Source: a virus. Taken from it: a stretch of 38,183 nt of DNA. This document shows positions 1-38,183 of the stretch, piece after piece. The notes below the pieces were generated by a model that was not told the origin of the DNA, ran no database searches, and was given only the letters and a program-made list of their open reading frames with translations. The DNA lies in the IMG/VR virus record IMGVR_UViG_3300030060_004116, positions 1 to 38,183 of that record; one strand, given 5' to 3'. Numbering within the stretch: the stretch's first letter is position 1; the number at the start of each line of letters is the position of its first letter. The position numbers and the translations under genes were made by a program.

Positions 1-52
1 TCTTTATTTCTTCTGTTTTTGGATTATGAATAATAAATTGAAATCTCTTCAT
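1..52 (-). CDS. 5' end of an unidentified gene (partial)
   Basis: Only the first 17 codons are in the window, reading MKRFQFIIHNPKTEEIK and running off the left edge. The start is supported by a GAGG Shine-Dalgarno about 10 bases upstream and by a consensus sigma70 promoter at 70-98 whose predicted start lies about 11 bases before the ATG, giving a very short leader. Product unknown. Confidence 0.6.
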   Translation of the reverse strand, partial: MKRFQFIIHNPKTEEIK

Positions 53-69
53 TCCGACCTCACTAGTTT

Positions 70-98
70 ATTATAGGTGATCTTGGGGTTCATGTCAA
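70..98 (-). promoter_or_regulatory. Consensus sigma70 promoter for the leftmost gene
   Basis: On the minus strand TTGACA (98-93), a 17-base spacer and TATAAT (75-70) match the bacterial sigma70 consensus at all twelve positions. It lies between the endolysin stop and the start codon at position 52, so it opens a new transcription unit downstream of the lysis genes. Predicted transcription start is near position 63. Confidence 0.85.
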
Positions 99-101
99 GA
101 A

Positions 102-1028
102 CTAAAACCAGTTCTTTCCGAAAACGCAATCTTTTGACTGGTTCCAATAAACAAATCGCTTTGCTTTGGCGAGTGGATAAACTTTTAGTAGTTCTTCGCC
201 AAAAGTGGACTTGCCGACTGTAAGTGTGTTTTCATATTGAAAATGCCACCATTCTGCTCCACCATAGGAACCACCTCTAAAGAATGAACTACGGGCACGA
301 ATGGAGTGAAAACCATGCTTTTTAGCGAGTGCTGTAAAATCTACAAACTTATCTGTGACTTCTTTTTTATTCAACTTTGTCTTGCCGCCTGAACGAGTTA
401 CATAAGTTCCTTCGACTGTCATTTCTTCGCCTTTGTCGCATCTCATCCAGACCTTCCAACGGCGATTCCCAACATCTTCAATAACATAAGGATCTTTTTC
501 TGGTTTGTACATGCCTGTGGGTAATGCCATGTCAAATGCCAAACCTACATAATGCATTGACTTTTTAGAACGAGCCGCACCTGCTTTGGATGCTAAACCT
601 CTTCTACCGCCTGCTGAAGTCAAGTAACCACCCAACTCTTGTACTTCTTCGTAGAGGGCATTGTACGCCTCTGCGGCATCTGAACGGAGTGTTACACGGG
701 TGTATCCTGCTCTACCTGGGAACTTATCTGCTGGGCACTTTACCCAACTTAACTTTTCATCTGGTGGTAAGTCCTCTTCATTTTGATTATCTTCGCCAAC
801 TTGAATCTCAATGTTTCTGGCATTTAGCAACTCATTTAGTTTGCCAATTGTTCCTTTGCCTGCTAATCCATCTGCTTTTAGTCCATTTTCTGCTTGGAAC
901 TTTTTAACTTCTTTTTCTGTTGCTGGACCAAAAGCACCATCACAGGCACCTAATTCGTAACCCAATGCTTCAAGACCCTCTTGTAGTTCAACTACTTGAT
1001 GACCGGATGAACCTTTTTTTAGTAACAT
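102..1028 (-). CDS. Endolysin: peptidoglycan-binding domain plus M15-type peptidase
   Basis: This 308-residue protein has two domains. Residues about 3-70 look like a PG_binding_1 repeat, with VVELQEGLEALGY and a DGAFGPATEKEVKKFQ core. Residues about 95-295 look like a zinc D-Ala-D-Ala/L-Ala-D-Glu peptidase of the M15/VanY type: SMHYVGLAFDMAL supplies a His-x6-Asp pair and EWWHFQYE near residue 270 supplies the third ligand. It would cut peptide cross-links in the host wall at lysis. There is no signal peptide, so release through a holin is expected, and a holin-like gene lies 10 bases upstream. An AAGGAT Shine-Dalgarno supports the start. A long linker holding mostly acidic residues separates the domains. 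The family call is firm; the exact bond cleaved is not visible from sequence. Confidence 0.85.
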   Translation of the reverse strand: MLLKKGSSGHQVVELQEGLEALGYELGACDGAFGPATEKEVKKFQAENGLKADGLAGKGTIGKLNELLNARNIEIQVGEDNQNEEDLPPDEKLSWVKCPADKFPGRAGYTRVTLRSDAAEAYNALYEEVQELGGYLTSAGGRRGLASKAGAARSKKSMHYVGLAFDMALPTGMYKPEKDPYVIEDVGNRRWKVWMRCDKGEEMTVEGTYVTRSGGKTKLNKKEVTDKFVDFTALAKKHGFHSIRARSSFFRGGSYGGAEWWHFQYENTLTVGKSTFGEELLKVYPLAKAKRFVYWNQSKDCVFGKNWF

Positions 1029-1037
1029 TTTTTATCC

Positions 1038-1322
1038 TTATGTGTTTTTTAAAACTTCCCAAATTGCAACGCCAACGGATCCGATGATCCCTGTTGCTCC
1101 AATCCAAAGAACCTTACTCATGTTTTGCTTCCACGCTTCAAGTTCTTTTAGACGTGAATAAATGCCTTGATCTGGGTTGTAGATCGCCTCTTTGATTTTT
1201 GTAATATCATCTGCCATTTCTTCATTTTTTTCCTTCATCGTCATGATGGCATCCTCGATCCTTTTTAGTGCTCCCTTTAACTCTGTAAACTCAATTGCTG
1301 CGTTTATTCTTTCTTCAGACAT
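1038..1322 (-). CDS. Small coiled-coil membrane protein, holin-like (XhlA type)
   Basis: The protein has 94 residues. Residues 1-68 are a charged amphipathic helix region rich in Glu, Lys and Met, compatible with a coiled coil. Residues about 70-90 form one hydrophobic segment (VLWIGATGIIGSVGVAIW) followed by a short basic tail. This tail-anchored layout and size are typical of XhlA-type holin or holin-associated proteins, and the gene lies directly before the endolysin, so a role in membrane permeabilisation at lysis is the best inference. The AACTATTTA motif at 1367-1375 precedes it and a hairpin separates it from the reductase gene. No residue pattern proves holin function. Confidence 0.6.
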   Translation of the reverse strand: MSEERINAAIEFTELKGALKRIEDAIMTMKEKNEEMADDITKIKEAIYNPDQGIYSRLKELEAWKQNMSKVLWIGATGIIGSVGVAIWEVLKNT

Positions 1323-1366
1323 ATTCTGTTCCTCGTAAGTTGTATATTTTATGTCGGTTTGTCTTA

Positions 1367-1375
1367 TAAATAGTT
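1367..1375 (-). promoter_or_regulatory. Candidate late promoter motif AACTATTTA before the lysis pair
   Basis: The minus strand reads CTAACTATTTATAAG, sharing the 9-mer AACTATTTA with sites before the sheath, neck, scaffold and 158-residue head protein genes. Here it lies 44 bases before the holin-like start codon, directly after a terminator-like hairpin. On the opposite strand it contains TATAAATA, the T4 late consensus, but that orientation would point away from every gene. Confidence 0.5.
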
Positions 1376-1376
1376 A

Positions 1377-1401
1377 GGGCAGGAAGATAAACACCCTGCC
1401 C
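1377..1401 (-). terminator. Hairpin after the ribonucleotide reductase gene
   Basis: On the minus strand GGGCAGG and CCTGCCC form a 7-base-pair GC-rich stem around an 11-base loop. It begins 25 bases after the reductase stop codon. The bases that follow are TAACTATTTAT, AT-rich but not a clean U-run, so it may be a weak terminator or an mRNA 3'-end stabiliser. It separates the replication unit from the lysis genes. Confidence 0.5.
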
Positions 1402-1425
1402 CGTAACCCCAACAACTAAAACAAA

Positions 1426-3285
1426 CTACACAACTTCGCAAGCGCCTCCTGCACAAGCAAGTTCGCCTGATAAATCAGTGTTGTCCTCTGCCTCATAAAC
1501 ATTATTTAGATCAACTTTAGTCAATGACTGAAGCATAACCTCATAAGTTTCCTTAGAGCAGTCCTCAAAAGGTGCTTGATCGTAATTACCACCATCGTAA
1601 GGTAGAACTGAAAGACCATTATACACATCGCGGTTTTCCCACATCCACTCACCAACATCTGCCCATTCAGACTCACGAATGCTTACAGTTGCGGAAACGT
1701 TGTGAGTGTTTTGACCCTTTCTATGACCTTTACGAACCCACTCGTTTGAGACCTTTGCCACTCGCTTGAGCATTGACATCGCTGATTCTGTTCGATAAAT
1801 TGCTCCTTCTGGAGACTTTTGTGGGATAGAAACAACGGCAGTATCATGGGGTCGAAAATACTCATCCTCAATCAACTCCTCGTGTGCCAGAGATAAGTAA
1901 TTGTAAATTGCTTCATTTTTACCGACTCGTAGACGACGAATATAATAATCATTATGCCAAGCGTGAATACCAGAAGAGGTTCCAAGTGTTAGGGAGGTTG
2001 TACCTGCTGGTTTAACACATGTTGTTCTCGCTGCCTCGCGGATATCAATCAGATTTGCAACTCTACTATTCTCTTCCTTAACTGCTTTAGCACCTGCCTC
2101 CATGTCTAAGTTGAGGACAGCACCAGATCCGATTCCTGTCATCGAGACACCGATTAGAGCGTCTTTCTCAGTGTTTCTACGCCATACATCGCGTAAATAA
2201 TGAAAGTCCGTGTAACCCGCTTGTAGGGTGCCTAAAAATGCTGCTGCCTTAACTCGGGATTCGTACTCTTCTTGGTCCTCTAAATCTGAAGCATTTACCT
2301 CAGTTAAGTTACAAAATTGGTACGGTCTGAGAGCAATCTCGCAACAAGGGTTTGTACCCCAGTCTTTGTCGTTGGAAAGGTAAATTCCTGGTTCACCTGA
2401 TCCTGATTTCTTAATACGATCCCAAAGTGACATAAAATATTCTTTATCAACCTTGTGACGTAGAATTACTGCTGAATTGTTTGCACGACCTCGTTGTGGG
2501 TTTGCCTCCCACCAACTGCCCGACTTAGCTGCAATCATTTCATCATCATCTGCTGAGAAGAGTGAAATAAGTGCTGCTCTGCGAATACCGCCTGCTAGAA
2601 CAGCATCGGCAATATGGCAAATCATATCGTGGACCTCAATTGTTTCAAGTTTGTCGCCGTTCGCCTTCTCTGAGAGAATGCCCTCAACCTTCACCAAGCA
2701 CTCACGTAGTGGTTGGGGTCCTGGTGCCTTACCACCAGAGGTTATAAGACGAGCACCCTTTGGACGAATGTCGCTGAAATCAAAACGAAGTTTAGATGTG
2801 CCCTTGAAATAAGAATAAACAAGTGCCTTTACAGAATCAGCCCAACCCTCAATAGAATCAGACACTAAGAAACGGCGAGTACGCTTTGGGTTTGGTCTGC
2901 GGATCTCTGGCAGTTTCTCAACATGGTGTGCCTGGACAGAAAAACCAACGCCAGTTCCACCTAATAAAAGGAACATGCACTCTGCAAAAGCATCAGGGTG
3001 ATCGATTGGCATATAAGCGCAGTTATATACACGGTTTGGGGCAACTTCAATTGGTTTGCCAGCAAACTGCATGGATCTCATTGAAGGCAAGACCTTCTTT
3101 GGTATGACAAAGTTTTCATATACTTCGGCAATTTCCTTCTTTAACTCTGGGTATTTCTTAATATGCATATCTCTGTTACGAGTGCAAAGTTCTACCCAGT
3201 TTTCTCTACGTTGTTGTTCTGGCAGGTATCTAGCGTACTTCATGTGTACGGTAATATCTGACAAAATTTCTGATGCTATTTCCAT
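1426..3285 (-). CDS. nrdJ: Adenosylcobalamin-dependent (class II) ribonucleotide reductase
   Basis: The enzyme makes deoxyribonucleotides with a B12-derived radical and would supply dNTPs for phage replication. The 619-residue chain resembles the monomeric ribonucleoside-triphosphate reductase type. Visible catalytic features are NCAYMPID with Cys89, NPCCEIAL with Cys314 and Glu316, and QFCNLTEV with Cys325. The 11-residue spacing of the second and third cysteines equals that of the family's active site. The C-terminus carries CAGGAC (Cys611 and Cys616), the usual pair that re-reduces the active site. It is shorter than the roughly 740-residue Lactobacillus enzyme. The start overlaps the helicase stop as TAATG with GGAG just upstream, so the two are probably translationally coupled. 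No intein or truncation is apparent. Confidence 0.93.
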   Translation of the reverse strand: MEIASEILSDITVHMKYARYLPEQQRRENWVELCTRNRDMHIKKYPELKKEIAEVYENFVIPKKVLPSMRSMQFAGKPIEVAPNRVYNCAYMPIDHPDAFAECMFLLLGGTGVGFSVQAHHVEKLPEIRRPNPKRTRRFLVSDSIEGWADSVKALVYSYFKGTSKLRFDFSDIRPKGARLITSGGKAPGPQPLRECLVKVEGILSEKANGDKLETIEVHDMICHIADAVLAGGIRRAALISLFSADDDEMIAAKSGSWWEANPQRGRANNSAVILRHKVDKEYFMSLWDRIKKSGSGEPGIYLSNDKDWGTNPCCEIALRPYQFCNLTEVNASDLEDQEEYESRVKAAAFLGTLQAGYTDFHYLRDVWRRNTEKDALIGVSMTGIGSGAVLNLDMEAGAKAVKEENSRVANLIDIREAARTTCVKPAGTTSLTLGTSSGIHAWHNDYYIRRLRVGKNEAIYNYLSLAHEELIEDEYFRPHDTAVVSIPQKSPEGAIYRTESAMSMLKRVAKVSNEWVRKGHRKGQNTHNVSATVSIRESEWADVGEWMWENRDVYNGLSVLPYDGGNYDQAPFEDCSKETYEVMLQSLTKVDLNNVYEAEDNTDLSGELACAGGACEVV

Positions 3286-4661
3286 TATTTATCTCCTTTC
3301 ATTTCTTGTTGCAATTCTTTATATTTTTCTCTTAACATATCTTTTTGTTCTTTCGCAGCATTTTTGCTGACATCCGCTGGATCGACTGAATTCTTTTCTA
3401 CTCTAATTTTTACATTGCTTGTATCCATGTGAACCGGATAAATCAACCCATCGGGACCGAATCGGTTTTTAGCCACAAAGAACCTGCCACTGTTATTATT
3501 TTTATCCTCGGTAGTTCGGGATAGAGTAAATATGAAGTCGGCAACAAAACATTTGGAAAAAGCCTCCGAAATTGACTCCATTGTTACAAGTTCTGCGTTG
3601 TACCCTGTCCTATTCGTCTGAGAAACGGTCCAAATGGGACATTTATTTTCTTGTGCAATTCCTCGCAACTCCTCATAAATTGACTCTAAATCGTGTCGTT
3701 TTTCACCATAACTCTTTTTAGGACTGATCAGATCAGCATAATCAACAATAATAACATCTGGTTCAATTCCACGCATCTTCAACTTGGAAAGATGGTTCTT
3801 AATTGCCGTAGTAGTAATTGATTTTGTTGGGTACTCTTTTACAATCAAAGTGCCCTTAATATCTTTGACCTTCTCTAAAATATTATCCTTAAACACGTTT
3901 AGATCTTTCAGTTTTACGCCTGTGATACATGAATCATAACGACGTGCAACAACTGTCTCAGAAAGTTCTAGAGTATAATGCACTACAGTCTTTTCATTTT
4001 TCAACGCTTGAGCGCCTAAGTGAGCAAGAATATGACTTTTACCGGCACCAGTTCCTGCCATGGCAACGCCAAGTTCACCAGCACCAAGTCCACCTTGCAT
4101 TAGGTCGTCAAAGGTTTTCCACCCTGTTGTCAGCGGACTGCGAATTTTAATCTCAAAACGCTTCTCAAAATCTTTTAGATAATGATAACCAAAGTCATTT
4201 GACTGACCCAACTTCAGTGCTTCGTTAATCAAATCACTAATCTCGTCAAATGAAGATTTCTCTAAAAGACGAACTGATTTTACGATCGCTTCTTTTAGTT
4301 TCTGCTTCTTACAAAAGTCCAAAGCAGTATCTTTGATATATTCCTCACCCTGCACTGCTGGGTCTGAGTGAATACGAATAAGGAAATCACGGACTTGTTT
4401 GATTACTAAGTCGTCTTCCTTGTCCATCTCTGTATTGATTAGAGATGCCATGAGGTTCATCGACGGATGAACTTCATATTTTTCTTTATATTGATAAATT
4501 AAATTTGTGAATCTTTTCAGATATTTCGTTTCAAAATATTCAGTTTCAAGTACCTCGCCAATCTGGTCAGAGTATGCCCTATCCATTAGGATAAGTTTGG
4601 CAAGGTTCTCTTGAAACATATTTCCGAACTTTGAAAAGTCCACTTTCTCGCTTGTACGCAT
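3285..4661 (-). CDS. 41: Replicative DNA helicase, DnaB/T4 gp41 type
   Basis: This 458-residue protein would unwind the replication fork 5' to 3'. Residues 1-150 are helical and resemble the DnaB N-terminal region. The RecA-like motor begins near residue 175: Walker A is GTGAGKSH (203-210), and VIIVDYADLI (303-312) supplies Walker B. LELSETVVARRYDS and VSQTNRTGYNAE, further along, match conserved DnaB-family blocks. A near-perfect sigma70 promoter lies just upstream at 4686-4714, with a short leader carrying AAGGTGAT. The stop overlaps the reductase start. No primase gene is visible in this window, so the partner primase must be elsewhere or provided by the host. Confidence 0.92.
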   Translation of the reverse strand: MRTSEKVDFSKFGNMFQENLAKLILMDRAYSDQIGEVLETEYFETKYLKRFTNLIYQYKEKYEVHPSMNLMASLINTEMDKEDDLVIKQVRDFLIRIHSDPAVQGEEYIKDTALDFCKKQKLKEAIVKSVRLLEKSSFDEISDLINEALKLGQSNDFGYHYLKDFEKRFEIKIRSPLTTGWKTFDDLMQGGLGAGELGVAMAGTGAGKSHILAHLGAQALKNEKTVVHYTLELSETVVARRYDSCITGVKLKDLNVFKDNILEKVKDIKGTLIVKEYPTKSITTTAIKNHLSKLKMRGIEPDVIIVDYADLISPKKSYGEKRHDLESIYEELRGIAQENKCPIWTVSQTNRTGYNAELVTMESISEAFSKCFVADFIFTLSRTTEDKNNNSGRFFVAKNRFGPDGLIYPVHMDTSNVKIRVEKNSVDPADVSKNAAKEQKDMLREKYKELQQEMKGDK

Positions 4662-4685
4662 AGATCACCTTTTGTTGGGTCTACC

Positions 4686-4714
4686 ACTATAGCAAGAATG
4701 GCTGTTGATGTCAA
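4686..4714 (-). promoter_or_regulatory. Sigma70 promoter for helicase and reductase
   Basis: On the minus strand TTGACA (4714-4709), a 17-base spacer and TATAGT (4691-4686) match 11 of 12 consensus positions. The predicted start near 4679 leaves an 18-base leader containing AAGGTGAT before the helicase ATG. It lies in the short gap after the acidic small-protein gene, so helicase and reductase can be transcribed by host RNA polymerase independently of upstream genes. Confidence 0.85.
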
Positions 4715-4720
4715 GTGATA

Positions 4721-4933
4721 TTATTCTTCGGTGTCTTCTGGATCTGCTTCTTCTAGAAGTTCTTCAGCGATTTCAACTTCTTCCTGTACTGCACCATCTT
4801 CAGGATCTTTATCGGCACCATTTGGAACGCCATCACCGTCATTGTCGTAACCTTTCTCCATTCCAGTTTTGTACTTACCTGGATTTTTTACCTCAAAAAG
4901 ATTACCGTATACTATTTCTTTGAAATTTTTCAT
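4721..4933 (-). CDS. Small acidic protein with a calcium-loop-like motif
   Basis: The 70-residue protein starts with a basic stretch (residues 1-27) and then becomes very acidic. Residues about 30-44 read DNDGDGVPNGADKDP, close to a thrombospondin type 3 or EF-hand-like calcium loop with Asp at regular spacing. The last 25 residues are mostly Glu and Asp. No signal peptide or membrane segment is visible, so it should be cytoplasmic or carried in the virion. A strong GGAGG lies 7 bases before the ATG, which argues it is a real gene. It sits between RNase H and helicase, suggesting a replication accessory role, but function is unknown. Confidence 0.7.
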   Translation of the reverse strand: MKNFKEIVYGNLFEVKNPGKYKTGMEKGYDNDGDGVPNGADKDPEDGAVQEEVEIAEELLEEADPEDTEE

Positions 4934-4953
4934 CTCAAAACCTCCGAATATAA

Positions 4954-5913
4954 TTAGTCCTTTAAGGAAGCAATCCTATTTGAGTGAGCAAAAAGGTCTG
5001 TCCAACTGATTTGTGGGAAACCATCCGTAAACATCATCTTAACAATCTCTGTTTTATTGTAATATCTTGAATAGTTATCTTTCGAATTCTTTACTATCTC
5101 TCTCACCTGGAATGAAACACTCGGGACGTATAGTTGCATAATCTTGTAGTTTTTTAGAATCTTGTCGTAATTGTCAATAATGCCTTCATGGATCTTTAAC
5201 TTGTTCTCTGTTTCTTCGCACGCATCAACTAAATCAGTTAAACTATAATCTTTTTCCTCTACCAAAAAGGGGAAACGCTTTGCTAGGGTCTTCAACCCTG
5301 CTCCTTTGACGCCTTGTAAATTATCACTTTTATCACCACTAACCGCTCTTGCTAGGGCAAAGTTATTTGGATGAATTTGAAACTCGTCCACAATATCCTT
5401 TTTATTTTTGAATACTGCTTGCACTGGACGATAAATAATTGTCTCATCATCCAACAATTGATAAAAATCTTTATCACTTGAAACAATTATTTTTTGCTCG
5501 CCCCTCAACTCCTGACATAAAATAGAAATCATGTCATCTGCTTCAACACCATCGTGTATCAACTGAATGAGGGGCAAATTGTCAAGATACTCAAACAATC
5601 TGAGTATTTGACGAATTTTACTTTGATTTTCTTCTTCCAAGGAAAGCGAAACACCTGTAGATCTATTCAATCTAATTGCTTTTCTACCTTCCTTGTATGA
5701 GGACACGACAGATCTTCTTCGTGAAGACCCGCCTGCCCCATCCCAACAAACGAAAACCTTAGTTGGTTTCATTTCTCTAATAAGTTTTTGTAGTGACTTT
5801 AGGAAACCAACCAGCCCACCAACGGGTAAACCGCTGTTAGATAAAGATGGATTTACTACATATGCCCTGTAGAATATATTTGTGCCGTCAATTATTAGAG
5901 ATCTTTCTGTCAT
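4954..5913 (-). CDS. rnh: RNase H / 5'-3' exonuclease of the FEN family (T4 Rnh-like)
   Basis: This 319-residue protein, close to the 305 residues of T4 RNase H, would remove RNA primers and flaps from lagging-strand fragments. It shows the FEN-type metal sites in order: LIIDGTNIFYRAY at the N-terminus, GVEADDMISIL near residue 125, VSSDKDFYQLL near residue 145, and GDKSDNLQGVKGAGLKTLA near 195-215, the helix-hairpin-helix that binds DNA. The start ATG overlaps the stop of the preceding 46-residue ORF (ATGA). Since the polymerase here lacks the nuclease part of bacterial Pol I, this protein supplies that activity separately. Confidence 0.9.
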   Translation of the reverse strand: MTERSLIIDGTNIFYRAYVVNPSLSNSGLPVGGLVGFLKSLQKLIREMKPTKVFVCWDGAGGSSRRRSVVSSYKEGRKAIRLNRSTGVSLSLEEENQSKIRQILRLFEYLDNLPLIQLIHDGVEADDMISILCQELRGEQKIIVSSDKDFYQLLDDETIIYRPVQAVFKNKKDIVDEFQIHPNNFALARAVSGDKSDNLQGVKGAGLKTLAKRFPFLVEEKDYSLTDLVDACEETENKLKIHEGIIDNYDKILKNYKIMQLYVPSVSFQVREIVKNSKDNYSRYYNKTEIVKMMFTDGFPQISWTDLFAHSNRIASLKD

Positions 5914-6050
5914 TTACCTTGTCCTCTGTATCGTTTCTTATATGTTTTTGATCGCTTGTTATGAAACTTCTTACTGAAAGTTCCATTTCCTTGATTTGTC
6001 TTCTTTTTACTAATTTTGCTGTGTGATCCCTTTTTAGATGAGTTCATCAT
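5910..6050 (-). CDS. 46-residue lysine-rich basic peptide
   Basis: This short ORF encodes a very basic peptide that begins MMNSSKKGSHSKISKKK and ends in YRGQGK. Roughly a third of its residues are Lys or Arg and none are Asp or Glu. Its ATG overlaps the uvsX stop as ATGA and its own stop overlaps the RNase H start as ATGA, so it bridges the two genes by coupled translation, good evidence that it is expressed. GGAGAA lies at the end of uvsX immediately before the ATG. Such composition suits a nucleic-acid-binding peptide acting with the recombination or primer-removal enzymes, but no family was recognised. Confidence 0.7.
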   Translation of the reverse strand: MMNSSKKGSHSKISKKKTNQGNGTFSKKFHNKRSKTYKKRYRGQGK

Positions 6051-7156
6051 TTCTCCTTCTTATCCTCATAAAAATCGCTTGAGTCCCCAATACGCTTGTC
6101 AAACTTCATTACAACTTCTTCTTCTAATAACTTCTGTACTGTATTATAAAATTTTTCTTCTTCTAACTTGCTTAACCACTGCTTTGATTGGAATTTATCT
6201 TGTGTCCCATCATCGTGATGTAGAGTGAACCATGCTCCAGCATTTGTTAGTTTATCAGACGACTTGATTGCCTCAAACCAACTTTCCTTGTCCATGATCT
6301 TGACTTGTTCACCTGCCCACAAAATCTTGAAAGCGCAGTTACGTCCCTGAGTTCCAAAGCGGGACTTCTCAATCTTTGCCTTGACCTCTGTACCAATCCT
6401 AAATCCCTTATCATCAAAGATGAAAGATGACTTGCCCTTACGTGCTGTTAACCAGATACGCAAAGAATAAGAATAAGCAAGTGCCTTACCACCTGGAGTA
6501 AAGTAAGGAGTTGTCATTGCCTCTGCTGTATTTCTTGTAATATTGGTCTTCAACTGATTTAGAATAAGCAAAGTTGACTTTGTATTTGCAATCGGTTGGA
6601 TTAACTTAGACATACCCTTGGAAAGAATACGAGGTTTCACTGCCATTGTAGAGAGTGGATTAAAGTCCGACTCAATATCAGAAACAGATGGTGTAAGTGC
6701 CATACTATCCCAGATAAAAAGCATTTGACTGTCATTATTTGCCAACAAACTCTCAATAGTTTCCAGCACAAACTCTACCGAACTCGCCTGGACATAAAGT
6801 AATTTCTCAATATCACATCCAGCATTTGCTAAGAAACCTGGATCAATAGAACTTTCTGAATCGAAATAAACAACATCAATTCCCATTCTTTGGGCATTAC
6901 CTGCAATCTGTGCTGCCATATAAGACTTGCCAGTTGCTTCTAACCCAGCAATCTCACTAACCTTACCCACAGGAATGCCACCCCAATCGCCACGCTTGAT
7001 AATACCATCTAACCATCTACACCCAGTCGGGATAAACTGATTTACTTCTGTTGGGTTGTCATCTGATAAAGAAAAAGCAACGTTAACGCCTGCTTTCTTG
7101 TTTATCAATTTTTTCATATCGGCAATAGACAATTTGCCGCTTTTTGTTTTTGCCAT
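6047..7156 (-). CDS. uvsX: RecA-like recombinase UvsX
   Basis: UvsX coats single-stranded DNA and drives strand exchange, which in T4-type phages also primes recombination-dependent replication. The 369-residue protein shows Walker A as GLEATGKS (71-78), the catalytic region VVYFDSESSID (95-105) and Walker B MLFIWDSMAL around Asp150. A glycine-rich stretch near TPYFTPGGKALAYSYSLRIW corresponds to the DNA-binding loop region before the helix shared with RecA. A sigma70 promoter (7201-7229) partly overlaps the hairpin in the gap before the gene, and GGAG precedes the ATG. The stop overlaps a lysine-rich small ORF. It lies directly after gp32-like SSB, its known functional partner. Confidence 0.92.
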   Translation of the reverse strand: MAKTKSGKLSIADMKKLINKKAGVNVAFSLSDDNPTEVNQFIPTGCRWLDGIIKRGDWGGIPVGKVSEIAGLEATGKSYMAAQIAGNAQRMGIDVVYFDSESSIDPGFLANAGCDIEKLLYVQASSVEFVLETIESLLANNDSQMLFIWDSMALTPSVSDIESDFNPLSTMAVKPRILSKGMSKLIQPIANTKSTLLILNQLKTNITRNTAEAMTTPYFTPGGKALAYSYSLRIWLTARKGKSSFIFDDKGFRIGTEVKAKIEKSRFGTQGRNCAFKILWAGEQVKIMDKESWFEAIKSSDKLTNAGAWFTLHHDDGTQDKFQSKQWLSKLEEEKFYNTVQKLLEEEVVMKFDKRIGDSSDFYEDKKEK

Positions 7157-7174
7157 TTTGTCTCCATAGAATAA

Positions 7175-7199
7175 GGCGAGGGGGAAATTCCCCCTCGCC
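7175..7199 (-). terminator. Perfect GC-rich hairpin between SSB and uvsX
   Basis: The inverted repeat GGCGAGGGGG...CCCCCTCGCC forms a 10-base-pair stem, extendable by A-T pairs into the loop. It starts 16 bases after the SSB stop and is followed by TTATTCT. It probably ends or protects the abundant SSB transcript. The uvsX promoter -10 box lies directly before it, with the predicted start inside the stem's 5' arm, so uvsX transcripts would carry only part of the hairpin. Confidence 0.7.
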
Positions 7200-7200
7200 C

Positions 7201-7229
7201 ATTATACCACTTATTTAAGCAGAAAGCAA
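7201..7229 (-). promoter_or_regulatory. Sigma70 promoter for uvsX
   Basis: On the minus strand TTGCTT (7229-7224), a 17-base spacer and a perfect TATAAT (7206-7201) preceded by TGG, an extended -10 element. The -35 box lies in the last codons of the SSB gene. Predicted start is near 7194, about 38 bases before the uvsX ATG. Confidence 0.75.
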
Positions 7230-7955
7230 GGATTTAAATGCTTGGTCTGCTGCGTCATCGGTAGTCTGTGCATACTGAACAGTACCTGTGCTGTCATCAG
7301 TATCACCTGATAGATGTTGTTCCAACAGTTGCTGGACCTCATCAGTTGTCTTCTTAGTAAAGACATTATCATACTGAATCTCAGTCTCAACCAACTCCTT
7401 AGCCAACTCACGATCCTTGTGTAGAGGTGATGTACGACGTGCTGGGAAGATGTCAGTGCTTGGGAACATCTGACCTGCCTTCTTACCATAATTAATAGTA
7501 AGATCTGTGCCTTCCTCTGGGTCGGTAATATCACCGTACTCTGGATTTAGAACCAACTGAAGTAGCTTCTGATAAACAGTCTTGCTGTAACCCCAAAGAC
7601 GAACGCCCTTCTCCTCTTCACCACGGACGATTACCGGGGAAAAGAAACGCTGCTTTGCCATCAACTTCTTTGCTTCATCACGACTTTCCTCTGTACCATC
7701 ATTGAACAACTTGCGAACATACTTATCTAGCACATCCTCCTCACCAAAATTCTTCTTAGGTGATAGGAAACCAGGGGCGTTAGCAACATTATAATGGAAC
7801 CAATACTCCTTGAAGGGGTCACCGTCTGCATCTGGAACAATACGAATGACGGATTCGCCGTCTGTGGGTTTCCAAAATAGATTCTTGTTAGAACCTCCAC
7901 CCTTGTTCTCTGTAGAAGCGAGTTTTGCTCGCATTTTTTTCAAATCAATAGCCAT
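7215..7955 (-). CDS. 32: Single-stranded DNA-binding protein, T4 gp32-like
   Basis: The 246-residue protein covers ssDNA at forks and organises replication and recombination. Residues 1-25 are basic with LKKMRAKLA, like the gp32 cooperativity region. NLFWKPTDGESVIRIVP begins the OB-fold core, and the aromatic stretch EYWFHYNV follows. The C-terminal 35 residues are acidic (SGDTDDSTG, TTDDAADQ) and end SLLSA, matching the acidic protein-interaction tail. The usual gp32 zinc-binding cysteines are absent: I see no Cys in the chain. A consensus promoter within the preceding gene and a leader hairpin suggest separate strong expression, consistent with the large amounts of gp32 made by T4-like phages. 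Confidence 0.88.
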   Translation of the reverse strand: MAIDLKKMRAKLASTENKGGGSNKNLFWKPTDGESVIRIVPDADGDPFKEYWFHYNVANAPGFLSPKKNFGEEDVLDKYVRKLFNDGTEESRDEAKKLMAKQRFFSPVIVRGEEEKGVRLWGYSKTVYQKLLQLVLNPEYGDITDPEEGTDLTINYGKKAGQMFPSTDIFPARRTSPLHKDRELAKELVETEIQYDNVFTKKTTDEVQQLLEQHLSGDTDDSTGTVQYAQTTDDAADQAFKSLLSA

Positions 7956-7968
7956 ATTATTTTCTCCT

Positions 7969-8814
7969 TTATAAGACAGGTGATTTTCCTGTCTCGCTTT
8001 GTATATGATTAGTATAGTACATTATGTACACTTTGTCAACAGTATATCCCGATGAGAAAAATCCGTAAGATACTTCCTGAAATTCATTTTCTCTTGCTTT
8101 ATCCAATTTACGGGATACTAATTCTAAAACATTGCCTGTTTCTTTCAATGTTTCTTCACTAAAAGTAAAGTAAAAGTGTTTTTCTCTTACTCCTTCCAGT
8201 TCATAGAACTTCTGCTCTGTTTCGTCGTTCAAACTATACAGACCAAAAGTTGCGATCCTATTCTGCTCTTGTGGTTCTTCCAAGTTCCCCATCAACGCAG
8301 ATGCCTGTCCATAATACTCCATCAGGTGCCACATGTCAACTACTTTCTCGTTGACCTTCTCAAAATAATTGCCAATCGATATATCTGACGAGAGGTTAGA
8401 GATACTTTTGTTGGAAACCATCCACATTTTGTTGAATAACCCTGAACGAGCAAACTCTTGTAGAATATTCCTTACAACTCGCTCTCTTGTCTTACCATTA
8501 TTGTTCATAAATGAAGTATCAGGTTGAATATAAAGAAAATCAATCTTCTTATCACTGAAATTCTCTAAAATTCTAAGACAAGCACCTGTTATGAGTCCAG
8601 ATCCTGCCATTACACACAGAATATGGTCCGATTTTATATTATTTTTTAGTTCTTCAAGATTAATTTGAACCTTTTCTGCCTCTTCAATCGTCTTTACTTT
8701 AGGAAACTTTACAAAAGCATCGCTGTGATTGTCAATAGAGTATGTTTTATATCCTTTCTGCTCAAATATTTTACAGATCTCACGCCCTGCATTACCAATA
8801 CCAATTACTTCCAT
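7969..8814 (-). CDS. Divergent tubulin/FtsZ-like protein
   Basis: This 281-residue protein follows the tubulin/FtsZ plan. Residues 3-12 (VIGIGNAGRE) match the FtsZ T1 loop region and are followed by KTYSIDNHSDAF, like the next FtsZ strand and loop. Residues 64-83 contain HILCVMAGSG and LITGACLRIL, aligning with the FtsZ strand plus GGGTGTGAA signature, though only some glycines remain. DFLYIQPDTSF, NGKTRERVVRNILQEF and MWMVSNKSI (92-138) follow the order of FtsZ strands and helices, and a long helix like H7 follows. The C-terminal 95 residues could be the second domain. The ATG overlaps the polymerase stop. The N-terminus alone also fits an NAD-binding Rossmann fold. The degenerate signature loop leaves GTP hydrolysis uncertain. 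Confidence 0.55.
   Translation of the reverse strand: MEVIGIGNAGREICKIFEQKGYKTYSIDNHSDAFVKFPKVKTIEEAEKVQINLEELKNNIKSDHILCVMAGSGLITGACLRILENFSDKKIDFLYIQPDTSFMNNNGKTRERVVRNILQEFARSGLFNKMWMVSNKSISNLSSDISIGNYFEKVNEKVVDMWHLMEYYGQASALMGNLEEPQEQNRIATFGLYSLNDETEQKFYELEGVREKHFYFTFSEETLKETGNVLELVSRKLDKARENEFQEVSYGFFSSGYTVDKVYIMYYTNHIQSETGKSPVL
7974..7994 (-). promoter_or_regulatory. Hairpin in the SSB mRNA leader
   Basis: AGACAGG and CCTGTCT form a 7-base-pair stem with a 7-base loop, located in the last codons of the preceding gene and about 18 bases before the SSB start. It falls within the roughly 49-base leader predicted from the promoter at 8011-8039. T4 gp32 represses its own mRNA through a structured leader, so a similar role is possible here, but this is only inference. 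Confidence 0.4.
8011..8039 (-). promoter_or_regulatory. Sigma70 promoter for SSB, inside the tubulin-like gene
   Basis: On the minus strand TTGACA (8039-8034), a 17-base spacer and TATACT (8016-8011) match 11 of 12 consensus positions. It lies within the 3' end of the tubulin-like gene. Predicted start near 8004 gives a leader of about 49 bases containing a hairpin and AAGGAG before the SSB ATG. Confidence 0.85.
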
Positions 8815-9992
8815 TCTGTGCTTAGATCTCCTAGTGTCCTTCCGACCTGAATATTTAGTTTGAAGTCACCATATCTTGTCTGCTTGAAGGCATCCTTGAT
8901 TTGGTTTAATAGTTTGTAATCCATCCTATCAAAATCTAAAATCATACTATCATGAATAAGCATCGATACATAAGATTTAGCGTTATTGTCTTCTAAAATC
9001 TTAAATACCTTATACACCTGTTCTAAAAACAAGTCAGATGCCGTACTTTGGATTAGATAGTTGAGTGCATGATAATCATCTGCCTCAATTTCGCGGTCAA
9101 AGTCGGTTACAATCTTACCATCAGAAAAATATTTTTTCAACAGACCTTTTCGATCATACTTCTCAGATAAAAGTTTATCCTTGGAGTTGGGATTATACAA
9201 CCAAGCAAATATTCTCTGTTTCGCTTCAGAACGACTTGTACCGTCCTTAAATATATTCTTGATGTTCCAGTCGTGGATATCCCCTTTCGGTTGTTCACGC
9301 CCAAGCAGAGCGGTTAAAACACGCAATTCAAAGGCATTATAATCAAACTCAATGAAAACACCATTGTTTGGTGTAATCATAGTGCGATAATCTTTGTTTA
9401 GGGTGAGGATGGGAAATGAAGAGGGGGTAGTAGATAACCGCCCTGTAACAGTCCCGAAGGTGTTATAGTGGATGAAGGCGGGACTACTTGAATACCTCTT
9501 GATGATCTTCCTGATACGGTTGTCATTCGCTGCCGTATAAACATTAGTAAGGTCCAAGTTCAATTGGTGCTTTGAAATAGAATGAACTAAACGTTCAATT
9601 TTCTCTAACTGACCATAATTCTTTGGTTCTGGAAAGTTCTTTACTGCAAGTTCCATCGCTTTATTCTTGAGATTGAAAAAATCTTCAATAAAAGTCTTGC
9701 CTACCAATTCATCTAAACAATGTCCACGAGGGTCATACCCACACACGCTGTATGACTTGAGAGTATTTTTGATCTTGCTCTCAAGTGACTTGTACTCATC
9801 TGCATCATGTTTTGGGAGCAGTTCCAAGTAATCTTTTCCACCACAGAACAGTTTTACAAACTTAACATCCTGTGGTAAATCCTCTTGATAAGTCCAAGTA
9901 TACTTCATACCCTCGTCATAATCTGAGAATACTTTATCATCTGCATAGATGCTCTTGCAGTTATTTTTTGAATCAATTTTTGAGAAAAACAT
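8805..9992 (-). CDS. polA: Family A DNA polymerase, polymerase domain only
   Basis: The replicase is reduced to 395 residues. It carries the complete Pol I active-site set: TGRLS (183-187), motif A FDYNAFELRV with Asp217 and Glu222, an O-helix RSEAKQRIFAWLY with Arg254, Lys258, Phe262 and Tyr266 at canonical spacing, the helix NYLIQSTASD, and motif C IHDSM (346-350). Motif C has Ser where Pol I usually has Glu. No 3'-5' or 5'-3' exonuclease domain is present, and the thumb region is short. I chose Met at 9992 over the upstream in-frame ATG at 10058 because AAGGA lies directly before it and it starts just after the preceding stop. A proofreading subunit may be encoded elsewhere, as reported for Rhodothermus phage RM378. 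Confidence 0.9.
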   Translation of the reverse strand: MFFSKIDSKNNCKSIYADDKVFSDYDEGMKYTWTYQEDLPQDVKFVKLFCGGKDYLELLPKHDADEYKSLESKIKNTLKSYSVCGYDPRGHCLDELVGKTFIEDFFNLKNKAMELAVKNFPEPKNYGQLEKIERLVHSISKHQLNLDLTNVYTAANDNRIRKIIKRYSSSPAFIHYNTFGTVTGRLSTTPSSFPILTLNKDYRTMITPNNGVFIEFDYNAFELRVLTALLGREQPKGDIHDWNIKNIFKDGTSRSEAKQRIFAWLYNPNSKDKLLSEKYDRKGLLKKYFSDGKIVTDFDREIEADDYHALNYLIQSTASDLFLEQVYKVFKILEDNNAKSYVSMLIHDSMILDFDRMDYKLLNQIKDAFKQTRYGDFKLNIQVGRTLGDLSTEWK

Positions 9993-9999
9993 TAAGTCC

Positions 10000-11475
10000 T
10001 TAAGAAAAGTCTGTACTAATATCGACAGGTGAAACAGAGAATATGTTTCCTTCTTCATCCTGCTCTACAAGAGTAGCAAACTCTTCAGTACCTGTCAAGG
10101 GTTTTTCTTTGGCTCTTTTAATAAAAAATTTAAAATCTTTTTTGTTTTCATCATCCGTTGTTTTACTTCTGGTGTTTAAATACAACTCTAAATAATTTAT
10201 TGCTTGGTTTAAGATATATAATTTTTCTGTAATAGTTTTTAATTGAAAGTTTTTTTGATTATATAGAGTGATAATATTGTGTACTGTCTTTGTTAAGTTT
10301 TTCAACTCGGATTTTGTTAATTTAACACGCTTTTCAATTGCTCTAAATTTAATATAGTATTCAACGCTGCTTTTTTTAATCGAACTTGAACCATCGCTTC
10401 GCTCAACTGTAAAGTCACCAAAGACTGCTTTCTTTCTTTTAATCTTGTTTGTCTCAAACTTATTTTTAAATGAAGAATCAGAATTAAATTCAGAAATATT
10501 TGAATATTTTTCAATAAATCTGTTGTACATCTCTGCAATAAAACTCATAAATTCTAATATTTTTTGTTCACTAGACTCATTAAAATTTACTGATTGAAAA
10601 TATTTTTTATAGACAAGTTTGGGTAAATCAGATGCTTTAGTGTCAGCGGGAAAATATTTTGATATAAAAAGATTTACTAATTTTTCTGATTGAATATCTG
10701 CTATTAATCTTGCAGGATAATTTGGATCCACCCTTAAACCATTGATCTTAGCAACATAATTTAAAACTGGAAATCTAACATCGTTTAAAATTGTGTTTAT
10801 ATCAGATTCACTATTTACAGTAAAATAATCAAATGCAAGACCAGTATTATATATGTTATATTCACTAGATTCAAAAAATCCAGTCTTTGTAGCAAAAGTA
10901 TTTTTTTCAGAGAACCATACATAAAATAGATTAATAAAGTCATCAAAATTAGAAATTTTGTTTGAATATTTAATTGGGTCTAGAACCTCGTTAAAAAATT
11001 GAACATACAACTTATTTGAATATCCTCTATAGTTTTCAGTCTCCTGATATGCCCTTTTTATTGTTATATTATTTAACTTGCTTCTTGGATGGGTGGGTCT
11101 TTCTTGATTATATTGCAATAAGAAATTGTTTACCGCATCTGTTACAAAGTTTATTAAAGAGAAGTCTGTTCCTTCGACTTTTTTCAAAGCTGTTAGCAAT
11201 GCTATAAACTTTACTATTCTATCGTCATAGTCATACTTGCCATATTTTTTTCTTCCATACCAGAGATCCAACTGGTTTTTTAAAACCTGACCTTTAAAAT
11301 TATCTACACCAACAGGAAGATTGTCCTCGTTTACTTTTTGTTTATAGGTCTTTCTTGACTCATATAAATCTTTTGTACCATCGGATTCAACAGGAACCTC
11401 TATTAACACTTGTGGCAATTTTGGTTTGGGTTGAACCGGAGTTTCTGCTAATAATTCTTTAAGATTAATCTTCAT
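10000..11475 (-). CDS. Unidentified protein at the end of the tail module
   Basis: This 491-residue protein belongs to no family I recognise. It is rich in Lys, Asn, Phe, Tyr and Ile, and its DNA is visibly more AT-rich than the capsid and sheath genes. The first 30 residues include a proline-rich TPVQPKPKLPQVLIEVP stretch. A helical region follows, and IAKINGLRV-like hydrophobic strands appear near residue 250. There is no signal peptide or membrane helix. It follows a large putative baseplate protein by 14 bases and precedes the polymerase by 7 bases, so it joins the tail and replication modules. A tail or baseplate role is inferred from position only. Confidence 0.7.
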   Translation of the reverse strand: MKINLKELLAETPVQPKPKLPQVLIEVPVESDGTKDLYESRKTYKQKVNEDNLPVGVDNFKGQVLKNQLDLWYGRKKYGKYDYDDRIVKFIALLTALKKVEGTDFSLINFVTDAVNNFLLQYNQERPTHPRSKLNNITIKRAYQETENYRGYSNKLYVQFFNEVLDPIKYSNKISNFDDFINLFYVWFSEKNTFATKTGFFESSEYNIYNTGLAFDYFTVNSESDINTILNDVRFPVLNYVAKINGLRVDPNYPARLIADIQSEKLVNLFISKYFPADTKASDLPKLVYKKYFQSVNFNESSEQKILEFMSFIAEMYNRFIEKYSNISEFNSDSSFKNKFETNKIKRKKAVFGDFTVERSDGSSSIKKSSVEYYIKFRAIEKRVKLTKSELKNLTKTVHNIITLYNQKNFQLKTITEKLYILNQAINYLELYLNTRSKTTDDENKKDFKFFIKRAKEKPLTGTEEFATLVEQDEEGNIFSVSPVDISTDFS

Positions 11476-11489
11476 AATTAAATTTCAAC

Positions 11490-14426
11490 CTATTGGTTTA
11501 CACCACCCTGATTAACTACTTTCTCAGCATTTGCAAGTGGACTGGGATTGTCAATCACAGTAATTTCTTCAACGTCCGCGTTGGCTTCGATCTCTATATT
11601 GTCCAAGTCTGCAATAAGGTCCTCTTCTTGTGCCTTATCCTTTTTACTAATAATTTTATTGATTGGACCTTCTTTTCTTTTTAACATTGCCTCAGCATTA
11701 ATACCAACATAATTTATTATGGAAACTGATAAATTAGTAGAGGGGTTTAAAACAGACTTCCTGATGCTCTTATCATACTTTGCCAATTCTCTAACCAAAA
11801 TAGCAGAGTCTCTCAAAATACAAGAAGCGTTTAAAGACTTAGTGTATTGCCCTGCGTCGAGTTGTAAGTTATCAGTAACCTGCAAGATTGTGTACAACCC
11901 ACCGATCTCAAAATCATTTGTTGCTGCTTCTTTTTTTAATTTGTTAATTTCTTCTTGACTTTTATTTACTAAATCTTCTGGTAAAGAAATTGGAGTTGTC
12001 TTTCCAAGAGTATAACTGGGAACATAAACAAGATTACTAAAATCATAAATCTTATTTCCAAAAAGAGTGGCGTTGATATTGTATTGATAGTTTGTTGATA
12101 TAATATCGCTTGCTACTTCAGGTTTTAAAACATTTAACTCGTAGGAAAGATTTGTAAGGAACTCATCAGAACTCGCATTGAATGTTATGTTCTGAAGTAG
12201 TCCATCTGCTGAACCTAAAACTAGTTTACCAATACCAAACTCCTGCAATTTGTTATCATCTTTAAAGAAGTTTTCTCTAAATGCATTCAATCTCTCTGAC
12301 ATGAAAAGTTTTGAATTCTCATAGAAAAGGTTAAATGCCTGACCATAAAAAATACATCCTTCTGCGGATTTAATATCCGCATCATTAAAATACTTGCTGC
12401 AAAATTCATCAAAGTATTTTCTCTCACCGACCAAAAGATCGATCTGCGGTCTAAACCCTCTAGTAGAATTATCTTTAAAAAATTCAGAATTTGAAAAATT
12501 TATGAAACTTCTAGCGATGGTTGGCAATGCTGATTTTTGTTGTGAACTATCAATTAAGTAATTCTTAAAAAACTTATTAAATAAAAATTGAAAAAATTGT
12601 GTTGGGTTTGCTTCTGGATAAATTTTAAAGAATTCACGAAATAATACTTTTGCCACATCAACAGTTAATGGAATATCACCAATGTTGCACCAAAACTTAT
12701 CTCCACTTGGCAAAGGAAAAGGGATGTTTCCTAAAATAATAGTGGGTGGTGGTTTGGGATTATCTAAACTTCTCTCTGCAATATATGAAACTAAATTTAT
12801 AATATCACGAACAAATATAAACTCAATGGTAACTGGACCAGATTTTGTCTCAGCATAAGATAGATTAAATACTTCTTCTATAATTTTATTTGCTGCATCT
12901 TTCTCAAGGTCGGTGCCGCCTGGTCCAACCAAGTTAAACGCTTCGATGATCTTATCACTATAAGAATCTCCTGGTGCAGCAGGTGGTTCATTTTTTCGAA
13001 GAGTTTCAAAATATTTTAAAAGTTTATCTCGGAAGTCATCAACCTTTACTGTAAAACTTTTTTCAGTTATTCCGTTTAGCGGAGTAATGTCTGGTAGTTT
13101 TATTTCATTTTTAACTTTGTATTGTATCTTCCGTGGACCTTCGCCGTCAACTGAAAACTTTTTTATTTCATATGTAAATTTGTTTGTCAAATTACGCTTT
13201 CTTGCTAAAGTTATTATATCTCTAGCATACTCGGAAAATTTTGTATTGCCTTGAAGTTTTTTCAAATCAGTCTTATATTTTTTCAACAATCTTTTTGCTT
13301 CTGTGATCTCTTCTTTATTTAACTTAACTGTTTTGTCTTTAAGGTTTTTTGTTGCTTTTTGTTTAATAAATTCTTGATACTGTTTAATGTCTTTCTGTAA
13401 TTGCTTAATTCTACTTTTTCTTTTTTCGTCTTTAGCATTGGCGTCTATAAAAGAAGGCAATGTTAAGATACCTGTTTTAAAATTTTGACTGTCGTTTGAA
13501 TCTACAAGTTGTTTTGGAATATACTCAACATTAAGAGTAAAACTGCCATCAGCATTAAAGTTTATTGAGTGCTGGAGGGCGTTTAATACAAAGTAAGACT
13601 TTTCAAACTTATTAATAACTTCTCTTTCTTTTGGAGTTAATATTAATGGTGAAACACCCTCACTGAAAGTCCATCCATATTCCAACAAGAGATTGAAACC
13701 CTTAACCTGTGAGTCTTCATCGTCCTTCTTTGGAGGTCTTCTAATCAACTCTTTGTAGGTTACAAATTTTGCCCTTTCAAAAAAGTTGGTTCCAACAAAC
13801 GGACCACTCAAATTGCTTTTGTAGGAAACCCCATATAATCTACCTTTATCAACCGCTGGTTTTCTAATAAACACATCATAAGATGAAAAGAAGAACTGAG
13901 CATTTAAAGTAATCGGATCAAAATCTCCGGTAATATCATACTGACGATTAACTGTAATTGATTTAATACCAGCACCTTCGCCTCTCGATGCTGTCTTCCC
14001 ACGATTTTTTATGAAATATTCAATATCAAATGATTTGTTAAAAATTATTGGGATTGCATTTTTTTTAAGATCTTGAATTTTGTTACCAGAACTTCTATCA
14101 ACTAAATAAAATTGAGCATAGGGTGTTAGAGCAGACAACTTCTCAGTTTTTATCTTCTCCATAATCTGGACATGTTCTTTTCTCATTTCTGTCTTAGCAT
14201 TTTTTGCATAAGACTCAAAATCGCAACCGAATGATGGGTGTAAAGATATTAAATTACTTTTAGGGAACTTTTTTAAATTTTTGATCTGCTGCTGTTTTAT
14301 ATTTGCATACAAATAACCATCTGCCGATTTATTACTTATTTGTGGTAATAAAACTTGAGTTAAGATTTGTTGCTCAACTGTTGACCCCTTCTCATCGGAA
14401 GTGTATGCTGGTATATAAAAGTCCAT
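11490..14426 (-). CDS. Large putative baseplate protein
   Basis: The 978-residue protein has no motif I can assign with confidence. It begins with MDFYIPAYTSDEKGSTVEQQ. Residues about 130-330 look beta-rich (ITGDFDPITLNAQFFFSSYD, FNLLLEYGWTFSEGV, FNADGSFTLNVEYIP). A lysine/glutamate-rich helical stretch near 340-410 could be a coiled coil. The middle contains PPPTIILGNIPFPLPSG, and the end is acidic. It directly follows gp53, with only a single base between the genes, and is the longest protein after the sheath, so a baseplate hub or wedge part is the likeliest role. It cannot be equated with gp6, gp7, gp10 or gp27 from sequence alone. Composition is AT-rich. Confidence 0.7.
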   Translation of the reverse strand: MDFYIPAYTSDEKGSTVEQQILTQVLLPQISNKSADGYLYANIKQQQIKNLKKFPKSNLISLHPSFGCDFESYAKNAKTEMRKEHVQIMEKIKTEKLSALTPYAQFYLVDRSSGNKIQDLKKNAIPIIFNKSFDIEYFIKNRGKTASRGEGAGIKSITVNRQYDITGDFDPITLNAQFFFSSYDVFIRKPAVDKGRLYGVSYKSNLSGPFVGTNFFERAKFVTYKELIRRPPKKDDEDSQVKGFNLLLEYGWTFSEGVSPLILTPKEREVINKFEKSYFVLNALQHSINFNADGSFTLNVEYIPKQLVDSNDSQNFKTGILTLPSFIDANAKDEKRKSRIKQLQKDIKQYQEFIKQKATKNLKDKTVKLNKEEITEAKRLLKKYKTDLKKLQGNTKFSEYARDIITLARKRNLTNKFTYEIKKFSVDGEGPRKIQYKVKNEIKLPDITPLNGITEKSFTVKVDDFRDKLLKYFETLRKNEPPAAPGDSYSDKIIEAFNLVGPGGTDLEKDAANKIIEEVFNLSYAETKSGPVTIEFIFVRDIINLVSYIAERSLDNPKPPPTIILGNIPFPLPSGDKFWCNIGDIPLTVDVAKVLFREFFKIYPEANPTQFFQFLFNKFFKNYLIDSSQQKSALPTIARSFINFSNSEFFKDNSTRGFRPQIDLLVGERKYFDEFCSKYFNDADIKSAEGCIFYGQAFNLFYENSKLFMSERLNAFRENFFKDDNKLQEFGIGKLVLGSADGLLQNITFNASSDEFLTNLSYELNVLKPEVASDIISTNYQYNINATLFGNKIYDFSNLVYVPSYTLGKTTPISLPEDLVNKSQEEINKLKKEAATNDFEIGGLYTILQVTDNLQLDAGQYTKSLNASCILRDSAILVRELAKYDKSIRKSVLNPSTNLSVSIINYVGINAEAMLKRKEGPINKIISKKDKAQEEDLIADLDNIEIEANADVEEITVIDNPSPLANAEKVVNQGGVNQ

Positions 14427-14777
14427 TTAATACCCCATTGCTGATAATATAGAACCTAAAGAAGTAGGTATTCTTATTACATCGCCAGGACTAATATGAC
14501 TTTCTGTTGGTTTCTTGTTGAACCAAGCGATCACCCACCAATAAGTTGCGTCACCATAATACGCTTCTGCTAATTTGTGATACCTATCACCCATTGTCCA
14601 AACTCTATCAACATAATCTAATTCCAACATTTCTTCAAAAGATGGATATTGAATATTGAGTGTCTGCACTATTGGTAAAAACTCTCTTCTTTCATTATCA
14701 AACTTTTTGACATAGACTCTTTTGTAGTCTAAATCACGTAAGTTTTCATTTTCTGTTCTTTCGTAACGAGATGCCAT
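14427..14777 (-). CDS. 53: Baseplate wedge protein, gp53-like with LysM-type end
   Basis: This 116-residue protein resembles T4 gp53, which links neighbouring baseplate wedges. The central part, DRVWTMGDRYHKLAEAYYGDATYWWVIAWFN, is the characteristic block of this family, here quoted as key elements DRYHKLAEAYYGD and WWVIAWFN. The end, ISPGDVIRIP, fits the last strand of a LysM-like fold. It is shorter than T4 gp53 (196 residues), keeping the core only. It lies between a tube-cap-like protein and a large baseplate protein, in keeping with assembly at the baseplate. The next gene starts right after its stop, suggesting coupled translation. Confidence 0.8.
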   Translation of the reverse strand: MASRYERTENENLRDLDYKRVYVKKFDNERREFLPIVQTLNIQYPSFEEMLELDYVDRVWTMGDRYHKLAEAYYGDATYWWVIAWFNKKPTESHISPGDVIRIPTSLGSILSAMGY

Positions 14778-14788
14778 TTTTTCTAACC

Positions 14789-15619
14789 CTAACTTAGTAT
14801 TTTTGCCTCAGATAAATCACCAGATATTCCGAATCTTGACTTTAGTTCACTTGGCGAGGGTCTTTGGATTGGATTTAAGAAACTGTTTTCAGTTCTATAT
14901 GGGTAATCTGTCTTTGAGTTAAACTCGCCGTTAACAAACCCAATAACGCTCTCATGCAATACTGTCATTGTAAAAGAGATTGTATAGGATCGAAAAAACA
15001 AGTTGTTTGTTCCCTCATTGGACTTGCTAAAATAGAATCCATTTGTAATATCAGGATTAAATGTAAAAGATGTTATGTATCCTAACAATCCTTTAAAGGT
15101 GAATTTATGATCAGCGATCAAGTTTGCGAACTTGATTCTAACTAATGGTGGAGATCCAATAATCAAATCCTGTTTTATTTTATTGTAAGATGGATAAATG
15201 TTTTTAATAAAAGTATTTATCTTTTTCAAGTTCTCATTTGCATCAGCAGCATCAAAGCAGGGGATCTTTAATCCCAAAGAGACTGTTCTTGTTGTTCCAC
15301 TGTAGGATGGAATTGGGTCTGTGCGACCATATACGCTATTTTGTGTAAAACCAATTGAGAAGTTATCAGAGTAAGATGCAATATATGCTGGAAAACTTAA
15401 TGCGTTTAATGTCAACACATTTGCAAGTGCTGATTGCCCGCCTGATGTTGGAAAAGCAACTCTGATGTTTGCAAAATTTAATTTATTTCTCAACTCTGCT
15501 TCTGCTGGTAATGCAGTTCCTAGAGTTGGATCATTTCCAGCAGATCCAAATAATTCATCACCCAATCCACCTGGACCTTGAATTAAACCCTCTGCTATAT
15601 CTGTAATGCCAATTGCCAT
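14789..15619 (-). CDS. Baseplate tube-cap-like protein (gp48/gp54 type)
   Basis: The 276-residue protein has a glycine-rich N-terminus, then beta-rich blocks. SIGFTQNSVYGRTDPIPSY followed by SGTTRTVSLGLKIP is a pattern seen in tube-cap and tube-initiator proteins of T4-like baseplates, where a strand pair binds the tail tube. Later blocks, YITSFTFNPDIT and SYTISFTMTVLHE, are also strand-like. It is transcribed between the tape-measure candidate and gp53, the expected place for a protein linking hub and tube. The start has no clear Shine-Dalgarno: the bases before ATG read CTATTTATAAT, which resembles the late motif. The exact T4 counterpart, gp48 or gp54, cannot be decided. Confidence 0.6.
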   Translation of the reverse strand: MAIGITDIAEGLIQGPGGLGDELFGSAGNDPTLGTALPAEAELRNKLNFANIRVAFPTSGGQSALANVLTLNALSFPAYIASYSDNFSIGFTQNSVYGRTDPIPSYSGTTRTVSLGLKIPCFDAADANENLKKINTFIKNIYPSYNKIKQDLIIGSPPLVRIKFANLIADHKFTFKGLLGYITSFTFNPDITNGFYFSKSNEGTNNLFFRSYTISFTMTVLHESVIGFVNGEFNSKTDYPYRTENSFLNPIQRPSPSELKSRFGISGDLSEAKILS

Positions 15620-15646
15620 ATTATAAATAGAATATTGAAAATAAAT

Positions 15647-17020
15647 TTATCGACGTTTTGCTTTACGGCGTACTTCCTGTGCTTCTTTTCCAACCCTTTC
15701 AATTACTGTTTGAACTGGTTCTGCTGCTTTTTTCGCTGTCGCTGCAATAAGTTTATTAAATTGTTTAATTTCACTTAATTGACTTTTTTGAATTTGTCGA
15801 GTCTCTTCACCCACTTTAAGAATTGCTTTCAATTGTGCTTCGCCTGCCTGCAATTGAAATGCCTTTTTCATACCATCAATAGACTCTTTAAGGGTAACAA
15901 ACGCACGTTTTGTTTCGTCACGAATACCACCTGCGGCAGCCTTTCTCGCTTGCTCAAATTTTCGTAATGCTGATTCAGTATTTAAACCTTGTGTCAAAGC
16001 AGTTCTAACGGCATCGGCTGGTAAGTTATACGCTCTTTGCAAGACCAATCCAAGTGCTCTTTTTTGTGCTGGAGTTTGAAGTTTCTGATACGCTCTGCTA
16101 AAACTCTGTAATGATGCTCTAATGCCCCTTTCTTGTTCTGCCGGGTCTGAACTCATGATCGCTCTTATATCAACATCTGCACCAACCTGAGAAGCAATTT
16201 GTGATAATCTACCTGCAAATTGTGTTCTACCTTGAATTGTTAGTAGTGACGATAATTGTTTAGATACTGCCTCACCAGTGGTGCCCATAGATCGACCAAA
16301 CGCCTCTGTTTGCACTGCTAGTTTTCTCATATCTTCTGTTGACGATCCAAAAACAACATTTGAGTTTAGCAAACTTTGATTCAATTTCAAAAGAGTGTCG
16401 GTTGGCAACCCTGCCTGATACGCCATTTCAACCAATTGTTCACCCATCATCTGTGCATCAGTTGCGGTTGTTCCCATCTGAAGACCAACTTCTTTTGTAA
16501 AACTGATTAGTTTTGATTTATCAATAACTTGAGAACTTTCTGCAATCTTTTTTGAGACCTCAACAAAGTTATCTCCAAATTTACCAACTGGTGCAAATCT
16601 AGTTGCAGCAATAAAATCTTTATAGGTGTCAGTAAAGTTTTTAAAATCAAAACCGCCCTTTTCAACATTCCTATTTAATTCAATAAAAGCATCTTTTGCT
16701 TTGTTTAAAGCAGCAGCACCTTCAATACCAATTGTTTGGTTAAAAGACTTTTGTGCTGTCTCAACGTCGGTTAAGTATGTTTTTAGACTTGGAAGTCTAT
16801 CCAAAACACTTTTCTGAAAAAAGTCAAGCGTAAGAGCAATTGCCGAAGATTGAGCACTGGCAGCGGCGGCATCAATAAACGCCCCAAAGGTATTATCCAT
16901 ACCCGCAACAACTTTTTGTGCATCAGTGTCTTTCATGCCTGACGCTTTTAACGCTCTAACAGTCTGTTCTTTTGCTGTTCTATAAGTGCCTGCTGCAAAA
17001 TTTCTAAGATCTTCGCTCAT
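15647..17020 (-). CDS. Putative tail tape-measure protein
   Basis: This 457-residue protein is almost entirely helical, rich in Ala, Lys, Gln and Leu, with few aromatic residues. It contains long heptad-like stretches such as AQKSFNQTIGIEGAAALNKA and ends in a strongly basic tail (VRRKAKRR). It follows the gp26-like gene and its small overlapping ORF, and precedes baseplate proteins, the usual place of the tape measure. T4 gp29 has 590 residues, so a shorter tail or a divergent protein is possible. There is no recognised lytic or membrane domain. Role inferred from composition and position, without a visible family signature. Confidence 0.6.
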   Translation of the reverse strand: MSEDLRNFAAGTYRTAKEQTVRALKASGMKDTDAQKVVAGMDNTFGAFIDAAAASAQSSAIALTLDFFQKSVLDRLPSLKTYLTDVETAQKSFNQTIGIEGAAALNKAKDAFIELNRNVEKGGFDFKNFTDTYKDFIAATRFAPVGKFGDNFVEVSKKIAESSQVIDKSKLISFTKEVGLQMGTTATDAQMMGEQLVEMAYQAGLPTDTLLKLNQSLLNSNVVFGSSTEDMRKLAVQTEAFGRSMGTTGEAVSKQLSSLLTIQGRTQFAGRLSQIASQVGADVDIRAIMSSDPAEQERGIRASLQSFSRAYQKLQTPAQKRALGLVLQRAYNLPADAVRTALTQGLNTESALRKFEQARKAAAGGIRDETKRAFVTLKESIDGMKKAFQLQAGEAQLKAILKVGEETRQIQKSQLSEIKQFNKLIAATAKKAAEPVQTVIERVGKEAQEVRRKAKRR

Positions 17021-17029
17021 GGCGGGACT

Positions 17030-17251
17030 TTACTCCTCTTCTGTTATAGTATGAATCTCTTTTTGAAGGTTGGCAAATTTTTCAATAATCCAGTCCCTTT
17101 TTGAAATAGGCAATTGGATTAAATCAGAATAATTCCACCCTCCACTTGAGATCATAAATATGAAACTTTCATATATGTCCTGTACATAATTAGAATTCAG
17201 GGAAAAAAAAGTTGCCCTGTACGGGCATACCTCCTTCGTTCTGATTACCAC
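17030..17251 (-). CDS. Small tail protein ORF overlapping the gp26-like gene
   Basis: The open frame spans 73 codons and overlaps the 3' end of the gp26-like gene by 62 bases. The likely conserved part starts near residue 21 (NYVQDIYESF) and includes GGWNYSDLIQLPISKRDWII, a pattern found in small proteins placed just before the tape measure in T4-like phages. Neither the ATG at 17251 nor the internal ATG at 17155 (41 residues) has a good Shine-Dalgarno. A run of eight T at 17210-17203, where the upstream frame is still open, would allow a +1 or -2 shift into this frame. It may therefore be made as an extension of the gp26-like protein, as lambda G/GT is, or by coupled re-initiation. Confidence 0.55.
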   Translation of the reverse strand: MVIRTKEVCPYRATFFSLNSNYVQDIYESFIFMISSGGWNYSDLIQLPISKRDWIIEKFANLQKEIHTITEEE

Positions 17252-17975
17252 ATTCAGGACAAGTAGATTTTACGTTGGTATTCATAGAAGGCATCGTGGA
17301 CTGATATGCTTTCAGAAACTTTCTTGAATCCAAGATTTTCATATTCTCAACAAAAGCAGAAATTAATTCTGTCTTGTCATCACCATTAACAGATAAAATA
17401 ACTCTTTTGTAAAACTCTGTATTGAAGTTTGTGTTGATGTTTAGAGACTTCATTTTATCAACGGTCTTTGTTATTGATTCAATTTGATTTGGCAAAAGAT
17501 GTTGAAATTCAACAATAGACTGACTTTTAGGTAACTCAACAACATATGTTCCACCTGGTGTTTTTTCAAAATCAGGGGATGCATCAGCAGGTTCAAAAGA
17601 ACTCAAATCAACATTCCACAAATAAAAATTCTGACATTTATTACAAGTCAAAGTCACAGTATACTCTGGTCCATATGCTTCAACTCTAGCAGCAATCATT
17701 ACTGCCATTTTGTCTGCGTCCAACATATCTTTAGGTTGGACATCAATCATTAAAATTGACTCAAATAGTTTATCTAAAACAACACCATTTTCAATATAAG
17801 ATTGATTAGTTAGAATATCTTCTTCTTTGGTTGTCATCATTTTGACTTCAACTTTATCAAGACCATAAAGTGGATGACCTTCAGGATAAAATCCACCACC
17901 GGATGGAAGATTGACAAAGTGCGTCATGCCCCCATATTTGTTGGAGGATGAATTATCCATATTAAATTTTTGCAT
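17190..17975 (-). CDS. 26: Baseplate hub assembly protein, T4 gp26-like, with zinc knuckles
   Basis: The 261-residue protein carries MTTKEEDILTNQSYI near residue 48, the hallmark of the T4 gp26-like family, then VLDKLFESIL and AARVEAYGPEYTVTLTC. Two CxxC pairs, TCNKC near residue 111 and TCPEC near residue 243, could bind one zinc ion although far apart in sequence. The N-terminus has LPSGGGFYPEGHPLYGLD, also typical. The protein would help assemble the baseplate hub or act as a tail assembly chaperone. It lies after the tube genes and before the tape-measure candidate. The last codons include TTT TTT TTC, and another ORF overlaps in the +1 frame. Confidence 0.75.
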   Translation of the reverse strand: MQKFNMDNSSSNKYGGMTHFVNLPSGGGFYPEGHPLYGLDKVEVKMMTTKEEDILTNQSYIENGVVLDKLFESILMIDVQPKDMLDADKMAVMIAARVEAYGPEYTVTLTCNKCQNFYLWNVDLSSFEPADASPDFEKTPGGTYVVELPKSQSIVEFQHLLPNQIESITKTVDKMKSLNINTNFNTEFYKRVILSVNGDDKTELISAFVENMKILDSRKFLKAYQSTMPSMNTNVKSTCPECGNQNEGGMPVQGNFFFPEF

Positions 17976-17986
17976 TTTAACCTCTT

Positions 17987-18610
17987 CTAATAAGTTGTAG
18001 TTGTACCAATGTCGTTAACATAAGTTAGAGATGCCCAATCATAAGTTACTGTAAATGTGGTACCCAATAAAGAAGCACCAGTGTAACTTAACTGCGAAAA
18101 CTTAATTCCTGTTACAAAAGCATTGTAAAGAGTCCATTGTTCGTATACATCACCATCAGGATTGATTATTTGAACAGCAACTTCACCCATGGATTCCATT
18201 AAACTAGACTTGCTCATATCTTTAAGATTGTTAACATCAATTTGGTTAGGGTTATCATACCCTAATTCTTTATATTTTTTTAGAGCAATACCAGAAATAG
18301 AGTCTAAAAGTCCATTATCAAACGATTCCCTTACAGTAAAGGTAATTGGATCCCATGTTACAATGCCACTTGGATTTTTAAATTTCCAATTTAACAACTG
18401 GAACTCTTCTGCGGAACCAAAGTTTGGACTTGGACGTGATACATCAGAAACCATCGCAACTGGAACACCACGGACCCTTAATAAGAATCGCCAGTTAGAC
18501 TGTAAAGACATTCTTACAGCGTTGGGCACCTCAGCAAGATCAAGTTGTTCTTGACTTCCTGCCTGTGCCCTTAAATTCGCTCTTCTTTGTATTTCAGATG
18601 AAGTAGACAT
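17987..18610 (-). CDS. Tail tube protein paralogue, gp19-like (second copy)
   Basis: The 207-residue protein repeats the layout of the preceding gene: VRGVPVAMVSDVSRPSP, a FQLLNWKFKNP strand and VQIINPDGDVYEQWTLYNAF match GEIPAWVVTDASRPSP, GHQFKFPG and KVLDSDGNVVERWTLRNPF there. Both are the gp19 tube fold. One copy probably builds the tube and the other a specialised ring at an end of the tube; which is which is not visible. The start is uncertain: the ATG at 18610 lacks a Shine-Dalgarno, while an internal ATG at 18511 would give a 174-residue protein nearer to T4 gp19 (163 residues). The first 33 residues are polar and unlike its sister. Confidence 0.8.
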   Translation of the reverse strand: MSTSSEIQRRANLRAQAGSQEQLDLAEVPNAVRMSLQSNWRFLLRVRGVPVAMVSDVSRPSPNFGSAEEFQLLNWKFKNPSGIVTWDPITFTVRESFDNGLLDSISGIALKKYKELGYDNPNQIDVNNLKDMSKSSLMESMGEVAVQIINPDGDVYEQWTLYNAFVTGIKFSQLSYTGASLLGTTFTVTYDWASLTYVNDIGTTTTY

Positions 18611-18619
18611 TTATAGTAA

Positions 18620-19186
18620 TTATGCTACTGTTGTGTTTTGGTTTGCCTCAAAAATTTCTAAATCAGCATAATCATATTGAAAATCTAATTTAACTGTATT
18701 AATTGCGTTACCGCCATACTGTAAGTTTGAGTATGTTACACCGTTAACAAAGGGGTTTCTAAGAGTCCATCTTTCAACTACGTTGCCATCTGAATCTAAA
18801 ACCTTGATTGAGATGTCACCTAAGTTGCCATTTACAAATCTCTCTTTTGAGAATGTTGTACGCCAACCTTCGTTATCGGCAGTCCAAGTTGATGGAGTGT
18901 TGTAACCCGCTTTCTTAACAACGTCTAGAACTAGACCAGATACATCAGGATCGATAGGTTCAACAAGAGTAACAGAAACATCGTTCCACTGTAACTTTCC
19001 TGGGAATTTAAATTGATGACCTAAGAACTCATGTTGTACCTGACCACTGAATCTTGGACTTGGACGGGATGCGTCTGTTACAACCCATGCTGGAATCTCG
19101 CCCAAAGTCAAGATAAATTTAAACTGTCTCTTTGGTTCAATTTTAACTGACGCCCATGGTGGAATTGGTGTTGCTTTATTTGGCAT
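18620..19186 (-). CDS. 19: Tail tube protein gp19-like (first copy)
   Basis: This 188-residue protein would form the inner tail tube through which DNA passes. Its visible signature is FILTLGEIPAWVVTDASRPSP at residues 24-44, given here as key elements FILTLGEIP and TDASRPSP. These are followed by HEFLGHQFKFPGKLQWNDVS, and by SDGNVVERWTLRNPFVNG near 130-147 and DFQYDYADLEIF at the end. GGAGAGTAGGAG upstream of the ATG is a very strong ribosome-binding region, as expected for a highly expressed gene. It directly follows the sheath gene, as in T4. Confidence 0.85.
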   Translation of the reverse strand: MPNKATPIPPWASVKIEPKRQFKFILTLGEIPAWVVTDASRPSPRFSGQVQHEFLGHQFKFPGKLQWNDVSVTLVEPIDPDVSGLVLDVVKKAGYNTPSTWTADNEGWRTTFSKERFVNGNLGDISIKVLDSDGNVVERWTLRNPFVNGVTYSNLQYGGNAINTVKLDFQYDYADLEIFEANQNTTVA

Positions 19187-19216
19187 TGTTAATCTCCTAC
19201 TCTCCTATTAATTAGT

Positions 19217-22183
19217 TTAATCCTCAAAAGATGCGCCAGTATTGGTGATGATAAAGTCAACAGCAACAAACTCAATTGCTCTTGTTGGTTTCAAGTAGAC
19301 CTTAGCGTATAGAATATTTCTATCAACTAAGTCTGGTGTTGTTGTTGTCTCATCAAGAACCAACTTATAGTCGTCTAGACCGAATCTTGCTTGCACATCT
19401 GCTAAGAATGGATTTGCCTGACCAATGAAACGTGCCCATGTGGCGCGAACGTTTGGTTCAAACAAGACACCAGCAGAGATATTAGAGATACCCTTCTTAA
19501 TAAAGAGGAGTAGTCTGCGAACGTTAATTCTATCTAGAGCACTTCTTGTGACCTGTAGAGTCTTCTGACCAAAGATTACAATGCCCTCATTTGGGAATGA
19601 GGCAATTGGGTTAATATTTGCGTCGTATAGAAGGTCTCTGTCTTGTGATGTAAGTTTTTGTGTTACGTTAATAACTGGCAGACCTGCAACACCGGTTGAA
19701 AGACCGCCACGGTTAAATCCTGCTGGTGCGAACCATGGTGCTCTAACTCTATCTGTGTAAGACATTGCGCCGATTGCAACAACAGATGATGGCATGTAAA
19801 CCAACTGACCCTGTAGAGTATCTCGGATCTGAACGAAGGGGTAGTAAGCACAACCATAACTTGAATTAAGTTGACGATTCTTTAAGTTGGTGATCGTATT
19901 AGTCAAGTTGGGGTATGTACTAGCGGTTGATTCGTGTGATGGCTGGAAGTCACCCTTTAGATCGATAACTGCTAGAGCGTCTGCTCTTGATTCGGCAGTG
20001 TTGATGAGGTGAGTTGTCAACTGCTCATTTGTAATACCTGGAATTGAAACTAAGTTGTATGGAACAAACTCAGAATCTCTTGCAATATCAATTGCTTCCT
20101 TTACTGTATTGTAAGCATAGTTTGCTGTCTCAGAGTTTCCACCAACGCTTAAGTAAGTGTTTCTGAAGGGATCTTTCTCTGTAACATCGAGACCGTCAGA
20201 ACCAGCGTAAAGTGGCATTGTAAAGCGATCAAACCCTGCATCGATAACGTTCTTGTAACTATTACCTGACTTTGCAGAGATTGCTGCGCCGCTCTTTCTT
20301 GAACCTGAAACCCAAGCGACTGCTGCGGAAAGAGCAGAACTGCCGCTAATCTCATCTAATGAGAAGACAAACTGGTACTCTGAGTAAGTTGTGTCTTCTA
20401 GAGGACTTGTAATTGAATCTGTTCTAATTCTGTTAAGATCTGCAAAGTCGCGGTTAAACTTGTTGCTTGTCTTAGAAATGCCAGTCCAAACACCCCAGAA
20501 GGCGTCAGTTTGATCTGCGAGACCATCTTGGTTGCCTGAAATTCTTAACTCGTGTGATGGGTAAAGGAACTTAAGTTCTGGACCTTTGCCAGATCCGTGG
20601 AATTGTAGTCCTGAACCGGTTATAATTAAGTCTGTGATTGAACCTGTAATACTTGCTGCTAAGAAGTTTTTAGCGCCGAGTCCTACAATTCCCTCGCCAA
20701 AGTTTGCTTGAGTTAAGTTTGTTGAAGGTGTGATTGAAAAATCTTTGTACTTAAGAGGACCATAGAATCCGAATGGTAGATCTGACTCATCGTAAGTCTC
20801 TTTTTCCATCTCTACTCTAATGTACTTAGAATTATTTGGATATTCACCTCTTGTCTCTAGTCTTCTTGTATTAGTATTAAACTGTACAAACTGAGTACCG
20901 ATTTTTATACCAATGTAGTCTAGAGAGTTAGCGTCCAAGTTACAATTGCTGAATCTCTCAATTACGTTTGGTGCTGCATCAGTATCATTTGCACGGCGAA
21001 TTAAGACATCAAATGTTCCGTACTTGTTAAATTGATCTTGTGAGTAATTGATGTTTGCAATTGAAATCTTAAGATTGTTTTGTGCCCACTCAGCATGATC
21101 AAGTGCATGGAATCTAAACAATTTAGTCATATCATTGTATTCGTAAACGTCTTTACTTGAAGCACCACCTAGATCTTGACCAAACACGTATCCTGTTGCT
21201 GGGTTGTTTCTTGTTACACCATTCTCAAATGGAGTTTGTCTGTTACTGTGTCTGACATCAGAACCAGTTGCCAATGGTAAAATTACACCGACATAATCTG
21301 TAGTTCCAAACAACGTATTAGCATGACCAGAACCCGTAACAACGCCACGATTTACTTTTTGTAAGAACTCGCGAGCGTAAGTCTCTCCTAACCAGTATCT
21401 TTCTCTCTGACTAGTTTTTGTGAGAGTCGTGTTAGTAAGGGTTGGATCTGTATTAAATACATTTCTGAGATAATCTTTGTCTGTCTCATTCAATGAGAAT
21501 GAAATTACACGATTTTTTGAATATGATCCGCCTGAACCTGTGATGGCAACAGTGAATCGGTTATTGGAGTCAGCACCAATCAATCTAGCACTGCCACTAC
21601 CAACAGTTGCTCTAGAGATTGGAATACCTGATGATTCATTGCCAACAAGACCAACCATTCCGTCTTCGACATACCATGTCGCAACCAAAGAACCAGTTGC
21701 TTGTGCTTCAAGCGTTCCGCTCAAGTTGTTTGTAAAAACAAATAAACCATAAGCAGAACCAGTTGCAGCCCCTGGGAATTGTGGAGTGGCTTCTATATCG
21801 AGTCCAAGTGGAGACGTACCCTCAATCTTCCAACCTGCTTTACCAGATGTTTCGGCAGCAGCGTTTTCAGAACCTAAGAGTCTCATGTAAGTGCAAGTTG
21901 ATGAGTTTCTTAACCATGCCTGGGCAGCATAAGCGCCATATGTTGGAGTTTGCTCGTTTCCGTTTCTCCAAATATCTTCAGACTTTCCACCTGGAATTGG
22001 TTCACCGTATAACTGAACAAACTCAGCAAACGAATCAACTGTTACGGGTCTCATTGCTGGACCGTATTTTGCTCTACCAATAAAAAGTGGACCTATCTCT
22101 CTTGGTTCGTTTGGTAGTTGTGAATTGTCAATTTCGTTTAGGAATACACCGGGTGAAATAAACTTAAATTTTCTGGCACTCAT
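19217..22183 (-). CDS. 18: Contractile tail sheath protein, gp18-like
   Basis: The 988-residue protein is half as long again as T4 gp18 (659). The N-terminus FISPGVFLNEIDNSQLP and the block ALAVIDLKGDF near residue 750 are typical sheath features. GIVIFGQKTLQVTRSALDRINVRRL (elements GIVIFGQKTL and INVRRL) and ARWTRFIGQ-like residues near 900 form the conserved C-terminal core, which ends with AIEFVAVDFIITNTGASFED. The extra length is in the middle, residues about 150-650, rich in Gly-Ser-Thr and likely forming additional outward-facing domains. It precedes the tube genes and has its own AACTATTTA motif and GGGAG site. Confidence 0.92.
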   Translation of the reverse strand: MSARKFKFISPGVFLNEIDNSQLPNEPREIGPLFIGRAKYGPAMRPVTVDSFAEFVQLYGEPIPGGKSEDIWRNGNEQTPTYGAYAAQAWLRNSSTCTYMRLLGSENAAAETSGKAGWKIEGTSPLGLDIEATPQFPGAATGSAYGLFVFTNNLSGTLEAQATGSLVATWYVEDGMVGLVGNESSGIPISRATVGSGSARLIGADSNNRFTVAITGSGGSYSKNRVISFSLNETDKDYLRNVFNTDPTLTNTTLTKTSQRERYWLGETYAREFLQKVNRGVVTGSGHANTLFGTTDYVGVILPLATGSDVRHSNRQTPFENGVTRNNPATGYVFGQDLGGASSKDVYEYNDMTKLFRFHALDHAEWAQNNLKISIANINYSQDQFNKYGTFDVLIRRANDTDAAPNVIERFSNCNLDANSLDYIGIKIGTQFVQFNTNTRRLETRGEYPNNSKYIRVEMEKETYDESDLPFGFYGPLKYKDFSITPSTNLTQANFGEGIVGLGAKNFLAASITGSITDLIITGSGLQFHGSGKGPELKFLYPSHELRISGNQDGLADQTDAFWGVWTGISKTSNKFNRDFADLNRIRTDSITSPLEDTTYSEYQFVFSLDEISGSSALSAAVAWVSGSRKSGAAISAKSGNSYKNVIDAGFDRFTMPLYAGSDGLDVTEKDPFRNTYLSVGGNSETANYAYNTVKEAIDIARDSEFVPYNLVSIPGITNEQLTTHLINTAESRADALAVIDLKGDFQPSHESTASTYPNLTNTITNLKNRQLNSSYGCAYYPFVQIRDTLQGQLVYMPSSVVAIGAMSYTDRVRAPWFAPAGFNRGGLSTGVAGLPVINVTQKLTSQDRDLLYDANINPIASFPNEGIVIFGQKTLQVTRSALDRINVRRLLLFIKKGISNISAGVLFEPNVRATWARFIGQANPFLADVQARFGLDDYKLVLDETTTTPDLVDRNILYAKVYLKPTRAIEFVAVDFIITNTGASFED

Positions 22184-22208
22184 AAATTATCTCCCAATTA
22201 TGCTACAG

Positions 22209-22217
22209 TAAATAGTT
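22209..22217 (-). promoter_or_regulatory. Candidate late promoter motif AACTATTTA before the sheath gene
   Basis: The minus strand reads AAAACTATTTACTGTAGC 25 bases before the sheath ATG, in a 51-base gap. The sequence AACTATTTA-y-TGTAGC-r-TAA is shared almost base for base with the site before the scaffold gene, so the similarity extends beyond the 9-mer. GGGAG follows at the expected distance for translation. Confidence 0.6.
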
Positions 22218-22234
22218 TTGAAATATGGCAAAGA

Positions 22235-23203
22235 CTAGGGTCTATATCCGTCATCTGAGAATTCATTAATATCACCCAACATGACATGCTCTCTTGGAAA
22301 GCGCACTTCGACAAAATTTTCTTTTCTTGCAACTTGTGGTCCTTTTTGGTTTGGTCCAGCACCCATAACGTATCCGATAACTTTAATTTTTATTGTTGCT
22401 TCATAAACCTTTTCACTATTCGCTAAATTACTTATGTTGCTTGTGACTCCATAGTTGGTTTCCAAGAACGCTTCATAACTGTGACCACTATCACTAACCA
22501 TGAACTGATTAACATTATTATTGAAAGTGGCAAAAGGTCTTATCATGTCGTTTATTTGTTGTTGATACTCTGCTCTCAAGTTAATTTCATACATAAGATC
22601 ATGATAAATTGGCAAAGGAACTGTAGCATATTCATAAACAACCTTTTTATTTTCAAATTTAAAGTTGTTTTGCTTGTATAATCTTAAACTCGTAGCATTT
22701 GCAAAGTTTTTTGTTTTTGATTGCTTTACTTTTTTAGCAATTGTTAAAGTGGTTCCATCCCCACTAGCAAATAATTTTGCTGGGATTGGTGAGTCGTTCA
22801 CGGCAGTTTTCTGCACTGTGGTTCTTTGTACTGAAATCATTGGAAATTTAAGAGACTCTGTTCCAAGTTCTCTCATTTCTCTATCATCTTTAATCTGGAA
22901 TGCTCTTTCTTGTGTTAACCAAACAATTGGCACTTTGCGCCAACCATCATTTCTTGTTGCAAAAACATCTAAAGTTTGGTTTAACCATCCATAAATTGCC
23001 ATATCGACAGTTTCAAAAGTTGATGGTTTTAAAGTATCATATTGCACTGGATATGCTGTTTTAAATAATTCATCAGCATTTTTACATGGATAATACTGAC
23101 CGCCTTCTGTATGTGTGCCAACACATCCAAGATCGTCTGCTTTCTTTAGTGCATCACGATAGTTGTTGAATTTATAATTTTCTTCAATATACTTTGGTAG
23201 CAT
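22235..23203 (-). CDS. 15: Tail completion / sheath stabiliser, gp15-like
   Basis: The 322-residue protein resembles T4 gp15, which caps the tail end and joins it to the head. ETVDMAIYGWLNQTLDVFA then WRKVPIVWLTQERAFQI and SLKFPMISVQR (residues 60-140) follow the gp15 order of helix, PI-strand and the conserved 'P-I' strand. IKVIGYVMGAGPNQKGPQ near residue 275 matches the C-terminal part. It sits between the gp14-like gene and the sheath, as in T4. It is longer than T4 gp15 (272 residues), mainly at the N-terminus, where a Cys-containing GGQYYPC segment occurs. Confidence 0.75.
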   Translation of the reverse strand: MLPKYIEENYKFNNYRDALKKADDLGCVGTHTEGGQYYPCKNADELFKTAYPVQYDTLKPSTFETVDMAIYGWLNQTLDVFATRNDGWRKVPIVWLTQERAFQIKDDREMRELGTESLKFPMISVQRTTVQKTAVNDSPIPAKLFASGDGTTLTIAKKVKQSKTKNFANATSLRLYKQNNFKFENKKVVYEYATVPLPIYHDLMYEINLRAEYQQQINDMIRPFATFNNNVNQFMVSDSGHSYEAFLETNYGVTSNISNLANSEKVYEATIKIKVIGYVMGAGPNQKGPQVARKENFVEVRFPREHVMLGDINEFSDDGYRP

Positions 23204-23212
23204 TTAATAATC

Positions 23213-23698
23213 CTATGGGTTAAACTTTCCTTCTCTTGCCAAAATACAAGTTGCACTAATCTCAAAACTTTTATCTGTCTGATCAAAGAGTAGTTTTGGT
23301 TCACTTAATTCAACAATTTCATAATCAAAATCGCCATAACGAACAAAGTCTCCAACGCGAACATAAAGATCCTGATCCTCTGTCAAACGTCTTTTGTGAA
23401 AATCAACTTTAATTTGTGGTCTTCTATCAACACCGTATTTTGTAAATTCAGTCTTGGTTCCCTGCCATGTTACACGACTGTATACTCTAATTGGTGGCAA
23501 GTATGTTTTCTCTATTGACTCACCATAAAGTGGATGATAGTTTGAGTGTTCCCTAGAGATAGGAAAATAAAGAACCTGTTGACCAACAACACGTTCAATA
23601 ACTTCGTCATTGATTTGTTTAACAAAGTCTGCTTCCTTTTGCCCCGTAAAAAGTGGTGGGGGCGGTGCATCAGGTCTTGTCCATTTATCATCTGCCAT
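23213..23698 (-). CDS. Neck protein, gp14-like
   Basis: The 161-residue protein begins with a proline-rich segment (DAPPPPLFTG), then QQVLYFPISREHSNYHPLYGES, here read as a strand followed by the 'PLYGE' loop that occurs in neck proteins. RVGDFVRYGDFDYEIVELSEP near residue 115 forms a small beta-barrel-like unit. It follows the gp13-like gene and precedes gp15, which fixes its place as the second neck protein. It is much shorter than T4 gp14 (256 residues). The assignment depends on order and on weak pattern similarity. Confidence 0.6.
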   Translation of the reverse strand: MADDKWTRPDAPPPPLFTGQKEADFVKQINDEVIERVVGQQVLYFPISREHSNYHPLYGESIEKTYLPPIRVYSRVTWQGTKTEFTKYGVDRRPQIKVDFHKRRLTEDQDLYVRVGDFVRYGDFDYEIVELSEPKLLFDQTDKSFEISATCILAREGKFNP

Positions 23699-23704
23699 AA
23701 TTTA

Positions 23705-24991
23705 TCATCCTACAAATAATGGAACTGGGACTTTACTTAATGTATCCGCAGTTGTTTTAGTCATATTAGCGTCTTTTGTTAATAACTTCTCGTAAGTTAA
23801 TTCGTCCAACACTGTCTTAAGTTCTGTTCTCAATTCGCCCATCTCTTTTGATGCTTCAGATAATAAAGAGGTTGCGTTTAGTGAAACATTACCACCTGGA
23901 AGTGGAACAACATTACCCAACTTTCCTCTGATTTGTCCAAGCATTTCTTTGCAAAGCGCTAAAGCAAATCTGCGAATCCACTGCTTACCAATTGAGTTAA
24001 TTGATGAGTATGGAATATTCTGGAATGGTAGGTTGTTCATGTTGTTAACACCTCGACCACCATTTTTACGATCTCCATATTCTTCAAACGAATCTTTCTT
24101 CACAGTAAATCTAAAATAAAAACGATCTGGTGAAGTAGTTGTTGGTGTTGGGTATAACCTTAACTTGTTATTAATAATTTCATATGAGTAGTGAGATGTT
24201 CTTGTGTAGATTGAATCCTCGTACATCATCGCCTGAAGTTTATTCTGCCATGTTGGAATAACTTCAAACGTAGAGTCATCAGCATATTGACCATAAGTTG
24301 ATAAGTTACCGACAACATTCAAACCACCATAATATCCAAAGAATCTCCACATTGATCTAGGAGTTCTGTAATACATTTGACGAATGATGATCTTATTATT
24401 ACCAACTGTATCACCACTATCTAAAGTTAAGTCTCCATTTTCTACAGAGGAACTTACAATCTGTTGTAAATCATAATCTTGCACACTGGCAGTTGGAATA
24501 AAAGATGCGGTGTAATAAGTTAAACCACCGCCAGCACCTGCTTCTGTAGCAATACCTTCAGCAACTCTTCTTGTATAATCAAATGTGTATCTAGGAAGCG
24601 TCATTTCGACGTTGGTGCCACTTAAAGGATCCCCTTCGACAATCTGCCCGTCTTCATCAAAAGAAGCGGTTGTAGCGCCAAGTAGGTTGTTTAATGAGTT
24701 TTTTGCTTGGTGGATGTTTACCAAGTATGAATATTCTAATACTGCTTCTTCATAAGCGGCATAAACATTATACTGGGTTAACTCAACATCTAATACATCG
24801 CCACCTAATTTCTTGTAAACAAAACTAACCTGATCTGCTGCGCCTGAAGCAAACGCTGCAAAATCTAATCCTTGCATATAAAAACCAAATGGTAATGGAT
24901 TACTACTATCATTTACATTGTCGGGTGTTCCTGTAATTGGCAAAATGACTTTGCTTGAATTACTTGATGGTGTTAAAACTGGTACAGACAT
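23705..24991 (-). CDS. 13: Neck protein, gp13-like
   Basis: The 428-residue protein would form part of the head-completion neck that keeps DNA in the head and receives the tail. Near residue 90 it has YNVYAAYEEAVLEYSYLVN, and further blocks are IIIRQMYYRTPRSMWRFFGYYG and INNKLRLYPTPTT, characteristic of T4-like gp13. IGKQWIRRFALALCKEMLGQIRG with VPLPGGNVSLN near residue 330-370 is the conserved C-terminal helix and loop. T4 gp13 is shorter (309 residues). The gene starts the neck/tail transcription unit, behind both a terminator and the AACTATTTA motif. Confidence 0.82.
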   Translation of the reverse strand: MSVPVLTPSSNSSKVILPITGTPDNVNDSSNPLPFGFYMQGLDFAAFASGAADQVSFVYKKLGGDVLDVELTQYNVYAAYEEAVLEYSYLVNIHQAKNSLNNLLGATTASFDEDGQIVEGDPLSGTNVEMTLPRYTFDYTRRVAEGIATEAGAGGGLTYYTASFIPTASVQDYDLQQIVSSSVENGDLTLDSGDTVGNNKIIIRQMYYRTPRSMWRFFGYYGGLNVVGNLSTYGQYADDSTFEVIPTWQNKLQAMMYEDSIYTRTSHYSYEIINNKLRLYPTPTTTSPDRFYFRFTVKKDSFEEYGDRKNGGRGVNNMNNLPFQNIPYSSINSIGKQWIRRFALALCKEMLGQIRGKLGNVVPLPGGNVSLNATSLLSEASKEMGELRTELKTVLDELTYEKLLTKDANMTKTTADTLSKVPVPLFVG

Positions 24992-25011
24992 TCATCTAAT
25001 CTCCTACTATC

Positions 25012-25020
25012 TAAATAGTT
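25012..25020 (-). promoter_or_regulatory. Candidate late promoter motif AACTATTTA before the neck genes
   Basis: The minus strand reads AAAACTATTTAGATAGTAGGAG 20 bases before the gp13-like ATG, shown here as motif AACTATTTA followed by a TAGGAG Shine-Dalgarno. It lies immediately downstream of the strong capsid terminator, so the neck and tail genes must be reinitiated here. This context is the best single argument that the motif is a promoter. Confidence 0.6.
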
Positions 25021-25031
25021 TTATTAAAGAG

Positions 25032-25062
25032 AAACCCCCCACCCGCCGAAACGGATGAGGGG
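25032..25062 (-). terminator. Strong intrinsic terminator after the capsid gene
   Basis: On the minus strand CCCCTCATCCG pairs with CGGGTGGGGGG around a TTTCGG loop, giving an 11-base-pair stem with two G-T pairs. TTTCTCTTTAAT follows. It starts 25 bases after the capsid stop codon. It would end the head transcript and keep capsid mRNA levels separate from the tail genes. Confidence 0.85.
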
Positions 25063-25086
25063 CAACCCTTAACTACGCATTAGCAA

Positions 25087-26928
25087 TTAACCAACGAGAT
25101 CGTGGCAGATTACTAGACCATACATGTCTGGACGAACCATCTTCTTGGCGTAGCGAGTCATTACACCCTTACGTGGTGCAAAGTCCTCGGTACCGAAGAT
25201 TGTTGGTGTGACCTGTAGTGGGACATATGGAGCGTAAACATATCCACTCTCTAGGAAACTGTTACCCTTACGACCGACGAGCAATACATTGCGTGGGAAG
25301 TATGGATCGACGTATACGTCAAACTTCTTAGAGATTGAACCAACGTTTACGGCACCAGCGGTACCATTTGAATCAACGCTGACGCTTGCGCGGAAACCAG
25401 CGGTGAACTCAAGTAGGTTGGCAACTTCTGGTGAGCAAACTAGGAAGTTAGCACCACCGCGAAGTGTCTTTCTGTGGATACGAGCAGAAACATCATTGAC
25501 AGTCTCAATGAGGGTCTCGTACCATTCAGAAACAGTACCAGTAAACTCTGGGTAACCTGCTGAAGAACCAAAGGTCTCGATAGCAGCGCCAGACTCACGG
25601 TTTAAGAACTTACCGGGTTGACGTGACCAGTGGAGTGTACCAGCAGTTGCTCTCTTGATAAGGTCTTCTAGGATCTCACGATCGATTTCTAGAGCGACCT
25701 GCTCAGAAAGAATACCAGTTAACTCAACTTCAGCGTCCAAGTTGTGGTAAGCGTTTAGGTCTTGACCTAATTCTGGTGACCACTTAGCGCGGAGTTTCTT
25801 GGTGATTGCTGTTACAGCAATAGAGTCTACCTTGATGTCGATCTCTGGAATTGCTGCGGAAACGTCACCAAAGTTACCACTAACGGTTGTTACGTCAGAT
25901 TCTAGCAACCAGTTTGCTGTACCAGCAACTGAACCGGGGTTACCGAGACCAGTAGCGAAGTTATCAGCGGTTGTGTGCTCCATGTATTTACAGGCATCAG
26001 CGACAGCAGCCTGTGCTTCGTGAAGGACCTTGTTAACACCGGTACTTGCAGCAGCCTGGTAGTTAATTGTACCAGTACCAACGAGAACAGCGTAAGCAGT
26101 TCCACGACTAGTATCTGCTGCGAGGTATGAGGTCAAACGGCGTGCCTGACTTAGACCACGCTGACCAATGGCACCACTTAGTGGAACACCTTCTGCCTCA
26201 CCAAACTGAATGGCAACGAGGTCATCCTTGTTTAGTTGTGGAAGTTCTGAAACCTCCAAACTAATGATAATAACTGGTGAACCAGAAGCAATATCTGGGT
26301 CATAACGCAAGATCTCTCTTGCCTGAGCAGCAGTAATTGCGTTAGTAGTTACTGGACTTACTGCCATGAGTTGGAACTCACCTGCGCCGTCAAATGCACC
26401 AGAAGCAACGATTGTTCTGAGACCAGTGCTTGTGTTACCACCAGAAACTGGTGATGAGTAACCGTTATTTAGGTTGTATAGACCCTTCTCATTATTAACG
26501 CCAGTTAGGTTTACACCGCCAGTGATCTGCTGACCAACAGCATCACCACCGTAAACGGAATCTCCAGCAACGTCACCAACGCGGGTCTGACCCTTAGTGA
26601 AGTCTAGGAAGAAGATGAGTCCACTTGGGAGACTCATTGGTTGTACACTAACGAGATCGTTAGCGAGTAGACCGCCGAATACACGACGGACGATTGGGAA
26701 TGCGACGGCGGCGAAACCTTCGACATCGCCTGCTGCCATTGTGGATGCTTCACGTAGAAGTTCCTTGGCTTGGTTCTCTAAGAGACGGGACATATTGTCC
26801 TTTGTTCTATCGTTACCGAGTCCTTCAAGTAGACCTGTTTTTTCCCATTTGGAAACTAGGGCAGCGCCTTCTTGACGGAGATCACGAGCAACGATGTTTT
26901 CTGTTAATCTTTCGACTATGTTTGACAT
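25087..26928 (-). CDS. 23: Major capsid protein, gp23-like
   Basis: The 613-residue precursor builds the head shell. PIVRRVFGGLLANDLVSVQPMS near 78-99, given here as key elements PIVRRVFGG and VSVQPM, is the classic gp23 block, and LDAEVELTGILSEQVALEIDRE-like sequence near 405 and KFDVYVDPYFPRNVLLVGRKG near 545 are further conserved parts. The N-terminal 60 residues are helical and probably a propeptide: LLREASTM contains an LxE site with cleavage expected after Glu60, close to Glu65 in T4. AAGGAGG lies 7 bases before the ATG. It is about 90 residues longer than T4 gp23. Confidence 0.95.
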   Translation of the reverse strand: MSNIVERLTENIVARDLRQEGAALVSKWEKTGLLEGLGNDRTKDNMSRLLENQAKELLREASTMAAGDVEGFAAVAFPIVRRVFGGLLANDLVSVQPMSLPSGLIFFLDFTKGQTRVGDVAGDSVYGGDAVGQQITGGVNLTGVNNEKGLYNLNNGYSSPVSGGNTSTGLRTIVASGAFDGAGEFQLMAVSPVTTNAITAAQAREILRYDPDIASGSPVIIISLEVSELPQLNKDDLVAIQFGEAEGVPLSGAIGQRGLSQARRLTSYLAADTSRGTAYAVLVGTGTINYQAAASTGVNKVLHEAQAAVADACKYMEHTTADNFATGLGNPGSVAGTANWLLESDVTTVSGNFGDVSAAIPEIDIKVDSIAVTAITKKLRAKWSPELGQDLNAYHNLDAEVELTGILSEQVALEIDREILEDLIKRATAGTLHWSRQPGKFLNRESGAAIETFGSSAGYPEFTGTVSEWYETLIETVNDVSARIHRKTLRGGANFLVCSPEVANLLEFTAGFRASVSVDSNGTAGAVNVGSISKKFDVYVDPYFPRNVLLVGRKGNSFLESGYVYAPYVPLQVTPTIFGTEDFAPRKGVMTRYAKKMVRPDMYGLVICHDLVG

Positions 26929-26931
26929 GTT

Positions 26932-27960
26932 TTAATCCTCCTTTTGATATTTAATGCCTGCTAAAATTTGCATACGATCAGCAAAGATGTTGCCTTCATT
27001 GACAACCTGCTTTTCGTCGCTTTTTTTCGCTTTTAACAATAAAGATGTTGAAGATCGCTTGCCTACTGCCTCACTCAATGATTCCGGTTGCTTATTGATG
27101 TTAGCATTGCCCACTGTGCTTTTAAGAGTTTCATAGACAATCTTCGTTTGCTCAGAAGTCTGAGCATTATTAATAGACTCGACAAGGTTGCCCTTTTGTC
27201 GCTCATTCAGGGAGTCGTCCATTAAAGTTTTGTTTGTGTAGAACAACTTGCTGTTTACCAATTTGATTTCCTCAAATTTCTCAGCAATATTCTGCACTGT
27301 TTCTTTTAGTTTTTGGTTAGACTCTTTTAATTTGTCATTGGTCTTAACCAAAGATTCGTTTTTCTTTTCCAATTTGGAGTTTTCTTCTTCAACGGCGAGC
27401 ATGACGTCCATTAACATTGCCTGCTCTGCCTGCTGTGCTCTTGTTGCACCAAACCCTGTTGTCTGACCAACTGGAACTGGTGTATAATCAATTTCCATTG
27501 ACTCTTCTAGTTCTTCTGAAAGTTCAACCTTTTCTGCAAGGTCATCTAATGTCATGTCGTCAACATTGTCTGTATCCTCAAGTGTCTCAAGGTCTACTAA
27601 ATCTGTTACGTCGATTTCCTCTTCAAAGATGTCTTCTTCTAATTCTACCATTTCTTCAAGTTGTTCGTTCTGAACTTGCTCAAATAAAGACTTGACATCA
27701 ATGTCAATTACTTCTTCTTGTTGGAGGTCACTTAGTTCTGTATTTTCAACGAAAGCATAACCTTTACCTTTCTCATCTGATTCAGCGATCTGTTCATCGA
27801 CAGTCTTGTTCTCTTCGAAATCATTCTCTTCCATAAGTTTTTCAACTGCTTCCTTGATTTCTGGTGAATATTTTTCTACAACTGCTTGTTCCGCGCTCTT
27901 AATGGCTGCTTCTCTAAGGGCAGTTGCATCGATAATTGCTTGTTCTAACATAGATGACAT
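26932..27960 (-). CDS. 22: Prohead scaffold/core protein, gp22-like
   Basis: This 342-residue protein would form the internal core around which the capsid assembles and which gp21 later digests. It is extremely acidic in residues 35-165 (Glu/Asp-rich, with repeated VELEED-type runs), then turns into a coiled coil at about 190-250 (KNESLVKTNDKLKESNQKLK). The C-terminus, RMQILAGIKYQ, matches the conserved tail of T4-like scaffolds. Its stop lies just before the capsid ATG, as in T4. It has a candidate late motif and TAGGAG upstream. T4 gp22 has 269 residues. Confidence 0.85.
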   Translation of the reverse strand: MSSMLEQAIIDATALREAAIKSAEQAVVEKYSPEIKEAVEKLMEENDFEENKTVDEQIAESDEKGKGYAFVENTELSDLQQEEVIDIDVKSLFEQVQNEQLEEMVELEEDIFEEEIDVTDLVDLETLEDTDNVDDMTLDDLAEKVELSEELEESMEIDYTPVPVGQTTGFGATRAQQAEQAMLMDVMLAVEEENSKLEKKNESLVKTNDKLKESNQKLKETVQNIAEKFEEIKLVNSKLFYTNKTLMDDSLNERQKGNLVESINNAQTSEQTKIVYETLKSTVGNANINKQPESLSEAVGKRSSTSLLLKAKKSDEKQVVNEGNIFADRMQILAGIKYQKED

Positions 27961-27987
27961 AAGTAAACTCCTAATTTACGCTACAAT

Positions 27988-27996
27988 AAATAGTTA
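27988..27996 (-). promoter_or_regulatory. Candidate late promoter motif AACTATTTA before scaffold and capsid
   Basis: The minus strand reads ATAACTATTTATTGTAGC 27 bases before the scaffold start codon. Seventeen of nineteen bases from AACTATTTA through TAA match the site upstream of the sheath gene. This motif would drive scaffold and capsid, the two most abundant head proteins, up to the terminator at 25032-25062. Confidence 0.6.
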
Positions 27997-28014
27997 TAAA
28001 AAAGGTAAAATGCT

Positions 28015-28248
28015 TTAGGGGCGAATGGGCGTAACTGGAATAGTATAACCAGCGTTGATTATCCATTCTTGAAGATTGAATTCTGTCCAAGTGGTTTGTA
28101 TTGAAATAATAGCATTTGGAGGAGTCGTGTGTCCCCAATCTCCAAGAACTCTGTATTTACTGAATCCTTTCTTTACTGGTGTGCCGTTGCCACCAGAGTT
28201 GGATTCAGTTACAATGTAATAAGTTATTGGCAATGGTTTTGTAGACAT
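28015..28248 (-). CDS. Unidentified 77-residue protein
   Basis: The small protein has no recognised domain. It looks beta-rich, with ITYYIVTESNS, YRVLGDWGHTTPPNAIISI and TTWTEFNLQEWIINAGY as likely strands. There is no signal peptide or membrane segment. It starts 11 bases after the lectin-like gene and ends before the scaffold's promoter motif, so it ends the small head-surface gene group. A minor structural role is inferred from position. Confidence 0.55.
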   Translation of the reverse strand: MSTKPLPITYYIVTESNSGGNGTPVKKGFSKYRVLGDWGHTTPPNAIISIQTTWTEFNLQEWIINAGYTIPVTPIRP

Positions 28249-28259
28249 TTAATTATTCC

Positions 28260-29138
28260 TTATGTGGGAGATGCAAACGCACCTACATTGTATCTATTAA
28301 GCACGGCACTTTGTAATCGACTCATTTCTCCATCAGTCAGCACTCTTGTAATCGCAACAACACAACCAATTGAACCATTTAAATGAAAAGTCGTGCCACC
28401 GTTGCGGCGACCCAGGTGAAGTTTGTCATTAGACTTCCAAGCACTATCAATATTAAATGTTGCACCGCCAGTGTAAATATTTGATGTGGCAACTGGTGAA
28501 CCATTAACATAGGGTTTCGTGGCTAAACCAGCACCAGCGCCGGGGGCATTTCGATTAAAGACCACCCCAAGTGCTAAAGGATTATTTACTGTAACATTTG
28601 TTCCGTCAGCACCAGCGATGCCACCGACTGCTGTGCCATCTGAGTGTTGATCTTGACCATTGTATACTGCGAAATCATTTTCGTCCCTTGCTAGAATAAC
28701 AGAGAGTCCATTCATGTTGTACCAAAGGTCGCCGTATTCCATTATGACTTGAAGCGGATCAGCGGAACTTTCATTTTTTGAAAAGTATACAAGCGAAAGG
28801 GCGGTCTTAGAATTTAATTGAGTGGCATTGGCAGCAGTGCTCATAAAATTACTTGATCCATTAAATGAAACAACCGGTTTGCCATTGAATACATCGAGAG
28901 TAGGTTTATCGGTTGAAGTGAAATTGGTGTTAAAAACATCCCAGGCATCAAACCAGTTTGTTATTGTGCCACCAACTGCGATGTCTTTAATAGAAAATGC
29001 GTCTAAACAAAACAATAAGTCTTCACCAGCAATTGATTTTACAAGGTTTAGAAAGTTAGATACGCGATCTTCAACACGAATCTTCCCGTTTGATCGAGAT
29101 GAAAGACTTCCGTGACGACCACCGAGTCCACTTATCAT
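28260..29138 (-). CDS. Putative head-surface protein with a lectin-like (LamG/ConA-type) fold
   Basis: The 292-residue protein has alternating strand-like blocks, PTLDVFNGKPVVSFNGSSNFM, LSLVYFSKNES, NPLALGVVFNR, KPYVNGSPVATSN and KLHLGRRNGGTTFHLNGSIG, followed by CVVAITRVLTDGEMSRLQ. This strand order and the 'G-x-I-x-x-x-x-I-x-x-R-x-L-x-x-x-E' ending are typical of LamG or pentraxin-type domains. It would be displayed on the virion and bind glycans. The ATG overlaps the stop of the 158-residue gene, and both lie in the head module, so a capsid decoration protein is more likely than a tail fibre. The function is inferred; the fold is moderately certain. Confidence 0.65.
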   Translation of the reverse strand: MISGLGGRHGSLSSRSNGKIRVEDRVSNFLNLVKSIAGEDLLFCLDAFSIKDIAVGGTITNWFDAWDVFNTNFTSTDKPTLDVFNGKPVVSFNGSSNFMSTAANATQLNSKTALSLVYFSKNESSADPLQVIMEYGDLWYNMNGLSVILARDENDFAVYNGQDQHSDGTAVGGIAGADGTNVTVNNPLALGVVFNRNAPGAGAGLATKPYVNGSPVATSNIYTGGATFNIDSAWKSNDKLHLGRRNGGTTFHLNGSIGCVVAITRVLTDGEMSRLQSAVLNRYNVGAFASPT

Positions 29139-29614
29139 TAACCTACTCCAGAGGTTCCTGACCAGTTAGTTTGTAATTTGGCTGCTGGAATACCAGTCAT
29201 GCCCGCAATTACTGATGCGGTAGTTTGATTTCTAATGCAATCATGTCCAGCGAATAGTGGTCTCTCTGCTCCGAGTAGATATATACTTGAAACTCTAATT
29301 TCCGCAGATAACGATTCGCCGTTATCTAATACGAAAAAATTATCAAAACCGTCATTAACCGCAGAACCGGTTGTGCCAAGTTCTGAAAACCCCAACCTTA
29401 AAGGTTTATTTGATCCAGTCGCAAGATTCTGAACTGTAATAAATTTAGTAACATAGGGAAAATTAACCTCTGTTGGTGACTCGCCGCCCTCATTTACTAA
29501 AATTGAAGCAGAGGCGAATGGAATACCGCTTAATTGATATTGACCAACAGCGCTAACGCCGGGACTTGGGTATTTAAATCTTTGGTCTGCAAATTTTTCA
29601 TTTGGATTTGACAT
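29138..29614 (-). CDS. Unidentified head-associated structural protein
   Basis: The 158-residue protein begins with a short polar region and YPSPGVSAVGQYQLSGIPF, then beta-rich blocks such as YVTKFITVQNLATG and KPLRLGFSELG. It ends with a Thr/Ser/Gly-rich tail. It has no signal peptide or transmembrane segment. The first gene of a small transcription unit, it is preceded by the AACTATTTA motif and GGAGAG, and shares its stop with the start of the lectin-like gene. Its placement suggests a decoration or vertex protein made in large amounts, but I recognise no family. Confidence 0.65.
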   Translation of the reverse strand: MSNPNEKFADQRFKYPSPGVSAVGQYQLSGIPFASASILVNEGGESPTEVNFPYVTKFITVQNLATGSNKPLRLGFSELGTTGSAVNDGFDNFFVLDNGESLSAEIRVSSIYLLGAERPLFAGHDCIRNQTTASVIAGMTGIPAAKLQTNWSGTSGVG

Positions 29615-29828
29615 CTTTCTCTCCGCTCTGTTGAATAAATAGTTTCTTTAAAACTCTTTTTCTTCTCAATTTATCTCTTCTTCTCTTGACAGAGGGTTTT
29701 TCGTAATACATTCTTTTTTTGTATTCTTCAACGATACCCTCTCGTTTTGCTTTTCTGCTAAATCTTTTTATTAATGCCTCACCGGGTTCATTCCTTCTTG
29801 CCTTAACATGAATATTTGTTGCACTCAT
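29598..29828 (-). CDS. rpsU: Ribosomal protein bS21 homologue
   Basis: The 76-residue protein is a clear bS21. VKARRNEPGEALIKRFSRKAKREGIVEE aligns with bacterial V-R-E-N-E-P-F-D-x-A-L-R-R-F-K-R, and MYYEKPSVKRRRDKLRRKR aligns with the E. coli REFYEKPTTERKRAK region. Key elements are RNEPGEALIKRF and YYEKPSVKRRR. In the cell bS21 binds the 30S subunit near the anti-Shine-Dalgarno and helps initiation. Phage copies are known and can be incorporated into host ribosomes, probably favouring phage mRNA. Here it lies in the head module, between small head genes and the 158-residue protein, overlapping the latter by 17 bases. GAGGT precedes the ATG. Confidence 0.92.
   Translation of the reverse strand: MSATNIHVKARRNEPGEALIKRFSRKAKREGIVEEYKKRMYYEKPSVKRRRDKLRRKRVLKKLFIQQSGEKDVKSK
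29636..29644 (-). promoter_or_regulatory. Candidate late promoter motif AACTATTTA inside the bS21 gene end
   Basis: The minus strand reads GAAACTATTTATTCAAC 21 bases before the start of the 158-residue gene. It falls in the last codons of the bS21 gene, where the bases also encode KKLFIQQ. The distance to the start codon is the same as at the neck and sheath sites, but the coding constraint makes this one weaker evidence. Confidence 0.45.
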
Positions 29829-29835
29829 TTTAACC

Positions 29836-30255
29836 TCATATTAATTTTGACCACTTGTCGCCGCCAATATTTAAAATTCCTGAAATATCAATACCAGCAT
29901 CGTCTGCTGCAACACCTGAAAGTGCGCTGCCTGCGCCGCCTGATTTTGATTCTTGCATTGGTGTTGTACCTTCAAATAAATCAACACCACCATAAGCATC
30001 TTTATTAATTGCACCTAAAAGAGTTTGTCTTGTTTCATTCAACTTATTCTCTCTTGTTTGGCGTCTTTTCTTTGCATCTTCATCACTCTCATATTTCTTC
30101 TTTTGTTCAGTGATTTTTGTCTGCTGTGGTTGAGCACCCATGCCTTTAACAACCTCAGAAATAATTCCTGAAATTATATTAGATTCAACTAGCGCCTCTT
30201 GGATACACTCTCTGATAATAGGTTTCAACATTTTCTTAAATTGTTCTTTCTTCAT
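29836..30255 (-). CDS. Unidentified small head-module protein
   Basis: The 139-residue protein starts with a helical, membrane-free region MKKEQFKKMLKPIIRECIQE, then a Gln/Lys-rich charged region (ITEQKKKYESDEDAKKRRQT) and a Gly/Ala/Ser-rich end. It lies between the protease and bS21. This composition (a helical start and a flexible tail) and position suggest an internal core or head maturation component, but no family was recognised. The start follows the protease stop within a few bases. Confidence 0.55.
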   Translation of the reverse strand: MKKEQFKKMLKPIIRECIQEALVESNIISGIISEVVKGMGAQPQQTKITEQKKKYESDEDAKKRRQTRENKLNETRQTLLGAINKDAYGGVDLFEGTTPMQESKSGGAGSALSGVAADDAGIDISGILNIGGDKWSKLI

Positions 30256-30256
30256 T

Positions 30257-30871
30257 TTAATCCAAAATTGAGTTTATGATTGAATTCACACGATAATCTT
30301 TATCATGCACTTTTAATTCTTTTGACTCCCTAATTTTTTGCGGGTTCATAAATGCGCCTGGAGTTGATGGGTCAGCAACAATGTCAAAGCAGATTAAAGT
30401 AAAATCCTCTTGAACGATGCTCGTTCCGTTTGACTCATTTACAACAGATCCAAGACCTCTTGACGAAATTCCAACTTGACCACCTGATTTAACGATGCCC
30501 TTAACGATTTCGCCACATGGTGTATCTAAAATCTTAATAGCACCCATGACAGCATCGCCATCCATCCAGTAGCGAGTAACCATGTGTGATGCATTCTTTA
30601 AATCAACAACTGATGTGTCTGGGTGATCTAACTCACCAAATGCTCTCTTCTGTTTGATAAGCATATCGTAGTTTTTCATCTCTCTTTCAAGAACATGCGA
30701 TGGATACTTTCTACCATTACCATTTTTGGTATTTCCTTTTTGTAAAATACCAGTTAAATACCATGCTTTATTCTCACGAATATCCTTCTTCTCAGACTCC
30801 GTTAGAAGATCGTCACAATACCCACCTTCACAAAGGGCGTAATATTCTCTTAGTAATACTTTATCAGACAT
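30257..30871 (-). CDS. 21: Prohead protease, gp21-like
   Basis: The serine protease trims capsid and core proteins during head maturation. This 204-residue copy, close to T4 gp21 (212), has the features of the herpes-assemblin-type prohead protease fold: NGNGRKYPSHVLEREM near 50-66, ELDHPDTSVV (80-89) with the catalytic His83, and GQVGISSRGLGS (131-142) with the catalytic serine at 136 or 137. Its N-terminal 30 residues are likely removed by self-cleavage. It lies upstream of the scaffold and capsid as in T4, though several small genes separate them here. Confidence 0.88.
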   Translation of the reverse strand: MSDKVLLREYYALCEGGYCDDLLTESEKKDIRENKAWYLTGILQKGNTKNGNGRKYPSHVLEREMKNYDMLIKQKRAFGELDHPDTSVVDLKNASHMVTRYWMDGDAVMGAIKILDTPCGEIVKGIVKSGGQVGISSRGLGSVVNESNGTSIVQEDFTLICFDIVADPSTPGAFMNPQKIRESKELKVHDKDYRVNSIINSILD

Positions 30872-30872
30872 A

Positions 30873-31256
30873 TTATTCGTCCCCCACTTTTGTATTTAAT
30901 TCTGGTGTGGATGGTCCTGCGCCGATTTCTTGTCTTTTTTCTTTTGAGATACGAACTGCGTCGTGCATTTGAGTTAAAAAATCAGAAACTAATTTAACAA
31001 CTTCTCCACCTGGGACTCCTGCCTGAACTAATGCAGGTCCTGCCATTTCAGCAATTTCTGTTGCAACAGCATCAAGAATATTGCCTTGCGCTGCAATCAT
31101 TTGCTTTATTTCATTTTCAGCGTCGTCAACAATACCTTGAATGTCAGGAGCATCAGCATCACCGCCAGCATCTCCATCCATAGCACCGTAATAACCAACT
31201 CTCTCCTGAATAAGAGATGTCACAACCATTTTTTTAATCTCATTTAGGTTCATCAA
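30873..31256 (-). CDS. Unidentified acidic head-module protein
   Basis: The 127-residue protein is mostly helical and acidic. It begins MMNLNEIKKMVVTSLIQERV; then a Gly/Asp/Ala-rich stretch (MDGDAGGDADAPD) is followed by long hydrophobic-heptad helices (VDDAENEIKQMIAAQGNIL, VVKLVSDFLTQMHD). It precedes the protease by 1 base and follows a structured leader of about 90 bases. In T4 this part of the cluster encodes core proteins gp67 and gp68, so a core role is plausible, but there is no visible similarity to them. Confidence 0.6.
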   Translation of the reverse strand: MMNLNEIKKMVVTSLIQERVGYYGAMDGDAGGDADAPDIQGIVDDAENEIKQMIAAQGNILDAVATEIAEMAGPALVQAGVPGGEVVKLVSDFLTQMHDAVRISKEKRQEIGAGPSTPELNTKVGDE

Positions 31257-31330
31257 AATTCTCCTGCGGGCGTCACCCGCCCGATATAACTGCCTTTACA
31301 GCAAAGGCGTGGTGGCTGAAGCATCCACTT
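31257..31330 (-). promoter_or_regulatory. Structured leader with tandem hairpins
   Basis: This 90-base gap holds three successive hairpins on the minus strand: GTGG/CCAC around 31328-31312, GCCTTT/AAAGGC at 31308-31292 with a 5-base loop, and CGGGCG/CGCCCG at 31283-31267 with a 5-base loop. The last stem ends just before the AGGAG site of the downstream gene. It could end the upstream message, modulate translation or be a cis-regulatory RNA. I could not match it to a known riboswitch. Confidence 0.45.
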
Positions 31331-31346
31331 TGTTTCAACGTAATTG

Positions 31347-31643
31347 TTAATTCCCTTTAACATTTATTCCCTCGTCTCCGAAAACAGTACAGAGTACATA
31401 TGAAGTCCCCGAACTTAACCAACCGCATAAAAACATGTTGATTATATTATACTCAAAAGTAAATAGTTCCGTACAAGGCGAAATTAGAAAAACTAATGTA
31501 CCAACCCAAAACCCTGTACACATAGGACATTTTAGTAACTCACCTAAAAAACCGTGCTTAGGTCTTAAACTATTAAAAATTGAACCATATACCAAAATTT
31601 GTGTTAAACCATAACACGTTAATACAAACCAAAGTAAAGACAT
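31347..31643 (-). CDS. DUF1360-like small membrane protein
   Basis: The 98-residue protein has three hydrophobic segments (residues about 2-20, 44-58 and 65-88). KCPMCTGFWVGTLVFLI near residues 38-54, with CxxC followed by GFWVG, is the signature of the DUF1360 family found in phages and bacteria. It is predicted to lie in the host inner membrane. The function of the family is unknown. Position between head genes gives no clear clue. The AACTATTTA 9-mer occurs inside this gene (31460-31468). Confidence 0.75.
   Translation of the reverse strand: MSLLWFVLTCYGLTQILVYGSIFNSLRPKHGFLGELLKCPMCTGFWVGTLVFLISPCTELFTFEYNIINMFLCGWLSSGTSYVLCTVFGDEGINVKGN
31460..31468 (-). promoter_or_regulatory. Possible late motif AACTATTTA within the DUF1360 gene
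   Basis: The minus strand reads GGAACTATTTACTTTTGAG, a sixth copy of the 9-mer, but inside a coding region and about 200 bases before the next gene. It may be a promoter for the protease group or simply coincidence, since the codons for ELFT produce it. Weakest of the six. Confidence 0.25.
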
Positions 31644-32243
31644 TTATATCCTGTAAAGTAAACCGTAATATTGCGTATAAAAAGGATCCATAGCGCCCTT
31701 CTTCTTTTGTTGTGGAACTTCACCATACTCTGTGCTGTCCCCAACATCTGGTTCGACAAGCATCTTGTCAACCTCAAAATCGTAATCAAGCGATTTTTTA
31801 AGTGTTGGTAACTCTTGTCTAAAAAACATAAAGATATTTAAAAGAACAACTTTAATAACATCTATTTTTTTATTCGCAGGATAAGTTGCTTCAATGCTGC
31901 CAAAAATATTTCCACCCTTAACAGTGTCTGGTAAAATAACGCCGCGTCTTTTCAGAAACTCAAAGAATGCATCTTGGTGTGGATAAGCAGAAGTTTTTCT
32001 TTTTTTATTGACAAAAGTCATGATCTTCTTCTTATCTGGATTAACAACAATGTCAAAAAGCGGGTGATCGTAAATAATGTAATTATTGTCTAATGTTTTA
32101 CGAATATCTAATGAAAGAAGTTGCGATGGAATTGGTTCAACAGCGACGTCAATCGATGTTGGTTGTGGTTCAACAACAGATATGGTAATCTTGTCTGGTT
32201 TCTCGTCGTCAATTTTAACCTTGATCTCATCAATACTAATCAT
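31644..32243 (-). CDS. Unidentified head-module protein
   Basis: The 199-residue protein has a proline- and valine-rich N-terminus (ITISVVEPQPTSIDVAVEP), a central beta-like part (NNYIIYDHPLFDIVVNPDKK), a helical unit AFFEFLKRRGVILPDTVKGG, and FGSIEATYPANKKIDVIKVVL. The C-terminal third is helical with charged tail. Its start codon lies inside the stop region of the preceding gene (8-base overlap, ATGATTAG). No domain recognised. It lies between portal and protease, where virion assembly factors are common. Confidence 0.6.
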   Translation of the reverse strand: MISIDEIKVKIDDEKPDKITISVVEPQPTSIDVAVEPIPSQLLSLDIRKTLDNNYIIYDHPLFDIVVNPDKKKIMTFVNKKRKTSAYPHQDAFFEFLKRRGVILPDTVKGGNIFGSIEATYPANKKIDVIKVVLLNIFMFFRQELPTLKKSLDYDFEVDKMLVEPDVGDSTEYGEVPQQKKKGAMDPFYTQYYGLLYRI

Positions 32244-33033
32244 TGTTTACAATCTCTCTTACAAGTTGTTGCATTTTCATAATTTGTTTTAACATATCTT
32301 CATTGATTAGTTCACCCTTAAACCCATCAATAACAGAAGTTACTTTATTAATTTTTTCTTGCAACTCACCTTCAAATTTTGCGTCGGTAATTGCTTCTTT
32401 GATCCTTGCTAATTCGTCATTAAGGTACATCTTCAATTCAAGACCATTGTCGGTAAAAGATGAAATATATTTTGATAACAAAATTCTTTGTTCCTCTAGC
32501 AAACCATTATAGTGATTGTTGAACTTAGAAGAAAAGATTTTCATTGTTGCATTGTTAATTTTCTTTTCTTCATTTAATTTTTGAGGCAAAGATGCCATGT
32601 ACTGTACAACAACATTTTCCATTAAAACCTTGTTTTTAATTTTTGTATTTGGTGAAAACATTTGGTAAATGCTTGCCAATGCCTTGTAGTTTGGTACAAA
32701 GTTAGAAAACACATCTTCACTTAAATTGTTATGGATCTTATTGATAAGACTTGTTTGTGCTTCAAACAACTTCTCAGCATTTAATCTTTCACGCTCTTTA
32801 CGAACATATCCAATAATCTTCTCTGCTGCGTCTTTAGTTGTTCCGCGTGTTTCTACAATCTCTTTGTAAAGATTTAAATCTTGTTTCAAAACACTATTAT
32901 TATTAAAGAACTCTTTCATTACTGCCATTATAGCAGTTTTTCTGTTTTCATCCTTAGCAACAACACTTTTGGTTAATTCTCTAACCAATGCCTCATATAA
33001 AAATGCAGTATTTCTTCTCTTATTATGATTCAT
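32236..33033 (-). CDS. Unidentified helical head-module protein
   Basis: The 265-residue protein is predominantly helical and lysine/asparagine-rich, starting MNHNKRRNTAFLYEALVREL. It has long amphipathic helices such as NAEKLFEAQTSLINKIHN and LEEQRILLSKYISS. I chose the ATG at 33033, directly after the portal stop and with AGAGGA upstream, rather than the in-frame ATG at 33072, which lies inside the portal gene. The next gene overlaps its stop. Position after the portal suggests a core, vertex or DNA packaging accessory role. No known domain is visible. Confidence 0.65.
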   Translation of the reverse strand: MNHNKRRNTAFLYEALVRELTKSVVAKDENRKTAIMAVMKEFFNNNSVLKQDLNLYKEIVETRGTTKDAAEKIIGYVRKERERLNAEKLFEAQTSLINKIHNNLSEDVFSNFVPNYKALASIYQMFSPNTKIKNKVLMENVVVQYMASLPQKLNEEKKINNATMKIFSSKFNNHYNGLLEEQRILLSKYISSFTDNGLELKMYLNDELARIKEAITDAKFEGELQEKINKVTSVIDGFKGELINEDMLKQIMKMQQLVREIVNND

Positions 33034-33034
33034 T

Positions 33035-35014
33035 CTATAAGTCCTCTGACAGTATTCTATCCATTTCTTCATTCAATGAAGACATTCTATTTTCAAATTC
33101 TTCACTATAATTAGATTTGTTTTCTTTAATAAACGCACCACCTGCCATTGATGCAAAAACATTGCGTGGTTTTCGTGGACCAGATACACCCCAAGACTCT
33201 CTTGCCTTGGCAATTTTTCGTCTATCTCGCTCTACCTTCTTATATCTTTTGCCCTTGTCTTTTGGTCCAGTATAAGATCCATCAGCAAACTCTGTATAAA
33301 TTGCTGCTTGTTTATCATCATGACGCTTTCCACCACCCTCTGGGGTTGCTAAGAGAACATCTTCCTCGGCAGCAGCGGCAGGTTCTGGTGTAGGTGCTTC
33401 AGGCGATGGCGCTTCAGGTGCTGCTGCACCCAAATCAACGCCCAAGTCCTCTTCTGGGGCAGCAGTGTCACCGCCAAGTCCGGTGTCAGCACCGAGACCT
33501 ATATCACCAACGCCGCCGAATCCGCCGCCTGTTAAGGTTTCAGCGGCAAGACCCTCACCCTGTGTCTCTGCTACTTTTGCCAATGCTGTTTCAATTTGTT
33601 TGTCATGGAATTTTTCTCTTGTGTTCCGAACTAACTCTTCCTGTGATAAACCTAAAATATTTTTTGCAATCCAACGATTGCTGTAAACATCGCCTCTTGC
33701 TTTAGACGCTGCATCTAATCTTTGATTTAGCATCTCCATTTCCTGTAACATAGAAACTCTTGATGGGTTGTGAAGTTTTAAATCAAAACCGATTAAATCA
33801 TTTCCTCTGTAACCAAGAGTATATAAATGAATTGTTGCCATCTTATCTAATTCTGCAACAACGGCTCTTTGAATTCTTTGGATTGTTCTTGCGAATCTAA
33901 TATCTTTCTGTGCAAGTGATGCTTGTTCTTCTGTTGCTCCATCACCTCTAATAAGGTAAGACATCGGGATCTTAATTGCGGCAAACAACTTATTTTGTAG
34001 ATATTTAATATCTTCAATTGCTGTGCCCCAAGTGTCACCCTGCACAGTTGAAATATCCACTGATGACTGTCCATTTCTTGTTGGAATATAGTAATCCTCT
34101 TCGATTGATAAAGGATTATAACGTAAATCAACGCGACCATTTTTATCATCGACAACCTGATGGCGTTTCATCATGGTGATGATTTTTTGCATGTATTGTT
34201 CTACTTCTTCTGGTGGAATGCCACCAACATCAATCTTAAATTGTTTTCTCTGTGGGGAACGAACAACTCTATATGCAATCATGGCATCTTCAAGAAGAGT
34301 TAATTGTCTCCAAATTCTGCGACCGGGATCCAGCACTGATGTTCCATATGGTTGATATTTGTCATTGCCTAACACTCTAAAATGTGCAAGTTGCCAATTT
34401 TCAAATGTTAAACCACCCACGTTCCATTGGTACTGTACATAATTTGGGTTAGACTGATCAGTCCCTTCCATCCTCTCAATTTCACTGACCGGGAGACCAA
34501 TGAATGATTTAATGCCGATCTCTTCATCAATATCCATGTACCCAAAGAAGTCACCATACTTACACATGGAACGGACCCATCCAAAAAGATTAGCATCAAC
34601 GTTCAGGACTTTATGAAATAATGTTTCTAATATATCTTTAATTTCTTCATTTTGGCAGTCAACAATCAATGACTTATGAAATTCAGAGTGTGTTGTGACC
34701 TCATCAGCATAAATGTCCAAAGCAGATGCTAATTCCGGCATAAATTCCATTTGGTCAAAGTCGGAATATCTTTCAACACGATTATATGAATTCATCATCG
34801 CAGTTGAAATTGACTCATAAGGATTATATGACTTGCGCTTAAAAGACTGACCGCCGACCGATCTAAATTTAGAACCGTACTTATCTACTGAATATTTTCG
34901 GTTATTTCTTACTTGTTGTGCTCTGTAATTTACGATTGGACCCGAAAACAGTCTTGTTAATCTTTGGAATAAAGGACTATTTGGATTTCTTGGGTTCTTC
35001 TTGTTCTCTGCCAT
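33035..35014 (-). CDS. 20: Portal protein, gp20-like, with extended C-terminal tail
   Basis: The 659-residue protein would form the dodecameric ring at the head vertex through which DNA is packaged and ejected. SRVERYSDFDQMEFMPELASALDIYADEVT-like sequence (elements YSDFDQMEFMPELASALDIY) near 75-95 and EDAMIAYRVVRSPQRKQF near 240 are gp20 hallmarks, as is MSYLIRGDGATEEQASLAQKDIRF (elements MSYLIRGDG and LAQKDIRFA) near 350. The C-terminal 150 residues are extra compared with T4 (524 residues): a Gly/Ala/Pro/Glu-rich linker (APEAPSPEAPTPEPAAA) and a basic segment (KRYKKVERDRRKIAKARES). It precedes the core group and follows the terminase. Confidence 0.9.
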   Translation of the reverse strand: MAENKKNPRNPNSPLFQRLTRLFSGPIVNYRAQQVRNNRKYSVDKYGSKFRSVGGQSFKRKSYNPYESISTAMMNSYNRVERYSDFDQMEFMPELASALDIYADEVTTHSEFHKSLIVDCQNEEIKDILETLFHKVLNVDANLFGWVRSMCKYGDFFGYMDIDEEIGIKSFIGLPVSEIERMEGTDQSNPNYVQYQWNVGGLTFENWQLAHFRVLGNDKYQPYGTSVLDPGRRIWRQLTLLEDAMIAYRVVRSPQRKQFKIDVGGIPPEEVEQYMQKIITMMKRHQVVDDKNGRVDLRYNPLSIEEDYYIPTRNGQSSVDISTVQGDTWGTAIEDIKYLQNKLFAAIKIPMSYLIRGDGATEEQASLAQKDIRFARTIQRIQRAVVAELDKMATIHLYTLGYRGNDLIGFDLKLHNPSRVSMLQEMEMLNQRLDAASKARGDVYSNRWIAKNILGLSQEELVRNTREKFHDKQIETALAKVAETQGEGLAAETLTGGGFGGVGDIGLGADTGLGGDTAAPEEDLGVDLGAAAPEAPSPEAPTPEPAAAAEEDVLLATPEGGGKRHDDKQAAIYTEFADGSYTGPKDKGKRYKKVERDRRKIAKARESWGVSGPRKPRNVFASMAGGAFIKENKSNYSEEFENRMSSLNEEMDRILSEDL

Positions 35015-35024
35015 TGGTCAGTTC

Positions 35025-36614
35025 CTATTTTATAAAAAACGGTAGTTTATGTATCTTTACTGTTTTTTGTTTTGCGTTGCCACCATAGATATAATTATCT
35101 TGCGGATTCCTTTCCATCCCAACAATTCTAGTATCTAATGACTTATTGCTTGTCATTATAGCAGAAAGCATAGATTTTTTATACTCTATTTCTTGTTGAT
35201 TTACAGTTAATGCTGTATCTCTTACCCAGCATCCAATAGCACACGCCATAACTAAGTCATCATTATAAGAACGCATCGCTTCTGCTTTGCCATTATTCCA
35301 AATAAATGTTTTTAATTCGTTAAATAATCTTCGTGATCTAATCTTCAATACTTTATTGCGAATAAATTCTTCTAACTTGGCAATAATCATAGGTCTTGTT
35401 TTAACTGTTGTTGAAAACCCAGCTATGATTGAAGTTTGTTCGGTGTATGATGCTTCAACATATTCATGAGTTGATTTTCTAGAATGGTAAATGTTGGGAT
35501 GACCGTAATCTTTTAATTTTGTTAAGACTGTCATACCGACTGAGTTGTTCTCTACAACAGTCATACACATGCCATAACTCTTTGATGTATCATGGATTAT
35601 ACGTGCAAAACTATCAAGTGGTAATTTACCCTGATATTCACAGCAAATCTCCATAGTGTCTGATTCAAAAACGTAAAAAGTGGAGTTGTCTTTGCCGTCG
35701 CCACGAGCAACGTCAGCAACCATAAAATATTTTTTACCTTCCTCAGCATTCTTCCAAATCCATAGATTACGATCAAATCCGGTTTTATACTCTGGTTCTA
35801 ACAGTTCTTCATTTTCGATACGAACCAAATCCTTACCATGAATAAGAGTATCACCAGACATGTTAAAGTTGCACTCCAACTCCTGCGCGATCTCTCTTGC
35901 TGACATATTTTTTGTTTCTTTCTCAAACCAATTATGATCTCTATCTGGATGGACATCCCATTTCAGTTCTATTGGATTAAAATCATTAAGACCTTGTTCT
36001 GCCTCTGAATATAACTTGTGGTATAAGTTGCCTACGCCTTTTGGTGTTGAAATGATGATACAATCACCACCAGTTGATAGGGTAGGATACAAACCTGCCC
36101 ACAAATCATCAAGACCTTCAATAATTGCTGCCTCATCAATAACGAGTAAAGAGAGCGCTTCTGAACGACCCGCATCACCTGATGTTGAAATTGCTTTTAC
36201 TTGTGATCCGTTAGACAATTCAAAAGAATTTTTGTTGTCAGTCACTAGTTCTGAGATAATCATCCAGTCTGGTATTGCCTTGAGGGCGAACTTTACCTTC
36301 TTGACTAAGTTCGCTGCGGTTGATAACTTGGTTGCCATTACGACAACATTCTTATTTTTATGGAACAAAACAAACCACGCAATATAAACAGCAGAAACAG
36401 TTGAGAGACCCAACTGTCGTGCCTTTAGAATAATATTGAAACGATTATCTTGAAAATCTTTTACAACGTCTTTCTGGAAAGGGTACATAGAGAAGGGAAT
36501 TGTTCCCTTCATTGGGTGAGCAATCTTTCCGTAATTGTTGATAAAGTAGTTTGGGTCTTTACCGCAGGCAATAATCTCTTTTTTTATCTGCGTTTTGGTT
36601 AAACCACGCGCCAT
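35025..36614 (-). CDS. 17: Terminase large subunit, gp17-like
   Basis: The ATP-driven motor packages DNA into the prohead and cuts it at the end. In this 529-residue protein the motor domain has a deviant Walker A, LKARQLGLST (63-72), where Lys64 replaces the usual lysine position, and Walker B LLVIDEAAI with Asp160 and Glu161. ISTPKGVGN (188-196) is the coupling motif. The nuclease domain has FMVADVARGDGKDNSTFYVFE (elements MVADVARGDG with Asp301), VVENNSVG near 350 and NDDLVMACAIG near 465. The ATG overlaps the stop of the preceding gene. T4 gp17 has 610 residues. Confidence 0.93.
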   Translation of the reverse strand: MARGLTKTQIKKEIIACGKDPNYFINNYGKIAHPMKGTIPFSMYPFQKDVVKDFQDNRFNIILKARQLGLSTVSAVYIAWFVLFHKNKNVVVMATKLSTAANLVKKVKFALKAIPDWMIISELVTDNKNSFELSNGSQVKAISTSGDAGRSEALSLLVIDEAAIIEGLDDLWAGLYPTLSTGGDCIIISTPKGVGNLYHKLYSEAEQGLNDFNPIELKWDVHPDRDHNWFEKETKNMSAREIAQELECNFNMSGDTLIHGKDLVRIENEELLEPEYKTGFDRNLWIWKNAEEGKKYFMVADVARGDGKDNSTFYVFESDTMEICCEYQGKLPLDSFARIIHDTSKSYGMCMTVVENNSVGMTVLTKLKDYGHPNIYHSRKSTHEYVEASYTEQTSIIAGFSTTVKTRPMIIAKLEEFIRNKVLKIRSRRLFNELKTFIWNNGKAEAMRSYNDDLVMACAIGCWVRDTALTVNQQEIEYKKSMLSAIMTSNKSLDTRIVGMERNPQDNYIYGGNAKQKTVKIHKLPFFIK

Positions 36615-37126
36615 TACTTCCCGTATTTGTGTGTCTTTAAGAAATCTCTAATTGGATCAAATGGTTTTCTTTCTGGTTCAACAACGCTATCACCTAAACC
36701 ACCAATGGTGTAGATCTTTGTTGCCTGGATCCAACTTCTCTTACGGTTCATATACTGTAAGAGAATATCAGCATCACCGTCTGGATTTAAAGACAGGGTT
36801 TTGCTTGTCGCCTTTTTGTAACGATCCTTAAGGAACTTTGCAATATTGGCAAACCTTTGCTCGACTTCTGACTCAAAAGCACTTGGTCCTTTCTTGTGGA
36901 CCTCTGGCATCGGTGCTTCTGAATGATAGTTAACAATTAATTTGTTTCCGTACATCTTTACACCAAAACCGTCCATATGACCGCTTCTAGAATCGAGTGT
37001 AGGATCTTTAACATCTCTTCTTAGACCAATTTCAATTGGTTTGCCGTCTTCATCATGGGCTCCATCGTAAGCATAACCCATTGCTTGACTAATTCCTCTG
37101 TATACTTCAAGTGCTTCTTTAGACAT
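36614..37126 (-). CDS. Unidentified protein upstream of the terminase
   Basis: The 170-residue protein carries MSKEALEVYRGISQAMGYAY at its start, then GLRRDVKDPTLDSRSGHMDG and KMYGNKLIVNYHSEAPMPEV, followed by helices and a basic region. No helix-turn-helix is apparent, so I do not call it the small terminase, although the place fits. The C-terminal RDFLKTHKYGK is basic. It overlaps the zinc-ribbon gene by 8 bases and shares its last base with the terminase start, so it is tightly linked to the packaging operon. Confidence 0.6.
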   Translation of the reverse strand: MSKEALEVYRGISQAMGYAYDGAHDEDGKPIEIGLRRDVKDPTLDSRSGHMDGFGVKMYGNKLIVNYHSEAPMPEVHKKGPSAFESEVEQRFANIAKFLKDRYKKATSKTLSLNPDGDADILLQYMNRKRSWIQATKIYTIGGLGDSVVEPERKPFDPIRDFLKTHKYGK

Positions 37127-37490
37127 TATCTGGTCTCCAACCTTGTTCCCATCTGTCTTCTCTGCCCTCTACATGTTGTATGTAGCAGTTCCGACAGCAT
37201 TCGTATTTTGTTTCGTACAGCATATCCTGCTGTTTTAGAATATTTGAGCATACATCACAAACACTCTTACTATCCTTCTTAATTAGTTTTGCAGAAAATA
37301 AAAATCCCTCATGCTCTTCAACGCGATCAGCAGTCATCTCTTTAACCTTATTTTCTTTTAATTGTTGAAGGTATTCTTTTTCTTTTTCCGGCGTCCAATT
37401 TGAAGAGGGATTCTGAACTGCCTCTTCACCGTACTTTTGTTTTATTGCCTTCTCTAATCCAGCGATGTAGTTTAGATCTTTATTGTTCAT
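37119..37490 (-). CDS. Putative zinc-ribbon protein
   Basis: The 123-residue protein has an amphipathic helical N-terminal half (LEKAIKQKYGEEAV, KEKEYLQQLKENKVKEM), then CDVC at about residue 78 and CCRNC about 20 residues later, joined by a linker. The pattern of two Cys pairs suits a zinc-ribbon domain. It probably binds nucleic acid or protein, but no family can be named. The start overlaps the end of the preceding membrane-protein gene (ATGA), and its stop overlaps the next gene. Confidence 0.65.
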   Translation of the reverse strand: MNNKDLNYIAGLEKAIKQKYGEEAVQNPSSNWTPEKEKEYLQQLKENKVKEMTADRVEEHEGFLFSAKLIKKDSKSVCDVCSNILKQQDMLYETKYECCRNCYIQHVEGREDRWEQGWRPDNV

Positions 37491-37924
37491 TTACTCGCCT
37501 GCGCTGCGGCATAAAAGATGCCAATTGACAATCCAACACCAGCAACAAAACCACCAACAAACCATAACTTAGTATAATCTGGTTTCTGTGATTTTTTAAT
37601 AACTTCTTCTAATCTTTTTACTTCGGCATTCTTGAGTCTCATAAGTTCGTCAAACTTTTTCTTGCCTGTATCTCTCTCAATAGTAATGAGTCTTTTTTCA
37701 AAATTACATTCGGCTGTAATCTTTTTTATTGAGAAGTCTTTATTCATCTCACAAATCTTAACAGCGCTTTCTCTTTTTGCTGCCATTGTTGCTTCTGCGG
37801 ACTTATCTAATAGTATACCACTGAATGGTGCTCTTTGACCTTTCTTTATCGCAGCGATTTTACCATTAGCAAAGCAAGTTATTGGAAATAAAGTTATTAA
37901 TAAGATAATTGTTGTGGTTTTCAT
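37487..37924 (-). CDS. Exported membrane protein with spanin-like topology
   Basis: The 145-residue protein has a signal-peptide-like N-terminus (residues 1-19, TTTIILLITLFPITCFA), a periplasmic-length central coiled region containing two cysteines (near 58 and 72) and Glu/Lys-rich heptads (KNAEVKRLEEVIKKS), and a C-terminal hydrophobic helix, FVGGFVAGVGLSIGIFYAAA, near 122-142. N-terminal export signal plus C-terminal anchor is the layout of single-protein spanins, which disrupt the outer membrane at lysis. The cysteine at residue 17 might be lipid-modified, but the preceding residues do not match a canonical lipobox. The gene is far from the endolysin, so the assignment is tentative. Confidence 0.5.
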   Translation of the reverse strand: MKTTTIILLITLFPITCFANGKIAAIKKGQRAPFSGILLDKSAEATMAAKRESAVKICEMNKDFSIKKITAECNFEKRLITIERDTGKKKFDELMRLKNAEVKRLEEVIKKSQKPDYTKLWFVGGFVAGVGLSIGIFYAAAQASK

Positions 37925-38183
37925 TCTTCAACCTCAACGATCTCCAATCCGAACTCATCAGCAAGAGCCGACACTCTTTCTTCTTCGGGCATAGAAACGA
38001 TCTCTTTTATTCTTTTCTTTTCTTGTCGCTTTATTTTCTCGCCCTTTTCTTTTTTCATTTCATCGACTGCCTGAACAGCAACCTTAAAATCATGCTGTGC
38101 TCTGGTTTTCTCTTTAACCTCTTCTTCATGGGAGTCATTCAGAACTTTAATTTCTTCTTCGTTCTGTTTAATCTTGCCTTCGT
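37921..38183 (-). CDS. C-terminal part of a highly charged coiled-coil protein (partial)
   Basis: The last 86 codons of a gene enter from the right edge. The product is dominated by Glu and Lys (QNEEEIKVLNDSHEEEVKEK) and likely forms a long alpha helix or coiled coil, then ends in a more hydrophobic unit SALADEFGLEIVEVEE. Its stop TGA overlaps the ATG of the membrane-protein gene (ATGA). With that neighbour it could be a paired gene, but the N-terminus is outside the window and no family is recognisable. Confidence 0.6.
   Translation of the reverse strand, partial: EGKIKQNEEEIKVLNDSHEEEVKEKTRAQHDFKVAVQAVDEMKKEKGEKIKRQEKKRIKEIVSMPEEERVSALADEFGLEIVEVEE

Follow-up and report, generated by a model that had tools for sequence, protein, structure and literature searches.

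The window (the whole stretch of DNA analyzed, 38,183 nucleotides of the virus record IMGVR_UViG_3300030060_004116) encodes on its minus strand, at positions 7969–8814, a 281-residue protein, here given the working name TUB, that by predicted fold and profile homology belongs to the tubulin superfamily. Its gene appears to form part of the core replication operon in a large group of T4-type phages, all uncultured, whose DNA polymerase is of family A. The protein is best regarded as representing a new and divergent family of tubulin-like phage proteins, outside the FtsZ, TubZ, PhuZ, and CetZ families, in none of which it is filed because its T4 and T7 signatures fail. The preferred explanation of its function, held with a little less than even confidence, is that TUB is a compact, divergent nucleotide-binding member of the superfamily that assembles and organizes the phage replication site; binding, polymerization, and function are all inferred.

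The reading frame occupies the minus strand, and the plus strand of the same interval contains many stops. Comparison with six close relatives gave dN/dS values of 0.08–0.17, so TUB evolves under purifying selection. The FtsZ-like sequence blocks that an earlier note, made from the letters alone, had quoted for this protein are all found in the frame.

Two AlphaFold2 models were computed, one for the window protein from an alignment of 20 sequences (pLDDT 88.8, pTM 0.88) and one for a main-branch homologue, L083, with 51 sequences from which the window's clade was excluded (pLDDT 94.5, pTM 0.91). The order of elements is the same in both, and each predicts an N-terminal Rossmann-like GTPase domain, a central helix H7, and a C-terminal activation domain, which is the complete two-domain layout of tubulins. 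When the window model was compared with the PDB by Foldseek, the 50 best rows were all FtsZ or CetZ (best E 3e-12, TM ~0.65). In VIA-align the same model matched Bacillus TubZ with a Z score of 23.4 (3.2 Å over 277 residues), CetZ with 23.3, FtsZ with 22.0, and tubulin with ~20, and the L083 model matched CetZ with 24.8, TubZ with 23.4, FtsZ with 22.1, and tubulin with 21.4. For both models these matches, with Z scores of 20–25, cover 255–279 residues and thus run end to end. The best match among viral predicted structures was an uncultured-phage protein that is annotated as FtsZ and shares 15% identity. At the level of models, computation confirms that TUB has the tubulin fold. The earlier note had proposed a divergent FtsZ/tubulin-like protein, to be refuted by a fold search placing it with NAD-binding Rossmann proteins or another family with no tubulin fold, or by a predicted structure lacking the two-domain layout of tubulins; on both counts the outcome was tubulin, and the proposal holds.

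The training set of AlphaFold2 included tubulins, and a profile comparison that uses sequence only provides an independent check of the fold. An hhalign comparison of 56 TUB family members with 37 FtsZ sequences gave a score of 43.6 (P 3.9e-5; second value, P 3.1e-5) over 155 columns, pairing positions 4–166 of the TUB family with 36–214 of FtsZ, with T1, T4, S5, H5, S6, and the T6/H7 junction in register. The best of 60 comparisons with column-shuffled FtsZ profiles scored 22.2, which bears out the claim that the order and spacing of the blocks are FtsZ-like beyond chance, and seven unrelated families of the same phages reached P 0.018 at best against FtsZ. The Pfam tubulin model PF00091 misses the window protein, its best E value in one family member scanned being 0.73. 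Against PhuZ of phiKZ the family profile aligned over 29 columns only (P 0.056), FtsZ itself reaching only P 0.0016 against the same single sequence, which makes the comparison a weak one, and a search of phiKZ with the TUB family profile gave no match.

PHROGs, Pfam, and NCBIfam do not recognize TUB, and single-sequence searches of these collections and of the PDB returned only weak Rossmann matches to its N-terminal part, which taken alone would have refuted the note's proposal. Such matches, from single sequences or narrow profiles, to domains of the 6PGDH, UDP-glucose-dehydrogenase, and KtrA types (residues 2–90) are what could be said for TUB being an NAD(P)-binding protein of the Rossmann type, an oxidoreductase or regulator, rather than a tubulin. 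That interpretation is barely tenable, as the match of the UDP-glucose-dehydrogenase-type set is limited to the 31 columns of a beta-GxGxxG-alpha unit and is lost in a wider PDB profile search, and as both models show a tubulin-like C-terminal half. Because the dehydrogenase profile covers these 31 columns only, the early Rossmann matches stem from the opening part that the two folds share; homology to FtsZ extends beyond this part, over the 155 columns supported by the controls. With no match to a whole NAD domain and a C-terminal domain that is tubulin-like in the models, an NAD-binding Rossmann dehydrogenase was rejected.

The nucleotide-binding loops were followed through the relatives (all coordinates within TUB are on the minus strand). 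The T1 loop, GIGNAG (residues 5–10; 8785–8802), keeps the glycines of the GxGxxG pattern in 54–55 of 56. N135 (8410–8412), which aligns with the base-contacting asparagine of the FtsZ IPN motif, presumably the equivalent of tubulin N206, is kept in 48 of 56 TUB sequences. At the start of H7, YFEKVN (residues 150–155; 8350–8367), an aromatic residue and an asparagine align with guanine contacts of FtsZ and tubulin: Y150 is kept in 52 of 56 sequences, an aromatic residue or histidine occupies position 151 in 48, and N155, aligned with the asparagine of the FtsZ AFGAAND stretch and taken here to correspond to tubulin N228, is kept in 48. As far as residue conservation can tell, with no binding data, the guanine-contact positions of FtsZ and tubulin are mostly kept in TUB. 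Conservation within the family peaks at the end of H5, which reads LQEFARSGLF in the window protein (residues 118–127; 8434–8463) and LQEYARSGLF as the family motif, with Q119, R123, S124, and F127 invariant in 56 sequences. This motif is a signature of the TUB family and, by inference, a candidate site for a partner or an interface.

Other signatures are degenerate or missing. The T4 pattern [SAG]GGTG[SA]G is absent; the window protein has AGSGLITGA, of which GSGLITGA (residues 71–78; 8581–8604) occupies the T4 position in the FtsZ alignment as a degenerate GGGTGTG, and the glycine loop is thus as degenerate as the earlier note had described it. The family mostly has GSGxISGA, and some relatives are less degenerate (GGGKTTG). 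Between H7 (147–170) and S7 (187–194) of the window model neither the T7 loop NxDxx[DE] nor H8 is present. Within this gap (residues 171–186; 8257–8304), where T7 would be, an acid at position 183 is conserved in 49 of 56 sequences and R186 in 51 of 56; acid 183 may replace the catalytic T7 residue, which is not proven. The stretch matching T3 of FtsZ is much shorter, the AlphaFold2 model lacks H8, H9, and an H11 tail, and T3, H8, and H9 appear from the models to be shortened or lost.

The degenerate T4 of the window's clade, the absence of a canonical T7, and the shortened or missing T3, H8, and H9 count against the preferred explanation. Together with the invariant, family-specific H5-end motif and a location exclusively between polymerase and SSB genes, they favor instead a non-polymerizing accessory factor of the replisome with a tubulin fold, which would act as a nucleotide-dependent switch or as a clamp-like partner of polymerase or SSB and would dock via the invariant end of H5. 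This alternative is a serious though unproven possibility, and because T3, T7, and H8 are reduced in TUB it is almost as likely as the preferred explanation. It is weakened by the retention of the base-contact residues and of an acid near the T7 position, and by the general knowledge that the well-studied members of the tubulin fold (FtsZ, tubulin, TubZ, PhuZ, and CetZ) polymerize.

Comparison with these members places TUB apart from each of them. It shares with FtsZ the whole-length fold, the order of T1, T4, S5, H5, S6, and T6/H7, and the asparagine/aromatic/asparagine base-contact positions, but is only ~14% identical, has degenerate T4 and T7 motifs, has T3, H8, H9, and the C-terminal peptide reduced or lost, and is a phage replication-operon gene. 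TubZ, the partition protein of plasmids and prophages, is likewise a tubulin of mobile elements, and its Bacillus structures (4ei7, 2xka) gave Z scores among the highest with both models; TUB, however, is ~100 residues shorter, adjoins polymerase and SSB, and lacks the C-terminal H11 tail that is seen in TubZ and PhuZ, a lack that also counts against the preferred explanation. CetZ, the archaeal cell-shape tubulin (3zid, 4b45), gave the top score for the L083 model but differs from TUB in sequence, in gene context, and in the elements that TUB is missing. PhuZ, which forms the spindle of jumbo phages, is phage-encoded as TUB is. Its filaments position replicating phage DNA, and it is a non-core, non-essential gene (PMC12908238). 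A role around replicating phage DNA is thus established for PhuZ and only proposed for TUB, for which PhuZ is, by analogy, the closest functional precedent.

The operon position was also part of the earlier proposal, and the linkage to polymerase and SSB holds in about 100 loci. The stop of the polymerase gene and the start of TUB overlap by 10 bases, ATGGAAGTAA (8805–8814, minus strand), an overlap that the note had also described; translational coupling is possible. The family A polymerase (8805–10058; 417 residues) lies on one side of TUB and, as the note had also said, a single-strand DNA-binding protein of the gp32 type (SSB; 7215–7955) lies just downstream, followed in order by the UvsX/RecA recombinase (6047–7156), a 5'-3' exonuclease (4954–5913), a DnaB-like replicative helicase (3285–4661), and ribonucleotide reductase (1426–3285), all on the minus strand. 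Genes for head and tail of the T4 type lie on the other side of the window. Large terminase, portal, prohead protease, gp23-like capsid, sheath, tube, baseplate hub, and UvsX were identified, in agreement with the assignment to a T4-type phage.

Several features of these genes were noted in passing. The family A polymerase is short, its Pfam match comprises the polymerase part only, and a gene of its own encodes the 5'-3' exonuclease. Locus comparison identified orf491 (10000–11475, minus strand; 491 residues), of unknown function, as the conserved upstream neighbor of the polymerase; this protein and one of 978 residues at 11490–14426 have no convincing family match and keep synteny with the polymerase across the whole clade. 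Two adjacent tail tube genes (17987–18610 and 18620–19186) both match PHROG 4542 and look like the product of a tandem duplication.

An initial IMG/VR scan yielded 13 TUB loci with 86–97% identity. More distant loci were reached from the polymerase (36–41% polymerase identity), and a TUB homologue occupied the same place wherever the contig extended there. With a search profile of 20 sequences, 24–92% identical to the window protein, at least 597 IMG/VR stretches were found to encode a TUB relative, of which the best 80 were retained. Across 110 loci, the upstream neighbor was the family A polymerase in 101 of the 101 that contain it and the downstream neighbor was the gp32-type SSB in 106 of 106; the start of TUB overlaps the polymerase stop in 65 of 80 loci, and the gene order is conserved onward to UvsX, exonuclease, helicase, and ribonucleotide reductase. 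Several of the 110 loci come from the same contigs as overlapping fragments, and all were gathered by similarity to TUB or to the polymerase, so the counts describe this clade and not all T4-type phages. In the sampled clade the linkage of TUB to the polymerase is strict and overlap of the genes is frequent.

This location also bears on the idea that TUB acts on host FtsZ as a decoy or inhibitor and, by co-assembling with FtsZ or capping it, would block division during infection. The FtsZ-like fold would suit such a role, and FtsZ is a known target of phage proteins, T7 Gp0.4 among them (PMC13423816). An invariable place between polymerase and SSB is nonetheless unexpected for a host-takeover gene, and the elements reduced in TUB are those of the longitudinal interface of FtsZ, which leaves the decoy an unlikely explanation.

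Outside these environmental contigs the family was not detected. No relative was found when three family members were compared by tblastn with 50,697 records of cultured phages, and profile searches detected no TUB in the cultured phages that come closest in capsid or terminase, namely the Flavobacterium immuto phages, Microcystis phage Mel-JY01, and RM378. The order SSB-UvsX-exonuclease-helicase-ribonucleotide reductase also exists in Mel-JY01, together with a polymerase-like gene, yet no TUB was found at that place. This polymerase-like gene (L154:10398–11624), annotated as hypothetical, matches the clade polymerase profile (6e-13), and the phage also has a family B polymerase. In a collection of prokaryote genomes the only match was in a metagenome-assembled genome (MAG) of candidate division WOR-3 (L115; CP070664.1, 2243237–2260037), where a 5-kb phage piece with the order orf491-PolA-TUB-SSB-UvsX is flanked by two scaffold gaps of 100 N. 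With such gaps on both sides it is most likely an assembly or scaffolding artifact, from which a host gene would be inferred wrongly. No publication on the family was found in the open-access full-text literature (PMC), subscription papers and preprints being outside the scope of the search.

The tubulin model of Pfam does not detect TUB but matches a second place in two of the larger records. The protein encoded there, TUB2, is a canonical FtsZ-like protein of 344–365 residues (L159:5387–6481 and L160:5508–6542, both on the minus strand; also in L161–L240) with the motifs GGGGGK (T1), GGGGGTGS (T4), DNE, and FDSKDL (T7), and has 208 relatives in IMG/VR. It is a tubulin-superfamily protein of the same phages, with profile similarity to FtsZ at P 2.5e-13 and to TUB at P 2.4e-4, but differs from TUB in length, in its canonical T1, T4, and T7, and in lying outside the replication operon. 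TUB2 occurs in only a subset of these T4-type phages, and its location with respect to the head genes varies or is unresolved. That TUB is present on all seven TUB2 records of at least 127 kb would fit a system of two tubulins of which TUB is one half; on the next TUB2 record, of 123 kb, no TUB was seen. Such a system is highly improbable as an account of TUB, since the two genes are not adjacent and since TUB occurs without a detected TUB2 on records of 141 kb and 193 kb, including a close relative of the window (record completeness is not established).

Under the preferred explanation, that of an assembling organizer of the replication site, TUB would be produced concurrently with polymerase and SSB and would bind guanine nucleotide through its GxGxxG loop and the conserved asparagine/aromatic/asparagine base contacts. 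It would then assemble, probably head to tail, into a scaffold that organizes the site of phage replication, anchors it, or positions it. In the protofilaments of tubulin and FtsZ, T3, T7, and H8 contribute to the longitudinal contact (PMC3678025); because these elements are reduced in TUB, its filaments would perhaps be only short or atypical. The operon position suggests a link to replication, not filament formation. A more specific proposal, conceivable but on balance doubtful, is that this T4-type clade replicates its DNA with a non-canonical tubulin dedicated to that task, which is translated together with polymerase and SSB and acts at or around the fork; to this, TUB2 in a subclade adds a two-tubulin cytoskeleton.

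The phage tubulins of the literature cited come from nucleus-forming jumbo phages, where PhuZ is a non-core gene, and from plasmid-like prophages, where TubZ serves partition. In hundreds of phage contigs from the environment TUB appears to be a fixed component of the replication operon, and its position between the polymerase and SSB genes suggests a cytoskeletal protein within the copying or organization of phage DNA. If TUB polymerizes or works with the polymerase, it would provide a direct link between tubulin and the phage replisome, and it would be a compact natural variant with which to ask what parts of the tubulin fold nucleotide-driven assembly needs.
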